A DNA stretch of 64,000 nucleotides, taken from assembly GCA_015852425.1 (NCBI GenBank), contig JAAAIG010000062.1, forward strand, positions 1 to 64,000. Direction: 5' to 3'. Below the pieces are notes generated by a model, which was not told the origin of the DNA, searched no databases, and worked only from the letters and a program-made list of their open reading frames with translations. Below are positions 1 through 64,000 of this stretch, one piece after another. This stretch comes from Gryganskiella cystojenkinii (lineage: Eukaryota > Mortierellomycota > Mortierellomycetes > Mortierellales > Mortierellaceae). Made by a program: the position numbers and the translations under genes. Numbering within the stretch: the stretch's first letter is position 1; each line of letters opens with the position of its first letter.

Positions 1-49
1 TGAGCGCAAGGGTGACTTCAAGGAGCCCGAGGTTCTTGCTACCGTTTAA
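1..49 (+). CDS. 3' end of an unidentified protein gene (partial)
   Basis: An open frame enters from the left edge with codons starting at base 2 and stops at TAA 47-49. Only the last 15 residues are visible (ERKGDFKEPEVLATV). Codons are C/G-ending where possible (AAG, GAC, TTC, CTT), like the well expressed LUD gene further right. Nothing here identifies the family, so no function is proposed. The frame closes cleanly just before an A/T-rich non-coding stretch, which is why it is read as a true C-terminus. Confidence 0.5.
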   Translation, partial: ERKGDFKEPEVLATV

Positions 50-1158
50 ATCTTTTGTTGACTTTTTCCTTCCCCTTAAAAGCAACGATTTTTTGACGCG
101 CATGTCATCGAAATAAAAAAAACTTGTTATCGTATTAGGTAACGGCCATTTTTTTGCTTTCCGTCCAAAACTCGACGTTGCTGTTGGCGCCATGCGGGAT
201 AGCAAAGTAACCGGATACTTATCAAATTGTAGGAAATACCTTTTTGAGTGGAACACAAAATAGCCTTCGTACTTTTAATGAAATGCAATGCTGTTGATAC
301 AATTACCTGCACTCTCTGCCTGGGAGATTTCAACCGCGTCCTCTTACGAAAGAAGTTCTCGCCGTAGCAACTTTTTATTTATACGGTTAGGACGGCTATA
401 TCAATTTCTCCCAAGTTGAGTGCGTCATGCTGTGATCGACACTCGTGGCCGCTCTTGATGTCCAGGACCTTTAACGAGAAAAAAATAGCCGCATTTAAGT
501 CGCGAGCGTTTTTTTTCTCCTTTATTATTATTGTCACAAAATTCAAGGTGCGGACTGAGGTGAATAAACAAGCGGTCGAGACCACAGAAGAAAATGCGTC
601 CCCACGTCGAGCAAATACTGAATATCATCTTGACACGTACGACGACCTGTCTCCGAGGAGCTTTTGGAAGGCTACATGTTCCCGACTCAATGCTCGGACC
701 TGCACTCATATGAATAGATGAGTCTTAGATTATTTTTTTTTCGTGGGTAGCGATTGATGTTCGGAGATGGTCAAGTCGGCGCTATTTTTCTTGTCCGTAG
801 AAATAGTGTCAGCCATGGCCAAGCCCCGTCTCTTCTCTCCATGGTGACACGACCGAAAAATGTTAAGCGACAATCCCAATTTCCAACAACTCCACCGCCT
901 CCCGTGACTTCTCAAGTGGCCAAGCCCTCTCCTACATATCGCTTCTTGGAAGCTTACCTGCCCTTATGAGGACACCCAACATTCAACTCGACAATTTGAT
1001 CCAAATGTAGAATTTTATGTAACCCTATCGATTCCTTTGATCTCTGCGCTCGCCAACAGGAACAAAAAGCACCCGTTGCATCCTTTTCGCGGCTTGGGCT
1101 GTGGAGAGAAGGGGAACATACTCGATTACGGTCTGTGTGTTCCTCGCAAAATTTTGGG
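50..1158. other. intergenic region upstream of secreted-protein copy 1
   Basis: About 1.1 kb without a gene I can support. Open frames here are short, overlap on both strands and have no recognisable domain. It contains A and T homopolymers and leads into the TATA box of the first cysteine-rich protein gene. Confidence 0.5.
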
Positions 1159-1167
1159 TATAAAAGG
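1159..1167 (+). promoter_or_regulatory. TATA box of secreted-protein copy 1
   Basis: TATAAAAGG lies 223 bases before the ATG at 1382. A transcript starting about 30 bases downstream would have a leader with an intron at 1282-1379 (GTATGAG donor, CACTAG acceptor), ending two bases before the ATG. Copies 2 and 3 have nearly the same box and the same leader-intron position. Confidence 0.6.
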
Positions 1168-1381
1168 AAGAACGAGGAAAGGAGCTGACTTAACTCCTCA
1201 CCGACGATCATCCTCACTTCTCCGAACACCACTTCACGGCCAACACATTAAGAATAGCCTAAACCAAAAAACTCATCAATAGGTATGAGCCAACAAGAAA
1301 AAAAAGTTTCTTGCACACCCTAAAGTTGTACTTTACAATGACAAACTAATCGACCCATCCCTACTCTTTTGAACACTAGAC

Positions 1382-1642
1382 ATGACTCGTAACAGCAGCA
1401 CTTCGTTCTTGACACTTTTCTTTGCCCTCCTCGTCGTCATGACCGTCCTCGTCGCCGTCTCCGAGGCCGTGAACATTCCAATTTGGTGCTATTGTGGACA
1501 CGCCTCCAAGACCGAGTGGGCCTGTATCACAGCGAAAGGCAACTGGGATGGCGGCAGTTGTGGATGTAACTCCTATGATATCTACAACAACTTCGTCAAC
1601 CTCTGCCGCGGGGATGGTGCTGTCCTTAACTGCTGGAACTGA
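1382..1642 (+). CDS. small secreted cysteine-rich protein, copy 1
   Basis: 86 residues. A hydrophobic signal peptide of about 29 residues ends at a VSEA-like site. The mature part of about 57 residues contains seven cysteines in the order CxC, WAC, SCGC, LC, NC, plus the shared blocks IPIWCYC, GNWDGGSC and LNCWN at the very end. No known fold is recognised; the layout is that of a secreted effector or antimicrobial-type small protein, but function is unknown. The start is the first ATG after a probable leader intron (1282-1379). Copies at 7154 and 7998 are paralogues; this one is closest to the 7998 copy, also at DNA level across the signal-peptide end and the first cysteines. Confidence 0.85.
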   Translation: MTRNSSTSFLTLFFALLVVMTVLVAVSEAVNIPIWCYCGHASKTEWACITAKGNWDGGSCGCNSYDIYNNFVNLCRGDGAVLNCWN

Positions 1643-3010
1643 AAAAACAATGAACGTTACAACTTCCTATATAGTCGATCTATAAATATATCTCTTTTGT
1701 TCAATTCTTATGAAAGGAAACGTGGATTTGAAACGTTCACGGTATGAAGTGAGGCAAAAGAGTAGACGTTTGAATATCAGGATTTTGAAGTTTCCCCACT
1801 CAGAGTACATCTTTTTTAGCGTTTCATCGTCTTTGTCGCTTCTTGATCCCGTGAACGTCGGGTTGCCAAAATGACAGGAGGAGCAAAAAAACACTATCGG
1901 TGTTCTCAGAAGAGTTCTCTTCCCTTCATGGAAAACTTCATGTTTTGCGTAAAACCATACTGCTCCTGATGCTCCAACAAGTTTTGCATGCAAAAAAAAA
2001 TTTTTTTGTGCGCAACAACCAGTGGTCAAAATTTCACGACATCTCTCGTCATAGTCACACGTCTTTCCCTTCGCTGAACACGCGAGTCCAGGACGCGTCC
2101 TGGGATTCAAGTTTGAACAAAGTCTTGAATCGCATGGTTGCCAAATCCCAAATGGTGCCTCCGAAATTGCCAGATGGTTCTCATGAATTAATTACAGACT
2201 TTCAGCACTTTGATATATGGTACCAAATGGGGCCTGCCTGTCTTGTAGTCCGTAGAAACTCAGTTCTCGGATCCTCCATCGTCGTACCATTCCGAGTTGG
2301 TCCCAGCATCTTGAGTGAGCAGGGTATCCCGACTCGGAGGAATAATGACTTGGGTTGGAGCGGACCTTGGCATTATTAAGCATTTATCATTGTTCGCAAT
2401 GGTATTGTCGTTGCTGGACGTGGATACTGCCTGCGGAGTATTAAAAGTTATGCTGATCGTTCTTGGCCATGACATCGTAAGATTAGAGTTTGAGATGCGC
2501 GAGAGGGTCGAGTCGGGTCAGAGAACGAGACTTGGAAGAGAGAAAAAGAGTTAGTCCAAGAAAGGAGAGTAAGGTGTCTCGTAGAGGAGGGATTATTAGG
2601 CCAAATTAAAAATGAATAAAAAAGTGGAAATGGTGTTTGGTTTACTTCGCCTTCAATCTTTACATTGATCGGATTGGTTGTTTGGTATTGAGAATCCTTG
2701 GTTCAAGTTGGTTGAAGCATTTCAATAAAAATGAAACTTCATCGGCCTTTGTTGTATTGCCCCCTCCGTTGAAAACAATGCTCTGGCCTAAAGATGGCCT
2801 CACGGCTGCCACAAAGTCGCATTTAGGAATCGAACTTGGTGTGTGTCCGGTCTAAATGCGACCCTGATCAGCCAATCGATTTTCAAAAAAAAAAAAAAAA
2901 AAAAGATGAGATCACTGTTTCGATGAAACGCCAGAGCATTAATATCTTTTATTTTTATTCTCGATGGTCAACAAGAACACGAAAGAGAGAATATATTATT
3001 AATGGACTGT
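1643..3010. other. intergenic region with an inverted repeat and poly(A) tract
   Basis: No supported gene. A frame of about 160 codons at 1900-2379 (+) is matched by open frames on the other strand and has no domain. The stretch holds an 11-bp inverted repeat (2816-2862) and a run of about 20 A at 2885-2904. Confidence 0.45.
2816..2862. repeat. 11-bp perfect inverted repeat with 25-base spacer
   Basis: GTCGCATTTAG (2816-2826) is exactly complementary to CTAAATGCGAC (2852-2862). The right arm runs into CCTGATC, a word that recurs in other intergenic regions of the window. Role unknown. Confidence 0.6.
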
Positions 3011-5508
3011 TCAGTCAAGCAAGTCATCCTTTCCTTGCAGGATCTGTGCTGTGCTTCCCTCAAAGTCGTCTCCGTAAGGCTCACGTCTTATACCAAGGTG
3101 GTTAGCCAAAAACTTTTCGGCGATGGCATTAAAGGAGATGTTATTGGGAGGGCGAGCGAATCCTGTTGGAACAAAAATCAGACATCATTATTAGCCAGGT
3201 AAGCAAAACCCTCACGCTCTGCTTCTGATTCTCTCAAGGCTCACTCAAAAATGCTTACCGTGGCCCTCATCGGGGTACAAGACGTATCCGACAGGGATTT
3301 TCTTCGAAACCATAGCATCAACAATCTGGTCCGACTCTGCTTGCTTCACACGGGGATCATTGGCGCCTTGGCCGATGAGCAATGGCTTTTTGATTTTATC
3401 GACATGCGTCAAAGGCGAACATTCTTGTAGGAATGCTCTTCCTTCTTCCGTCTTTGGGTCTCCGCCAATTCTGAGGATGAAGTCGCGCAAAAACGCGCTC
3501 CAGTAGGGTGGGATTGTGTCAATAAGAGTGACGAGGTTGCTAGGACCAACGATATCAACACCGCAGCAGAAGACATCAGGGGTAAATGCTAATTTTTGAG
3601 GCAAGAAGTAATGTGAGAATAAGCACACAGAGAAGTCTTTTTTCCACAGCAGGTCAAACTCCTGTTAACTAATCCTTACTCAGACCGGCAAGGGTAGAAT
3701 AACCGCCGTAGCTTCCACCAAAGATGGCCACCTTCTCACGAATTGCGATTCCTTCAGCGATAGCCCACTCCACGCCATCTGATATCAGTGAAAAAATGGT
3801 GGATAAAAGAAATTAGTTTGAATACTTCCTTGAAGCCCTCCAAGTAAAGTAAAGAGCTCTCTTCCTCCCTCTGGCCTACCAATCAAATCGGTGTGCATGT
3901 CCTTGCCCCATTGTCCGTTTGCAATCTCCAAGAAATTCTTTCCAAAGCCGGTGGAACCTCGGAAGTTTACACTCAAGACAGCAGATCCACGGTTACTAAA
4001 CCATTGGTGATATGCCTTGAATCCATAGCTGTCTCTCCACCAAGGGCCACCATGGACGAGGAGAACAAGTGGAATTGGCTGCGATGGACGGCCGGGATGC
4101 TCAGGATCCTCAATATGATGAGGAATTGTCAGGTACGAGACCAAATCTTGGCCGTCACGAGACTTGATGACAACCGGGTGCATGGTGCTGAGCTCGTAAG
4201 GAAGAAGCTCGTCTCTCGCATGGAACAGGAACGTCGTCGCGGCTGTTTCACGGTCATAGAGGTGGTATTGGACGCCAGATGAGTTGGATTGGGTGATGAC
4301 CCATTTGGTGTTGTCGAGTGACTGCGATTCGATAGTGATTTCGCCCACAAACTTCTCCTCGAGGAGCTCGAAATCCTTCTTGTAAGCGGCATCAAGAACA
4401 TGCCACTTGGTCATGCTGTACTCGGTGCAAAAAGCAAAGGGAATTCCGGTCTTGGGATCCTTCAGAAGATCCTTGATATCAGCAACGTTGGGAGACTCTG
4501 CCAAGACCTTGGAGCTTATCTCGTCCTCAGATGACAAGTCAATCTCAACTAGAGCCTAAAAAAAAAAGTTGGAACAAGCATCAGCACTTAGATTCAGAGA
4601 ACAAGCTAGAGAACAATATCACCATTAGAACACATATGTGAGACTGTACCTTGTTGTCACGTCCCCTGCAATCAAGCAAGTAGGCTTTGGTTCCATCGGC
4701 GTTAAGAGAATGGAGAGAGCTGTTTGCATCGGTAAAGTCCCAAGTGACACAAGGATCCCACTTTCCAGCGATCTTGTTCTTTCGGAAAAGAGTCTTGCTG
4801 CCATCAGGCTGCTCTTGTCCAGTGAAATGTGCTTTAAGGTCACTAGAAGCGACGGAAATAATAGGAGGTGGAATTAACATCGACATTTTTTTATGATTAA
4901 CCTCCACGTTACAACAGTGAATGGCGACCTACTCTGCACAGTGCCAGTCACTGTATTTCCCAGTGTTTTCTTCGATCAATTCAAGCTCGGCTGTGGTCAA
5001 GTTAATACTGTGAAGATCGAACACGGATGGGTCACGTTTGTTCATCATGATCAGTATCTCATCAGGACGAGTAGGCGAGAACTTGACTGGAGAAGTTGTA
5101 GTCCCGTCAAATGGAGTGAGGTTACGCACCTCATCAGTGTCGATGTTGACCAGGTAGGTCTGCCAGTCTATTGATGTAGACGAGAGACCAAGAAACTTTA
5201 GAAAGAAATCTTGAAAGAAGGAAAAAAATTGGGCAGATGATGGACTTACTCTCGTCTCCATTCTTGTCTTGACCATAGATGATCTGGTTGCTAAAAGTCC
5301 ACTGAAATCCTCGAATTCCGCGCTTTGTGTCGTTAGTGATGCATTTGGCATCCTTTGGGCTTTCGACAGGGCTGACCCAAACGTTGAGAACGTTGTCCTT
5401 GGGAGCAATGAAAGCAATGCGCTTGCCGTCAGGAGAGACGCGAGGTTGTGTGCGAGTGGGATTGCCGAAAATGACCTTTCTTGGAATGAGAGTTGGAATA
5501 GGAGTCAT
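3011..5508 (-). CDS. S9 family (prolyl oligopeptidase-type) serine peptidase
   Basis: Seven exons, complement(join(3011..3162,3259..3588,3680..3778,3880..4555,4650..4842,4933..5167,5250..5508)), 647 residues, all junctions in frame. The N-terminal half is a beta-propeller-like region ([11 protein letters not shown] and similar blades); the C-terminal half is an alpha/beta hydrolase domain with an HGGP oxyanion segment, nucleophile in GGSYGGYS (Ser477), Asp565 in GANDPR and His597 in DEGHG. Such enzymes release dipeptides or acyl-amino acids from short peptides. No signal peptide is visible with this start, suggesting a cytosolic enzyme, but the frame stays open upstream to a possible acceptor near 5552, so a short extra N-terminal exon is possible. 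Length fits dipeptidyl-peptidase V/acylaminoacyl-peptidase relatives. Confidence 0.85.
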
Positions 5509-5635
5509 CTTGTCGTAAATGTCAAGCTTGGGGATATTTGTTTGTTGAAAAACTGAAAACCATGATGTTTTAGGGCATTTATATTGATTCTCTCGAAATA
5601 ACGTTTCAATTGCAAATATTTAAGTGGGCGAATGC

Positions 5636-5850
5636 AGTTATTGTTCAAACTATCTGTTTGGTATCCTTGCCGAATTCGGCCAAGAAATCGACGTTCGTGG
5701 AAAGAGGTACACAAAACAGAACCTTAAGCCCGCCAAGAATGCTCTCGACTTTTACGCCAAGCACCACGTCTCGTGTTGACGAGCAAGTGCAGTGTTCCCA
5801 CGGTTCTACAACCTCTACCGAAGACGCGTAAGCAAAGAATTTCGACTTCG
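5636..5850 (+). pseudogene. possible degenerate coding fragment
   Basis: One + frame reads smoothly as protein for about 45 codons (for example YLFGILAEFGQEIDVRGK around 5645-5700), meets a TGA, and continues just after it with another protein-like segment (VFPRFYNLYRRRVSKEF) before more stops. I do not recognise the family. It could be the remains of a gene or mobile element, or short exons of an unmodelled gene. Confidence 0.25.
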
Positions 5851-6944
5851 GACATAGGTTGGTTAAACAGAAAGGCTCTCGAAGAAGATTCCAAACGTCC
5901 TATTGTGCAAAGAGAGCGAATATTAAAAAAAATAGTTGTATGAGGATTGACTAACACAGAACGTAATTCTCTTCATACAGATCAATCCATTGTCTCCCAT
6001 AGGCAGTACGTCTGGTGCTTGAATCTTGCAGAGCAGCATGACAATATTGCAAGTACGCGCTCTCGCCAGACGGGTTCTTCCTAGTGATGATCAAGGAATT
6101 TCAAGGAGTCAATAGTGACCGGGTTATAATTATCTTCGTCTTGTTTGTTCACAGCGTCGTTTCGTTGCAGACATAATAACCGTTTTTAAAGGCCGGAGAC
6201 CCTGATCGGGTTCCAGCTTTTTTTTTGGATGATCGGGTCTAGATGTTCCTTCGTCTAAATCTGTAGTGGGATTGTCTGCCGTCGCGCTGTTTCCTGTAAA
6301 CGAGATATCAGCAGAGAGTGCCTTCAAGGAATCCAAACTCAAAATTGAAATGAAAATTGTCATTCAATGTATAACATCAAAAGTTCTCTCGCTTCTGTCT
6401 TGCTTTCGTTTCCAACTGGCGATTTCTTTGCGAAGGGCTTTTTTTATTTATCAGTCAAGACAATCATCCCGATGATCTTACGTCCGAATAGGGTGGACAC
6501 TGCTCCCATTGACTTATTTGACTTCCTTGTTTTCTCTTTCAATTATCGCCGGTACTACGGCTCATCGTCGTGATGCCTTCGGGTGGCCGCACTTCTGATT
6601 TTACTCCTTCTCTTCCTCTAGTTTCTGAATTTGGTTGATTTGTCCATTGGGATTGCTCGGTCCCAGGGTACCACAGACTTTTTCTTTCTTAAATTTCTGC
6701 TCGTATCACCTTCCACTCAGCGTGTTTTTCGTAATTCGAGAACACCGATCTCATTTTCAGCCTCTTCTCTTCTCTCCCTCTCCCTATCGCTTGTTCCAAA
6801 CTCCTACCCCATGCCTGTTACGAATCCAGGGAAGCTCAATTCACGTCCTCGTCACAACCCACTACAACATTTCGTGCTGTCTTTTCTCGTTCGCTTTCAG
6901 TCATTCATTCAGCCGGCAGAACCAGTGACGGTGATTTGAAAGAA
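5851..6944. other. intergenic region upstream of secreted-protein copy 2
   Basis: No supported gene. It contains a 16-base word, GACCCTGATCGGGTTC (6198-6213), found again exactly at 12628-12643, and a second imperfect inverted copy of its core at 6231-6240 across a T run. Short frames near 6631-6939 lack domains and are read as 5' flank of copy 2. Confidence 0.4.
6198..6213. repeat. 16-base near-palindromic word, copy A
   Basis: GACCCTGATCGGGTTC, identical to 12628-12643. Nearly self-complementary, with TGATC at its core. An inverted partner GATCGGGTCT follows at 6231-6240. Related CCTGATC words occur at 2863 and 19286. Could be a transcription-factor site or a remnant end of a mobile element. 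Confidence 0.5.
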
Positions 6945-6973
6945 GTTGGCAATGTGGACTACACATTGCCAAC
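6945..6973. repeat. perfect 11-bp inverted repeat just upstream of the copy 2 TATA box
   Basis: GTTGGCAATGT (6945-6955) and ACATTGCCAAC (6963-6973) are exact reverse complements around a 7-base spacer. The element ends 31 bases before the TATA-like box at 7004, where an activator or repressor dimer could bind. The half-site GGCAATG reappears as a perfect palindrome at 32271-32286. Confidence 0.7.
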
Positions 6974-7003
6974 GGCATTTTTTATTTTTTTTATCTTGTT
7001 CCG

Positions 7004-7012
7004 CATAAAAGG
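7004..7012 (+). promoter_or_regulatory. TATA-like box of secreted-protein copy 2
   Basis: CATAAAAGG, one base different from the copy 1 box, 150 bases before the ATG at 7154. A leader intron can be drawn from 7090 (GTAACC) to 7150 (AATAG), ending three bases before the ATG. Confidence 0.5.
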
Positions 7013-7153
7013 CCAGAGAACTGGATCTACCTCTTCGTTTTTTGTGCATGATACTCTCCTGTTCCAGTCTTCGTCTGTCCTTTTGACAAGTAACCCCTCG
7101 TCTATGTCCGTCCCTCAGATTTTAGTTGTATTTTTACCAACTTTTAATAGACA

Positions 7154-7435
7154 ATGGCTCGCCCTAGCGTCCTGACCGTCGTCTTCATCCTCATGGTCGC
7201 CTTGGCCCTCTTCGCCACCGCCACCGAGGCAACCAATCTTCCCATTTGGTGCTACTGCCATGACAACACCAAAACCCAGTGGTGTTGTCAGCTCTCGAAC
7301 GGTAACTGGGACGGTGGCTCCTGCAGTTTGAATGCCCCCGACACGCACAACAACTTTGCGTATCTCTGTAATGCCAATGGTGGTGGACTTAACTGCTGGA
7401 ACCAAGGAAAGACGGCCAGGAGGCGAGCTTATTGA
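7154..7435 (+). CDS. small secreted cysteine-rich protein, copy 2 (divergent)
   Basis: 93 residues. The signal peptide of about 27 residues ends in ATEA; the mature protein starts with NLPIWCYC. It keeps seven cysteines, but the layout differs from the other two copies: WAC has become WCC and the second cysteine of SCGC has become Leu (SCSL). The LNCWN block is followed by a ten-residue basic tail (QGKTARRRAY) absent in the others. Same strand and same leader-intron position as copies 1 and 3. Function unknown; the moved cysteine implies a changed disulfide pattern. Confidence 0.85.
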   Translation: MARPSVLTVVFILMVALALFATATEATNLPIWCYCHDNTKTQWCCQLSNGNWDGGSCSLNAPDTHNNFAYLCNANGGGLNCWNQGKTARRRAY

Positions 7436-7728
7436 AAAGTATCCTGCACACTATTGCCTTCAATAAATATTAAAAAAGAATGCCACCTAACCAGATTTTT
7501 TCATGCAGTTCCCGGCTCGGTTTGTTTGCACGTTTTGAGTTTCATCGCAACGAACTTGGGGGGAAATCAACTGACGCTACATATCTTGTTAGAAAAATCC
7601 CCTCTCTTCTTTTTCAGCCCCCTCCCTTCCCAACAAAAAGAAATCAAAGGAAAATGTATGCAAAGATCTCGGTTTGTTGATGAACCATGTGCAGTGTCTG
7701 CCCGACAGTCTTTGCTGAGACCGTTGGA

Positions 7729-7736
7729 TATAAAGG
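7729..7736 (+). promoter_or_regulatory. TATA box of secreted-protein copy 3
   Basis: TATAAAGG, 269 bases before the ATG at 7998. A leader intron from 7843 (GTGAGT) to 7991 (ATGCAG) ends six bases before the ATG, the same layout as copies 1 and 2. Confidence 0.55.
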
Positions 7737-7997
7737 CAAAACGAGAAAGAGTCCTTTTTTCTTTCTTGGATTGCACTCTTTCCTCGGTCTTTTCTTCACC
7801 TCACAAATACATCGATTCCTTGTCAACTTCATTCTCATTCTGGTGAGTTCAACATGGTCGTCTTCGGTTCGATTTTGACAATTTACGCATTGTATCCCGT
7901 CCAAGCTGTCTCACGAATAGCCTCAAGAGTCACAACGTTAACCTTTATATATATTTTCCTCCTTGTAATTGTCCTTTCGCTTGCAATGCAGAAAACA

Positions 7998-8258
7998 ATG
8001 GCCCGTAACGACACTGCTCGGCTCCTGACCTTCTTCCTGGTCCTTCTCGTCGTCGTGACCATCCTAGTTTCTGTCTCCGAGGCCGTGACCATTCCAATTT
8101 GGTGCTATTGTGGATATGCGTCCAAGACCCAGTGGGCGTGCACTGTTTCCACCGGCAACTGGGACGGTGGCAGCTGCGGATGTGATACTTATGCTATCTA
8201 CAGCAACTTCAAGAACTTGTGTCTAGCTGATGGCTCGAAACTCAACTGCTGGAACTAA
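7998..8258 (+). CDS. small secreted cysteine-rich protein, copy 3
   Basis: 86 residues. The start at 7998 (MARND) is chosen over an upstream in-frame ATG at 7854 because the upstream stretch contains the leader intron and because 7998 gives the same length and signal peptide as copy 1. Seven cysteines in the order CxC, WAC, SCGC, LC, NC, ending in LNCWN. It matches copy 1 at most mature positions and is a recent duplicate of it. It lies 562 bases downstream of copy 2 on the same strand. Probably secreted; function unknown. Confidence 0.85.
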   Translation: MARNDTARLLTFFLVLLVVVTILVSVSEAVTIPIWCYCGYASKTQWACTVSTGNWDGGSCGCDTYAIYSNFKNLCLADGSKLNCWN

Positions 8259-8684
8259 ACCATGAAAGGAAAAGAAGAAAAAAGCTGACGGTACCTGAAA
8301 GTGGTGGTTATTTCTTTGATATCGCCGTATGTTTTGAATAAAAATAGGAAACAAGAAAGGAGAGTGTTATTGTGAAAGAGAAGGAAAGGACTGAAGAGAC
8401 CCTCTAGGAGAAGTACTGGTGCAGGCGCGTCAAATGAAATTCTTTCCTTAGCAGACAAGCAGACACGACAAGCGACACACAACTGAAGTGAGAACTGATC
8501 GAGATGCGTGACGATTTCGATCGACTTTTTTTTTCTTCTGGGCGGTGCTTCGTGCAGAAAAGCTTTATTTAGCACTCCTTCATTCATGTTTTCCTTTCTT
8601 TTTTCTCGTTTCTTCTCTCTGACTCTCAATAGCCCAAGATTCTCTTCATTCCCCTTTTCCTGTCTTTTGCCATCCAACATAGGC
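8259..8684. other. intergenic region before the F-box gene
   Basis: 3' flank of copy 3 and 5' flank of the F-box gene. The F-box frame stays open upstream to 8508, but that part codes a run of Phe/Leu/Ser without domain character and is treated as leader. Confidence 0.5.
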
Positions 8685-11036
8685 ATGGAGAACCCCTCAG
8701 AGACCACAACCGTACACTCGGACGAGTCACGTTTGCTGAACGATCGACATTCTGCCTCCAATGATTCCAATCCTAGTGAAATATTCGAAGCGAACCCAGG
8801 ATCAAGTAAATCTACAGAGATCGCGGCACCTGCAACAAGATCAATAGAAAAAAATATCGTTCTTCCAGAAGAAATCCTCGAAAAAATTTGTCAAGAGCTC
8901 AGTCAGTCCACTCTTCGACATTGTCTACAGCATGTGTCCCGGCGATGGCACCGGGTTTGTTTTCGATTTATCCATCGGGTCGCTCGCTGGAAACCATCTA
9001 TGGATCCGTCTGCCGACCAAGAGACACTGATGAGACTCCAGTCTGGAGTAAACACACTAGAGTTCGATCTTGATGACGGCGAGATCGGCGACAGTCTTCT
9101 TCGAATGAACAGTAGTGCCTTATCATTCTTTGCCTCGTTCTCTGCCACAAAAGTCATGACCATCCTCCAAAAGATCGAAGCCTGGACTCGGTTCCACGAA
9201 CAGCTAGCTGTGACAGGACAAGCACAACGTCTCCAAAAATTAGGCCTGTTGGCGACTCAGCAAGCGTTGTTGTATAGGAAGACAACTTTGTCGATTCTAC
9301 TTCCCCATCTCTTGGCGTTGCGAGTCTTGGACCTGCGAGGGAGGCTGGACATCGTCCCTGTTTTCGAAATCCTGGAAAGGTGCCGTGCCTTGGAGGAACT
9401 GCTAATCCAGGGTACAAGTGGACAGACCCCGCCGGTTCTTGTCGACCGTTTACGAGATGGTATCGAGGCTGCTGAGCTTCTCAATGGCGACGTTAATAGG
9501 AACAATGATGACGACGACAAACAGACGACGGGCGCTGCCAAATACCACAGGCTCTTGGTTTTTGATGTCCAGACCGTTACCGTCACCGAGAAGCTGTTGA
9601 TCCGTATTGGCCTGGCATGTCGTCGACTTCGAGTCTTCAAAGCCATTGACCTCAACCGTTCGAATGCTATCCGAGCAAGCGGCCAACGAGTCTCAAAGCC
9701 GATAAAGGAATCATCACTCTTTCACATGCTGTCCCGTCACTGTCTCGAACTAGAATGTGTTCGTATCACAGAGGGCAACAGCGGCGAGAACGATTATGAC
9801 CATCTCCTGAATGAACTCGAGCCTTACTTCCCCGAGATCTGTAAAATCAAATTGGACGCCGGCTATTGGCGTGCCCCTCGTGAAGTGGTCACGAGCTCGT
9901 TCTTAAAGCAAATCACGACCTTGGAGTTAATCCTGAACCACGACAGCAATCTTCCAGCCTATTTCACGCGTCATCCGATCCTGGATGTGTACCTCCGCCT
10001 GATGCCCAACCTCGAGCATTTGGTAGCACCTGGATTTAGAGCTGGGATTTCAGTCGAATATCTTTGGTTTGAACCAACGGAATCAGCGTTTGAGGACGAC
10101 AATTACTCCCCTGGGAACGAAACGGAAGAGGAAGGGCCAGAGACTGCTGATCAGAGCATGAATTTGAAGTCTCGGCGTAGTATCGATGAACACTTGAGGT
10201 CGAATCGACGTCGGGAAATGAAAACAGAAAGGCGAGCCATGCTCACCTCACGTTCGCATCCTTGTCCCACCACTAAAGAGGAAGAGAGCTTCCCGTTGGT
10301 CTGGCAATGTCAAAAATTGAGGACTTTCGATGCCTTTCTTCTCAGTCCTATGAGGGGTGATGTCTTGTGCTATTTCTCGTATTACCTTCAACTGAATCGA
10401 CTCTTCGGCCTATTGACCGTACTCAGGATTCGAGTTGAAGACTTTCATTTTGGGCAGAACAAGATGCGACCTTACATGAAGGTGACTCCCCCACCTCGTC
10501 CACTTCTGTCCCTACCATCAACAATGCCGTCGCCTCCCACATCTATGACTACGACCCCAGACTATCGGACCAGATCGAGTATCTTGAGTCAGGTCGTGAA
10601 CGCCAATAGTTGGAATCATCAACACTCCACTCTTCATGTCCGCCCAGGGCAAGAACAGTTATTCAAGCCACTGACTCCTCGCGCGGAACCAGAGCGATTC
10701 AATAACCATCTGAAACGACTCTTGGGACAGTTACCCTTACTCGAACAAGCCACTTTCCTGGTTCAATATTTGCAGGGCGTGCCGGAAGCCCACGATTTCG
10801 AGTTTCTGAGAAAGAAGGACGAGTATGATCCGTCGACAATGTCTTCCTCTTCCTCTTCCTCTTATGCAGCTGCGACAACATTATGTCCTCGATTGCAATC
10901 TTTTCATATCCGGTACCAGGTATCTTCGGTCTTCATCTCGAATTTTACAGAGGTTGTCGCAGGCATGCAAAAGATCCGACCTGAGGTCGAGTTTCAGATC
11001 AAGAAGTTGGATCGAATTCAGTTTGCAAGATCTTGA
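8685..11036 (+). CDS. F-box protein with leucine-rich-repeat-like body
   Basis: 783 residues in a single exon, starting at MENPSET. An acidic, Ser-rich N-terminus of about 57 residues precedes an F-box at about 58-103 (LPEEILEKICQEL, then HVSRRWHRVC), which would dock the protein to Skp1 in an SCF ubiquitin ligase. The rest has irregular Leu/Cys-rich segments typical of divergent LRRs (RHCLELECVRITEG and similar), interrupted by an acidic linker, a basic stretch around 10190-10260, a Pro/Thr-rich linker near 10490-10560 and a Ser run near 10845-10865. The substrate cannot be inferred. Large families of such intronless F-box/LRR genes are common in Mortierella-type fungi. An in-frame ATG at 8508 exists but adds only hydrophobic leader-like sequence. 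Confidence 0.8.
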   Translation: MENPSETTTVHSDESRLLNDRHSASNDSNPSEIFEANPGSSKSTEIAAPATRSIEKNIVLPEEILEKICQELSQSTLRHCLQHVSRRWHRVCFRFIHRVARWKPSMDPSADQETLMRLQSGVNTLEFDLDDGEIGDSLLRMNSSALSFFASFSATKVMTILQKIEAWTRFHEQLAVTGQAQRLQKLGLLATQQALLYRKTTLSILLPHLLALRVLDLRGRLDIVPVFEILERCRALEELLIQGTSGQTPPVLVDRLRDGIEAAELLNGDVNRNNDDDDKQTTGAAKYHRLLVFDVQTVTVTEKLLIRIGLACRRLRVFKAIDLNRSNAIRASGQRVSKPIKESSLFHMLSRHCLELECVRITEGNSGENDYDHLLNELEPYFPEICKIKLDAGYWRAPREVVTSSFLKQITTLELILNHDSNLPAYFTRHPILDVYLRLMPNLEHLVAPGFRAGISVEYLWFEPTESAFEDDNYSPGNETEEEGPETADQSMNLKSRRSIDEHLRSNRRREMKTERRAMLTSRSHPCPTTKEEESFPLVWQCQKLRTFDAFLLSPMRGDVLCYFSYYLQLNRLFGLLTVLRIRVEDFHFGQNKMRPYMKVTPPPRPLLSLPSTMPSPPTSMTTTPDYRTRSSILSQVVNANSWNHQHSTLHVRPGQEQLFKPLTPRAEPERFNNHLKRLLGQLPLLEQATFLVQYLQGVPEAHDFEFLRKKDEYDPSTMSSSSSSSYAAATTLCPRLQSFHIRYQVSSVFISNFTEVVAGMQKIRPEVEFQIKKLDRIQFARS

Positions 11037-11383
11037 GTGGGGCGCGACTCGTATACTTGTTAAATAAAACATATGCATAGTTGGATATGGATGGTATATA
11101 CGAATGATATTATAATGAACAATATGGACATGAAAAGATAGATCATAAGGGCATAAGAGTCATGACAAGTAAATGAGCAGAGGAGTCGTGAAGTTTGTCG
11201 ATCCTATGTACAAAAAAAGGAAGGCGTTTGGGTGTAGTATTTATCACGTGGTATGGTTGGTATGTTGTATGTGCTTGTGTGTGTGTTGATGATGAATATG
11301 ATATATGTGTCGTGGGCGACGCCTCCAGCCGGTCATGAGAAAAAAGCCATCGCGTCCTCCTATTTCCCTTCGTCTCTCTCTCT
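11037..11383. other. convergent 3' region of F-box and PPTase genes
   Basis: 347 bases between the two stop codons; A/T-rich 5' half, then a GT-rich stretch (11240-11300). No gene. Confidence 0.6.
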
Positions 11384-13680
11384 TTACGAGAACGATGAGG
11401 GGTATGGCACCGCGTTCTTCAGTAACTCGTTCCAATCAAATTGTTTCACTAATGATCCGTCCATCACTGCTCCAGCACCTTCCATCTCGGTCTGGGCCGC
11501 GATCGCATAACAGTGGTTGTCATCCAAGAGAGCCTCCTCAAATGACCACCCTTCCTCGGGGAAGTTCGGTGATGGTTCATGGACCTCGATCCGAGTCGAA
11601 AGGATGGGTTTTGCTGTTACTCTGTTCTGCTGAATCGAGAATTCGAATGACTTAAGGTTAAAGTCGATGCCGACACCGAGGGCCTTGACAGTCGATTCCT
11701 TAAGACACCACATCCTATAGAATCGCTTCAGCTGATTAATTGTATTTGAAGGCGCCGCCGGGTCGTTGTCTGCGTCTGTCATAAATTGCATTTCCTTTGA
11801 GGTAAACTGTTTGTTGTTGTTTTGTAGTTGTCGTCGTCGTCGATGTTGTTGTTGATGGCGAGAGAAAGAAATTAGACCGTTACACATCCGTCGCGATGAC
11901 GACACGAATGTCACAAATGCAAGGGGCGGACAAAGGAGTGTTCAAGGGAGAGGGCGAAGAGTGAGGAAAGAAATAGGTCAGTCACGGTTTCGTCTTTTTT
12001 GCTTCCCTATCATGCGCCTCCTCGACAAAAACTCTTGAGAGCCAAATGGCGATTGGAGCTTGCTGGGCTTTTCGGAAAGGAAAGAAAGAAAATTTTCACG
12101 GTACCTGATCCAAGAAACAGGCAGAGAACGTCTCAAAGGATTCTCCTGGAACTTGCTCTTGAAAATCCATGACATCAACGCCGAGTCGAGCCGTGCTCTC
12201 CAAGGATGTGTCACCGACAAAGATGACCCAATCGCCATGATGGGAGATATTGAAACTAACATTCTTGAGATGCTCTGGTTGCGTCTAAATTGTTTTATGG
12301 GAACCAAAGGAAAAAGAGGTCGGAAAAAAATAATAATAATGGTTACTATTTGCCGATGCGGCACAAAACAACCTCCAATGGTCCAAAAAAAATGACGCAC
12401 TTTGTGACCCAAAAGAGCGGGAAAGCGACAGAGGAAAGAAAAAAAAGTAGCGGGATGAAGATGACAAAAATATTCGAGAGGCTGACGGTGTGTCCCATTC
12501 CACCAATTGGCCGTTGAGCTCATGCCGAAAAAGAACACAGTAAAGGGGTGTGGAGGAGAGACGAACAAGTAGGATGACAAAGGAATGAGGGGACTCAAAG
12601 GGTCATCCTGAATATTTTTTGTTGTGTGACCCTGATCGGGTTCAAAGATCTCAGAGTTGACAGTGGTCCATGATTCTCATTTCCATGCTCCTTGTCTCAA
12701 CACCCCTACTTCGGCTTGTGTGGCTGTGAAAGTAAAACGGTGTCCTTTTCCCAATTTGTTACAATCCTTGTCCGATTTGTTCGATCATCTCTTTCGGGTG
12801 GAGGCGGACATCATTGGTCCAATGCGCGTCCAGCTTCTTCCCAGTTCGTTTTTTATCGTCCAGTCCGCCGTCCATCTTATCAAAAAACATACAGTCCTTG
12901 GCAGTCAGGGTCCCCGCACTCGTCAAATCCGTCAATATTTGTGCTTGTGCGACCTGGTGAGCCACAGTTATTTTGAATTGTGTCGACAACAGACATCATC
13001 GTTGGCGTCTCCCCTTCGTCTGTATCAGCTGGGCAGGAAGTCGAAGAGCGGCAATAAAAAAGTGAATCCAATTCCAATAAAGCTAGTACCGAATGATGCT
13101 GTGCCCTCACACAACATGTCCCCTGTTTTGTTGTTGTCTTTGTTTTTGTTTTTTGACGCTACCTCTGTTTTTTGACGTACCTCTCTCTGCTGGATCTTTT
13201 TTTTTTTACATTACCACACGCCCTCACACGCCACTTTCCATCTCCGTCCCTTCCCGTTGGATCATCCCCACAGTCGTCAATCATCCTTCCGCTCGATCTA
13301 GACCACATGTATGTCCCGGCCGACCAGATTCCCTCGAAATGGATATAATTGTGGCAGAACGTAAGACAAATAGAGAATATCCTTACTAAGATGGGCTTGT
13401 TGTTCTCGGTTCTGGAAAAGACCAACTTGTCCCAGCGACAACCATGATGGGCGGCAAAGAACGCATGGATCATCAACCGACCGATCAAGGCGCGTTTCAT
13501 ATCATCCTCCTGACGGAACTGGAGCAGTCGATCGGATTCCTGTTTGGGTAAGAAATTGAGGAGATTCGAGACCGGGACAATGTTGGGCTTATCGTCCTCG
13601 GTCAACGATGTCACCAAGGGTTCGATGTTCTCCAACAAAAGAGGTTGGCGGATATTAAACGCCCAACGCGCGATCGGCAT
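11384..13680 (-). CDS. 4'-phosphopantetheinyl transferase (Lys5/AASDHPPT type)
   Basis: Three exons, complement(join(11384..11806,12105..12272,13387..13680)), 294 residues. It transfers phosphopantetheine from CoA to carrier domains of fatty acid synthase, alpha-aminoadipate reductase and non-ribosomal peptide synthetases. Family motifs are in order: FNISHHGDWV (residues 105-114), GVDVMDF with the Mg-binding Asp131 (129-135), FTSKEM (155-160) and WCLKES (187-192). Length is normal for the Sfp/Lys5-like group. Intron 1 is 1,114 bases against 50-150 typical of this window and contains odd sequence (separate entry). In an oil-rich, peptide-making fungus this single enzyme may serve both primary and secondary metabolism. 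Confidence 0.88.
12628..12643. repeat. 16-base near-palindromic word, copy B (inside PPTase intron 1)
   Basis: Exactly GACCCTGATCGGGTTC, as at 6198-6213. Lies within the long PPTase intron, just outside the coding-like segment at 12650-13110. Confidence 0.5.
12650..13110 (-). pseudogene. possible coding relic inside the long PPTase intron
   Basis: On the minus strand a frame of 76 codons (12759-12989) reads like a soluble protein (for example MDGGLDDKKRTGKKLDAHWT); an adjoining frame reads on upstream to 13110. No family recognised and no intact gene can be assembled. Together with the 16-base word beside it, this suggests an insertion into the intron that has decayed. Confidence 0.25.
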
Positions 13681-14048
13681 AATCGGTGTCGTTGTATTTT
13701 CGAAAAGAAGTTAGAGGAGGTGGTTTTCTTATGGACTGTTGTAACGAGTCCTCTGGGGGTTATGAGAGAGAGGAGATGAAACGAGGGAGGGTTTTGCAGC
13801 AAAGGGGCGTTCTGAATCCTTTTTTTTTAGACTGGAAAAAAAGTGGTTGCTAGAAAAAAAGGTTGTTCTTGCGTGGTTGCGTGGTTGCGGGGTAGCGTTG
13901 GCGAATGCTGAGCGAAGAAACAAAAAATGAACTAAAGAGAAAGAGAGAGAGTTAAGTAATTTTTGGCGGGAAAGGGTACGAAGCCAGCAGACGCAGGAGA
14001 GAGGGTCGAAAAGAGGGGTGGTGGCAAGGATGATTTGAATTCGTTTCT

Positions 14049-14113
14049 TGTTATTGTTATTGTTATTGTTGTTGTCGTTGTCGTTGTTGTTGTTGTTGTT
14101 GCTGTTGTTGTTG
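14049..14113. repeat. GTT trinucleotide repeat (imperfect)
   Basis: About 65 bases of GTT/GTC/ATT triplets about 370 bases upstream of the PPTase ATG. On the minus strand it would read as an Asn-rich stretch, but nothing indicates it is translated. Confidence 0.8.
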
Positions 14114-14564
14114 ACGTTTGTGTGTAGCACTGGGCAGGGTCGGGGGACGAAAGCAGATGGAGACGGAAAAGGTGCAGGGTGCCGAGGAAGAGTGATGGGT
14201 TAGAGGATTAGTGAGTCAGCCAGGGCTGGGGACTGAAATCGAGAATGGAATGAATCAAGGACGAGAATGCAGCGTGAATGAGAGATCAGTGATTCGTAGA
14301 GGAGGGAGAGATAACGAATGAAGAAGGCTTTGAATGTGTATATGAATGAATGCAAAAAGAGAAAGGAAAAGAAAGGGAAAGAAAGGAAAAGAAGAAAGAG
14401 AGAGAGAGGGGGGGAAAAGTGGAAATGGGGAAAAGGACCCTTTATATTTCCGTATTAAGCTTTCTTCATAACATTCAGATCAACTGTTGTTCAAACAGAT
14501 ATGAATTTGCAGAACCCCCAGTTATGCGTTCCTGGAACGACCTTAATTACATATATATTTTCCA

Positions 14565-14592
14565 CTCTCTCGTCTCTCTCTCTCTCTCTCTT
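14565..14592. repeat. CT dinucleotide repeat
   Basis: About 28 bases, mostly (CT)n, in the gene-free region. Confidence 0.8.
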
Positions 14593-16187
14593 TCGCTCCT
14601 CCCTTTCTACCTTCCTCGTACGCAGGAGGCGACCGCTGGAAGAAAGAAGGGAGGAGGAGGAGTTAGATGGTGAAAGAGGAAGTGGATTTTTGAGTTGCGT
14701 GGTTCAAGGGGAAGCAAGTGAATTTGACGTAGAGTCGGTAGTTGGACAGGCAAGAGAAACTACGAAATATGTTATTATTGCGAACAGAGGGAAAGAACAA
14801 AGAAAATAGAAAAGAGAGGAGAGCGATGACGACAATGATGATGATGTCCGTATATCTTTTCTGCTGAACGTTTCTTTTTTTAACTTTTTTTTTTCTCTTT
14901 CTCTTGCTTCTTGTTGTGGTTCTGAAGAGACTCTTTTTTTTTTTTTTTTTTTTTTGTCCTTGCTGCAAGACAGCTTCAGAGAGTCCATTGGAGTGGTGGC
15001 ATGGTCCTGCATAAACGTCCTCTTTTTCTCCCTCTACTGCTTTGGGGAACATTTTACTCGTCTTTAGACACGTCGAAGCAAAAATTCTTTGGTGTGCGCA
15101 ATGCCGTGTTCCTGTCGTTGTTGCCAAAGGAATGACGAGTTGTTCTGCTCTCACTACGTGGATATCACCATTGATCCGTTTTCTCCTTTATGAATGTTCT
15201 GTCTTTTCTGTTGCACCTGATCCGTGACGCGATTTTTTTTTTTTTCTTTCCTTGTGGGACCTGATCCCAGTAATTTTTTGTTCACATTCTTGAAATGCTC
15301 TCTACTCAAAACGTTCTCTTCGTCGCTCCGCTGGCCGGCTGTGACATTATAAAATATTAATGCCTCGGGTCACCAGGTCAGGTCCTAGTACAGTATCCCG
15401 CCAGACGCCCTCTCGTTCGCTCACTCTCAATTGACCCCATCCAAAAAAAAAAAAAATGTTCCAGGCTCTCTACTTTTTTTTTCATTTCGTGTTGTTGAGA
15501 TTTGTTGATAGACATAAAAAAAGGTAGCTTCGCAGCGGGTACCTGGTATTGCACACCTGCGGCTCTCTCAATTTTTTTTTGTCCGGTCCTTATTCAAATT
15601 GCCCAATGCCTTTTGCAGCTCGCCTCATTTTGCGTCCTTTTGAAAATTTGGAGGACCCCGTTAGGCTAAAAAAATTAGAGTATACATTTGCCTAACTCTG
15701 AATCTTCTTGCACTTGTCATGCACTGGCTCTTTGCAGAGAAAGCCCACACTTTTCATTGGCCAATCGCTCCTCTTGGAAACGAACAGAGAACTAATCCAA
15801 AAAAAAAAAAAAAAAGCTGAAGGCAAAATGAAAGCTCCTTTCTATCTTTCTCTTCAGTCAATAGGGAGGTTGGCATCTGGTCTTGCACAGTACTAGACCA
15901 GAAAACCTGTAGAGAAATGGAAAGAGGGGCTACATGCATGACCTACAAGCCTCCGTCCCTCCTCCCCCTCTCTCGCATCCGTCATTTCCCCTGAATCAGG
16001 AACGGAGCATTAGCACTGCACACACGCACGCATACACGCATGTACGGCGTGGAAGGTTTCGATCTTAGAGGAAGGACCCCTCCCTTTCATTTGTTTCGAA
16101 CTCACTTTTCGTTTTTTGCGCCGAAAAAACCAACGCCACCAAAATCATTGGACAAGGTCACCTGACAACGTAAATGTTTTATGATTC

Positions 16188-19100
16188 TCAATCTCGAAGA
16201 AGCTCGGGATACTCGCGAGCCAATGAAGGGTAGAGAGAACTGGTTCTTCCCTCTTTCAGCTCGGCGTCTGTTGCTGTGTCCGTGAAGGCATTATGCCTCT
16301 TCTTGGGTCTGCTATCTCTGAGATTGCTATTGCTGCCGCCACCGCTGCTGCTACCTGTACTACTGTTGAGGCTCTTGTTGCTCCGGTTACTCGCAGTGCT
16401 GCTTCCAAATGACCTTTGTAGCGATGTCGCGCCCCTCAATCGAGACGTAAAAGAAAAGGGTCTCTTCTCCTCGTCTTGTTCGCCTCCTTCTTCATCCTCT
16501 GATTTATTCTTGTTCAAGGAACTGGCCATGGAGAGAAGACCTGAGGCGCCGACCCATTCCCAGACACGATGCATCTCTCCACGAACTTCCTGTGTGCTCA
16601 CTCGGACATTGGCGTTTTGATCCACAATCATCGAGACCTTGTCCCAGAGTTCCTGTCTTCTCAAGGCTGAATGGATCCCGGATAAGAGGGCGTCTCGCAA
16701 GTGGATCTGGGGAATATAAAGCTCCTCGTACAGGACCGGGTCCAGATAGTAAAAACGAGCTTGTTCCGATAACTTTTCCAGAATATGTTTGACAAGTCCG
16801 TTGATGATCTTGCGTTCCTCCCGTCGTTGAATTATGTGGCGTCGAAGGAGTAAGCCTGCTGTAACTAAAATCGAGGACACTAAAAAATCATTGACGGTAA
16901 AACGAGAGAGAAATGGTTTTTGTTAGTTTTAATATCATTGAAACGATGCGGAGCGAATTGTTTAAAAAATGATGTCTCGCTTACCGATAAGAGGCACTTG
17001 ATACTGGATGAGCCAACCGAGCACTGCCTGTCGAACGCGACAAGCCAACGGGCGGGCTGGCCGTAGCGATCGAAGGTAGGTCTCGCCAATCCCTTGCTCC
17101 TCTACAATCGTCGTCGTCCTCTTTCGCAACTCTTGCAATGCCAACTCCCAATATTGCTCAAAGTCTTTTTGGTTGATACTCGACTGAACATTGGATGTAT
17201 CAAATATAATGGGGGGTACATTAATATGTTAAAGCAAAAATACTTTTTTTTTGATGACCGAACTTGGCGGTAAAAAAAAAAAAAAAAACTGTCCAAGCAC
17301 CTACATCTTTCATAGATTCAATGATCTTCTTCAATTCCTCCATCGGTATCCGTTTCTGAGCCAACATCTCGGCCGATGAGGGTTGTTGGCTATATGTTGC
17401 ACATTCGACTTTGCCTGCTTGCTCACGGAGAATCAACTCGGTTGCGTCCGCCACCTGCAGGGATTGATACTCGCGCGCCTTGTCTAGAACGCAGATCTGA
17501 GGGATTGGCAGCATGTTGTTGAAGCTGAAGGGATGTGGCCTTAGAAGGTATTCCTTTGGACAAATAGGATCTTCCTTGGGTGAACGGCAGGTTGCATGGT
17601 CAGGACAAGGCATGCATACTGGGTATAGTTTGTCCATAATTTGCTCCACTAGAAGCACAGCGCAGGAAATGGAGTAGATATTAAGAAAACTACCCTTCTG
17701 GAACACAATATTCCATATAATCCCTTTTTTTTTTTTACCTCTCGTGAGATTGGTCGGGAGCGGGAGTTCGTTCGGTTGACAATAACCTACATCGAATCGC
17801 GTCTGACAGTACCAGAGTCCATATGAGAGCATGCAGACGGACATCAGGAGCCATAGAGGACCCAACTGCGAGGGATGTTGCCGCTCATTCTTTCTTGTCG
17901 ATCCAAATCCATGTCCATGTCCATGCCGGGATCGATAACTATCAACCCCCAGAGGTCTTGACGGGAGCAAAGAAAGATTCTCCATCGCCATCCTCTTGGT
18001 CTTTGCCAGCAGTGGAGACGATTGAAATTGTCGCCTCTCGAGTTCCTCCTGATTCACATGAGGTGTGGTATACTTGGGTGTCCTCATGTAGTTGGAAAAT
18101 GGCGTATTGTGATCTCGGGGTGTGTTGAAGAACCGATCCGTTTCTGAAATGTTCTCGTCTTCGTCCTCGCCATGGGCACGCGATTTCCGTCGACTTGATC
18201 TCCTGGGATTTGCAATTGAGGAGGATGTTGTGGATGAAGATCGAGAGGATTGACGTGATTTGGAGCGTCTCCGTCGCTCAGATTCGCTTCCACTCTGAAA
18301 CGGGTTCTCGTCTGAAAAGTTGTCGTTCTTTTTCTTTTTAGTTTTCTTTTCCTCGGATTTCTATAAAGGCCAACAAGGAGGGTGGTGGTCGTTTTAGTCC
18401 ATGTTTCAAAAAAAAAAAAAAACTGCAGTTCGCCGAGAATGTCAAAATTGACCTTTAACCGGCTCTCACTCTCTGATTGACTTGCCTTTCGTCGTGAGTC
18501 TTTGGAAGTGCTGCTGCTTTCAGATTTACCCTTTGACGCGAGTCTCTTGGACGATCTCCCTCGAGACATATCCGAATCGCTTCCTGTAGCTGCGTCAACA
18601 TCAAACAGCTATGCATGAGTCGGTAATGAAAGAGATGCATATAGTATTAAAATGTGAACGGAAACAGAGTCGATCGCATAGAATTGCGTGCATTGGTTGG
18701 AGTGTGGTAACGTGTTAACAAAAAACCTTTTTTTTTTTGTTTTCTTTCTTACCGAATTTTGGATCGCGTCTGGGATAGCAGGTCGCTGTTTCGTCTTGCC
18801 GGCAGCCACTGTCTTGTGCTCTGGATCGGATAACATCGACGATGCTGATGATTTGGAGGTGATCCTTTGAGTTACAGCGGATTCCAGGGGTTCTTTCGCA
18901 GACCTCTCGACCGGAGACAGAGTGCGGGGTTTACGCGCCAATTTCGACGATGAAGCAGCGGCAGACGTCGAACCGGCTTGGATTGGTAACGATGGGATCT
19001 TGAATTGTTTTTCAAGGATAGAGTCGTTTCCCTTGGTGTGCTCGGCTTCCCAATCTGCTCTTAATTGGCGTGTGAGAGGTCGGATGTGTTGTTCAAATAG

Positions 19101-19244
19101 GGCGACGAGTTGAGATTTTTTCACGTATCCTGTGGGGGCTTTGAAGTTGTGGGTGATGAGGAGGTTACGGAGACCATCCATGTCCATGGACCTTGGCTCA
19201 AAGTTTCGCTGCAGGTAGCGAGGCATGTCTCCTCCTGATGCCAT
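16188..19244 (-). CDS. inner nuclear membrane protein, Src1/Heh1 (MAN1-like)
   Basis: Six exons, complement(join(16188..16879,16985..17183,17305..17648,17739..18360,18453..18608,18753..19244)), 834 residues. The N-terminus has a helix-extension-helix/LEM-like module (MDGLRNLLITHNF to LVALFEQHIRPL, about residues 18-55). A long basic, Ser-rich linker follows with NLS-like KKTKKKK and RRRRSKSR. A first membrane segment lies near residue 385 (LGPLWLLMSVCMLSYGLWYC), then the lumenal MSC domain with the conserved FDVGYC and PxCxPCPDHATC, a second membrane segment (ILVTAGLLL), and a nucleoplasmic winged-helix-like C-terminus rich in Ser. It tethers chromatin to the nuclear envelope and takes part in pore assembly. 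The donor of exon 2 (GTCAAT) is weak. Head-to-head with the Pfs2 gene. Confidence 0.85.
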
Positions 19245-19652
19245 CGCGATTGTATGCTGGTTCCTGCTATTATTGAATAGTGTTTGTCCCTGATCGGTGT
19301 GGATGAGCGATGGAGTGGATGACGGTAAAAGTGGACGACTAAAAAAAGGCGACCGTCCAACTCCCGCTCTGTTCGACAGAAGTGGGCAAAGCGCGAAATT
19401 TGGAATCGAAAAAAATCGAATGACGTCACTTATTTTTTTTTGATCGTCGTCCATTTGATTTCGAGGGGGGTCTCTTTCTTTCGCCCTTTTACACGCGCAT
19501 TCATTCATCCATCCATCCATCATCCATCAACATCACTCGGACAACAAAGGGACCAAAGGGACAGGGTCTAATTGAAGACGAACAACCAAAAAGCAGAATC
19601 AGGATCGGAAGAAAAGCTCTATTCATAACCGCACCACATCCATAATAACATC
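19245..19652. promoter_or_regulatory. divergent promoter of SRC1-like and Pfs2-like genes
   Basis: 408 bases between the two ATGs. Contains GTCCCTGATCGGTGT at 19286-19300, related to the 16-base words at 6198 and 12628, 42 bases upstream of the SRC1-like ATG, and a TCCA/CATC-rich stretch near 19500. No clear TATA box. Confidence 0.5.
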
Positions 19653-22225
19653 ATGTCCACATACCCACGGAGAGAGTACACCCCTAGAGAAGGTGGTGGT
19701 GGTGGAGGAGGAGGAGGCGGCGGTGGCGGTGGATACGGATCCAGGACAGTCTTCGGTATAGTCTCGTTAGGCACCCCTTATTCTTGACCGGAGGTCGAGA
19801 TTATATTCTTTATATCTCACAGACACTAATCAGATTAACCCACCACGCGAATCTTCACTTCATTAGACGGAAAGCGCATGCGGAAATCGATCCAGAGAAG
19901 AACAGTCGACTATAACCACAGCATATCGAAATGGCTCCAAGTAAGCAATAATAAAGTCGATCCAAATTGTTATTCAATGGATATTTTACCCGAACCTATT
20001 GCTGACATCCTCTGATCACTTCTTTATTTGAAAAAAAAAAAAAGTTGGCGCCTTTCGTAAAAAACAAACGCGACCTCCCCTTTCTCCGGCCGGATCCAAA
20101 CTTCATCATCGATGTAAGCAAGACAGGCTTTGTGGACAGTAATCGGTCCTGAATTGAAGGTCACGACAGGATTGGCCAGTTGAGGCGACTGAACGCAACG
20201 TTTTTCCTTTTCTTTATATCTATCTCGTAGATGCTGCCACCGTCTGCCTACGCCAACAATCCCATGAACGCAGTGACGACCAAATTTGTACATACCTCCA
20301 CCAACAAGAACCGATGCCCCGTCAACGTCATTCGTGTAAGAATAGCTGGATCCTGGATGGACAATTAATAAGACGTACACTATGCGGAAGACGCAAGAAC
20401 TGACGGTTATATCTGTTTTTGTGATAGTGGACTCCTGAAGGAAGACGTCTCGTGACAGGATCCTCCAGTGGCGAATTCACTCTCTGGAACGGACTCACGT
20501 TCAACTTTGAGACCATCTTGCAAGCTCACGATACCGCAGTGCGTGCCATGAAATGGAGTCATAACGATAACTGGATGGTAACCGCGGATCACAACGGATT
20601 CATCAAGTACTGGCAGTCGAATATGAACCCACTCAAAGTATTCCAGGGACACAAGGAAGCGATTCGCGATTTAAGGTACGGGAAATGTCGCATTAGGATT
20701 TGTATACGCGTTGCATAACAAGGAATTCAGCAAGAAACCAAGTCAGGACATTAACGTTTATATATGTTATCGTTCATCAATAGTTTCTCCCCGAGTGATG
20801 CGCGATTCGCTACCTGCTCAGACGACGGCACGATCAAGATTTGGAATTTCAACGAAGGAATTGAGGAGCGGACACTGACAGGTATGGCGAACTCGAATTT
20901 GGACCAACTTCTTTGTCAACAGGAGGCCTCATGCAGAAAATCTGGGTCACTCATCGAGCATTCTCTTGTTTTCATGGACGTTAGGTCACGGTTGGGATGT
21001 GAAATGCGTTGACTGGCATCCACAAAAGTCACTATTGGCATCGGGTAGTAAGGACAATCTCGTAAAGCTTTGGGACCCAAAGACAGGACGGACACTCACA
21101 ACTCTGTAAGTTGTTTTTTCTTATTTGACTATTCTGGATCGATATGTCTATATATATGAACGTGACAGAGTAAAAGATGAAAGTCGTATTAACAAGACCT
21201 TGTTTTTGAATTTTGCATTTCTTAGGCACGGCCATAAAAACACGATTCTGGGGCTTCAATGGAACAAGAACGGAAATTGGCTTGCAACTGCAGCACGCGA
21301 TCAGCTGGTCAAGATTTATGACATCCGTATGATGAAAGATCTGCAGACGTTCCGAGGACACAAGAAGGAAGTTTGTTCAGTCGCCTGGCACCCACAACAC
21401 GAATCGCTTCTTGCTACTGGAGGCTCCGAGGGTTCGATCATGTTCTGGACCATGGGTCAGAATGAACCGGCTGGTGGCATGGAGAATGCACACGATTCTA
21501 ATGTCTGGTCTCTGGATTGGCATCCTGTCGGTCATATCTTGGTCTCGGGATCGAACGATCATACGACGCGATTCTGGACCCGAAACCGTCCTGGCGAGTC
21601 GATGCAGGACAAGTTCAACGTGGGTATCCAAAAGGCGGCCGAGATGGGTCTGACGGACAGTGGCGCTGCACAGGATGATGATAACGATTATGTCCCCGGT
21701 CTGGGTCAGCACGGATCACATGGATTCAACCCTTCTGGAGGGTTCGATATGTCTCCTATGGGTGGCGGTGGTGGCGGTATCCCCGGTCTTGGTGGTGGAC
21801 CAGGACCCGGAGGTCCGTCGATGGGATCGATCCCTAAGATGGACGGCGGAGCATTGCCCGGTCTAGGAATGGGCGGCCCCCCACCGCCTCATATGAACGG
21901 TATGGGTCAAGGACTGGCCAACGGTTTTGGAGGTGGAGGGATGCAGAGACCTCCTGGACAATTTGGCAACGGTGGTCCAGGTGCATATCAAGGAGGCGGT
22001 GGAGGAGGAAGACAGGGAGATTGGGGCGGTGGCGGTGGTGGTGGAGGAGATCGTCAAGGAGGACAGTTTGATGGCGGGCGTGGACGAGGTCGAGGCGGAT
22101 TTCAAGACCGCCGCGGCGGTGGTCGTGGAGGATACCGAGGTGGTGGTGGCGGAGGCGGTGGTGGTTACAACAACCGCGGAGGTGATAATAATGACGGTGG
22201 ACGTGAGAGTCGCTGGAACAAGTAG
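19653..22225 (+). CDS. pfs2: mRNA 3'-end processing factor Pfs2/WDR33
   Basis: Eight exons, join(19653..19755,19867..19940,20045..20113,20231..20335,20428..20675,20784..20881,20985..21105,21226..22225), 605 residues. After a Gly run (about 14 Gly from residue 12) comes the family segment [17 protein letters not shown] and MLPPSAY, then seven WD40 blades (for example [45 protein letters not shown]). This subunit of the cleavage and polyadenylation factor helps recognise the AAUAAA signal. The last 190 residues are Gly/Pro-rich, with RGG-type repeats near the end, longer than in yeast Pfs2 and closer to animal WDR33. The short third exon (23 codons) is needed to keep the frame and the conserved sequence. 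Confidence 0.9.
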
Positions 22226-22782
22226 AAAAGATGTGCGTGTTTTACTTTTTGACGATACCTCTTTGTTGCAAGTGCAAATCACAACAAAAAAAACATTAAA
22301 GACCAAAAACGACCAATGTACCAACAGAGAAGAATCGGGTTGGTCAGTTTGAAGGGAAAGAATGAGTTTGAAAGAGAAGAATCAGGAGTGCAGTGCAGTG
22401 CAGTACAAAGAAGAAGGTATGAACACAACATGACAAAGCATAGGCGATAATGGTCAATGACAACGTAGTTGCCCGAAAATAAAAATAAAGATAGGAGGGG
22501 TAAAGAAGCAAAAAAGAAAAAGAAAAAAGTGAAAAGGAAGGGGTGCATTCGCACGCAGTCGGGTATGAGAAAAAAGAGTCGATCTGATCACATTTTTGAT
22601 TTTTTTTTCTTTCGTCGACCATTCGCTTTCCCTCCGTGTTCGTTCTTCCTCTCCCTCTTTTTTTTTCTTCTCCCATATTCACGTCCTCTCTCTCTCTCTC
22701 TTTACCCACCGCTACTACTATTACTACTACGCATAATACCTAATCATAACAATAGTCCTTCTCCCTCTCTTTAACCCGGTCC
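22226..22782. other. intergenic region, Pfs2-like to ArfGAP gene
   Basis: A-rich 3' flank, then a pyrimidine-rich stretch (22600-22775) typical of fungal promoters. No gene. Confidence 0.5.
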
Positions 22783-25700
22783 ATGGCCACAACCACGTTC
22801 CCGTCTGCCATACCCATGGCTGACCCGGAAGGATGCAAGTTTAAAGACATGCTTTCAAAGAGAACTCAGGAACAATGGGATACAATGCTGACCTTTTTTT
22901 TTTTTGTAACCTCTCTTACTTTGTTCATAATGCATGCATTCATTCATTCACTGAATCGACAGTCGCCATCACAAAGATCGCCATTCAGGACTCGGATACT
23001 TGTCCGGTGATCACCTCGAAGGGCTCACAAGACTTTGTCGTCATGACAACACAACGCTCACAAACACAGACACTTCCTCAACAAACAACCTTGACTGCTG
23101 CTGCAGCAGAGTTCATGACAGACCCTGAGGATACGCCACCCCCACTCCACCAACCAGAGCCCGCTCTCGTCTCCAAAGCTTTGCCACTTCTTTTACTCCG
23201 GGTCAACGCGACAAAGGACGACGAGATACAATTTGAATTTACACTCCAGGGCAAAAGACTGGACTCGCTTTGGGCTCATGATCGACAGACTCAAAGAAGA
23301 AGCAGGAATGAAAGTAGTACCAGCACTACGAGTAGCACTGGCACTAGCACCAGCACCAGCACCAGCAGCAACGGTAATGAAATCGATCAGGAGCAACAGA
23401 ACAAGAATGACGAAGACGAGGACGACCTTGTTTTTGTGGACAAGATGAATAAGAATCCGCGCAATGGTCACGATGATCCACCAAAACAAGCAGCAAGAAC
23501 AGGCATTGATGCGGCCGTGCAGAACGTGACCCCTCTTCAGCATGGTTCGAGCGTCTGTACAACAACAGCCCCTGAGGACGCTAACTCGAGCAACAACGCA
23601 CCACCGTCAACAATCTACTTTGTCACGACACGATCAGAACAGGCCTTGAGGTCCTTGTTGCAAGGGGAATCGGAACGAAGGGGTGAATTCTTTGAAAAGC
23701 AGGTAAGGGACTTATATCTCTTGACTTGTACCTGTCTACATTTTTTTTTGTTTTGCGATCGAAGAAAGGAGGGAGATTGTGGGGTAAACAATCCGAGCGA
23801 GATCGTGTTTCGGACGGCAGTAAGAGAGGGATATCCGCTTAGAAAAAAAGCGGTTGGCGCCACTTATTTGCTTGCTTACTCACTCACTCACTCTCGTAAC
23901 CAATGTTTGGGAACCGTTCTTTGAACAACTGAACCAAAATAGATCCAGGACAAATCAATATCGCCCATCAAAATCCAGTTGTTAGTTCCCCCTCCTTTCC
24001 CTCTCCAACATGACCCTCAATTAGTCAACGAACGACTCCCCAGCTACACGTTCACCTGGAACTGGAATCAACAAGAGCGAGGCCGCACCGAGGGATACAA
24101 GGCTGTCTTTGCGGTGAGTTACTCCTTTGTTCCCTCATTCATTCTTTTTCTGAACTCTTTATCGACTTGCCTAGCACTCTTCGAGACCCAATCTCTGACC
24201 TGCATTTTATTTTTTCTTCGTTCTCTGTTATCTCATCCTTCGCATTCTACTCAGTTTTTAAGCAAAGACTTGTCAACTGGAAGGCCTGTTGTACTTGCTC
24301 AATTTTCTCTCTGGATCGACAGTAGGTGTCTTCCCTGTGTTTCACATCAGGTGGGTTGGACAATGACATTTTATCGAGATGGCTCACGTAAGCTCTTGTG
24401 ATCTATAGAATCCACGCCATCCAGTTTTCTTCAACGTCCTGCACGACCTCCTAGACCAGCCCACCCTCCTTCAACCTCGCTAATGCCAGCCTCATCCAAG
24501 AATCCAAGGCACTGGAGACGGAGTTCAACACCAGAGAAGAACGTTGCCCGTCTACCGTCCTTTTGGAGCAAACTTCCTTCTCTGACCAACAACAGCAGCA
24601 ACAACTCACTACCTAGTTTGCAAGACGTAGTCCTGAAACAAGCACCAGACACGAGTATTTCCATGGGAACAGTAGAGAGACTTGATACAGCCTCGATGTC
24701 AACATCTATACAACTCGCCAATGACACCGAGGACGGTCCACTCTTTAGAGCCACTGTGGTCGAGTGCGAGAATCACATTCGGAATATGAAGGTTGTGGTG
24801 AAACAAGTTCAAAAAGCGACTCAGACTCTCTTGGAATCTCGACGCGCCTGGGTATTGGCTGAACAAGCTTTTGCCAAGGAGATGGCTGGACTCAAAGTCG
24901 CGGAACCCTTGCTCGACAACTACCTTCGACCAATGACTCAGAACATTGGCGAACTCTCCGAGTTGCTCTCTCAACAGACCCGTGACCTGTTTGTTCAGCC
25001 GTTTTCCACTTACTGGCTCGATATCAAGGCGGCCGAGATCCAACGGAAACAGTTCGAGGACGAAAGCAAAGATTACTACAACTTTCTTTCGAAATACATG
25101 GCGATGAAACAGGAAAACGTACAAAAAAAAATCGATGCAGATCAGAAATACGAACAAAAACGACGGCACTTTGAGATCAAGCGGATGGAATATTGGATGT
25201 TTTTAACAGAAATGAGAGCGGGTGCTAGTAAGGATGAGTGGCTCGCATCTCATTTAGCCAACTACCTCGATAAGCATTGCCAGTACTTGACAGATCTCGG
25301 CACGGTCTCGCGCGAGATGCGGCCGGCTTTGACCTCCGCCACTTCACTCCAGGATGAGCGTCGGGAAAAAAAGGTTCGAAAGCGTCACTCAAATTCGAGT
25401 TTATTGAACGGTGGTGAAGGAAGTCCGCTAACGGAAACGTTGGTTGGGTCATCGGAAGAGTTTTCAGGCATAACTTCGATCTTGAACACCTTTGGAGACC
25501 AGAATGGGCAACAGCGGCGATACCGTAGTCCGAGCCAGGAAGCACGAGTACCGCGGGCCAGAGTTCTTACAGGTCCGAGCGAGATGCCTGGACGATATCC
25601 ACCGCCTATGCTAAACAGTAACACAAGCGCACCCAGTGTCACGGGGTTCCGCGATCTAGAGCATCAGGATATCGAAGCCGGCATCGCTCTCGGTCGCCGT

Positions 25701-28700
25701 AAGGAAGGTTTCCTTTTCGCCACAAGTAGACCCAACTCTCATAACGCCACCGTTCTCGATAAACCCAACATCAATTGGCACAAGTACTGGTGCGTGCTCT
25801 CAGAGGGTCAACTCCACGAGTATTCGCATTGGAAGAAAGGTGTGACTCAACCTCACAACGAGCCCATTAACCTTCGCATTGCAACCGTACGACCCTGCCG
25901 GAATCAGGACCGTCGATTCTGTTTCGAGGTGATCACCCCCAGATTCCGCCGAGTGTACCAGGCCACTTCTGTCGAGGACATGAACTCTTGGATCAGTGTC
26001 ATCTCCAATGCAATCCACGGCATGCTCAATGGTACAAGCAGCTGCAGGAATCTCAATCTTCAATATACCACTCATCAAGGGATGACCCGGTCTTCTGGAG
26101 AGAATACTCCTCCTGAGGGTAAAGGCATGTTGGCCGGACTCGGTGGTATGGCTCGAACTAGTATGGAACAGGTTCTCAATGCGACCTCGTTGCCGACCTC
26201 ACTTCAGACGCGTGTCCAGCCTGGCCAGGCCGTGGGCAAGAAACGTGGTGGAAGTGCAGCCGATGGACTCAATGAGCTTGGGCAAATTATGCTCCCCAAG
26301 GCCTGGCAGTCTTTGACACCCGACGAAATGCCAAGTATGGATCAACTTGGAGTTCAGCTCTTGCAGCTTATGCGCGAATCTCATGAGGCCAACACCGTCT
26401 GCGCAGACTGTGGGGCTAGAAACCCAGACTGGTGTGTTATAAATCTTGGAATTCTCGTCTGCATTGGTAAGTTTTTAAGACACTATTATTCCACTACACT
26501 ATTACTGTATTATACTGATACTGGCGCTATTATTCGGCGAACTTTGACGCTCACACACCGCAATTGTTCGTCCGCTCGCGTACATAGAGTGCTCTGGTAT
26601 CCACAGAAGTCTCGGTACCCACATATCCAAGGTCCGATCCTTCAACCTGGATACAACTTCCTATACCCGGGATCTCTTTGACTTCATCCGCTCTGTCGGT
26701 AACGACATCTCGAACAAAATTTGGGAAGCACGGCTTTTCACAGAACAATCATCAGCATCGCTCAAGGATCTTATTTACTTCCAGAAACCGATCATGAACG
26801 ATTCTCGGGAACACAAGGTTGCCTTTATTCGCAAGAAATACGTTGATCGCGCCTTTGTCGCTACTTGGGATGGCCCTGCCATCGCAACAAGTGCGCTTTT
26901 CAGAGCCGTCGAGGAGAATGATGTGGCGGCCGCTATCAAAGCTTATGCCGCTGGTGCGAATCTTAATGCAGCTCAAAAGGCCAATAAGGATGCGGATTCT
27001 GGACCGTTCTTTGAGGAACAGCTGGTAGAATCTGCTGCAGCAAGCTCGGACGCGCCACCACCACTTCCGCCAAGACAAGTAGATGATACTTTTGGACTGG
27101 GTATGATTCCAAAGGTCACAGAGTCCCCGATCTTGAGCGATGGCGTCCTTTGGAAAACGGCCATCAGTGGTGCTAGTGTGGAGGACACCAACGAGTCCGA
27201 TACAGGGTCGTCACGGTTCTCAAGATCAACATCAGAGTCGATGTCTGCAGATCAGAAAATGGAGCATGTAATTGAGCCACGACCAAGGGATCGACCGCAA
27301 GGAAGCACCTGGGAGGTTGTCCCTAGACCCACTCTGACGGGTCGACCTATCTCCTCTGTCATGGTCATGCAAACGTCTCCACTACTGATGGCTCTTCGTC
27401 AAGGAACCCCTTTCAGTCAAGACGAGACTTTCGAGGTCTATCCGATGGCCGAGTTTTTGATCCAGAATGGTGCCGCTAGTAATATGAGCGTACAAGTCAA
27501 AGTGTTGGAAAATATTGGATCGTCTAGCAACAGAGGCACAGCCACGTCTTCGTCCTCGCTTCCAACTCGATCACCGCCCGGACGAGGAGGAAATCTGGTC
27601 GTGCCGGAGGGGATCATTGAACAAGACGTGCCTCTCGCGGCATCCACTTCGACTTCGATTGTGTCACGCCTCTCAGAAAGCACCGCGCCGACAAGTTTCG
27701 CCTCAGGCTACTCGATGAGCACATCCACGAGCTTTGATATAAACGACGGCGGCGATGAGGATGTGGTCAGAAACCGAAGGAGTGTTGGGCAAGTCCTTGA
27801 GATGCGTGGCGAATCAGGTGCAAGCGCAATGGAGTATTTGCGATTCAAGGCTATGGCAAGAGGAGAAGTCGTCCGTGCCCCTTCGCCCTCGCCCTCCCCA
27901 ACGCCTCCGACCGCCGCCGAAGCCATTGGACCTCTGGGATCAGGAGCTGCTATGACAGAGTATAGTCTCTCCAACCATGGTAAAAGCAACGCTGCAGTGT
28001 CGAGTTTCAACAGCTCTTATTTGACTCTAACGCCCCGATTTCAGCCGGGGCGTGCTTCTGTTCTACCCTCGGCTTCAGCGCCAGTCTCTTTGGCCCCATC
28101 ACCGACTCTGTCAGGAATGGCGACTGGTGCGTTTTCGAGTCCCACGCAGAGTCTCTTTGGTGCTACTTCGACCGCACCGAGGTATCCGACCACCGTTCAA
28201 GAACAGGATTACTCGACCTTGTTTCAAAAACGGCGCGAGAGTGATAGTGGACTAGGGTCGGTCTTATTCTCGGCAAGGAGGCGTGAGACGGACAAGGACA
28301 GAATTGCAGCCAAGGCCAAGGCAAGAATGTCCGGTGATTTTTCATTGTTGCAACCAGTCTCAATCTTCTCTTCATTTTCGTCTCCACGAGTGGACCGGGA
28401 TCGAGATCATGACCAGCATTCACATCATCCGCATCAGCAGGATGCACAGGGTATCGACCGAGCCATCTCACCCCCACTGCCTCTGTCCCAATCCTCCACA
28501 CTCTCTGGTGACGCCATATCGAGTCCAGATATTCCATCATCATCGGACCAACAAGGCACAACGACTACACCAAGTCGAGCTCAAAAAGTCCGTAACAGTT
28601 TCACTAAAAGTTTGCGATTATCGGCCGCGTACCTCAAGAACAACATGTCGCTGAGAGATGATCACCACAAGGACTATCCTCATTCTAGTGCTGCAACCGC

Positions 28701-29031
28701 ATCATCGAATGTTCTGGCGACGGGATCCACAACGATGCCAACAAAACATGGACGGATTTCGGCGACCTCGTCTCAGTTGGATTTTGAACCGGTCGAGGTC
28801 GAGACCGAGGATGGAGGTGGAGAGGAACTGACCATGGAAGAGTTGTTGAGACAACAGGATCAGCAACTTCAGCAACAACGTGTGGCATGGGACCGAGCCT
28901 ACTCTCCTACCTCGGGCGGTGGTCGAGGTGGTGGTGCTGGAGGAGGGGTCTCTGGCGCTTCAAGGACTTCACTGTCATCAATATCGCTTTCACTCTCGGC
29001 GCCCACCTTGGTGACGGCCACACGTCCTTAA
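22783..29031 (+). CDS. BAR-PH-ArfGAP-ankyrin protein (ACAP-like Arf GTPase activator)
   Basis: Main exons join(22963..23702,23943..24113,24351..24387,24409..26466,26588..29031), about 1,816 codons. The first exon (ATG 22783 or 22875) is unresolved: the only good donor, 22906, follows a 12-T run and does not keep frame with ATG 22783. Domains in order: acidic, Ser/Thr-rich N-terminus; BAR-type coiled coil (about 24740-25350); PH domain (about 25690-26030, KYWCVL...W); ArfGAP zinc finger CADC-x16-CIEC completed across the intron at 26467, with the GIHRSLGTHIS and VRS block; ankyrin-like segment (ALFRAVEENDVAAAIKAY); then a long low-complexity Ser/Pro tail. It would bind curved phosphoinositide membranes and switch off Arf GTPases in vesicle traffic. 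Confidence 0.8.
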
Positions 29032-29932
29032 AAGAATTAAAAACATAATATTCGTCCTTTTCAGACAAAACTGAACTGAATATAACCACATTCTGGTAGC
29101 CCTATCGCATCAATTGTTGTTCAGATTAGCACAAGGTTGTACACGTACCTCAATCGTTGTCAAATGTTCACCGGCACTTTCTCTTTTTTTTTTTTTTTTG
29201 GCTTGTTTGCTCACAAAAAATATAAGAAATACCACGGACCAAGTACATACACATAAACCGTGCAAGCGTGGGCCATCGTATCAATGTCCGAGGCATGTGG
29301 GATGGTTGGACTAGTCTACAGAAGATTGCAACACGCGAAAAGTACTGGCAGGTCGTGGTTACTGGGCAGGATGGCAATCAGTTGTTAGCCGTTATCAAAC
29401 GACAAAAACACCCCTCTCTGATCTTTTTTTAATTTCTTTCTATTATGGTGATTGATTGTCCAGCTTGTTCCCCGAAGAAGAGGAGAATGTTGCACATGCC
29501 AAATACACTTTCCTTTTTTTTTCGTTGCGAGAGCCGTTATCTGTCATTGGGGTGCACAAAAGAATACGATAAATTGCATATGCTCGTTGAGAAAGCAGGA
29601 GCAGTGGTTGTTGTGTCCGTTGTTTGTGGGCGGATTGTGTGCTTTGCGGGAAGCAAAGTCTGTTGAGAAGAAGAGAAGGAGGGAACGAAGCAAAAGAAAA
29701 AAAATATGGTGTGTAACAAGCGAGAAACAGAGAGAGAGCTCCTTCCATGTGAGTGTCCGTGGGGTCCAGAGCATAATTCGGGTGCCGAAGAAGAACACAC
29801 GGACTCTCCTCTCGTTCGAGAACGATAAATTTTTCCCTGCTCTCTTTCATCCTCAATCATCCTTTGTTCTCCACATTCATTCCTATTCCATCTTCATTGC
29901 CGCCCCACGCGCACCCATATACACTCGACACA
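29032..29932. other. intergenic region upstream of the monoacylglycerol lipase gene
   Basis: 900 bases. Frames of up to 175 codons overlap on both strands without domain content. The last 60 bases are pyrimidine-rich leader. Confidence 0.5.
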
Positions 29933-31200
29933 ATGACTGCAACCCAGACCCAACTCCCTTCCAAGGAAGAGTGGATTAAAGCCGAAGACGGCCACGAAAT
30001 CTTTACAAAGACCTGGTATGCAGTCGGTGAACCCAAAGCCGCTGTTGTCTTTGTCCATGGTTTCGGAGAACACATCGTTCGTAAGTTTCGCTTTGACTGA
30101 CTGCACTTGATCGTAGTCCATTCCTTCCCTTTCTTTTTCTTTTTTTGTCAGCTCAGCTTGCTGATCATCTTGCTATTGTTTTGCAATATGTAGGTTACGA
30201 CCACGTCTTTGACGAGTTCAACAAGGCTGGAATCCAAGTCTCGGGCTTTGACCAGCGCGGATTCGGCCAAACAGGTAAGAAATATATCTTTGCCTCCGGG
30301 CCACTCCCGGCTGTGGCTGCGTAGCTTCGATCATATTAAAACCTTACATGTTTTTTTCTTTCTTTTTATTTGAATACGATAGGCAAGAAGACCAAGACTC
30401 TTGGACGTACTGGAGGTTATGAAAAGGCCATCCCCGACATCACTGCTGCGCTCAAGCGCGGAGAGATCCAAGGTTTGCCCCTGTTCCTTATGGGCCACTC
30501 TTACGTACGAATACCCTGTTTCGCGTCCTTTTGTCTACTTCTCGTTCGGTCGTCCCTGACACACCGTTGTGTATTTTTTGACTTGTAAAGCTAACTATCT
30601 CTCTTTCTTTCCCCTTTAAACTTACTATTTATAACACAGGGTGGTGGACTGGTTCTCAACTACGACTGCATTGGACCCTTGAAAAACAAGCTCTCAGGAT
30701 TGATCGCCTCGGCTCCATTGGTCTTGACCGCACCAGAGACCCGTCCCAACAACGCAACCATTTCCCTCGCCGGTGCAGTCTCGAAGGTCTTGCCCTCGGT
30801 CAAGATCCCTGTCAACCTCTCATCCAAATTGATCTCGCGTGATCCCGAAGAGGTTCGCAAGTACGACAAAGACCCCCTTGTCCACGGCACCGGAACCTCC
30901 AAGGGTCTCTTTGACATGTTGACGAACGGAAAGGCGCTTTTGCAGAGCCGTTACAAAGAGATTGCGGTTGATGTCCCCCTGTTGATCACCCACGGAACCA
31001 AGGACGGCTTGACGGATCACAAAGCTAGTAAAGAATTCTTTGACAAGGTCGCGGTCAAGGATAAGGAGTACAAGGTCTACGAGGGATTCTACCACGAGTT
31101 GCATAACGAACCTGAGGCAGATCGCAAGAAGGTCATTGAACACTATGTTCAGTGGATCCAAAAGCACTTGCCTTCTCAAACCGAGGCTGTGGTTGCTTAA
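29933..31200 (+). CDS. monoacylglycerol lipase (Yju3/MGLL type)
   Basis: Four exons, join(29933..30080,30194..30274,30383..30504,30640..31200), 303 residues. An alpha/beta hydrolase of the S33 group: oxyanion loop VHGFGEH, nucleophile Ser116 in GHSYGGG, Asp239 in GTKDGLTD and His269 in FYHELHNE. It hydrolyses monoacylglycerol to glycerol and fatty acid, the last step of lipolysis, on lipid droplets or membranes. Intron 3 interrupts the nucleophile motif right after Ser-Tyr. Yju3-type enzymes usually have GHSMGG; here Met is Tyr. No signal peptide. A triacylglycerol lipase lies 2.6 kb away on the other strand. Confidence 0.88.
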
Positions 31201-31892
31201 ATTGGAGGTGGAAGAAGAAAAGGGACATCCTTCATCCCTTATTTCTGCAACTCTTTATTCGAATATTTTATCTTTATACCACATTTTCTTCCTCTATCAT
31301 TCTCTTGGAATGATAATTTTAATAAGAAGTCTAATAATAATCAACGGTTTAGTGAAACGCAGGGAAAGGAACTTTTGAAAGGACCACGTTGACTGTTGGA
31401 CAAGGGAAGGGGCAACAATGCGTGTCATATGAAAAAGTGAAAATGAAAATAGTCGCAGTGGAGAGGCCGATTCCATTTTCCAAGCTTTCATTGCAAGTCG
31501 AGGTTTGCTCGCCTGTTTTGGGCGAAGGTCTTAATTTGCATTTTCACGAGTCTCCGTCAATGGCAATGGCAACAGGACATTGAGCAATAGCTCCTGTCTA
31601 AAAAGTGGGATAGGAGGCTATACTCGCGCGTGCCAGTTCACGCATGTACAATGAATGACGGCGACAAAGTTCGCTAACCTAGCAACCGTCATCCGCCTGT
31701 TTCCATGGTCTGTCACGACCGAGTTCAGTTCAAGACAGATATTGTCAAGACGTTATTTTTTCTCGAAGGTGCTCCTGTCGCTTGCATGAGGAGCCTCGTT
31801 GCCAAGAGCTTTTGGTTTACCAGAAGCTCTCTATAGTTTCTATTCAACTAAGTTTACAAAGAAAAAAATAAACTGGCACTTCTTCGCGCTGC

Positions 31893-32156
31893 CTAGGAAC
31901 TTTGATCTACAGGGTGTGGCGTAGGAATGACAGAGATTTCAGCGACCTGGAGATGCTCCACAATCAGTCGGAATGTCTGCCACCTTCGCAGGATCTGCTC
32001 TTCCGCCTGAGGAATATACAGCGGGTTTTCATACAACCGGGGCCAAAACAAATGCCTGTTGACCTGTTGATTAAGTAACATTTGAACTTCTTCGCCTCCA
32101 ACGGTATCACCGTTTCGACACGGATACGCACCTGATCCAGAACCAAACCATATCAA
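31893..32156 (-). other. short hypothetical open frame
   Basis: 87 codons on the minus strand. The second half has normal amino-acid composition (for example NRHLFWPRLYENPLYIPQ) and a stop at 31893; the first part is Gly/Ser-rich and may be intronic. No family recognised. It may be the last exon of a small gene or a relic. Confidence 0.25.
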
Positions 32157-32270
32157 ATATTTGTGTCTCCATTTTGTTACATGTCCAACCTAGTCGTTTC
32201 TCTCTTTTTTTGTTTTACAGTATATATTGTGCCTTTTAAAAATTTTGATCACCCAAAAAACTAAATTAAT

Positions 32271-32286
32271 GGCAATGCGCATTGCC
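32271..32286. repeat. perfect 16-bp palindrome
   Basis: GGCAATGCGCATTGCC, fully self-complementary. Its half GGCAATG is also the core of the inverted repeat at 6945-6973. Confidence 0.8.
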
Positions 32287-32317
32287 TAAACTCAAAAATC
32301 GAAGACACTTGTCCACT

Positions 32318-32375
32318 AAAATGATGAAAATGATCACTTTTTGAGCTCTACAAAAGTGATCATTTTCATCATTTT
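32318..32375. repeat. perfect 24-bp inverted repeat, 10-base loop
   Basis: Arms 32318-32341 and 32352-32375 are exact reverse complements; loop 32342-32351 is TGAGCTCTAC. The arms carry two TGATG/CATCA units and a TGATCA core. Long enough for a stable cruciform or RNA hairpin on either strand. Not adjacent to a recognised gene end. Confidence 0.9.
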
Positions 32376-32652
32376 TGACATAAAGGCATTTCCTCCTTTG
32401 ATATTCTTCATTTCCCGCCTCTCTTTATCCAGAAAAACAAAAGAAAGCGCTTGAAAGAAAAATATGATTTGAATCTCTCTATTCGAGATTTCCAACACCG
32501 TTTTGATCAAAAATTTTGAAATGCACAATATCACATCTTCCTTTTTCCTCTCATTTCTTTTTCCAGTGAACGAGGAGAGGATTGTCATGAGTCCTATTTT
32601 TTTTATTTGTTTACTTTATTCCTTTAGATTGGATAGAAAGAGAGGGGGAAAA

Positions 32653-33051
32653 CTAACCAGGACCTCCAGGAGTTGGGGACCCACTTCCACCTCCAGACCC
32701 ACTTCCACCACCTTCAAACCCGCCGCCGTCTGAATGAGCACGCTCCGTATTTGCTCTGTTACCGCTTCCACCTACTAGGGCAAGATTCGTCCTCGGGACT
32801 GCATCTTCTGCGGCGGCATCAGGGCTGTCACTGCTTCCTCCTCCTCCAAAAGTCAACAACGCGCGTCGCCGTCGCTGAAGCGGGTAGCCATGGTCAGGGA
32901 CACTTTGTTGTCGTTGTAAAGGCACAGCCGGGACCGGGGCCGCGTTTGTTTCCAGAACAGGAAAGAAAATCGAGCTCGAGAGGAGCAAGCAGGCTACAAC
33001 CAGTATGGTAACTGTCAGAGGTATACTGAACGTCCTCAAAAGAACCGTCAT
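32653..33051 (-). CDS. small secreted Gly/Ser-rich protein with a tetra-arginine site
   Basis: 132 residues. A short N-terminus is followed by a strong hydrophobic segment (about residues 10-33) and an Ala-rich likely signal cleavage site (TNAAP). An RQQSV...LQRRRRALL stretch, a likely Kex2 cleavage site, comes next, then a Gly-rich tail (GGGFEGGGSGSGGG). No domain recognised. The stop at 32653 overlaps a possible donor (GTTAGT), so a further exon downstream is conceivable. It could be a cell-wall or secreted peptide precursor. Confidence 0.5.
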   Translation of the reverse strand: MTVLLRTFSIPLTVTILVVACLLLSSSIFFPVLETNAAPVPAVPLQRQQSVPDHGYPLQRRRRALLTFGGGGSSDSPDAAAEDAVPRTNLALVGGSGNRANTERAHSDGGGFEGGGSGSGGGSGSPTPGGPG

Positions 33052-33770
33052 AGCATGAAGAGTGAGAGGGGATCTTTGAAACCTGTCTTTGGAGAAGAGG
33101 TAGGTTGGGTGCAAGTACTGTGTGAACTCGAGTTGAGTGAAATGATGGAGGTAAAAGGGTGAACAACAGGGTCGTTGATATTTATATATTTTTGGGGGGA
33201 GTGGAAAGGGACGAACGAAAGAAGGAAGGAAGAACGACGAGATGAAAACGTAGCATGAAAAAGAGGGCGTCTCTCTTTTTTTTTGGCTTGATGGAGCGAT
33301 CACGGCTCAAAAGCAAACTGAAAAAAGGAGAGAGGGGAATCGAGTCGAAGGACCAGAGGAAAAATAGGAAATGGACCCTTTTGGAGTTCAAGGGGAGCAT
33401 TAAAAAATTGATCTTGTTTTTGCTACTGCTGTTGGAAGGGGCATGGATCAAAACAGCCTTTTTGCCTCACAATCAAATGGATGGACAACCCCATATTGCT
33501 TCTTGGGTAAGCTTCTTCATATTTTAAATCGGTGGAGGGTGTGAGAAGAACCCTGACTCCCCGAGTCAACGAATTTAAACACTCCTGTCTCGCAAGGACT
33601 ACTCGAAGTGCACGCACCGCTAATCACGCGCTGGTGCATCCACTAAACCAGCAACATACAAGACCCATGGTGGGGTTTGTCAGGGTAGCAAATTTATTTT
33701 TGGTATAGGGATTTCTTTTCTTTTCTCGGAGAGCAAGCTTAGCAAAGAGAAAGCAAGGGACATGGGTCGT
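33052..33770. other. intergenic region
   Basis: 5' flank of the small secreted protein and 3' flank of the triacylglycerol lipase. No gene supported. Confidence 0.5.
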
Positions 33771-36700
33771 TTAGCTTGCAAACATGCCGGTATCCTCGTG
33801 GTCATCCCGACCCATACCCATACCCATGCCATCGTCGTCATCTTCATCCCTGTACCCTTCATCGTATTCGTCAACGTTGCTGCTATAATCGCCATCATCC
33901 GCATCATCACCGTCGTTGTCGTCCTCGTGGGCCATGTGAATGTTATCGTTCTTGCGTTTCGACGCCGCCGTATACTCGTCGACGGATCCTCGACCAAGCG
34001 CGTGTCTTAGACCTGGCCATGATGCCACACGTCGGCTTCGCTTCGTGGGCGAAGACTCGGCTCCCATGACGCCACCAGCCTCGTCTCGGTTACGGTACGC
34101 ATCCCCAAAGGCCTTGAATCTCGCGTTCATCGTGCTCTCACTATCCTCGGAGAGCAAGCTGAAGGAGCCTTGTCGTTGAAGAATTTTCCGACCATGAGCC
34201 TTTTGGTCCAGACGTCCCTTAATCTCGCTTCGACACCGTGTAATCATCTGTTCAATCTTCATGCGGTTCGCGATCATGTGGAGTTTCGGAAACGTCTGTC
34301 GCTCCCCCACAGTGAGACAGTGGCTAAGCCGATTCTCGTCCGGATCCGTCAAAAGATGAAACCAGTCAGAAAATCCGGACTTTGGCTGTTATAATTTCAA
34401 AAGAAACGTGAATAATAGATAAAACAAAGATGAGTTAGTACAAGCGCGACTACGCGCGAATGCGCCAGCACGCGCAAGAACAAGAGCTACAGCAATGCTT
34501 TCCAGTGCTTACCAAGATCGTGACATGACCATCAAACTTTTGCAACCAAATCCAGGACCAATCCTGGTTCATAAACTTTGGCAACAACTCCAGGTCTCTG
34601 AGCACCTTGAGCCATTTGGACAGATCTAGTTTCAGGAATTGTTCGATCGATGCGGCCAAGAATCCTCCTCTCCAGCCCTCGCCATACAGATGGCTCACTG
34701 GACGTCCAATACTGCCACGAGCCGCGTAAAAGAACAGATGAACGTGTGGGTTCACTTGGGATACGATCGTGTAGTTGACGTTGAAGTGGGTATGCAATGC
34801 CTAGAAGAAAAGTGTCAAGTTGATTAGTCAGCTTACATTAGATAAATAAATAGGCTACCCACGCAAGCTCTAACTCTCGATGAGTATTCACACCTGAAGA
34901 GGGATGTCTGCACGGAGGGAGCCGTCCTTGAAGCCTCTGCCGCCGTAACTGAAAGGCACTAGCGTTCCATCGAGTCGTTTGCGCATCAACACGACAGGAT
35001 TCAAAATACCTGGAATCGCAGCACTGGCAATAACTAAAGCAGTGAGGCGGATAACAAGGTTAGTAACGATATCTTTACACACTGCGGATCCCAAGTAGCC
35101 GTCGTAGTAAGCTTACCTGCAGACCAAACAACACAGTCGGGGGTTGTCAGGTAATTCAACAGCTTTGGCGGCGAATGTGGGTCGTATGGGATTACTGAAA
35201 TATTGAGAATCCTGCCCGTGCGCTCATACGCCTCTAGGAATGTCAAGCTTCCCTTGGTAATCCACTGCGTCTTTCGAGCCCAGTCCTCGGCGTCGAACCT
35301 CGAACCCTGTTTGATTACACGTGGAAGCCAGGTCTAAAAAAGTGATTGGAAAATTTGAGATGACTTAGTACATGCAATTTCAGTCCTTTGCTTTCCTCAT
35401 AGAGTAGAACGGTCAAAGTATTTACAAAGATATTGTCAGCGCATGCTGTAAACTTGTGTGCCAACTCGGGGACCAGGACCTCGTGGAGTTCATCGTCTGT
35501 GCGACAACAAGTCAGTGCGGCTGTTGTTTAAAGGCAACAAAATTGTGGGGTAACCAGCCGGGCAGTAGGAAATGAGAGCAAGAGCACATGCCAAAAAAAA
35601 TTAGTAATTAGAAATACCATGTCTCGAAGAGCAATACAAAAAAAGAATTCGGAGACAAATATACACTCTTCGTTTCTTTACCCAACAAAGCACCAGCGCT
35701 CGTTCCAGTGATCACAGTCGGCAAAACCCCTGCCTCGAGAAGTGCTCGCACAACTCCAAGATGATAGTATCCAAATCCTGCTCCTCCTGAAAGACAGAGC
35801 GCTGACCGACCATAATTTTTGTAGATGCTCTTGAGGAGTGAACGCTTTTCTTCGTCTGTCAGTATTGGTGATTCCGTGACGGCCTCCAAAGATGAGGTGA
35901 CTAAATTACGAGAATTGACAAAAAAAACAGTAATGAGAATCATGCTTCGAGACCAAATATCGACTAGATCGGGGATACCTTGAGGGTAAACGTTATACCT
36001 TCGTTCACGTATTCTTCGATAGGCTTCTTGGTTCCGTGATAGGTTTGTGAGTAAAGACGAGCATTTTCGACACCACCAAAGTTGGATTTGACGACGCCCT
36101 GAAGATGATCCTTGAGTTCCTCGATCCGGTTCGCCTCCCGAGCGAGGCGCAAGTTTCTGTTGACCTTGGCGAGAAGATAGTAGTCGTAGTAACCAAAATC
36201 GGGGTCGTTCTTCCATTCGTCTTTCTTCATGTAGGTATCCAGTGTTTGTGCTGCAGCCTTCCATTCTCCATACGTGGCAGCGTTCCTGAGGTCCTTTCGC
36301 AACCGGTTTCGACGACCGCGCCTAGATAGCACGGAAAGCAAAAATAAGTTTTGTCAGTGACAAGGGCAGTTTGATCCGTGGGCTCTTGGGTGTCCGCATT
36401 CTTGTTTGCATAATCATAATTAGGGAACACGAAGCTTAATTTTGTGTGCATCTTTCTCGAGAAGGATTTGTTCTCACCAAGTTACAAAGTACTCCCAAAC
36501 GTTGACAATCTGACGGACACAGATATAGATCCACATCTCGACGGCGATGATGCTGAAAATCAGCGCCTAAACAAAAGATATGCAGGTCGACCGTTTTTTT
36601 TTTTTGTGTGTTCGTTAGAAAAAAGGTTGTTTAAGGAGGTCAAAAAAACGATGGGGTCGTCGCGTGTCATTTGAAGAGGTCATGATGTTTTACCATAAGG

Positions 36701-37104
36701 GGCACACGCAGCAAGGTGTAGCTGTATCCATTGTATTTCCTGGGGGACTTGTGTTGAGGACGTCTCATAGGTGTCTGTTGGATCGGGACAAAGTCAGTCA
36801 CGGCCGAGATGAGTTCTGCAGAGTCACTCAAAACACTGTCGGCAAGGGCCTGACGGAATGCTCGCATGTGATCGTCATTGACAAAAGTCTGGTCAAGCTC
36901 ATGAATGTGTGGCTGTTGACGATGTGGTTGTTGTTCGTCGATGGGATGACTTGGACTCGCAGCTCGCGAGGATGCACTGCTAAAGTCGGAATGGGATGCT
37001 TCTTGATGTTGTTGATGTCGGTTATTCTTGTTGGGGGAGAGTCCTTCTGTGGACCGTTTCTTGGCGTGGCCCGCGGGTTTCTTGGGCTTTGAATCGGAAG
37101 GCAT
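33771..37104 (-). CDS. patatin-type triacylglycerol lipase (Tgl3/4/5, SDP1 group)
   Basis: Nine exons, complement(join(33771..34385,34513..34800,34894..35033,35117..35333,35426..35496,35682..35900,35999..36321,36478..36566,36694..37104)), 790 residues. Order: basic, Gln/His/Ser-rich N-terminus; a hydrophobic segment (IFSIIAVEMWIYICVR) before the DUF3336 region (WKAAAQTLD to PIEEYVNE); then the patatin domain with oxyanion loop SGGAGFGYYHLG, nucleophile Ser342 in GTSAG and catalytic Asp in FKDGSL. The C-terminal tail is highly acidic and ends with an MGMGMG stretch. Members hydrolyse triacylglycerol at the lipid-droplet surface. This fits an oil-storing fungus and pairs functionally with the monoacylglycerol lipase 2.6 kb to the left. 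Confidence 0.9.
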
Positions 37105-37981
37105 TTTTTTCCTTTTTTCTTAAATAGTTCTGAGTTCAGCACTATAGACGGGGGGGAGGGGGAGACGGATACAATATTTTCTGTGGTTGTAATGATGCAG
37201 GATTGAATGTAGAGAGAGTGATGAGAACAATGAGCAGTGAATGATGAATGCACACAATGAGTTTAATGAGAGAGAAGGGAAAAAAAAAANNNNNNNNNNA
37301 ATGACGATTGTTGAAAAAGAGGGGCGGAAAAAAAAATGTTTCACACGACTCGCAAACATGACGCGCACTGATTTGCCTGATCACACAGACACCCGTTAAT
37401 GTGCTTTTACTCTCGTGATCGAGGATCGAGATCGACACTTGCCCATAAAGAGGCTAATATCCTTCTTGCGCTGCCCTTGCTTGCTCTCTCTCTCTTTCTT
37501 TTCTCTCTCCTGTCCAATGTTGATATATGTATTTATTTGGGGGATCGACCATGGTATTAGAACTACAAGGAACGGAAGTAGGGAGAATATAGATAAAGAA
37601 AAATCGAGAAGGGAACTTTGCTTTCATTGTTGGGTTTGCCATCTGTGGCGTAGAGTGAAAAGATATTTTTGAAACGCTTGCGTTACAGCAAACATGGTTC
37701 TCGTGAGGTGACAGATTTTTTTTGTTTTTACTGCTCCTCGGTTGTTCCATGATGCTTTCCACTGTCGCTTAAACTTGCCCACATTTTTCACACTCAAGAC
37801 CAGACCTAGAGTTTTTTTTTCATGAGTGGTCGTCGGTTTTGTCGGTTTGGGTTGGTTTCCGTTTTATTGCGGGTGGCGAGGTTGTAACGAGGTTCCGAGT
37901 TGATGATGTCGCCGTTTAGTTGGTAGGTTTGTTGATTAATTGGTGGCAAAGAATAATTGACAAAGAGTCGAGATCAATCAG
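37105..37981. other. intergenic region containing the assembly gap
   Basis: 5' flank of the triacylglycerol lipase and 3' flank of the G-beta gene. Interrupted by 10 N at 37290-37299 in an A run. No gene supported. Confidence 0.5.
37290..37299. other. 10-base assembly gap (N)
   Basis: Ten N within an A-rich run (nine A before). True length unknown. It lies about 190 bases upstream of the lipase ATG, in its promoter. Confidence 0.99.
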
Positions 37982-39878
37982 TTAGAAAAACATGCTCTTG
38001 GTAACCCAAATCTCGATTTTTTTTTCTATTGTTCCATTCATTTACCTTCAGAGTGGCGTCCCAACTGCCGGTGACCATGGCCATACCATCGCTGGCTACA
38101 CCCAAACAACTAACTCTGTTATCGTGGCCCATCAAGACACCGACACGCTCAGCTCGGAGCACATCCCAGACGTTACAGTTGTAATCGTCATGACCGGAGA
38201 ACAACAGACGGCCCGAGATTGAGAACGCGACTGAGGTAATGCCACAGAGAATGTTGTCGTGTGTGTAAATGTTCATTTCCCGATCTGCACGAAGATCAAA
38301 GAGTCGGCACGATGCATCATCTGAACCTGTAGCAAAGGCATCGCCGCTAGGGAAGAATCTATTTTATGAGGTCATACCAGTTACAAAAAGGTTAGTGACT
38401 CTCATTCTCTCGCCACACCACTGTCTATGCAACAGAGACAAGAACCAACGACGTGAACATTCACTTACTGCACCGCATTGATATCAGACTCGTGTCCTGT
38501 GAATGTCTGGACACAACGACCTGACCGGATATCCCAGACCTTGGTCGTAGCATCGCAAGCACCGGAAACAAAAAGTCGTTGGTCAGGGGATAAGGAGAGT
38601 CTAAAGATGTTTCAACAGGAAATTGCAAGAAATAATTTGGACCAAAAATCATGTTAAACAAAAGTAGATCATGACGACCCGCCAGTCAAAAGAGTACAGG
38701 AAAGGGCGTTGTTTGTCGTTTGTAGGGTTTTCGTGAGACAGGAACCCCTGTTCTCAGTCTTTTGTGTTAGGTAAGCTCATTCTATCTCTCTTCATTTGTC
38801 TTTGTGCCGTGTGCTCATTCCCGAGGCGTATTCCTGTCCTGACACGAGGTTTGTTATTTTCGCCCTTGCACCCAATCATGGTCCAAGATAGCCAGACCCT
38901 CTTCCCTTCCTTTTCTTTCGTCCTTCCCAGTCTCATATTTTTCTGTACACAAACGGACAGGGTTGAAAGCGCAAGAGTAAACGGCAAAAAAACACAGAAT
39001 AACGTACCCCATCACATCGCCGGTATGGTCGTTGAACTCCATGACCTTGGTGCCCATATCGATATCCCAGAGCATACAGCTCATATCACCACTCGACGTC
39101 AAGATCTGACGATCGTTCAAGAACCGACAGCAAGAAAGGTATCCAGAATGTGCGCTCAACTCTCTTGAGACCTTGATCGATCCTTCTCTTGACCGCAAGT
39201 TGTAGATTGAACACATGTTATCGAGACCACCACAGGCGACCAAGTTGCCCGAGGGTGCATAAGCGCAGGTCATGACCCAGGAAGACCTCAAAGGAATAGC
39301 ATAAACCTTGTTGGTCGTGTAGGCGTCCCAAACAATCAATTTGCCGTCCTGAGAGGCCGAGACGAGGTGACGCTTGTCCATGGACCAGTGCATGGAGTAG
39401 ATCTTTGCCAGATGACCCTTGAGTACCCGACGGACGCGCATCCCAATACGCGTCACCGGCTCGAGTTCCGCAGACATGTTCTTTACTGTTTAATGGTCAT
39501 TCAGGTCATCGAATCGATCCCAGTTGGAAAATGGTTGAGTAGGTGTGCCAGAGCATTGAACATGCATCAGCCGAAAAGGGAAAAGAAAACAGTTTTTTTT
39601 TGAGAGCGTCGGTCGGTCAGTGAGTGATATCCATTTTCTTTCAGCGCCGTTGGTCCTTTTTTTTTTTTTTTTGCGAGTTTTCAGTGTGCGCATATGACGG
39701 GGGACTGAATAGGGGATATCGAAGAATAGCTATGAGTAAGATGAAAATAAGGGGGGGAAAAGGGATGGCACTTACGAGAGGCATCATTGAGGGCCAACTT
39801 TGTCTCACGGATCTTGTCCTTTAGAAATTCGGCCTCCTTTCGTGCATTGGCGACGCGCTCACTCAGTTCAGCATTCAT
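37982..39878 (-). CDS. heterotrimeric G-protein beta subunit
   Basis: Five exons, complement(join(37982..38011,38046..38358,38469..38600,39008..39485,39776..39878)), 351 residues. An N-terminal coiled coil ([23 protein letters not shown]), which pairs with the gamma subunit, is followed by seven WD40 blades with G-beta hallmarks ([68 protein letters not shown]). It transduces signals from seven-helix receptors in mating, nutrient sensing and development. The last exon codes only nine residues after [16 protein letters not shown], slightly longer than the usual ...IW end. Introns 1 and 2 (290 and 407 bases) are among the longer in the window. Confidence 0.93.
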
Positions 39879-41769
39879 GATGATTTTGGCGCGGAAGAGA
39901 GGAAAGCGAATGAATTATAAAAGTGTCAAAGTGTAGAGCTGACTTGAGATAAAAAGTAGTGTAGAAATGAGTCGACGCGGGTCCACAAAATAAAAAAGAA
40001 AGACCGGGCGATGAAGGATGGCGCGTGCGTTAGTGCAGTGGTGGGCGGTCCTGCTTGTCGTTTTTTTTTCGCTTTTTTGTGAGAATCGATTTGTGGGAAT
40101 GGACAGGAGAGGCGAAAAGAGAAAGGCGGGAAAAGCGAAAGGCGGGAGAGCGACAGGGATGGATGAGATTGATTAAAATGACGGATGAGGAAAAGGGGGA
40201 TGGTCGTAATTTGATTGAATACAAAAAAGAAATAATGGACAAAGGAAAGGATGATGAGCGAGGGCGAAGGGAGCAAAATAACAGGAACGGAAAAGAAAAG
40301 AAAAAAAGAGAGAGAAAGGAGGAGAAAAACGAGAGAAAGACAAAGACGAAACGGAGGCAAAGAGAAACGGAGGAGAAGTCCTTCTCTGGTGGTGGTGATG
40401 GTCGGGGGGCGAAGAAGACTAGAAAATGAGCACTTGCTCCCAGACAACTTTCTCTGACATCCCGCTCAATTTTTGCATTGACACACGGACATGACTGTCC
40501 AACACCGATGCACGCACAAACACAAACACAAACACAACACAACAAAACACAACGCAACACACCCAGTCTGGGAGGTCACCACCAAATGAAATGCAAACAA
40601 GAAAATAGGCATCAACGGACAGCCGGTAGAGTCGACTCCAAACAAAGATCCTCTTGCAAACGACAAGGGACAAAAAACGATTATTTTTCATCACTGCGAT
40701 CAACTGCTTTTTCCTTTGCTCACCCCATTTGCCGTCCGGCTGAGTTTTGGTTCAAAGTAAGGAGATCCCCGCGGATGGCCGAAGAACAATCAAAAGCACG
40801 ACCCATGTCGAGAGAAGGGTTGAAAAAGAGAACAAGAATTGGAGAGCTAGCTAAAACAGTGAGCACTTTCAGACCCACAACTCAATTGCAACTCTTTGCT
40901 TCCTAGGAACATATGATTTTGAAGTCGGATACCCTATTGGCAACATTTTTTATCGAGATTTCCAGCGTCCTTTCAGTCATTTTGAGCAATAATCCGTTGT
41001 TTGAAAACACCCTTCCCTGCTCCATTCCCTTGGAAACCTCAACTCAGGCAGGGGGAGGTACGCATCAAAAAAAGAAGAGTTGGGCACCGACTCTCCCCCA
41101 CCCCCTTTTTCCCCCTTTGCTCATCTCCTTTGTCGCTCGTACCCCAATCCACCTCCTCCTCAAAACGTCTCGTAAAAATTGCCGACCCTCTTTTTTTTTT
41201 CTGATCTGTGCGTCAAAAGACAAAAACAGTGCCGTTGCATGAATATATTGATGGCGTTGATCAACACCACGCTTTCTCAACAGAGAAGAACAACAGGAAG
41301 CACACGAAAACAACTTAAAAAAAACTTTCAAACAAGTCCTCTTCTCCTCACTTTTTCTTTCTTTTGATTGTTGAGCCCGGTGAAGGAAACGAGGGGGTGC
41401 AATATATTTTACAAGGACTCTTCCTGATTTGTTTTATTTCGTTTGTTTGTTGTTTACTTTTGTAGAAAGAGCTGAACGACTGGTTGGCCGACTTGGTTCT
41501 AGCATGGCTGTCGGCTTTGGATCCGGAGCCTTCTACGCACTAAAAAAAATGCTCATGTTTTGCTTTTCTCAACAACAGAAGAAAACGTGGCTCGTTGCCC
41601 AGAGAGCCATCAATTTGTCCACCCTGTGGTGTAATAGTCTCGCCCTCTCCTCGGCTGTCCTATTCGTTTCGCTTTCACGCGTCGTTCGTTGACAGGGGTC
41701 AAGACTTCAAGAAAACAAAAGTCTTTAATGCACGATATGATCACGATCGAGAGCGTATTGCAGTGACAC
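39879..41769. other. 1.9-kb region between G-beta and GPI-protein genes
   Basis: G-beta promoter followed by purine-rich (40080-40430) and A/C-rich sequence. Two segments could be exons of a small + strand gene: 40775-40858 (MAEEQSKARPMSREG..., ending at GTGAGC) and 41466-41545. They could not be joined convincingly, so no gene is called. Confidence 0.4.
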
Positions 41770-42473
41770 TCATAGAACAAAGTATACTGTAACCGCGGCC
41801 ACAACAGAAAGAAACATCGACCTCTGCTTACTGCAGTTAAGGAAGACCATCGAGAGGCTATCATCTCCATTGATCCTCGTTCCAGCTGTGGAGGAAGAAG
41901 TTGAAGGAGTGGTCGCTGCGGAAGGAACAGGGGTCATGATCGGATTCACGATCTGAAACGTGAAAGTGTACGAGAGACGAGGCAATGTCAGGACTCGAAT
42001 TGCATATGTCGAGCCCGTGTTGATTGCTTTAGGGATCGAGATCAAAACCGAGGTCGTGTTCCCCGAACAATCTAGATTACCGATCGAGGCGACAAAACCG
42101 GAAGTCGACTCAGTGAGTTGAACCAAGACCGAGTGAGAGAACGAGCCCATGATCGAGCAATCGCCGGTCCAGGCCAACGTCTCCTGTTGGCCTGCCAGCC
42201 AAACCGTGCCTGAGGAGGGTGTACTGAAATCACGAAAGGCGGGAGGGGGGGACAACGGAGTAAAAAATGAACACAAATTGTGTGAAATGAAAAGAAAGAA
42301 CCGGTTAAAGACGGTCTCACTGATTTATGCACTTCGTTTGGCAAAGATGCTCGGACCCGATCCGATTTGGTGAGTGGTTTACGTTCATTTGCGTACCTAA
42401 ACTCAAGGGTCTGTGCTTTGGTGACCACTAGAAGAGTGGAGGCTGCGGATGCGAAGAAAGAGAAGAACCTCAT
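41770..42473 (-). CDS. GPI-anchored Ser/Thr-rich cell-surface protein (Kre9/Knh1-like)
   Basis: Two exons, complement(join(41770..42223,42397..42473)), 176 residues. Signal peptide of about 20 residues, then a beta-sandwich-like domain with the family opening (FSTPSSGTVWLAGQQETLAW), which resembles the repeats of fungal Kre9/Knh1 and Ser/Thr-rich GPI proteins. A Thr/Ser/Pro linker (PVPSAATTPSTSSSTAG) follows, and a C-terminal hydrophobic stretch (FLSVVAAVTVYFVL) suits GPI attachment near Asn/Gly. Probably in the cell wall or plasma membrane, linked to beta-glucan assembly. The exact role is unknown. Confidence 0.75.
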
Positions 42474-43070
42474 GCTATTTTTTTTTAGAAATAAAAGGAA
42501 GATAGATCTGAAGAGGGAGGCGGCATTGGATGTCAGGGTTCTTTCTTTTTAAAGCTTTTGTATGGCCAATCCTCGGCACAGTTTGAAGAAGGGACACATT
42601 GCTACGATCTTGGAGAAGGGTCCTTTGTCGGTGGACAACAATCACAAGACATCACACATTGAAGGAGATGCAAGGACACATTAAAGGGGATCTAGGGCAC
42701 ACTGTCCTTTTGAAGACAGCGGGGGCGGTTGCAGGATCAACAAGGTGCTGTCTCCAGTATGATGTTGGCAGAATATCCAGTCACAGAATAAAATTACCCC
42801 TTAACTAAAATTTTGAATTCACTCCAAAAACTATTATTGTACGGCCATGTGTGTCCACATCGGCATTAGACATTCCTTCCACCGACCTCATCAGCCCGCA
42901 TTCTCCCAGGAACTACCTCGATCAAGAGCTAGAGCCTTACCTTACGACTCTCTCTCTTCTACCCCGGATACTCCCACCATACCCGAGGAGTTCGATACTT
43001 GCTACTGGACTGTATGTCGCTTTCCCCGCCACGAGTGTGCCTTTCGACTTGAACAACAATAACATCAACA
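42474..43070. other. divergent region between GPI-protein and SET-protein genes
   Basis: About 600 bases between divergent starts. Holds a run of frames without domain content; no TATA box recognised. Confidence 0.45.
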
Positions 43071-43619
43071 ATGGATCCCATCCTGCTATTCGACCAAACC
43101 TCGTTGGCCATCCAAGATTGTGGCCCCAAGGGTCGAGGCATCGTGACCCGGAAACCTATCCCGTCCAGAACCGTCATTGATATCTCGCCGATCCTGTTGT
43201 TCCCGGCCGGGGAATACACTGCGCACGGGCAATACACTCAGCTGGATCATTACACATACCGGTGGCAAGGCGGCATGGCTCTAGCGCTGGGACTTGGGAG
43301 CATGTTCAACCATTCCAACAAACCCAATGTTGGGTTCCAGAGAGATTTTGCGAACAAAGTAATCCGGTATACGACGCTGAGAGAAATCAAGGAGAACGAG
43401 GAACTCTGCATCTCTTATGGGCCTAACCTTTGGTTTCCGGACATGGAGGAGGAAGAGAACGAGGGAGATAAGGGAGACGCAGATTCGGGTTACAATGGAT
43501 CGTCTGTGCACCGTCCGAGCAGCCCTTTTTCCGACAGTGAGGACGAGACTATGACATTCCTGGGTCGGATGAACTTGTCGCACTCGGATAGTGAAGAGGA
43601 GGCGGACAAAACAAGCTGA
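43071..43619 (+). CDS. short SET-domain protein
   Basis: 182 residues, single exon. The compact SET domain occupies about residues 5-125: GRGIVTRKPIPS opening, then SMFNHSNKPNVGF and ENEELCISYGPN, the AdoMet-binding and catalytic blocks. It is followed by an acidic Ser-rich tail (PSSPFSDSEDET, SHSDSEEEAD) with casein-kinase-like sites. No pre-SET or zinc clusters, so a stand-alone lysine methyltransferase for histone or non-histone targets. The start at 43071 fits the first domain strand. Confidence 0.78.
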   Translation: MDPILLFDQTSLAIQDCGPKGRGIVTRKPIPSRTVIDISPILLFPAGEYTAHGQYTQLDHYTYRWQGGMALALGLGSMFNHSNKPNVGFQRDFANKVIRYTTLREIKENEELCISYGPNLWFPDMEEEENEGDKGDADSGYNGSSVHRPSSPFSDSEDETMTFLGRMNLSHSDSEEEADKTS

Positions 43620-43668
43620 GGTGGACCGTGAGTCCTTAGGTTGTAATTCAATAGACATTAGTATACCG

Positions 43669-43702
43669 TAGACCATAGACCATAGACCATAGACCATAGA
43701 CC
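43669..43702. repeat. tandem 7-base repeat (CATAGAC)n
   Basis: Five head-to-tail units of about 7 bases (the last slightly altered, CTTAGAG) in the 3' flank of the SET gene. Confidence 0.85.
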
Positions 43703-43887
43703 TTAGAGCAACCATTAGAAGAACTTTTTTCGGTTTTGCGCCACCAACATGTGACTGCGTCGAATTTTTTTGAGTTGTGGAGAGAATGAACCAGCTGATG
43801 CATTTGATGCATTGCGTGCGTTCTCACTTGGCAGCCTCTCTTTTCATCACCTCTTACATTTCTTTACGGTTCATTCATCATAAAATC

Positions 43888-44988
43888 ATGTCTGTCAACT
43901 GGGTCATGCTTACAGCCGACGGCAAGGACATTGTCCCACTGGAACACGAGACAACATTCTTTCGCCAAGACGGTGTCAAATTCGAACTCGATTCTTCGAA
44001 TGGAGGATACCCTGGTGCAGGGTAAAAAGATAAAAAAAACAGCTATGTCTGTCTCTCTTCAGGTCTCCTTTGACTTGCTAGGAGTATATTCTTTGCTAAC
44101 TCTCTCGTTCTTGGAAACCCTTCTCACTCACAGATCATCCTACAACTCCAAGTCCGGCACTCTTCTGTTGACGAATCAACGTATCGTTTATCTGCCCGCG
44201 ACCCCCACGACCTATTTCGCGTCAGCGTCGCTTCCCATCAACAACATACAGGATGGCAAACTGGTTCAGCCTTGGTTCTCTACTCCCGTTTTCAAGTCTG
44301 TTGTCTTGCCCGTGACCGGTGGTGGGCTGACCCAGCCTGCAAGACTCTCAATTACATTCACAGCAGGAAGTAAGTGGAAAGCTTATTTCACTTTGAGGAG
44401 GATTCGACATTGACATCATTTCTTTTCGTCTTCATGATCTTACTTCTAACAAAGTCGTTTCGCCTTTTTTGAACTTCTTGATGTATTGATGTTTTAGGCC
44501 TTCACGAATTTGACTCTCAATACCGATCCCTCCGCGAACGAAGACAAGGTAAAACTGATTATAAAAGCAACGCTGATTTGGAGGTATTGCGTAAATTTAC
44601 AGTTCTCTCCCTTCAAGCCACGGTGTTTCTAACTTCTTCTCTTTCTTCTTCTTCTTCCTCTCTCTCTCTCTCTCTTTCTTTTCTCTCTTGCTATATGACA
44701 ATGACAGAACTGGATGGTGCGGCTCCTCAGCATTTGGAACAACTGCCAGTGTACAATCCACCGGCGGAGCCTATCCCCGCATCTTCACTCTCAACCGACC
44801 CAGCCCAACCTTCAACGGCAACGACCTCTTCTTCGACTCCTCGGCCGTCCGAGCCTCGACTTGTTGCAACGGCTCCTCTTACGACAGCAATTACACCGAC
44901 GGCGGCACCTGCGGCTCCTGCACAACCACAACCTCTGCCACAGGGTATCCCCTCGGATCTTCCCCCGAGCTATGACGAGATCCGATAA
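43888..44988 (+). CDS. GRAM-domain PPxY protein (WBP2-like; UPF0664-type)
   Basis: Four exons, join(43888..44021,44134..44369,44498..44548,44708..44988), 233 residues. The N-terminal GRAM domain (SSYNSKSGTLLLTNQRIVYLP, KSVVLPV, LSITFTAGSLHEFDSQY) binds membranes. The Pro/Thr-rich C-terminus carries LPVYNPP and ends with PPSYDEIR, a PPxY motif that recruits WW-domain proteins such as Nedd4/Rsp5-type ligases. Exon 3 must be read in the frame SLHEFDSQYRSLRERRQ, which matches the end of the GRAM domain and carries the frame into the PPxY exon. The start is the ATG at MSVNWVML; upstream in-frame ATGs give only leader-like sequence. Confidence 0.82.
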
Positions 44989-45128
44989 AATATTCGTTCG
45001 GATCAACTTAGGGACTTCCATTTTTCATGGCGCAAGTTGCTGTTTAATAAGAATCAAGGAAATAAAGAATTGCAGTGAAGTTTAAATATGGACTGTTGGC
45101 AGAATTGCATCTTTTTGGAGGAAGACGT

Positions 45129-46632
45129 TTACGATCGAAGACCAAGGTTTTGACGCGATGACGACGTGGACGCGACCCGACTGGCTGACTTGGGCTCTGT
45201 GAAATAAGCAGCACCACAGACCAACGCCAAGAGGACGCAAGACCACTTAATCAAAGACAGGATCGCAATTTCAAAGAACCCCTTTGTGGTCGAAAAGACG
45301 CTTCCGTCTGGACCGTGCTTAAGATTCTGGCTGTTCCTCATGTACCTCTTCGCCCTTGCAGCTTCCTCCTGTTGAGCCTTCTTGAGTCTCTTCATCGCAT
45401 CAGGACCTGGCCAGGGTTTGTTGCCCTCTTTTGAATCCTGGCATGAGAACTCGACCGAATCCACGGTCATGATGTACTCGTTCATGTTGTCCTCTCCATA
45501 ATCGGTTTCACCTCCAGCCCAGGACTTCGTCTCAGCCGCATACCCAGCATCCCAAATCGTCAACTGCAATTGCATCGCATTAATGGGGAGACCTTCACCG
45601 TGAGTGTCCTTTGCATGGATAGTTCGGATCACTTTCCCATCAACGGACCAACGGATTTGAGCCTCGGTCCAATCAATCTTGTAGACGAGTTCATGAGCGG
45701 TGGTATCCTTTTTGATCTCGGTCGACTGTTCGTGTGAGACCAAGTGGGAGCGCTGGAGGTGGGGGTTGTGATGGTAATCTTGATGGTGGTGGTGGTTATC
45801 TTCTTGGTGGTGATTGTCTCCATGCTCGGAATCCCCAAGAGGCACACGACGGTAATAATTGGTAATGATCTTTTTAGGATCCTGGCCCGTGATCTCGAAC
45901 GAGATCTCTTCGCCCATTGCAGGGTTGGAAAGTAGAAAAGCCGTGACAATACCCTTTCCGGAGGAACCGGCTTTGAATTTAGCAGAAAAGGTCCCAAATT
46001 TACTCCATCGCGTCGAAGAGACCGTGGCACCGAACCCGCCTCCGGATTGGGTCTTGACCAAATCACGACGGGTCCGGAGCAAGAGTTTGTTGTGGCGAGT
46101 GTCAATTTTGGCATAGGGTGCGATATGATGAAAATCCGAGGTCCAGTGAGCCTGGTTAGGGTCACCCTTGAAGGAATGTTTTGGGATAAGAAGGGCCGAG
46201 AGTTTGAATGTGTCTTTGAGATTCTTGCAGACTGGTAAAGGGAAGCAACCCTCGAGATGCGAATGCTTTGGATCACAGCCAAGAGAGATAGGACAGGCTT
46301 CCATAGAGGTTGCATGGCAAGTTCCATCTACGATCATATTTCAAGATAAAAAATTACTTGGAAGTCAACGATTAAAAAAGACTAAAGGAAAGGACGGAGC
46401 GGGAGGAGAAAGTAAGGAGAGTAGGAGAGAGAGAGAGTTGCGCATCCTTACTGTTGCAACACGGTTCGGCAGCAGCACATGGCATATGATGTAATCCACA
46501 GGATGAGAGTTCGCGCGTAGTTAACGAAGATGTTGGCGTGGAGGGAACATGATGACCAAAGAAGTTTGCTTCGGTGATCTCGTTGAAGAACAACAGGAGC
46601 GAAAGCGATAGTGAGAGTGAAGGTATCTTCAT
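45129..46632 (-). CDS. GH16-type cell-wall glucanosyltransferase-like protein
   Basis: Two exons, complement(join(45129..46327,46452..46632)), 459 residues. Signal peptide; cysteine-rich N-terminal module (SSCGLHHMPC, EPCCNN, LGCDP, CFPLPVC, about residues 40-95); then a GH16-type concanavalin-like domain (WSKFGTFSAKFKAG, GIVTAFLLSNP, and TIWDAG). The catalytic block reads EEISFEITG: the usual GH16 pattern is ExDxE, and here the middle Asp is Ser203 (E201, S203, E205). A His-rich insert (HHQEDNHHHHQDYHHN) sits in the domain. A single membrane segment lies near the C-terminus (WSCVLLALVCGAAYF). Relatives crosslink chitin and beta-glucan; whether this one is active is open. Confidence 0.8.
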
Positions 46633-47320
46633 GATGAAGAATGGGTTTTGGGGAGAGTGGGAAAGATGGTCGATAAAGAAAGGTAAGGAGGGTCAGAGCG
46701 ATCTTTTTTCCGTGTGGAAGTCTCTGCATTGCATCGACTGAGACCTCCAAAAAAAAAAAAAAAAAAAAAAAATGACCACTATTTTGGTGGCAAAAAAACC
46801 AAGTCCTCGAGAGAGTCAGGACGCTTTCTGAAAGTGGTAGGGGCATGGACATGGACATGGACATGGACATGGTCGTCTTGCAGGTTGATATCTTCACAGT
46901 GCAAGATCGCGTCAGCAGCGACGAGACACAATCCAACTTTGTGTCCAAGATAGCGGTTTTTTTCCCTTGTTGCACTCTCGCTACTTGAAGATAATAAGCC
47001 ACCACGAAAAGACCAAAGCCACTAGGGTTTCAGATGTTCTCGAAAACCAACTTTCTTGTTTAAGGAGCTGAGATTCGCAATGCTGAGTAAACGAGTAAAC
47101 GCTCTAATAGAGTCTAATTCTAATTCTCAGCAAGACAGTTTGTGTCCAACTCTGTGGTTGTTTTCTTATTTTGCGATGCTGGATAATCCTTTTTTCCCCC
47201 CCCCCCCCCTTCTACCCCTGTTGTCACCTGGGTTCCATTATTAAGTTGCTTTTTCCGACCCTTCCTTTTGCGCAAACACTCCTCCCATCCCAGAGATCAG
47301 CTCCCGTCTCCCCTGACTGG
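46633..47320. other. intergenic region between GH16 and LUD genes
   Basis: Contains a run of about 24 A (46750-46773), a (CATGGA)n block and a run of about 14 C (47196-47209), otherwise no gene. The last part is the LUD-gene promoter. Confidence 0.5.
46844..46872. repeat. tandem hexanucleotide (CATGGA)n
   Basis: About five units, intergenic. It produces repetitive Trp-Thr or Met-Ser peptides in frames on either strand, which are not believed to be real. Confidence 0.85.
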
Positions 47321-47328
47321 TATAAATA
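47321..47328 (+). promoter_or_regulatory. TATA box of the LUD-domain gene
   Basis: TATAAATA 115 bases before the ATG at 47436, followed by a pyrimidine-rich leader. Agrees with the strong codon bias of this gene, suggesting high expression. Confidence 0.65.
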
Positions 47329-47435
47329 CCCTCGAAGACTTTCTATCTCTTTCACTTCATTCTTCATCCTTCTATCCGCTTCACCCCAGATACTCTCTTC
47401 TTCCCTTCACTACCGAACAATCACACCTATCAACC

Positions 47436-48327
47436 ATGTCCCGTCCCGAGAACACCTTCGCCCACACCAACTTTGACGCCCTCGTCAAGATCGATGAGCA
47501 GATCGCCCACTTCAAGGATGGCGAGTACTCCAAGGCTGTCTCCGCCGAGCGTTTCGAGATCGCCAAGGCTGGTCTTGAGTCCAAGGGTTTCAAGGTCACC
47601 GTTGCTCAGAACAAGGACGAGGCCTTTGAGGCTTTGAAGACCCTCATCCCCGCTGTAAGTTACTTCTTTTCTTTCTGGCTCACGCACTTTTAATTCGTGT
47701 TGTTTGTCGAGATCGTTGATCAACCCTTTTTTTTTTTGTGCTAAGCCCGTCGATCCCTCCCCGATCTTTTTGCCCGATCTCGTTACTGATTTCTTACCTC
47801 ATTCTTTTATTTTTAAATGATTTCTCTATATCGCATAACAGGGCAACTCTGTCAACGTTGCTCACAGCACCACACTCGAGGAGATTGGATTTATCAACTA
47901 CCTCATGGGTGAGCACCCTTATGACAACATCCGCTCCAAGATCTTGGCCGAGAAGGATCTTGCCAAGCAGGCCGAGCTCCGCCGTACTATCGGCACCACC
48001 CCCGACTACTTTTTGACCTCGATGTGCGCAGTTACTGAGGATGGCTTGATGGCTCATGGTGATTTTTCCGGTTCCAAGGTCGGAGGTGTCGCCTTTGGTG
48101 CCAAGAACGTGATTGTCGTTGTCGGATCCAACAAGATTGTCAAGGATGAGCAGGAAGCCTACAAGCGTACTGTCGAGTGGTGCGTGCCCGTTGCTGGCGC
48201 CTTTGCCCGTGAGGCCTTCAAGGCTCCCGGTACGAGCTTGACCCACTACGAGGTCATCCGTCAGGCCAACCCCTTCAACCCTGGACGTATCCAAGTCTTG
48301 TTGATCAATGAGGCCCTTGGATTCTAA
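47436..48327 (+). CDS. LUD-domain (LutC/YkgG-like, DUF162) protein
   Basis: Two exons, join(47436..47654,47842..48327), 234 residues. The family core reads GNSVNVAHSTTLEEIGF, then HPYDNIRSK, TTPDYFLTSMCAVTEDG and KNVIVVVGSNKIV. In bacteria LUD proteins belong to lactate-utilisation enzyme complexes; the role of the fungal stand-alone proteins is not established. No signal peptide or membrane segment, so probably cytosolic. Codon use is strongly biased (GCC, AAG, GTC) and the promoter has a TATA box, both signs of high expression. A (CAA)n repeat lies in the 3' flank. Confidence 0.85.
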
Positions 48328-48361
48328 ACATGTGCCTGGACTTGGAAAAACAAATCAAAAC

Positions 48362-48409
<48 letters not shown>

Positions 48410-48848
48410 CGACAGAAAGCATTCCAATTTTACATTGTATCATACCATCAGAATAAAAAAAAAAATTGGCATTAGATTCATTTTTGCAGGTCAACAGGAA
48501 CATGACAAGGTGTTTGTTGTTTGTCTAGACCACAAAGCTAGGTACCTTTTGGGGATCTGGAGATCGTAACTCCACCTCGGGGGAACTAAAAAGAGGCGAG
48601 GTTTCAACTAGAAGTTCTGTTTACTGCACGGAACCTTCTCAAGAAGGAATATTCATTGTTACGAGAACATACAGGAGCAAACGTGTCGGCACAAACGTAT
48701 GTTTCTTTCATGGATATCTTTCTGTTTGTTGGTTGTTGTTAATGGCTGTTCAAAAATCTATGGAGTGGGTTCTACGCATCCATGTTATCGATACATGTGG
48801 TATGGTGTTTGTTTTTTGCAAAATTGTTCCTCCTTTCGGTCTGGCTTT
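48328..48848. other. convergent 3' region of LUD and DUF676 genes
   Basis: 520 bases with the (CAA)n block; no gene supported. Confidence 0.5.
48363..48411. repeat. CAA trinucleotide repeat
   Basis: About 48 bases of uninterrupted (AAC)n just after the LUD stop codon, probably in the 3' untranslated region. Confidence 0.9.
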
Positions 48849-50840
48849 TTACTCATCCTCGCCGTCGTTCTTGAACATATCAACGGCGTGTTGCACAGCA
48901 GCGACGCCACCATCGTTACTGAACCGATTTTCTCGAACAACAATAGAAGCGTGCGCGTTCATGGCCTCGATATGGATAATGTTCTTCTTCCAGTCCAATT
49001 GATTCAGGTTTCTTGAGATCTCGACCTGAACTGGCAACAAACCCAAGGGGCGAAGTTGCTTCAGGTGTGGGTAGGAGTACGATGAAGGCTCCGAGGAATC
49101 ACCGTCGAGCGTCTCGATGGTTGATTCCGTGACCGCCGTTGACTGAGGCGTCAAGGATGAAGAGTTTTGTTTTGAGTGAAGAGGGGTGGTCTCATTGATC
49201 GTCAGAGTGACCGAGGAATCGGCCTGGGTATTTTTTTGAAGGGTCGTGATGTGTGTCGTTGAGTTGTTGCTCTTGGTATCGTTTGTTTTGTTGTTGCTGG
49301 AAATATTCGCATTGAGTCTGGCGACCAGGGCTTCATCCCGCACGCGATTCAGCTCTGGGTTCTCCTCCACCATAGGTCTCGTCCTCCTCCTGGAATTATA
49401 TCCCTGAACAGAGATGGTTGAGCAGGCAAAGACGATCCAGACAGGGATCAAAAATGGTCCCAGGATACCGAAAAACGCATATCGTTTCCAAGGGATGGCC
49501 TTGAGTCGGATTGAGGTCCGTTCTGAGAAAGAGAGTGCTTCCAGCTTCTTCATTTGCTCCCGTTTCTTTCTCGAGAGCTCATCCAGCCCCTGCGGCTCGA
49601 AGGATTCGATCAAGGACGAGTATCCCGTGCTGTATTGACTAATAGATCCAATAAGAAAGGCGCATAAGAGGTGTGAATACAGGCATTATATATAGAAGGC
49701 AATTACAATACGACCAGGGCAAAGAGCCAGGCTTACATCTCAAGCGACTCCAGCTCAGTAAAAGGGTCTGCATCCGAGAAACTGGCGGTCCAGAAGGGAA
49801 CAGATCGGTCGTTGGCCACATTGCAGTAGATCGATCTGCGTTTGAATCTTGAGAGTGCGTGGACGAAGATTCCTTGAGGGTCGGACATGACTAGCAGGAC
49901 AGGCTTGCCTCCAATGTAGTTGTCTATTAATTGCATTTGTTCGCCTAAACGTATTGCCACCAAAAAAAAAAAGGGTTCAAATCAGAAAATTTGGTCAGTG
50001 TCAGGTTTGTGCGTCTTTTTTTTTTGTCTGCTTTCTCTCAAGTGACCATAGTCATTCCACACAAGCTGTAAGTTTCGCTTTTTGACATGTACCTGATCGA
50101 CTGAGCATCCTTGAGGAAAAAAAGTTGAAGAACCTGGACCAGGTCGTCTTGGCAGGTTTACGGATACCAAGATGAGGGGTCGCCATCGTGACAAAGTACA
50201 TGGGCTCGACCTTGTCAAAGAACCCTTCGAGTTCCAAGATACCCATCGCGAAGCGACCGATCAAACCTCCAAGAGAGTATCCCAAGAACGAGAACTGGGT
50301 GACCTTCTTGCTGGATTTTGTTGTCTGTGCAGTTGATGTGCCGGTGGTCGAGGCTGCTCCGGAAGATGGAAGGTTTTCGACAGAGGTGGACGGGGAGGGC
50401 GTTGCAGAAGAAGACTTTTTTGATTTTTTGGTCTTTACCTTTTGCCCCTTCATTTCCTCGATGTTGCCACCAGACTCGATAACCTTGATCACACTGTGGA
50501 TCTCCCGGACAAGTCGTTGGCCACAAATATCGACACCGTCGTATGTGAGCGCAGACTCGTTTGCCTGGGCACGGTACTATTTGAAATCAGGGTACGAGAT
50601 TATGTTCTGTGAGTTCTTGTATGACCAAGAATATGCAACTGAAAGAAACAAGGTGCAGCAGCAGCAGGACGGGTGGGGCTGTTGCTGTTGTTATTATTGA
50701 GAGTGTCTTACGACGAGGATGCGGTCACCGAGTCTTTGTTTGAATTGCTCGGCAATGAACCGGACATGGTTCACATTGCCCCAGAGTCCATGGTGGAGGA
50801 TGACGAGATGCACGCCTTCGTGAAGTGAGTCTGAGGTCAT
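48849..50840 (-). CDS. DUF676 (Rog1-type) putative lipase
   Basis: Four exons, complement(join(48849..49638,49737..49944,50093..50576,50712..50840)), 536 residues. The N-terminus has the oxyanion segment VILHHGLWGN; the nucleophile is Ser144 in LGYSLGGLIGRF, and TMATPHLGI follows as in Rog1/FAM135-like lipases. A Lys/Ser-rich low-complexity insert (about residues 88-134) splits the domain before the nucleophile. A hydrophobic segment (YAFFGILGPFLIPVWIVFA) near the middle of the last exon may anchor it to a membrane, and the C-terminus is Ser/Thr-rich. Probably hydrolyses acylglycerols or phospholipids; the substrate is unknown. It is the third lipase-like gene of the window. Confidence 0.83.
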
Positions 50841-51614
50841 AGTTGTTGATGTGTTAAAATGAGTTTGGTGCTTGTTGCTGATGGCGATGAGTTATTGATG
50901 GAGCTGAGAAGAGAGAAAAGAAAGAGAGACAGTGAGAGCGAAAAAAGGGTTGTGAACGTGGAGAGAACACAGAAGAGGAAGTGGCGGATAAACACACTCT
51001 TTTAATCTTTCAGATCGTACAAAAGAAAAAAAGCCGATCGGTGACGAAGCAATTGAGCACGCAGCACGCAGCACGCAACCCTGTCGTGTCTTTGATCTCT
51101 TGTTGATTTTTGCGCCCACTCTTTGGCACGCGCCGTAACGTCTCTCTGCTTTCGGCAGATATGACAACATCGATCTTTGGCAGAACAGCGCTTCCGAGCC
51201 AAGGAGAGAGACCAAGGACTACTTTGTGGCAACACATCGGCGTTCGCTGAAACGTGATCTTTCTCAGCACAAAGTCAAACGGCAAGAAGCGCCTTCACAG
51301 AAAAAAAAAAAAAAAAACCAAGCCCAGACCATTCTTAACTGTGCTCCATACCAAACAAGTGTTTGGACACTGGTTTGGACTGCAATGACGACGTTGATGT
51401 TGGCTCAATTGTCTAAATACAGATTTCATTTTTTTCCTTTTCAAGAGCATGCTCGCTCAGGCAAAAGAGGTTTCGCCTCTATCCTTTTGACAAACAACTC
51501 TTTCCACCCCACGCTCAACAGCACTGACCGCTAAAATTTTTATCCATGAACTTCTTGGGTGATTGCGCAGATCAAGTGATTGACGGTCTCATTCCTTCGA
51601 CATCGCTACAAAAC
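50841..51614. other. intergenic region before the tRNA gene
   Basis: 5' flank of the DUF676 gene and 3' flank of the tRNA. Short GCACGCA direct repeats near 51058-51080. No gene supported. Confidence 0.5.
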
Positions 51615-51619
51615 AAAAA
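51615..51619 (-). terminator. RNA polymerase III terminator of the tRNA
   Basis: Five T on the minus strand starting five bases after the discriminator base of the tRNA, the usual pol III stop. Confidence 0.6.
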
Positions 51620-51623
51620 GAAG

Positions 51624-51695
51624 CTCTTTGTCCGGGAATTGAACCCGGGTCTTCCGCGTGACAGGCGGAGATACTCACCACTATACTAACAAAGA
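51624..51695 (-). tRNA. tRNA-Asp, anticodon GTC
   Basis: 72 bases without intron. Acceptor stem TCTTTGT pairs with ACAAAGA; discriminator G73, as expected for Asp. D arm AGTATAGTGG (A box); anticodon arm CCGCC TGTCACG CGG with GTC; T arm CCGGGTTCAATTCCCGG (B box). The plus strand shows its reverse complement. It stands alone between the DUF676 lipase and the viral-polymerase-like gene. Confidence 0.95.
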
Positions 51696-53305
51696 ATGTT
51701 CAGATATCGGGTTCTATTCTTGGTCCTTTTTCTACGCATTTTTGAGTCCGTTGTTTCCGTGCAAAGATACCATTATTTCCTAGCAAAGTATGGATATTGG
51801 TGGCGTTTTTTTTTTTTTTTTTTTCACCTTCATCAGCAAAATTGAACGAGCAATAGTCGGTTGCATACGATCGGAGCACTATTGAATTTTGAGTGTGTGA
51901 AAAAAAGGACAAATAGCAGACGCCGTCTAAAGGAGCACAACGTATAGTCACAGTCGTTTTTGGCTTGACAAGCCTGTGATTGTCGCTATCCATTGACGTG
52001 GTAAAAAGGATGGTGATTTGGTGGAGGAAAAGACCTTCGTGAGGATAAGAAGTAATCAGCAGAGTGAGGAAGAGCAACGAAGTCAAGATGAGCATCCTCG
52101 GATGCAAAAGCATCAATTTTCTCATTAGAGCCCGAGGGGACGCAGAAGTGGATCATTTGTCGACGGCTGCCGAGTTATTTGAAAACCTCTCACACGTTCC
52201 TTTTCATGATCTCCTTTGGTTTTGGTCCAAAAAAAGGTGTTTTCCATGGAAAATGTTTAAAAGGAGATGAGGAGGAAGAATATGATGAGGTTATAAAGAA
52301 GAGGCAGCTCTCTCATGTTTTCTGTACACGTTTATCGCCGTTTCGACGTTGTCTTCTCATCTTCCGAAATCCTGAAGAGAATGGGCTTTCGTCGCCCAAC
52401 TCCTTCCATTTCTTCTTCCCCCTATGTCAAACTTTCGGTCATCATGTGCGTCCCTCGACGACTATTCGAAAGATCGTGTCCGTTGATGCATATCTCGTAG
52501 CAAGGGCTAAAAAAAAAGAACCTCTGAGCGGCACCCCGAACTCTTTGTTTTCTTTCCTTGGTCATTTTTCCGCTTTTTCTCGTCTTGTCCGTGCATAAAT
52601 TACGCGTGAAAAAAAAAATGAAAAAAAAAATGTTTCGAAAAACAGGGGGCCGTACGGCTTTGCCCATTTTATTCTTTTTTAGAAAAATGAAAGAAAAAGG
52701 AGTGTTGAGCTCTTCGCTATTTGACAAAAGAAAATAACCTTGGTCAATCTTCACCACCTAGCATCGTTCGACTACATATACTATGAAAGCAGACAAAAAG
52801 ATGTCTTGGCATGTTTGAAAAGTATAACGGGTAAGATGAGAGATGATTCGAAAAGTATGATCGATCAAACTCACAACACAAGTCGCACTGGGCTGCCGCA
52901 TGACAGACGAGTAGGACATCAGAACTAGAAAGTGAGAAGGGAATACTACCGGAAAAAACCAGAGGGGGGGAGTGAGAGGTAACAGCTTGAGCGGACGGTC
53001 GGCGGACGAAAAAAATTTGGGCAGTAGGCACAGAAGTGCCGAAAAGGATTCTTGTGCAGCATCAGACAAGAGGAAGGACAACATGAGAACGGATGACGGG
53101 GCAGAGTGATAGGATAAGAAAATAGGCCGGTCAGACATACAGAGAGGCAGATATCGAGGCAGACGGAGAGGTAGGGAGGCACAAAGGACGCGGAGTCCAG
53201 CAAGAGTCAAGACGGCGGGGAAGAGGCAGGCAGACAAGACGGCACGGGAAAGCAGACAAGGGTAAGGGTAATACAAAACGGGCAGTGCGGTGGCATCGGA
53301 AACGA
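51696..53305. other. gene-free region between tRNA and polymerase-like gene
   Basis: 1.6 kb. A 172-codon minus frame (52758-53276) just downstream of the polymerase stop is Leu/Pro/Ser-rich with no domain and is not called. The part at 53100-53280 is purine-rich with repeated GGCAGAC-like words. No second viral gene was found. Confidence 0.4.
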
Positions 53306-55336
53306 CTACTCCTCATACTGCCATCGATCCTCGACTTTACGAGCCTGACAGACCAATCGAATCCACTGTTCATATCCCAGTCGTCTCGGTTTCTTGGCCT
53401 TCTTTCCACGTCCGAGTCTCAGGTAATACCGGGTATGATGTTGATCCATGCAGGTAGGCCATTCCGCAGGTCGCTCGAATGACGGACCCAATTCCAAGAA
53501 ATCAAGGTATTTGTCCAACCACTCACGTGTGGTTTTGTTCCCAGCAGCGTTCAAATAGACCCCCAACGCACGTAACCAGGCATGCTCTCTCGTGAGGTTG
53601 CCATGTTTCGGGAACAGGAGCGACAGATAACTCTCCTGAAAGGGTCGGTACGGGATCACGATTTTAGGCGCGTAGTTACCTCGCCCCCATCGCTGGTGTC
53701 GAAAATACATTCCCAGGAAGTGGATCCCCTTGAATTGTTCCGTTCCTGGTTCACTCGAATCCATGAGTCGATCCGTTGTAAACGACTTCATGCCGGACCA
53801 ATCTACGTTGAACGCTTCCTTGACCACGTGCGAGAGTGCAGATCGACCCAGGAATGACCAAGACGATGGAAGGGCCATGACCATGTCGTCCCCAAGAACC
53901 TCGATCTCACATTTCTTCAGGACATCCTCGACACCGGACGCACCATTATAGATCTGGGCTTGATCGATCAGGGCCGTGTAGCCGAGTAAGAGCGTAATTA
54001 TGCTCTGAACCAAGGTGTTGAAGCTGTTGCCACTGGTGGTGCCGCATCGTTTCTGCATCCGGATCCCGTCATCCCTGCAGATGACCACGTCCACCAGAGA
54101 CTCATAAACGAAGGCCCAAAGAGAATCGTACTTGGGGTTCATGCCATCGCGGTACTGTCGTCTCAGGATCCGAATCGCGGCTGAGACAAGCCATCCATCG
54201 ATCGCGGCATCAAACTTCTTGGCATCAAAACAGTGGTAGATTTGATGGCGGGTCATCTTGTTGATAAAATCCTCACAACCACCATGGTACCATCCCTGAC
54301 CGATATGGATCGGCCATTTCTTGTCCAGGTACGCACGCGTCAAAGGTTTCTCCAGGGCGGCCAGCATGAGATAATCACGATGACTAAGCATCAGAATCAA
54401 TCGACCCATCGAGATCGAGGACCCATCTGTATTCGCAAGTCCATATTCGTTTCTCTTGCGCTCGATTAGCTTGCCTTTGCCACCGAGTCGAGCGTCATGC
54501 GGTTGAACCCTCTGACCGGTCATCAACTTGTTCCAAGCTTCCCGAGCATCCTTCAACGCAACCGGATGAGCATCCCTTCGTTTGCCGAGGTTCTGACGCG
54601 CATATTCCATGCCCGAAAATTTAGTACCATCGAATCGCACGTTTCCTAGGTCCTTGATCTTGGGCATCGGTAATTTTTCGGGCAAATCCAACAGGCCTGC
54701 GACATGGTCACATGCCTTCTCGAACGAAGACTGGTATGGGATGGGCAATTCGCGGGAGCGTCGATTGAACAATCTGAGATGATTCATCTGTACGGGCGTA
54801 CAGGTGTCCACGTATTCGAAACAATCCAGGTCCAGGCTAGCGGGTAAAGGTGGGGGGAGCATATAAGAAAATTTCATGATGTAAGGGTCCCGAGAGAGAT
54901 AGTCGATCGTCGAGGCCAAAGGTTTAAAGGCGGGTTTGCGGGGAAGGAACGAAAAATGAATAAACTCCTGTCGGAGCATTTTTTCCGTCGCCAGAACCTC
55001 CCGAGGAGCTAACTGTCGAGCCAAGGCAATCGGGAGAGAACGAGCCGGTCGCGCATCTTGCTTTTGTCGTCCTTGGGGTGGTCCTCCACCTTGGATTGGG
55101 ACCTGAACCCGTCGGCCTTGGACTCCTTGAGTGTTTGATGAAAGAGGAAAACGTGGAGCTGGGACCGCATAAGAGCGTCTCGCACGTTGAAGGGCCTCAG
55201 CCTCACGAGCCCTCATCTTGAGTACATGAAGGCTGAGATTGGGGGCCCTGTTGTTTGGGAAAGAGCGATCGCCATCGTAGTTGATGGCGTCATTGTTACC
55301 GCTGAGAGAGTTGCTAAAGTGCGTAGTGGATAACAT
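53306..55336 (-). CDS. endogenised RNA-virus-type RNA-dependent RNA polymerase
   Basis: 676 codons, no introns, no internal stop. A basic, Gln/Pro-rich N-terminus of about 100 residues precedes the polymerase. Motifs in the right order and spacing: a template-contact region (GRLILMLSHRD), motif A FDAKKFDAAIDGW (about residue 370), motif B TTSGNSFNTLVQS (about 430-443), motif C LGDDMVMAL (GDD about 482-484), and then HFLGMYFR, a position where partitivirus-like enzymes have FLG. This is a viral replicase, not a cellular (QDE-1-type, DxDGD) RdRp. The closest family is probably partitivirus/amalgavirus-like (Durnavirales), inferred only from motifs. An intact frame points to recent capture or to use by the host. 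Neighbours are ordinary fungal genes, so contamination is unlikely. Confidence 0.85.
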   Translation of the reverse strand: MLSTTHFSNSLSGNNDAINYDGDRSFPNNRAPNLSLHVLKMRAREAEALQRARRSYAVPAPRFPLSSNTQGVQGRRVQVPIQGGGPPQGRQKQDARPARSLPIALARQLAPREVLATEKMLRQEFIHFSFLPRKPAFKPLASTIDYLSRDPYIMKFSYMLPPPLPASLDLDCFEYVDTCTPVQMNHLRLFNRRSRELPIPYQSSFEKACDHVAGLLDLPEKLPMPKIKDLGNVRFDGTKFSGMEYARQNLGKRRDAHPVALKDAREAWNKLMTGQRVQPHDARLGGKGKLIERKRNEYGLANTDGSSISMGRLILMLSHRDYLMLAALEKPLTRAYLDKKWPIHIGQGWYHGGCEDFINKMTRHQIYHCFDAKKFDAAIDGWLVSAAIRILRRQYRDGMNPKYDSLWAFVYESLVDVVICRDDGIRMQKRCGTTSGNSFNTLVQSIITLLLGYTALIDQAQIYNGASGVEDVLKKCEIEVLGDDMVMALPSSWSFLGRSALSHVVKEAFNVDWSGMKSFTTDRLMDSSEPGTEQFKGIHFLGMYFRHQRWGRGNYAPKIVIPYRPFQESYLSLLFPKHGNLTREHAWLRALGVYLNAAGNKTTREWLDKYLDFLELGPSFERPAEWPTCMDQHHTRYYLRLGRGKKAKKPRRLGYEQWIRLVCQARKVEDRWQYEE

Positions 55337-56463
55337 GACTTTTTTTTTTTTCCTTTTTTCGTTGGGTCCAAGATGTTTTTCAGTGGTTTCTTGTTTGGTT
55401 GAAGTCGATGGGGATCAGGGGTGTTGTAACTTGTCTGCTAAGGCAGTCGATTGCTTAGTGGTGATAGTGATAGTGGTGGTGGTGGTGGTGGTGGTGGTGG
55501 TTGGTAGTTATTGATGGCTGCTGCTTGTTTTACTTGCTTGAAAACTCTGGAAATAGTTGCCGTGGTCGCTTATTTTCGTTTGTCGAGGAAGGCTGGTTTC
55601 GTGTGGTTGTGGTCTTGCAGAACTTGAAGTCGAAGAACGATTGTCCACTTTCAGGGATAACAGACAACTGGAACCTATCAATGGCAGAGAATTACAAAAA
55701 AAAAAAAGAAAGCACAGCGTCAGTCTGCTTCGTGAACGAGTCGTAGAAGAGGTCGACGAGTGTGCGAGAAGAAAAAAAGAACAAAAAAAAAAAGATATGA
55801 CTGAGAGAAAAAGTAAGAATAATGGAAGGAAGGAAGGATATTAAAGACAGTAAGGATGGTAAAGGGGGGTCGAAGTGAAAAGAAGAACGAAGAAGAAAGA
55901 AGGAAAAAATGGAGAGAACAATGAGGAAAAAAAAGGAACTGATCAATTGAGACACCAAGCGTCCTTTTTTTGAGAGCAACAACGGACGCCTTTCCGTCCT
56001 AAAGCTCGCTATCTCCCTTGTTTTTGCTGTTTGCACAGGACGATTTGAGCTGCCTGCCGCAGCTTTGTTTTCCACCCAAACAGTAATCATGGAGTTAAAA
56101 AAACGCGAGCCGAGACTTTGGAAAGCAACCATTTTTTCCATTTCATATTTCTTTGCACGCGTTCGATTGCGAAGAGGTTCACTTCTGGTCTCGCGTTTAT
56201 TAAGACCTTTTTCCGTTCCCTGTAGTTAAACATTCCCCCATATTTTATTACTATTGTTGGTCCAGTTGTTCCGCTTTGGAAGGTTCACAATCGCAATCCA
56301 AAAGAACAAGAGTCAACACGAGTTTTGATTCGAGTTCGGAGTTCGGCGTACATCTCATTTGCAGTTACAGAGGACATTCAAAGGCGAGACGCAGATGAGG
56401 GGAGGGATATTGTACAGATCATGTAGCAACAAAATCGACGCATTTGTCGTAAACACTCTTTTT
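55337..56463. other. intergenic region upstream of the polymerase-like gene
   Basis: 1.1 kb. Starts with a T run and contains a (TGG)n block, then A-rich sequence. No gene supported. If the polymerase-like gene is transcribed, its promoter would lie here. Confidence 0.45.
55473..55500. repeat. TGG trinucleotide repeat
   Basis: Nine uninterrupted GTG/TGG units about 140 bases upstream of the polymerase-like ATG. Confidence 0.9.
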
Positions 56464-58479
56464 TCAGTACAGGTCCTCATCTCTAGAGCCTCTGGTGGAC
56501 CGACTACCGTAGATGTCTGTCGAGGGGAATGATCCCGGCAAGCTGGGTGATCCGGATGCGGACGATCCTGTACTATCTTGCGGCGGTTGGCGAAGAGTCT
56601 CTTCCGACTCGGGCAGCAGCGATGACCGGCTACAAAAACGGACCCGGCGTGTAAAATTGCATATCCATCAATTAGTTTCAGGGGTCTTACGGTCTGCGGA
56701 ACTTATGCCTCTTGCCATATCCTGCAACAGAGTCCTTACCATGTCGGACAAGTGGCACTCGTTTTCAGCCAGGGTTTGATACAATCCTCATGAAAGATGT
56801 GTTTGCACTTCAACTGGAGACAAGCATCCTGCTCCACAAATTCGTCCTTACAGACACTGCACTCGGTCTTCGCATCTGTTAAATTTCAAAGGGAAGTTTA
56901 ACCACGTTGCTGTTAGATAATCGCCTAAGAAAAATGCCGACGAAAGCCAACATGTATAGAAGCAGTATTTTACCAAGCTCTTCCCGCGTCATCTTGTGTT
57001 GAGGTATACTGTCGATGATTTCCTCCGAGGCACCCACAGGCCCACTGCGACTGTAGAACATAAAACGAGTAAAGAGATAAGATCAGATGAGTTATCACGA
57101 TACGCATAAAGTCCAAATTATAAAGGAATTCCCATCATATGTAGAGAATGCGATACGAACCTCTGCATCTCCATCATCCGCGTGATCACATCGTCCAGTC
57201 CTCCTTGACTGAAGACATAGTCGCCCGGATTTCCTGGAAGGTTGAACAATCCTCCTCCGAAACCGGCACCCGATCCGCCAGCCGACAGTCGCAAATCCAT
57301 GCCCAGTTGAGCTAGTAGACTAAAGACATACCGTGAAAACAAAAAAAAAAGGTATTTAGAATCGCTAGCGGCGATTTTTTTCCCTTGGCCTTTAGCATTC
57401 CGACAGGTGACTGAAGTCAGGCGCTAATTATTAGTTTTACATCCCCTGTTAACTATACTTACGTTGCTAGGGACATGGGTGCACTCTGCATCTGTTCGTG
57501 TTCATGTTGGTGGTGATGTTGGTGGTCATCATCCGGGTCTTCCATATCAACGTCTTGGTCCTCATTCACGTTCGAATTTTGAGCCGATCGTGATCCAGAC
57601 CTGGTTGTGCTTGGGCGAGGGCCGAGCTGAAAGGTGCTGATACCGAAGGGGTTGCCACCCGAGGGGAACTCTCCAGGCTGTTGTTGCAACTGTTGTTGAG
57701 TGGATCGTTGTTCTTGAGTCTGTTGTTGATCCGTTCGAGTCCGAAGGCGAGCCGGATTGGATATGGCTTGAAAGAGTTGAAACAGGTCCTCGAGGCTCAC
57801 GGGTTCATGGGCCTCGTGTTCGTGTCCGTCCTCATCCTCGGGTTCGGGCTCAACAAACGTTCTCGGGTCGTTGTCCTCTTCAATCTGAGAAGAGTGAGGG
57901 ATTACCAAGAACAAGATGTACCAGTGCAAATTGAGAGGGTCATCATCGATGATTAATCATCGCGTTAGAGAGGATCATATTGACGTCTTTTTTAATATTC
58001 ACACAAACACACACCCACACACACACATCCATGCATATCTGCGCCGCCTCTTTGCTATAAAACACATACACACCGAAACACAACTTAAAACGAACAGCAA
58101 GGTGATTACCTTTTCGACAAACTCGCTGTGACAGTGTGGACACATGGGATCAGGCACCAACATTGGGGTCATCTCTGCAGCGCACTACATAATGAAAACA
58201 ATAAAAAGCAAAGTCAGTTTAATGCCCAGCCATGCAAAAAATGACACGTTCATGATGCGGAGTTGGGTGTGTCTCGAAACGTAATGACAAAGAAAGAATG
58301 GCGGTGGGGTGGTGGCATCCTGTGTGGCAGTATATCCCCCCCTCCCCCTGAACAGTGAGAATGTCAATCATCTCGATGTAGTCCTTTTCGCAATGAAGCC
58401 TTGCCTGATGACACCAGTACTGATGGCGTGAAGGGGTTGTGGTAGTGTTGGCCGTAGTAGCCGGGGCAGGTGTGGCCAT
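56464..58479 (-). CDS. RING-H2 E3 ubiquitin ligase (RNF126/RNF115-like)
   Basis: Seven exons, complement(join(56464..56629,56740..56875,56974..57050,57161..57319,57463..57884,58110..58184,58405..58479)), 369 residues. An N-terminal zinc ribbon (YWCHQC ... MCPHCHSEFVEK, cysteines at 23, 26, 40, 43) precedes an acidic, Gln/His-rich low-complexity linker, a short conserved segment (IIDSIPQHKMT) and the RING-H2 domain (ECSVCKDEF, CKHIFHEDCIKPWL, CPTC; from about residue 275). Such ligases clear mislocalised hydrophobic proteins in the cytosol. The first intron has a GC donor (CAG|GCAAGG) with acceptor TGTAG; only this joins WCHQ to C and completes the zinc ribbon. Start is MATPAP at 58479. Confidence 0.88.
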
Positions 58480-58863
58480 AGTTCTTGCGCTGATGGGGAC
58501 GGGAGGGCTGATTCTTTTGTTGAGTGGTGAGTATCCTTGAGGGTCCTGTTTATTATTGTATTTTAGTTTTGTTCCTGAGCACGGGGTGAATGGGAGCTGC
58601 GCTGCTGGTTCGGAAGGGAAATGTAAAGGGATTGGAGTAACGAATTCAAAGAAGAGAGACAGAGAGGGAGGAGGAAGAGAGAAAGAGAAAGAGAGCGAAG
58701 GGGAGGCAACAGAAAAGGATATGTGTGGAGGAGAAGAAGGAAAAGGAAAGGAGAAATGAAAAGACAAGGATGATGAACGTGACTGCCTTTAAACCTTCGC
58801 AAATCAGCCAGAGGCACGCAGCGAGGGAGCTTCCTTTTCTTCATTGTCTCTTGTCTAATTCTC
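58480..58863. promoter_or_regulatory. divergent promoter, E3 ligase and ferroportin-like genes
   Basis: 384 bases between divergent ATGs, with purine-rich and pyrimidine-rich blocks. No TATA box recognised. Confidence 0.45.
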
Positions 58864-61363
58864 ATGTCTCTTTCATTCCCTCCCATGACATTGTCTTCTT
58901 CACACTCACAACCCTACTCACCCTCAATACCATCCCACTCATGGTCAGAACAACCCCTTCTTATCAGAGACACTTCTTCGTCTGCTCCACCCACGCGTCT
59001 TTATTCCTCCGCAACAAGTCCGACCTCCGATCCAACTCCTCCTCCTCCATCACTCGATAGCACCCCTGTATCGGTGATCTCACCTGATGACGATCCACCA
59101 GCCACGTTGCCTTCACTTGAACTCTATGCTGTGCATGCGCTCTGGTCAGTCTCCCCCTTTTTTGGTTTTTTTTTCTGTTTCCTCTGATCCATCTCTATCA
59201 TATCTCACATGGATTTCTTCGATCGTTCTCTTCTTTGAAAAAAGTACGTTCGACGAACGTCTTTACGAGTTTGCTTCCTACTTCTTCCTCATGGAGATCT
59301 TCAAAACAACGCTGCTACCCATGTCTCTTTACGGATTCTCAACCACCGTGGCTGGGATCCTCTTCAGTACCACGATCGGATCATTGGTTGACAGCACCCC
59401 ACGGCTCTCTGGTACGTTGACAATTGTCCCGATCGAGAAAACTGATTTTTTTTTTCACTCTCCGAATCATCCACGCCTAGGATCTTATCTAACCGCGCGT
59501 GATGTGTAAACAAATCTCCTCTGCTGTAGCTGTTCAATGGTTCCTGTTCACTCAAAAATTCATGACCGTACTCGGCTGTGTAGCCTTCTGGATCCTCCTT
59601 ACTTGGTTCGATCCTTCATCGTCAACACTACAGCCGAGTTCATCAGTGTCACAACAGGACGACCTTGCTGCAGGACCGCCCCTCATCGGCATTTATCAAG
59701 GGTACTCCCTATTTGCTTTCTTGGTCCTCGTTAGTGGACTCTTGAAACTCTCGGCCTTGGGATGGTCCATCTCGATCGAGCGAGATTGGATTGTTGCCCT
59801 CTGTCAGTCGGATTCGGAAAAGTTGACAAGTAAACACAAAGATCAAGATACCACTGACGATAAATGAGTACTATCAAGACTCTCTAAGCCAAAGAAAAAA
59901 AATCAAACAAAACTGATTGTCTCCTCTTGTGTCATTTAGAACTGAACGTGAACTTGAAGAGGATCGATCTGGGCTGCAAGCTGGTCTCGCCCTTGGTCTT
60001 TGCTGCTCTATTGACTCGGATAGACGTAGGAGGGTGCAGTTTGGTCATGGCAGGATGGTGCATGATCTCGTTTCTGAGTGAATTGATTCTTGTCCGTCGG
60101 ATCTGGTTTCAATCCCCAGTTCTCTGGACACCGCGGTCAGTTCATCATGGGAAAGATCGACATATTCAAGGAGACGGCGACTTGGATGATGAGGGTGAGG
60201 AGAATGTCGTTCGATGGTGCGAGAACCGGACTAGGAAGAGGACTCAGTCCTCTGCAGGGTCTATACTCTCAGGTCATGGCGAGCAAGACGAACAAGGGCA
60301 ACCGCTGTTAGGATCGACGACGACTCGGATAACAGGAAGAAATACAAATCGATGCCAATCCAACCCCTTGAAGAGAATCTTCAAGTCCTTTAGGGAGTAC
60401 TCTTTACATGTTGTCTTCTTGGGTAGGAATCCGAGGAAGCCTTTAGTAATTGGAAATTAATATTTTACTATTGATGCCTTTCTAACAAACCGATGCTCGC
60501 AATTTCAACTGTGCATAGCCTCAATGTCCTACGCGATCATTTATATCAACATGATGAGGTAGGGGGATCCTTTACCTTGATAGAAACGCGATGTTTGGTA
60601 CTGTCAAAGCATATAACAATCATGTTTTCTCAATTTCTTCTTCATCATCTCTTTCAGTGTCTCGGGAACAATGATAGGCTATCTTCAATGGAGAGGATTC
60701 TCAGCAGGATCGATCGCACTCTTGAAGGGTATTTGTACAGTAGCAGAGTTGCTCGGGACAATCATCATGCCAGTCCTCACTCGTTACTTGGGTCTAATTC
60801 GAGCAGGTGCCTGGTGTATCTGGCTTGAGGTTCTGACCTTGACCCCAGTCCTGTTCTCAATATATTCGAATCGCCTTCCCATCCAAGCTCTGATCTTTGG
60901 TAAGAGAAAGAGAGAAAGATCTCAAGTCGCCGTGCGTGTGCGTTCTTTTGCTATGATGCTCTTCTCACCCTCCGAACTCTGACCTTTATAAAAAATATTC
61001 TCTATCGCAGTGGGAATGGCTCTCTCTCGCATCGGTGTCTGGTCCTTTGACTTGGTAATAACTCAGACGATGCAAGAGTATATCGAAACGGATCAGAACA
61101 ATGCCGGGTTATTGAACGGTTGGCATTATTCAATGATGAACGTGTTTGAGCTCGGACAGTTCTTCTTGACCATGATCTGGACCGATCCAGAGAGCTATTT
61201 TATCCCGTGCACACTCTCGTTTGGCTGCGTCGTGGCTGGAGCCGTTGTTTATTCCGCTCAGGTGATCAAGATGCGTGGGCATCTGTTTCATTATCAAAGA
61301 CTCGTCGCCTCTTCCTCCTCCAGTGCAAGCCCTGTTGTCGCGGATGAAAACGACGAAGACTAG
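58864..61363 (+). CDS. ferroportin-family (SLC40) iron exporter
   Basis: Seven exons, join(58864..59144,59245..59411,59530..59829,59940..60422,60519..60558,60658..60899,61011..61363), 621 residues. Ser/Pro-rich cytosolic N-terminus (about 85 residues), then membrane segments with ferroportin features: ERLYEFASYFFLMEIFKTTLLPMSLYGF, FLFTQKFMTVLGCVAFW, YAIIYINMM and GTMIGYLQWRGFSAGSIALLKGI, and GMALSRIGVWSFDLVITQTMQE near the end. A hydrophilic loop of about 90 residues, rich in Arg/Ser/Gly (about 60120-60360), lies mid-protein where ferroportins have their central loop. It probably exports or stores ferrous iron at the plasma or vacuolar membrane. The 40-base exon 5 is required for frame. Confidence 0.85.
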
Positions 61364-62021
61364 GCAGAAGAAAGCGCGTCGGTCGACAATAAAAGGTGCA
61401 CAAAGGACAGTTCTTTTTCAACTTTGTGTTTAACGTTCAGTCCTCACTTTAATATCGTTTGTTGCACAAAACCACATAAAATATCGCCGTGGTCCCAAGC
61501 TCATTTCCACAACCATGGAGCTCTTTTTCACTTACATGCTCTCTTTTCGATCTCCATCATTCATCATTCCCACAGACCTCCCTTTCTATCCGTCATTGAA
61601 AAAAACAAGAGGTTTTTCTCCGTAAACGATAAAAAAAAAAAAAAAAACGTTTGAATCGATTTGGCTCACGAGAGCTTCGGTATGGAAAACTAATGGCTTC
61701 ATCTCTTATGCTCATCCGAGGAAACTTCCCTTTCATGTGCAATGCTCGAGCGCATCATTTGTACATCACCGCGGACCAATGGAAAGACTGACAACGCTCT
61801 CTTCTCTTCCTGGGTTGGTCTAGACACTAGATACAGAACATACAGCACACGAGGTCGAAGACTGGTCCCTGATCTAAAACTAGTAAGCGCTCTGGCACCT
61901 CACACGCCATCTACGCGCCACCAATTTTTCTGTTCCTGAATCAACAACTCAAAGCTGGAGGAATTCGTTCTTTACCCTTTTCTTTTTATTCAATCGGAGG
62001 CAAGGAGCCAACAAAGGATCA
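61364..62021. other. intergenic region before the NACHT/STAND-like gene
   Basis: 650 bases, A/T-rich, with a run of 15 A near 61630-61645. No gene supported. Confidence 0.5.
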
Positions 62022-64000
62022 ATGTTCGACCTCAGTCCAAAGAATGTCCTCTCTGGCCCCGACACCATGGACCTTGTCGAGACTCTCCTCAAAAACGCCC
62101 ACGAGAGTGAAAAGCCTACCACCAAACATGCCTTCTGTAACCATGCCGAGACATACCTTCGGAGCATGAAAAAGTTTGTCCGACGACCATCGCCCTCAAC
62201 AAATAGCAGCAGCGGTATCGCCAAGACGGACAGTAACGATGACGATAAAGTGCTTCAACAAAGGATTGCCAGAGCCTACCGTGACCATGCAAATCTGGTT
62301 GCAGATCAGAATCCGAAGTTAGCCCTGGACAGTCAACGACGAGCAGACCTATGGGGGTACGTGAACATCCATAGAACTGGACACGTATTACGGTTCGTAG
62401 TATTATACTATGTTATTTAACCTTTTTTTCTTGTGTGTAATACAATAGACCTGGCGCCACCAAGAATATTGCACTTCAAGTCAAAAAGGCAGCCCCTGTT
62501 ACGATCGTCGCCACAGTCTCGGCCAATATCTTCCCAGTCGATTATCGCCCATTTTCAACAGCGTGGTTATTCCCAGGGCCAGATGAACGCGTGGAAGACA
62601 CACCCCAACTGGTATCTTGTCTCGGTCTCTTGAAGCAGGCATCGGTGGACCTACCCGAGGACGCTCTGGATACCGTGGCCCGCAAGTGGCTCAGGGCCAC
62701 AGCCCAGAATTCAGATGAAAAGACACGACTCGAGACCCTTGCAACGGATGTGGTCCGCGCTTTCACTAAAGACGAGATCAAGGATGACAAGGCGATCGCC
62801 GAGGTTCTCTGCCTAGCCCCCGTTCTAAACAGCTCTGACTTTCGGTTCTTGCTTGATCTCCTTGTTAATAGCCTGAAAGAGAACACGCACACGCTGCTGG
62901 ACTTTGGAGCTCTTAGAGGCGTGGCTCAAATGTTGCGGAGCGCCACCCCAGATCATCAACTCTCTTCACAGGATCTGATCGACATTTTGGTACCCATCAG
63001 CAAGAAATTACAGGATACCCACGAGGGATCTCCGAAGCAAATCTTCGAGCTTACAGTCGCAGTCTCAAGCGTGCTCGATGCCATGGCCGATGCCAGGGTG
63101 ACAGGACTGAAACGGGTCGTCTTGCACGAGCCACTCCTGGCTTTCCTGGGTAGTCTTAGGAAAAATGACGATCCCCACCTCGAATTTTATGCCTCTTATG
63201 CATTCCAAGCCCTGTTATGCATCCCAAACGATGAGTCTAGTTGGCAAGCGACCGTAAGGAGAACCACGGCGATCGTCAAGGGAGTATCGGGACTGGTCAG
63301 TGCAGTCAAGAGTCTGGACTTGACTGCCTTCATGACAGGATTACAAACTATTCAACAGGGGTTCGAAGGTGCCCAGCAAGTCTGGGAGCTTGGCAAAAGC
63401 GCGATCGAGGGTATCAAGGACGTCTTTGAAAGTGAACAAGATGTCGTTGACAGTCTCAAGGAAACTTTTACCCTCAACCGACGACGTGCCTGGTACTCCG
63501 CTCTTCGTGGCGCGGACACCCTGCTCAACGGAGGTGAGCTAACCCAGTTCAAGATCTTGGTCTGTGGAGCGACTTGTAGACTTGACGTCGAGTTCCAGTG
63601 GGGTATTTGTCAAAGACTCGGAGCCGTTGCCGCAAACCCTCGTTGGGGGATCGAGGTTCGTCAGGGGGCTGTGAGGTTTTTGGAGGAGATTTACCGCAAT
63701 GATTCTGTCTGGGAGCTACACAAACCAATCAAGGCCCTCATCCTGGATATTCTGAAGCGCTTGTCTGTTGGATCCACTAAGCTACCAGGTACGTATTGGA
63801 CAAATGTCTATATTCTATTGAGATACATACTTTAGTCCGCGTCAGCTAATCGGTTGTTACGGATGTTTCACTTTGTCTTTAGATGCGGTGTTATTACTAG
63901 ATAACCTGGCCGCAGATGAAGAACCCGTCAAGCAGAGCATCTACAGAAGCTGTGTGGCAACAGCACCAAGTCAGCATTCCCTCTTGCCTGGCCCGCTGGA
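62022..64000 (+). CDS. N-terminal part of a putative NACHT/STAND-like protein (partial)
   Basis: Exons join(62022..62356,62449..63788,63883..64000), continuing beyond the window. 597 codons are visible, in frame across both introns. After a charged N-terminus and a short beta-rich segment (VTIVATVSANIFPVDYRPF), the rest is alpha-helical, ARM/HEAT-like (LLKQASVDLPEDALDTV, YASYAFQALLCIPNDES, WYSALRGADTLL, QWGICQRLGAVAANPRWG). I associate this layout with large Mortierella-type proteins where the helical region precedes a NACHT ATPase and often WD40 repeats. That P-loop part would lie to the right of the window, so this remains inference. Such proteins are discussed as fungal self/non-self receptors. 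Confidence 0.6.

Follow-up and report, generated by a model that had tools for sequence, protein, structure and literature searches.

The window, that is, the whole stretch of DNA that we analysed, covers 64,000 nucleotides of a contig of Gryganskiella cystojenkinii (Mortierellaceae). It holds a viral-type RNA-dependent RNA polymerase (RdRp) gene, with a RING-finger gene upstream and, beyond a tRNA gene, an esterase gene downstream. Counts out of 31 in the list below refer to the Mortierellaceae-type RdRp clade, and counts out of 51 to all aligned rows.

56464..58479, minus strand: RING-finger gene, multi-exon, copy A, the upstream neighbour (a close relative is named RNF115/126); beside the RdRp gene in 15 of 28 named isolates.
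53306..55336, minus strand: viral-type RdRp gene, intact, 676 aa, with the conserved polymerase at about residues 124-670.
54968..55336, minus strand: N-terminal extension of the RdRp, about residues 1-123, poorly conserved and very different in length among relatives.
54452..54502, minus strand: conserved PHDARLGGKGKLIERKR stretch, residues 279-295, a putative motif F; K289 is invariant (51/51 aligned rows).
54197..54229, minus strand: motif A, FDAKKFDAAID, residues 370-380; D371 and D376 are invariant (51/51 aligned rows).
54011..54040, minus strand: motif B, TTSGNSFNTL, residues 433-442; N437 and F439 each occur in 31/31 clade rows.
53882..53896, minus strand: motif C, LGDDM, residues 481-485; GDDM (28) or GDDT (3) in the clade, with 1/31 lacking GDD.
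51623..51695, minus strand: tRNA-Asp (GTC), between the RdRp gene and the esterase gene.
48849..50840, minus strand: DUF676 putative serine esterase gene, multi-exon, copy A, the downstream neighbour; on the RdRp contig and one or two locus tags away in 10 of 28 named isolates.

The RdRp open reading frame (ORF) comprises 676 codons from its ATG, within a stop-to-stop open frame of 702 codons, and contains neither a stop nor an intron across the homologous region. A Pfam profile search of the protein placed a single family above its cut-off, PF00680 (RdRP_1; E = 2.4e-14, 53.4 bits against a cut-off of 23.9); gpW stayed below threshold, and PF05183, the cellular RNAi RdRP, gave no match. Motifs A (FDAKKFDAAID), B (SGNSFNT) and C (LGDD) are all present, in the right order and in the expected alignment columns, and the PHDARLGGKGKLIERKR stretch is presumably motif F. 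The identification as an RdRp gene is far beyond chance. The original prediction of an intact, intronless viral-type RdRp gene of 676 codons is thereby borne out, and its statement that most host genes carry several introns holds for the two neighbours, the RING and DUF676 genes, which have several exons each. The PF00680 profile also exceeded its cut-off in a control genome, that of Methanosarcina acetivorans. No sequence match to the RdRp protein was found in the PDB up to E = 10.

Profile and protein searches of the 35.0 Mb assembly (1050 contigs) revealed no second copy of the gene. The database protein of G. cystojenkinii, P0002 (1100 aa), is 100% identical over 99% of the RdRp ORF, and in its model the ORF runs together with the RING gene upstream. 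RING, however, closes with a stop codon of its own, which ends at 56464 and leaves 1.1 kb to the RdRp ATG, so this fusion looks like a gene-model error. The third-position GC of the RdRp ORF is 0.58, compared with 0.57 and 0.58 in two nearby open frames.

The protein search returned 51 matches, namely the species' own protein, 30 proteins at 53-64% identity, one Phycomyces protein at 36% and 19 others. Named Mortierellaceae isolates account for 27 of the 30 proteins, which gives 28 named isolates with the window species. Six of the 19 others bear virus names (bipartite mycoviruses of Cryphonectria, Trichoderma and Metarhizium, Botrytis cinerea mycovirus 3, Podosphaera virus A and, as a partial sequence, Curvularia thermal tolerance virus); their identity is 41-42%, and five of them cover 81-88% of the query, the other being partial. 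In a tree of 50 rows, the 31 Mortierellaceae-type rows, including the window RdRp, lie on one side of a single branch (SH-aLRT 100) whose stem measures 1.26 changes per site, and this clade adjoins the bipartite mycoviruses. A careful 27-row tree with 11 Mortierellaceae-type rows supported the clade at 100/100. Protein search and phylogeny, named beforehand as the check on a viral ancestry, thus place the gene beside mycoviral RdRps, and its matches, PF00680 among the profiles and endogenous or mycovirus-type RdRps among the proteins, are not to a cellular family. The supposed partitivirus- or amalgavirus-like origin was rejected on the names of the matches, in that none of the six virus-named ones is called a partiti- or amalgavirus (the trees contained neither group), and the placing in Myers et al. 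2020, as far as the excerpted article goes, is the same. Three related RdRps (P0044, P0045 and P0047) were found on contigs of 3.2, 13.4 and 7.5 kb, compared with about 2 kb for the named viruses, and may represent additional chromosomal copies from other hosts.

The bipartite, Curvulavirus-type mycoviruses, for example Cryphonectria parasitica bipartite mycovirus 1 (P0033), have the same motif set as the window RdRp. Members of the Curvulaviridae carry a second dsRNA segment. These are replicating viruses with an extrachromosomal RNA genome, and most virus-like rows have H437/H439 and GDDN, whereas the window gene has N, F and GDDM and occupies a contig position between cellular genes; it is a relative of viral RdRps, not a virus. 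As a chromosomal gene inside a clade next to bipartite, Curvulavirus-like RdRps, it belongs to a Mortierellaceae family of endogenous RdRps.

This family itself is already published. Excerpts of Myers et al. 2020 (mBio, PMC7482067) describe an endogenous RdRp lineage of Mortierellales and Phycomycetaceae, with nine sequences that have conserved RdRp domains; its members were found through mRNA transcripts and named a novel fungal gene, the same kind of gene as the window RdRp. The excerpted text mentions neither Gryganskiella nor shared flanking genes. Brown & Firth 2025 (Virus Evolution, PMC12548735) report, in the part of the article that we used, a Mortierellaceae clade of Durnavirales-like endogenous viral elements (EVEs) comprising 64 sequences, whose tree resembles that of the hosts and whose nearest classified virus is Curvularia thermal tolerance virus; our clade is very probably the same. 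In our data this virus (P0052, partial) is a search match absent from the trees, so that the link to Curvulaviridae rests on the search and the two papers. The same part of Brown & Firth 2025 counts 53 carriers of the gene among the 316 isolates of one study, which makes losses, missing data or both likely, and leaves undecided whether there was an early insertion or host specificity. The main text contains no occurrence of "purifying", "natural selection", "synten-", "domestic-" or "exapt-".

The Mortierellaceae proteins differ from their viral relatives close to the active site. We found 22 alignment columns that separate the 31-row clade from 16 virus-like rows, including positions 437 and 439 and the residue after GDD. 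Position 437 is H in 15/16 virus-like rows and position 439 in 12/16, and GDDN occurs in 14/16. N437, F439, L406 and K577 are each present in all 31 clade rows, compared with 1/16, 4/16, 0/16 and 0/16 virus-like rows, respectively. GDD is kept in 30 of the 31 proteins. In the Lobosporangium transversale protein (P0029), an in-frame gap of seven residues takes out the catalytic GDD; this would be either a real deletion, with loss of catalysis, or an annotation error. The N-terminal extensions of the clade range from 3 to 224 residues, one fused model aside, and are possibly disordered; they are richer in Asn (10% vs 5% in the virus-like rows), and that of P0023 (AD094) contains near-repeats.

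The genes beside the RdRp proved to be the same in many isolates. RING copy A adjoins it in 15 of the 28 named isolates, as judged from consecutive locus tags (12), gene-model fusion (2) or the same contig size (1). Counting RING, DUF676 or both, a shared neighbour lies beside the RdRp in 20 of the 28, which indicates one ancestral insertion common to these isolates; neighbour evidence is absent in the other eight. Moreover, gene trees of RdRp and RING built from 15 pairs had 8 of 12 splits in common, compared with a mean of 0.25 and a maximum of 4 in 5000 label shuffles, and this agreement is in line with the host-like tree of Brown & Firth. A recent integration, one of the two readings first offered for this gene, is ruled out by the same flanking genes across many genera and by the host-like third-position GC.

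Brown & Firth's alternative of several separate integrations from host-specific viruses that co-evolved with their hosts would be compatible with the tree alone, with the existence of related exogenous viruses and with the eight isolates that have no neighbour evidence. It would not predict the same flanking genes in 20 isolates, nor N437, F439, L406 and K577 in every clade member when these residues are rare or absent in the virus-like rows, and we consider it very improbable. For those 20 isolates, the shared site decides between early insertion and host specificity. RING-A genes for which no RdRp was listed were observed in P0053 (E. parvispora), P0099 (Modicella), P0102 (NVP85) and P0106 (GBAus27b). 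The last three form one clade (support 99), a pattern that would fit a single loss of the RdRp; otherwise gene prediction missed it, or a protein cluster conceals it.

A paralogous segment without the RdRp was also found. In the RING tree, a 29-row group (support 89) takes in all but one of the 15 RdRp-adjoining RING genes. The remaining one, from Podila humilis, sits in a Podila group that joins the 29-row group at a support of only 54. A second group of 26 rows, group B (support 86), contains no RdRp neighbour (0/26). RING-B genes stand beside a second DUF676 gene, one or two tags apart, in 14 isolates (seven with no gene number between them and seven with one). Thus, the RING-DUF676 pair was apparently duplicated, with the RdRp on one copy only, and this pattern across the Mortierellaceae may be the trace of an old duplication of a segment or of the genome. 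The DUF676 copies are split less cleanly in their own tree, with Podila as the exception. In the window species, the RING-B gene lies on another contig (C261:25653-28166), where no tRNA was found in the 9.9 kb read, and a genome search for a second DUF676 gene of the same subfamily yielded only a 27% match on C330. The window species therefore offers no clean empty site.

A gene retained by selection should change slowly at the protein level. An identical column filter was applied to the RdRp core and to the proteins of its two neighbours. RING is the more divergent protein in 89 of 91 species pairs (mean difference 0.448 vs 0.320 for the RdRp core), and DUF676 in 34 of 45 pairs, the order being reversed in the other 11 (0.355 vs 0.294). 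The RdRp changes no faster than these two genes. The window RdRp and that of M. alpina differ at 241 of 576 core positions. Had so many replacements accumulated unselected, the codons of the window ORF predict that some 15 stop codons would have arisen along the two lineages together; the window ORF has none. The 16 virus-like rows share 72 invariant columns, and at 55 of these every one of the 31 clade rows keeps the same residue. At the protein level this evidence is strong, and purifying selection on the RdRp gene is probable. A scan of viral contigs for nucleotide relatives gave 63 pattern matches and no relatives. A neutral relic or an assembly artefact, whether a decaying copy or viral cDNA contamination, is effectively refuted because the locus is shared among many genera; the host-like third-position GC and a conservation at least equal to that of the two neighbours also speak against it.

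The Phycomyces relative (P0048) raises the question of the age of the capture. It sits on a 1.8 Mb contig. In the view of Myers et al. 2020, whose excerpts give a highly supported clade, the Mortierellaceae and Phycomyces genes stem from one capture that predates the Mucorales/Mortierellales split. Our best tree puts Phycomyces with the bipartite viruses, across a branch supported at 99/98, although its own branch is long and its place unsure; at the 22 diagnostic columns it has the viral state in 10, the chromosomal state in six and another in six. A tree joining Phycomyces to the Mortierellaceae clade was not rejected on the 27-row alignment (AU p = 0.223). The common origin in Myers et al. 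is thus unsupported, yet not rejected, by the present tree, and we regard an older capture as unlikely.

Genes of RNA viruses that lack a reverse transcriptase are seldom kept intact in chromosomes. Given the viral ancestry of the gene, its intact frame, the shared locus and the sequence constraint, we favour the reading that this RdRp is a domesticated host gene derived from a mycovirus, with a probability of about 0.82. The other reading first offered, a co-opted gene kept by selection, fits the shared locus and a conservation that is not below that of the two neighbouring genes. The source would be a bipartite dsRNA mycovirus of Curvulavirus-like type, and one copy of its RdRp gene would have entered a chromosome of an ancestor of most sampled Mortierellaceae, between the RING gene and the DUF676 esterase gene. 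Vertical descent would have followed, with purifying selection acting on what had become a host gene; in the window genome the gene is single-copy and intronless.

The RdRp protein is probably still catalytic, judging from its motifs. Because the examined catalytic residues are kept in 30 of the 31 proteins, the retained function quite likely needs RNA synthesis. As the leading candidate for this function, which we put forward tentatively, the enzyme would copy RNA, perhaps from invading related viruses, into dsRNA for the host Dicer and Argonaute. The window genome encodes tandem RNase III domains at two loci, Piwi-domain matches on six contigs and PF05183 cellular RdRP matches (three pieces on C608 and one on C719). 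With these present, dsRNA made by the viral-type RdRp could meet the RNA interference pathway, a connection suggested by co-occurrence. Cellular RNAi RdRPs (PF05183, QDE-1 type), whose fold is unrelated to that of viral RdRps, may be alike in role, namely the making of dsRNA.

The main rival to this RNAi role is interference with related viruses. As a decoy, the protein would block related dsRNA viruses by occupying their templates or replication complexes, with no need to make RNA itself. Excerpts of one article (PMC6166632) provide a precedent in which a virus-derived protein made by the cell gives immunity to a related virus, and the residues beside motifs B and C do differ from the viral state. 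A decoy would need neither the nearly universal GDD nor the two motif A aspartates, which are present in 31 of 31 proteins, and we think such a role improbable.

A parallel is known from yeasts. The virus family and the host lineage there are reportedly different from those of the Mortierellaceae RdRp. As in our case, genes of dsRNA viruses, namely totiviruses, became fungal genes (excerpts of Taylor & Bruenn 2009, PMC2805616), and according to a comment on that work (PMC2823675, also in excerpt) they are expressed in part, and purifying selection seems to act on them. The open-licence literature, supplementary files lying outside this scope, yielded no functional study of the Mortierellaceae RdRp gene and no report of its shared locus. 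What is new here is the shared site, the estimate of constraint, the clade-specific residues beside the active site and the paralogous segment without the RdRp.

For the isolates tested, the shared locus turns an either-or left open in the literature into vertical descent. The conservation of polymerase active-site residues across many genera implies that a host can use a viral RdRp, and with only one gene to delete in an oil-producing laboratory fungus, the function of this one lends itself to a direct test. It is conceivable, if rather doubtful at present, that a second, virus-derived and nuclear-encoded RNA-copying enzyme has long been active in much of this fungal family beside its own RNAi polymerases, where it may make dsRNA from cellular or viral RNA, or replicate a virus segment that has lost its polymerase.
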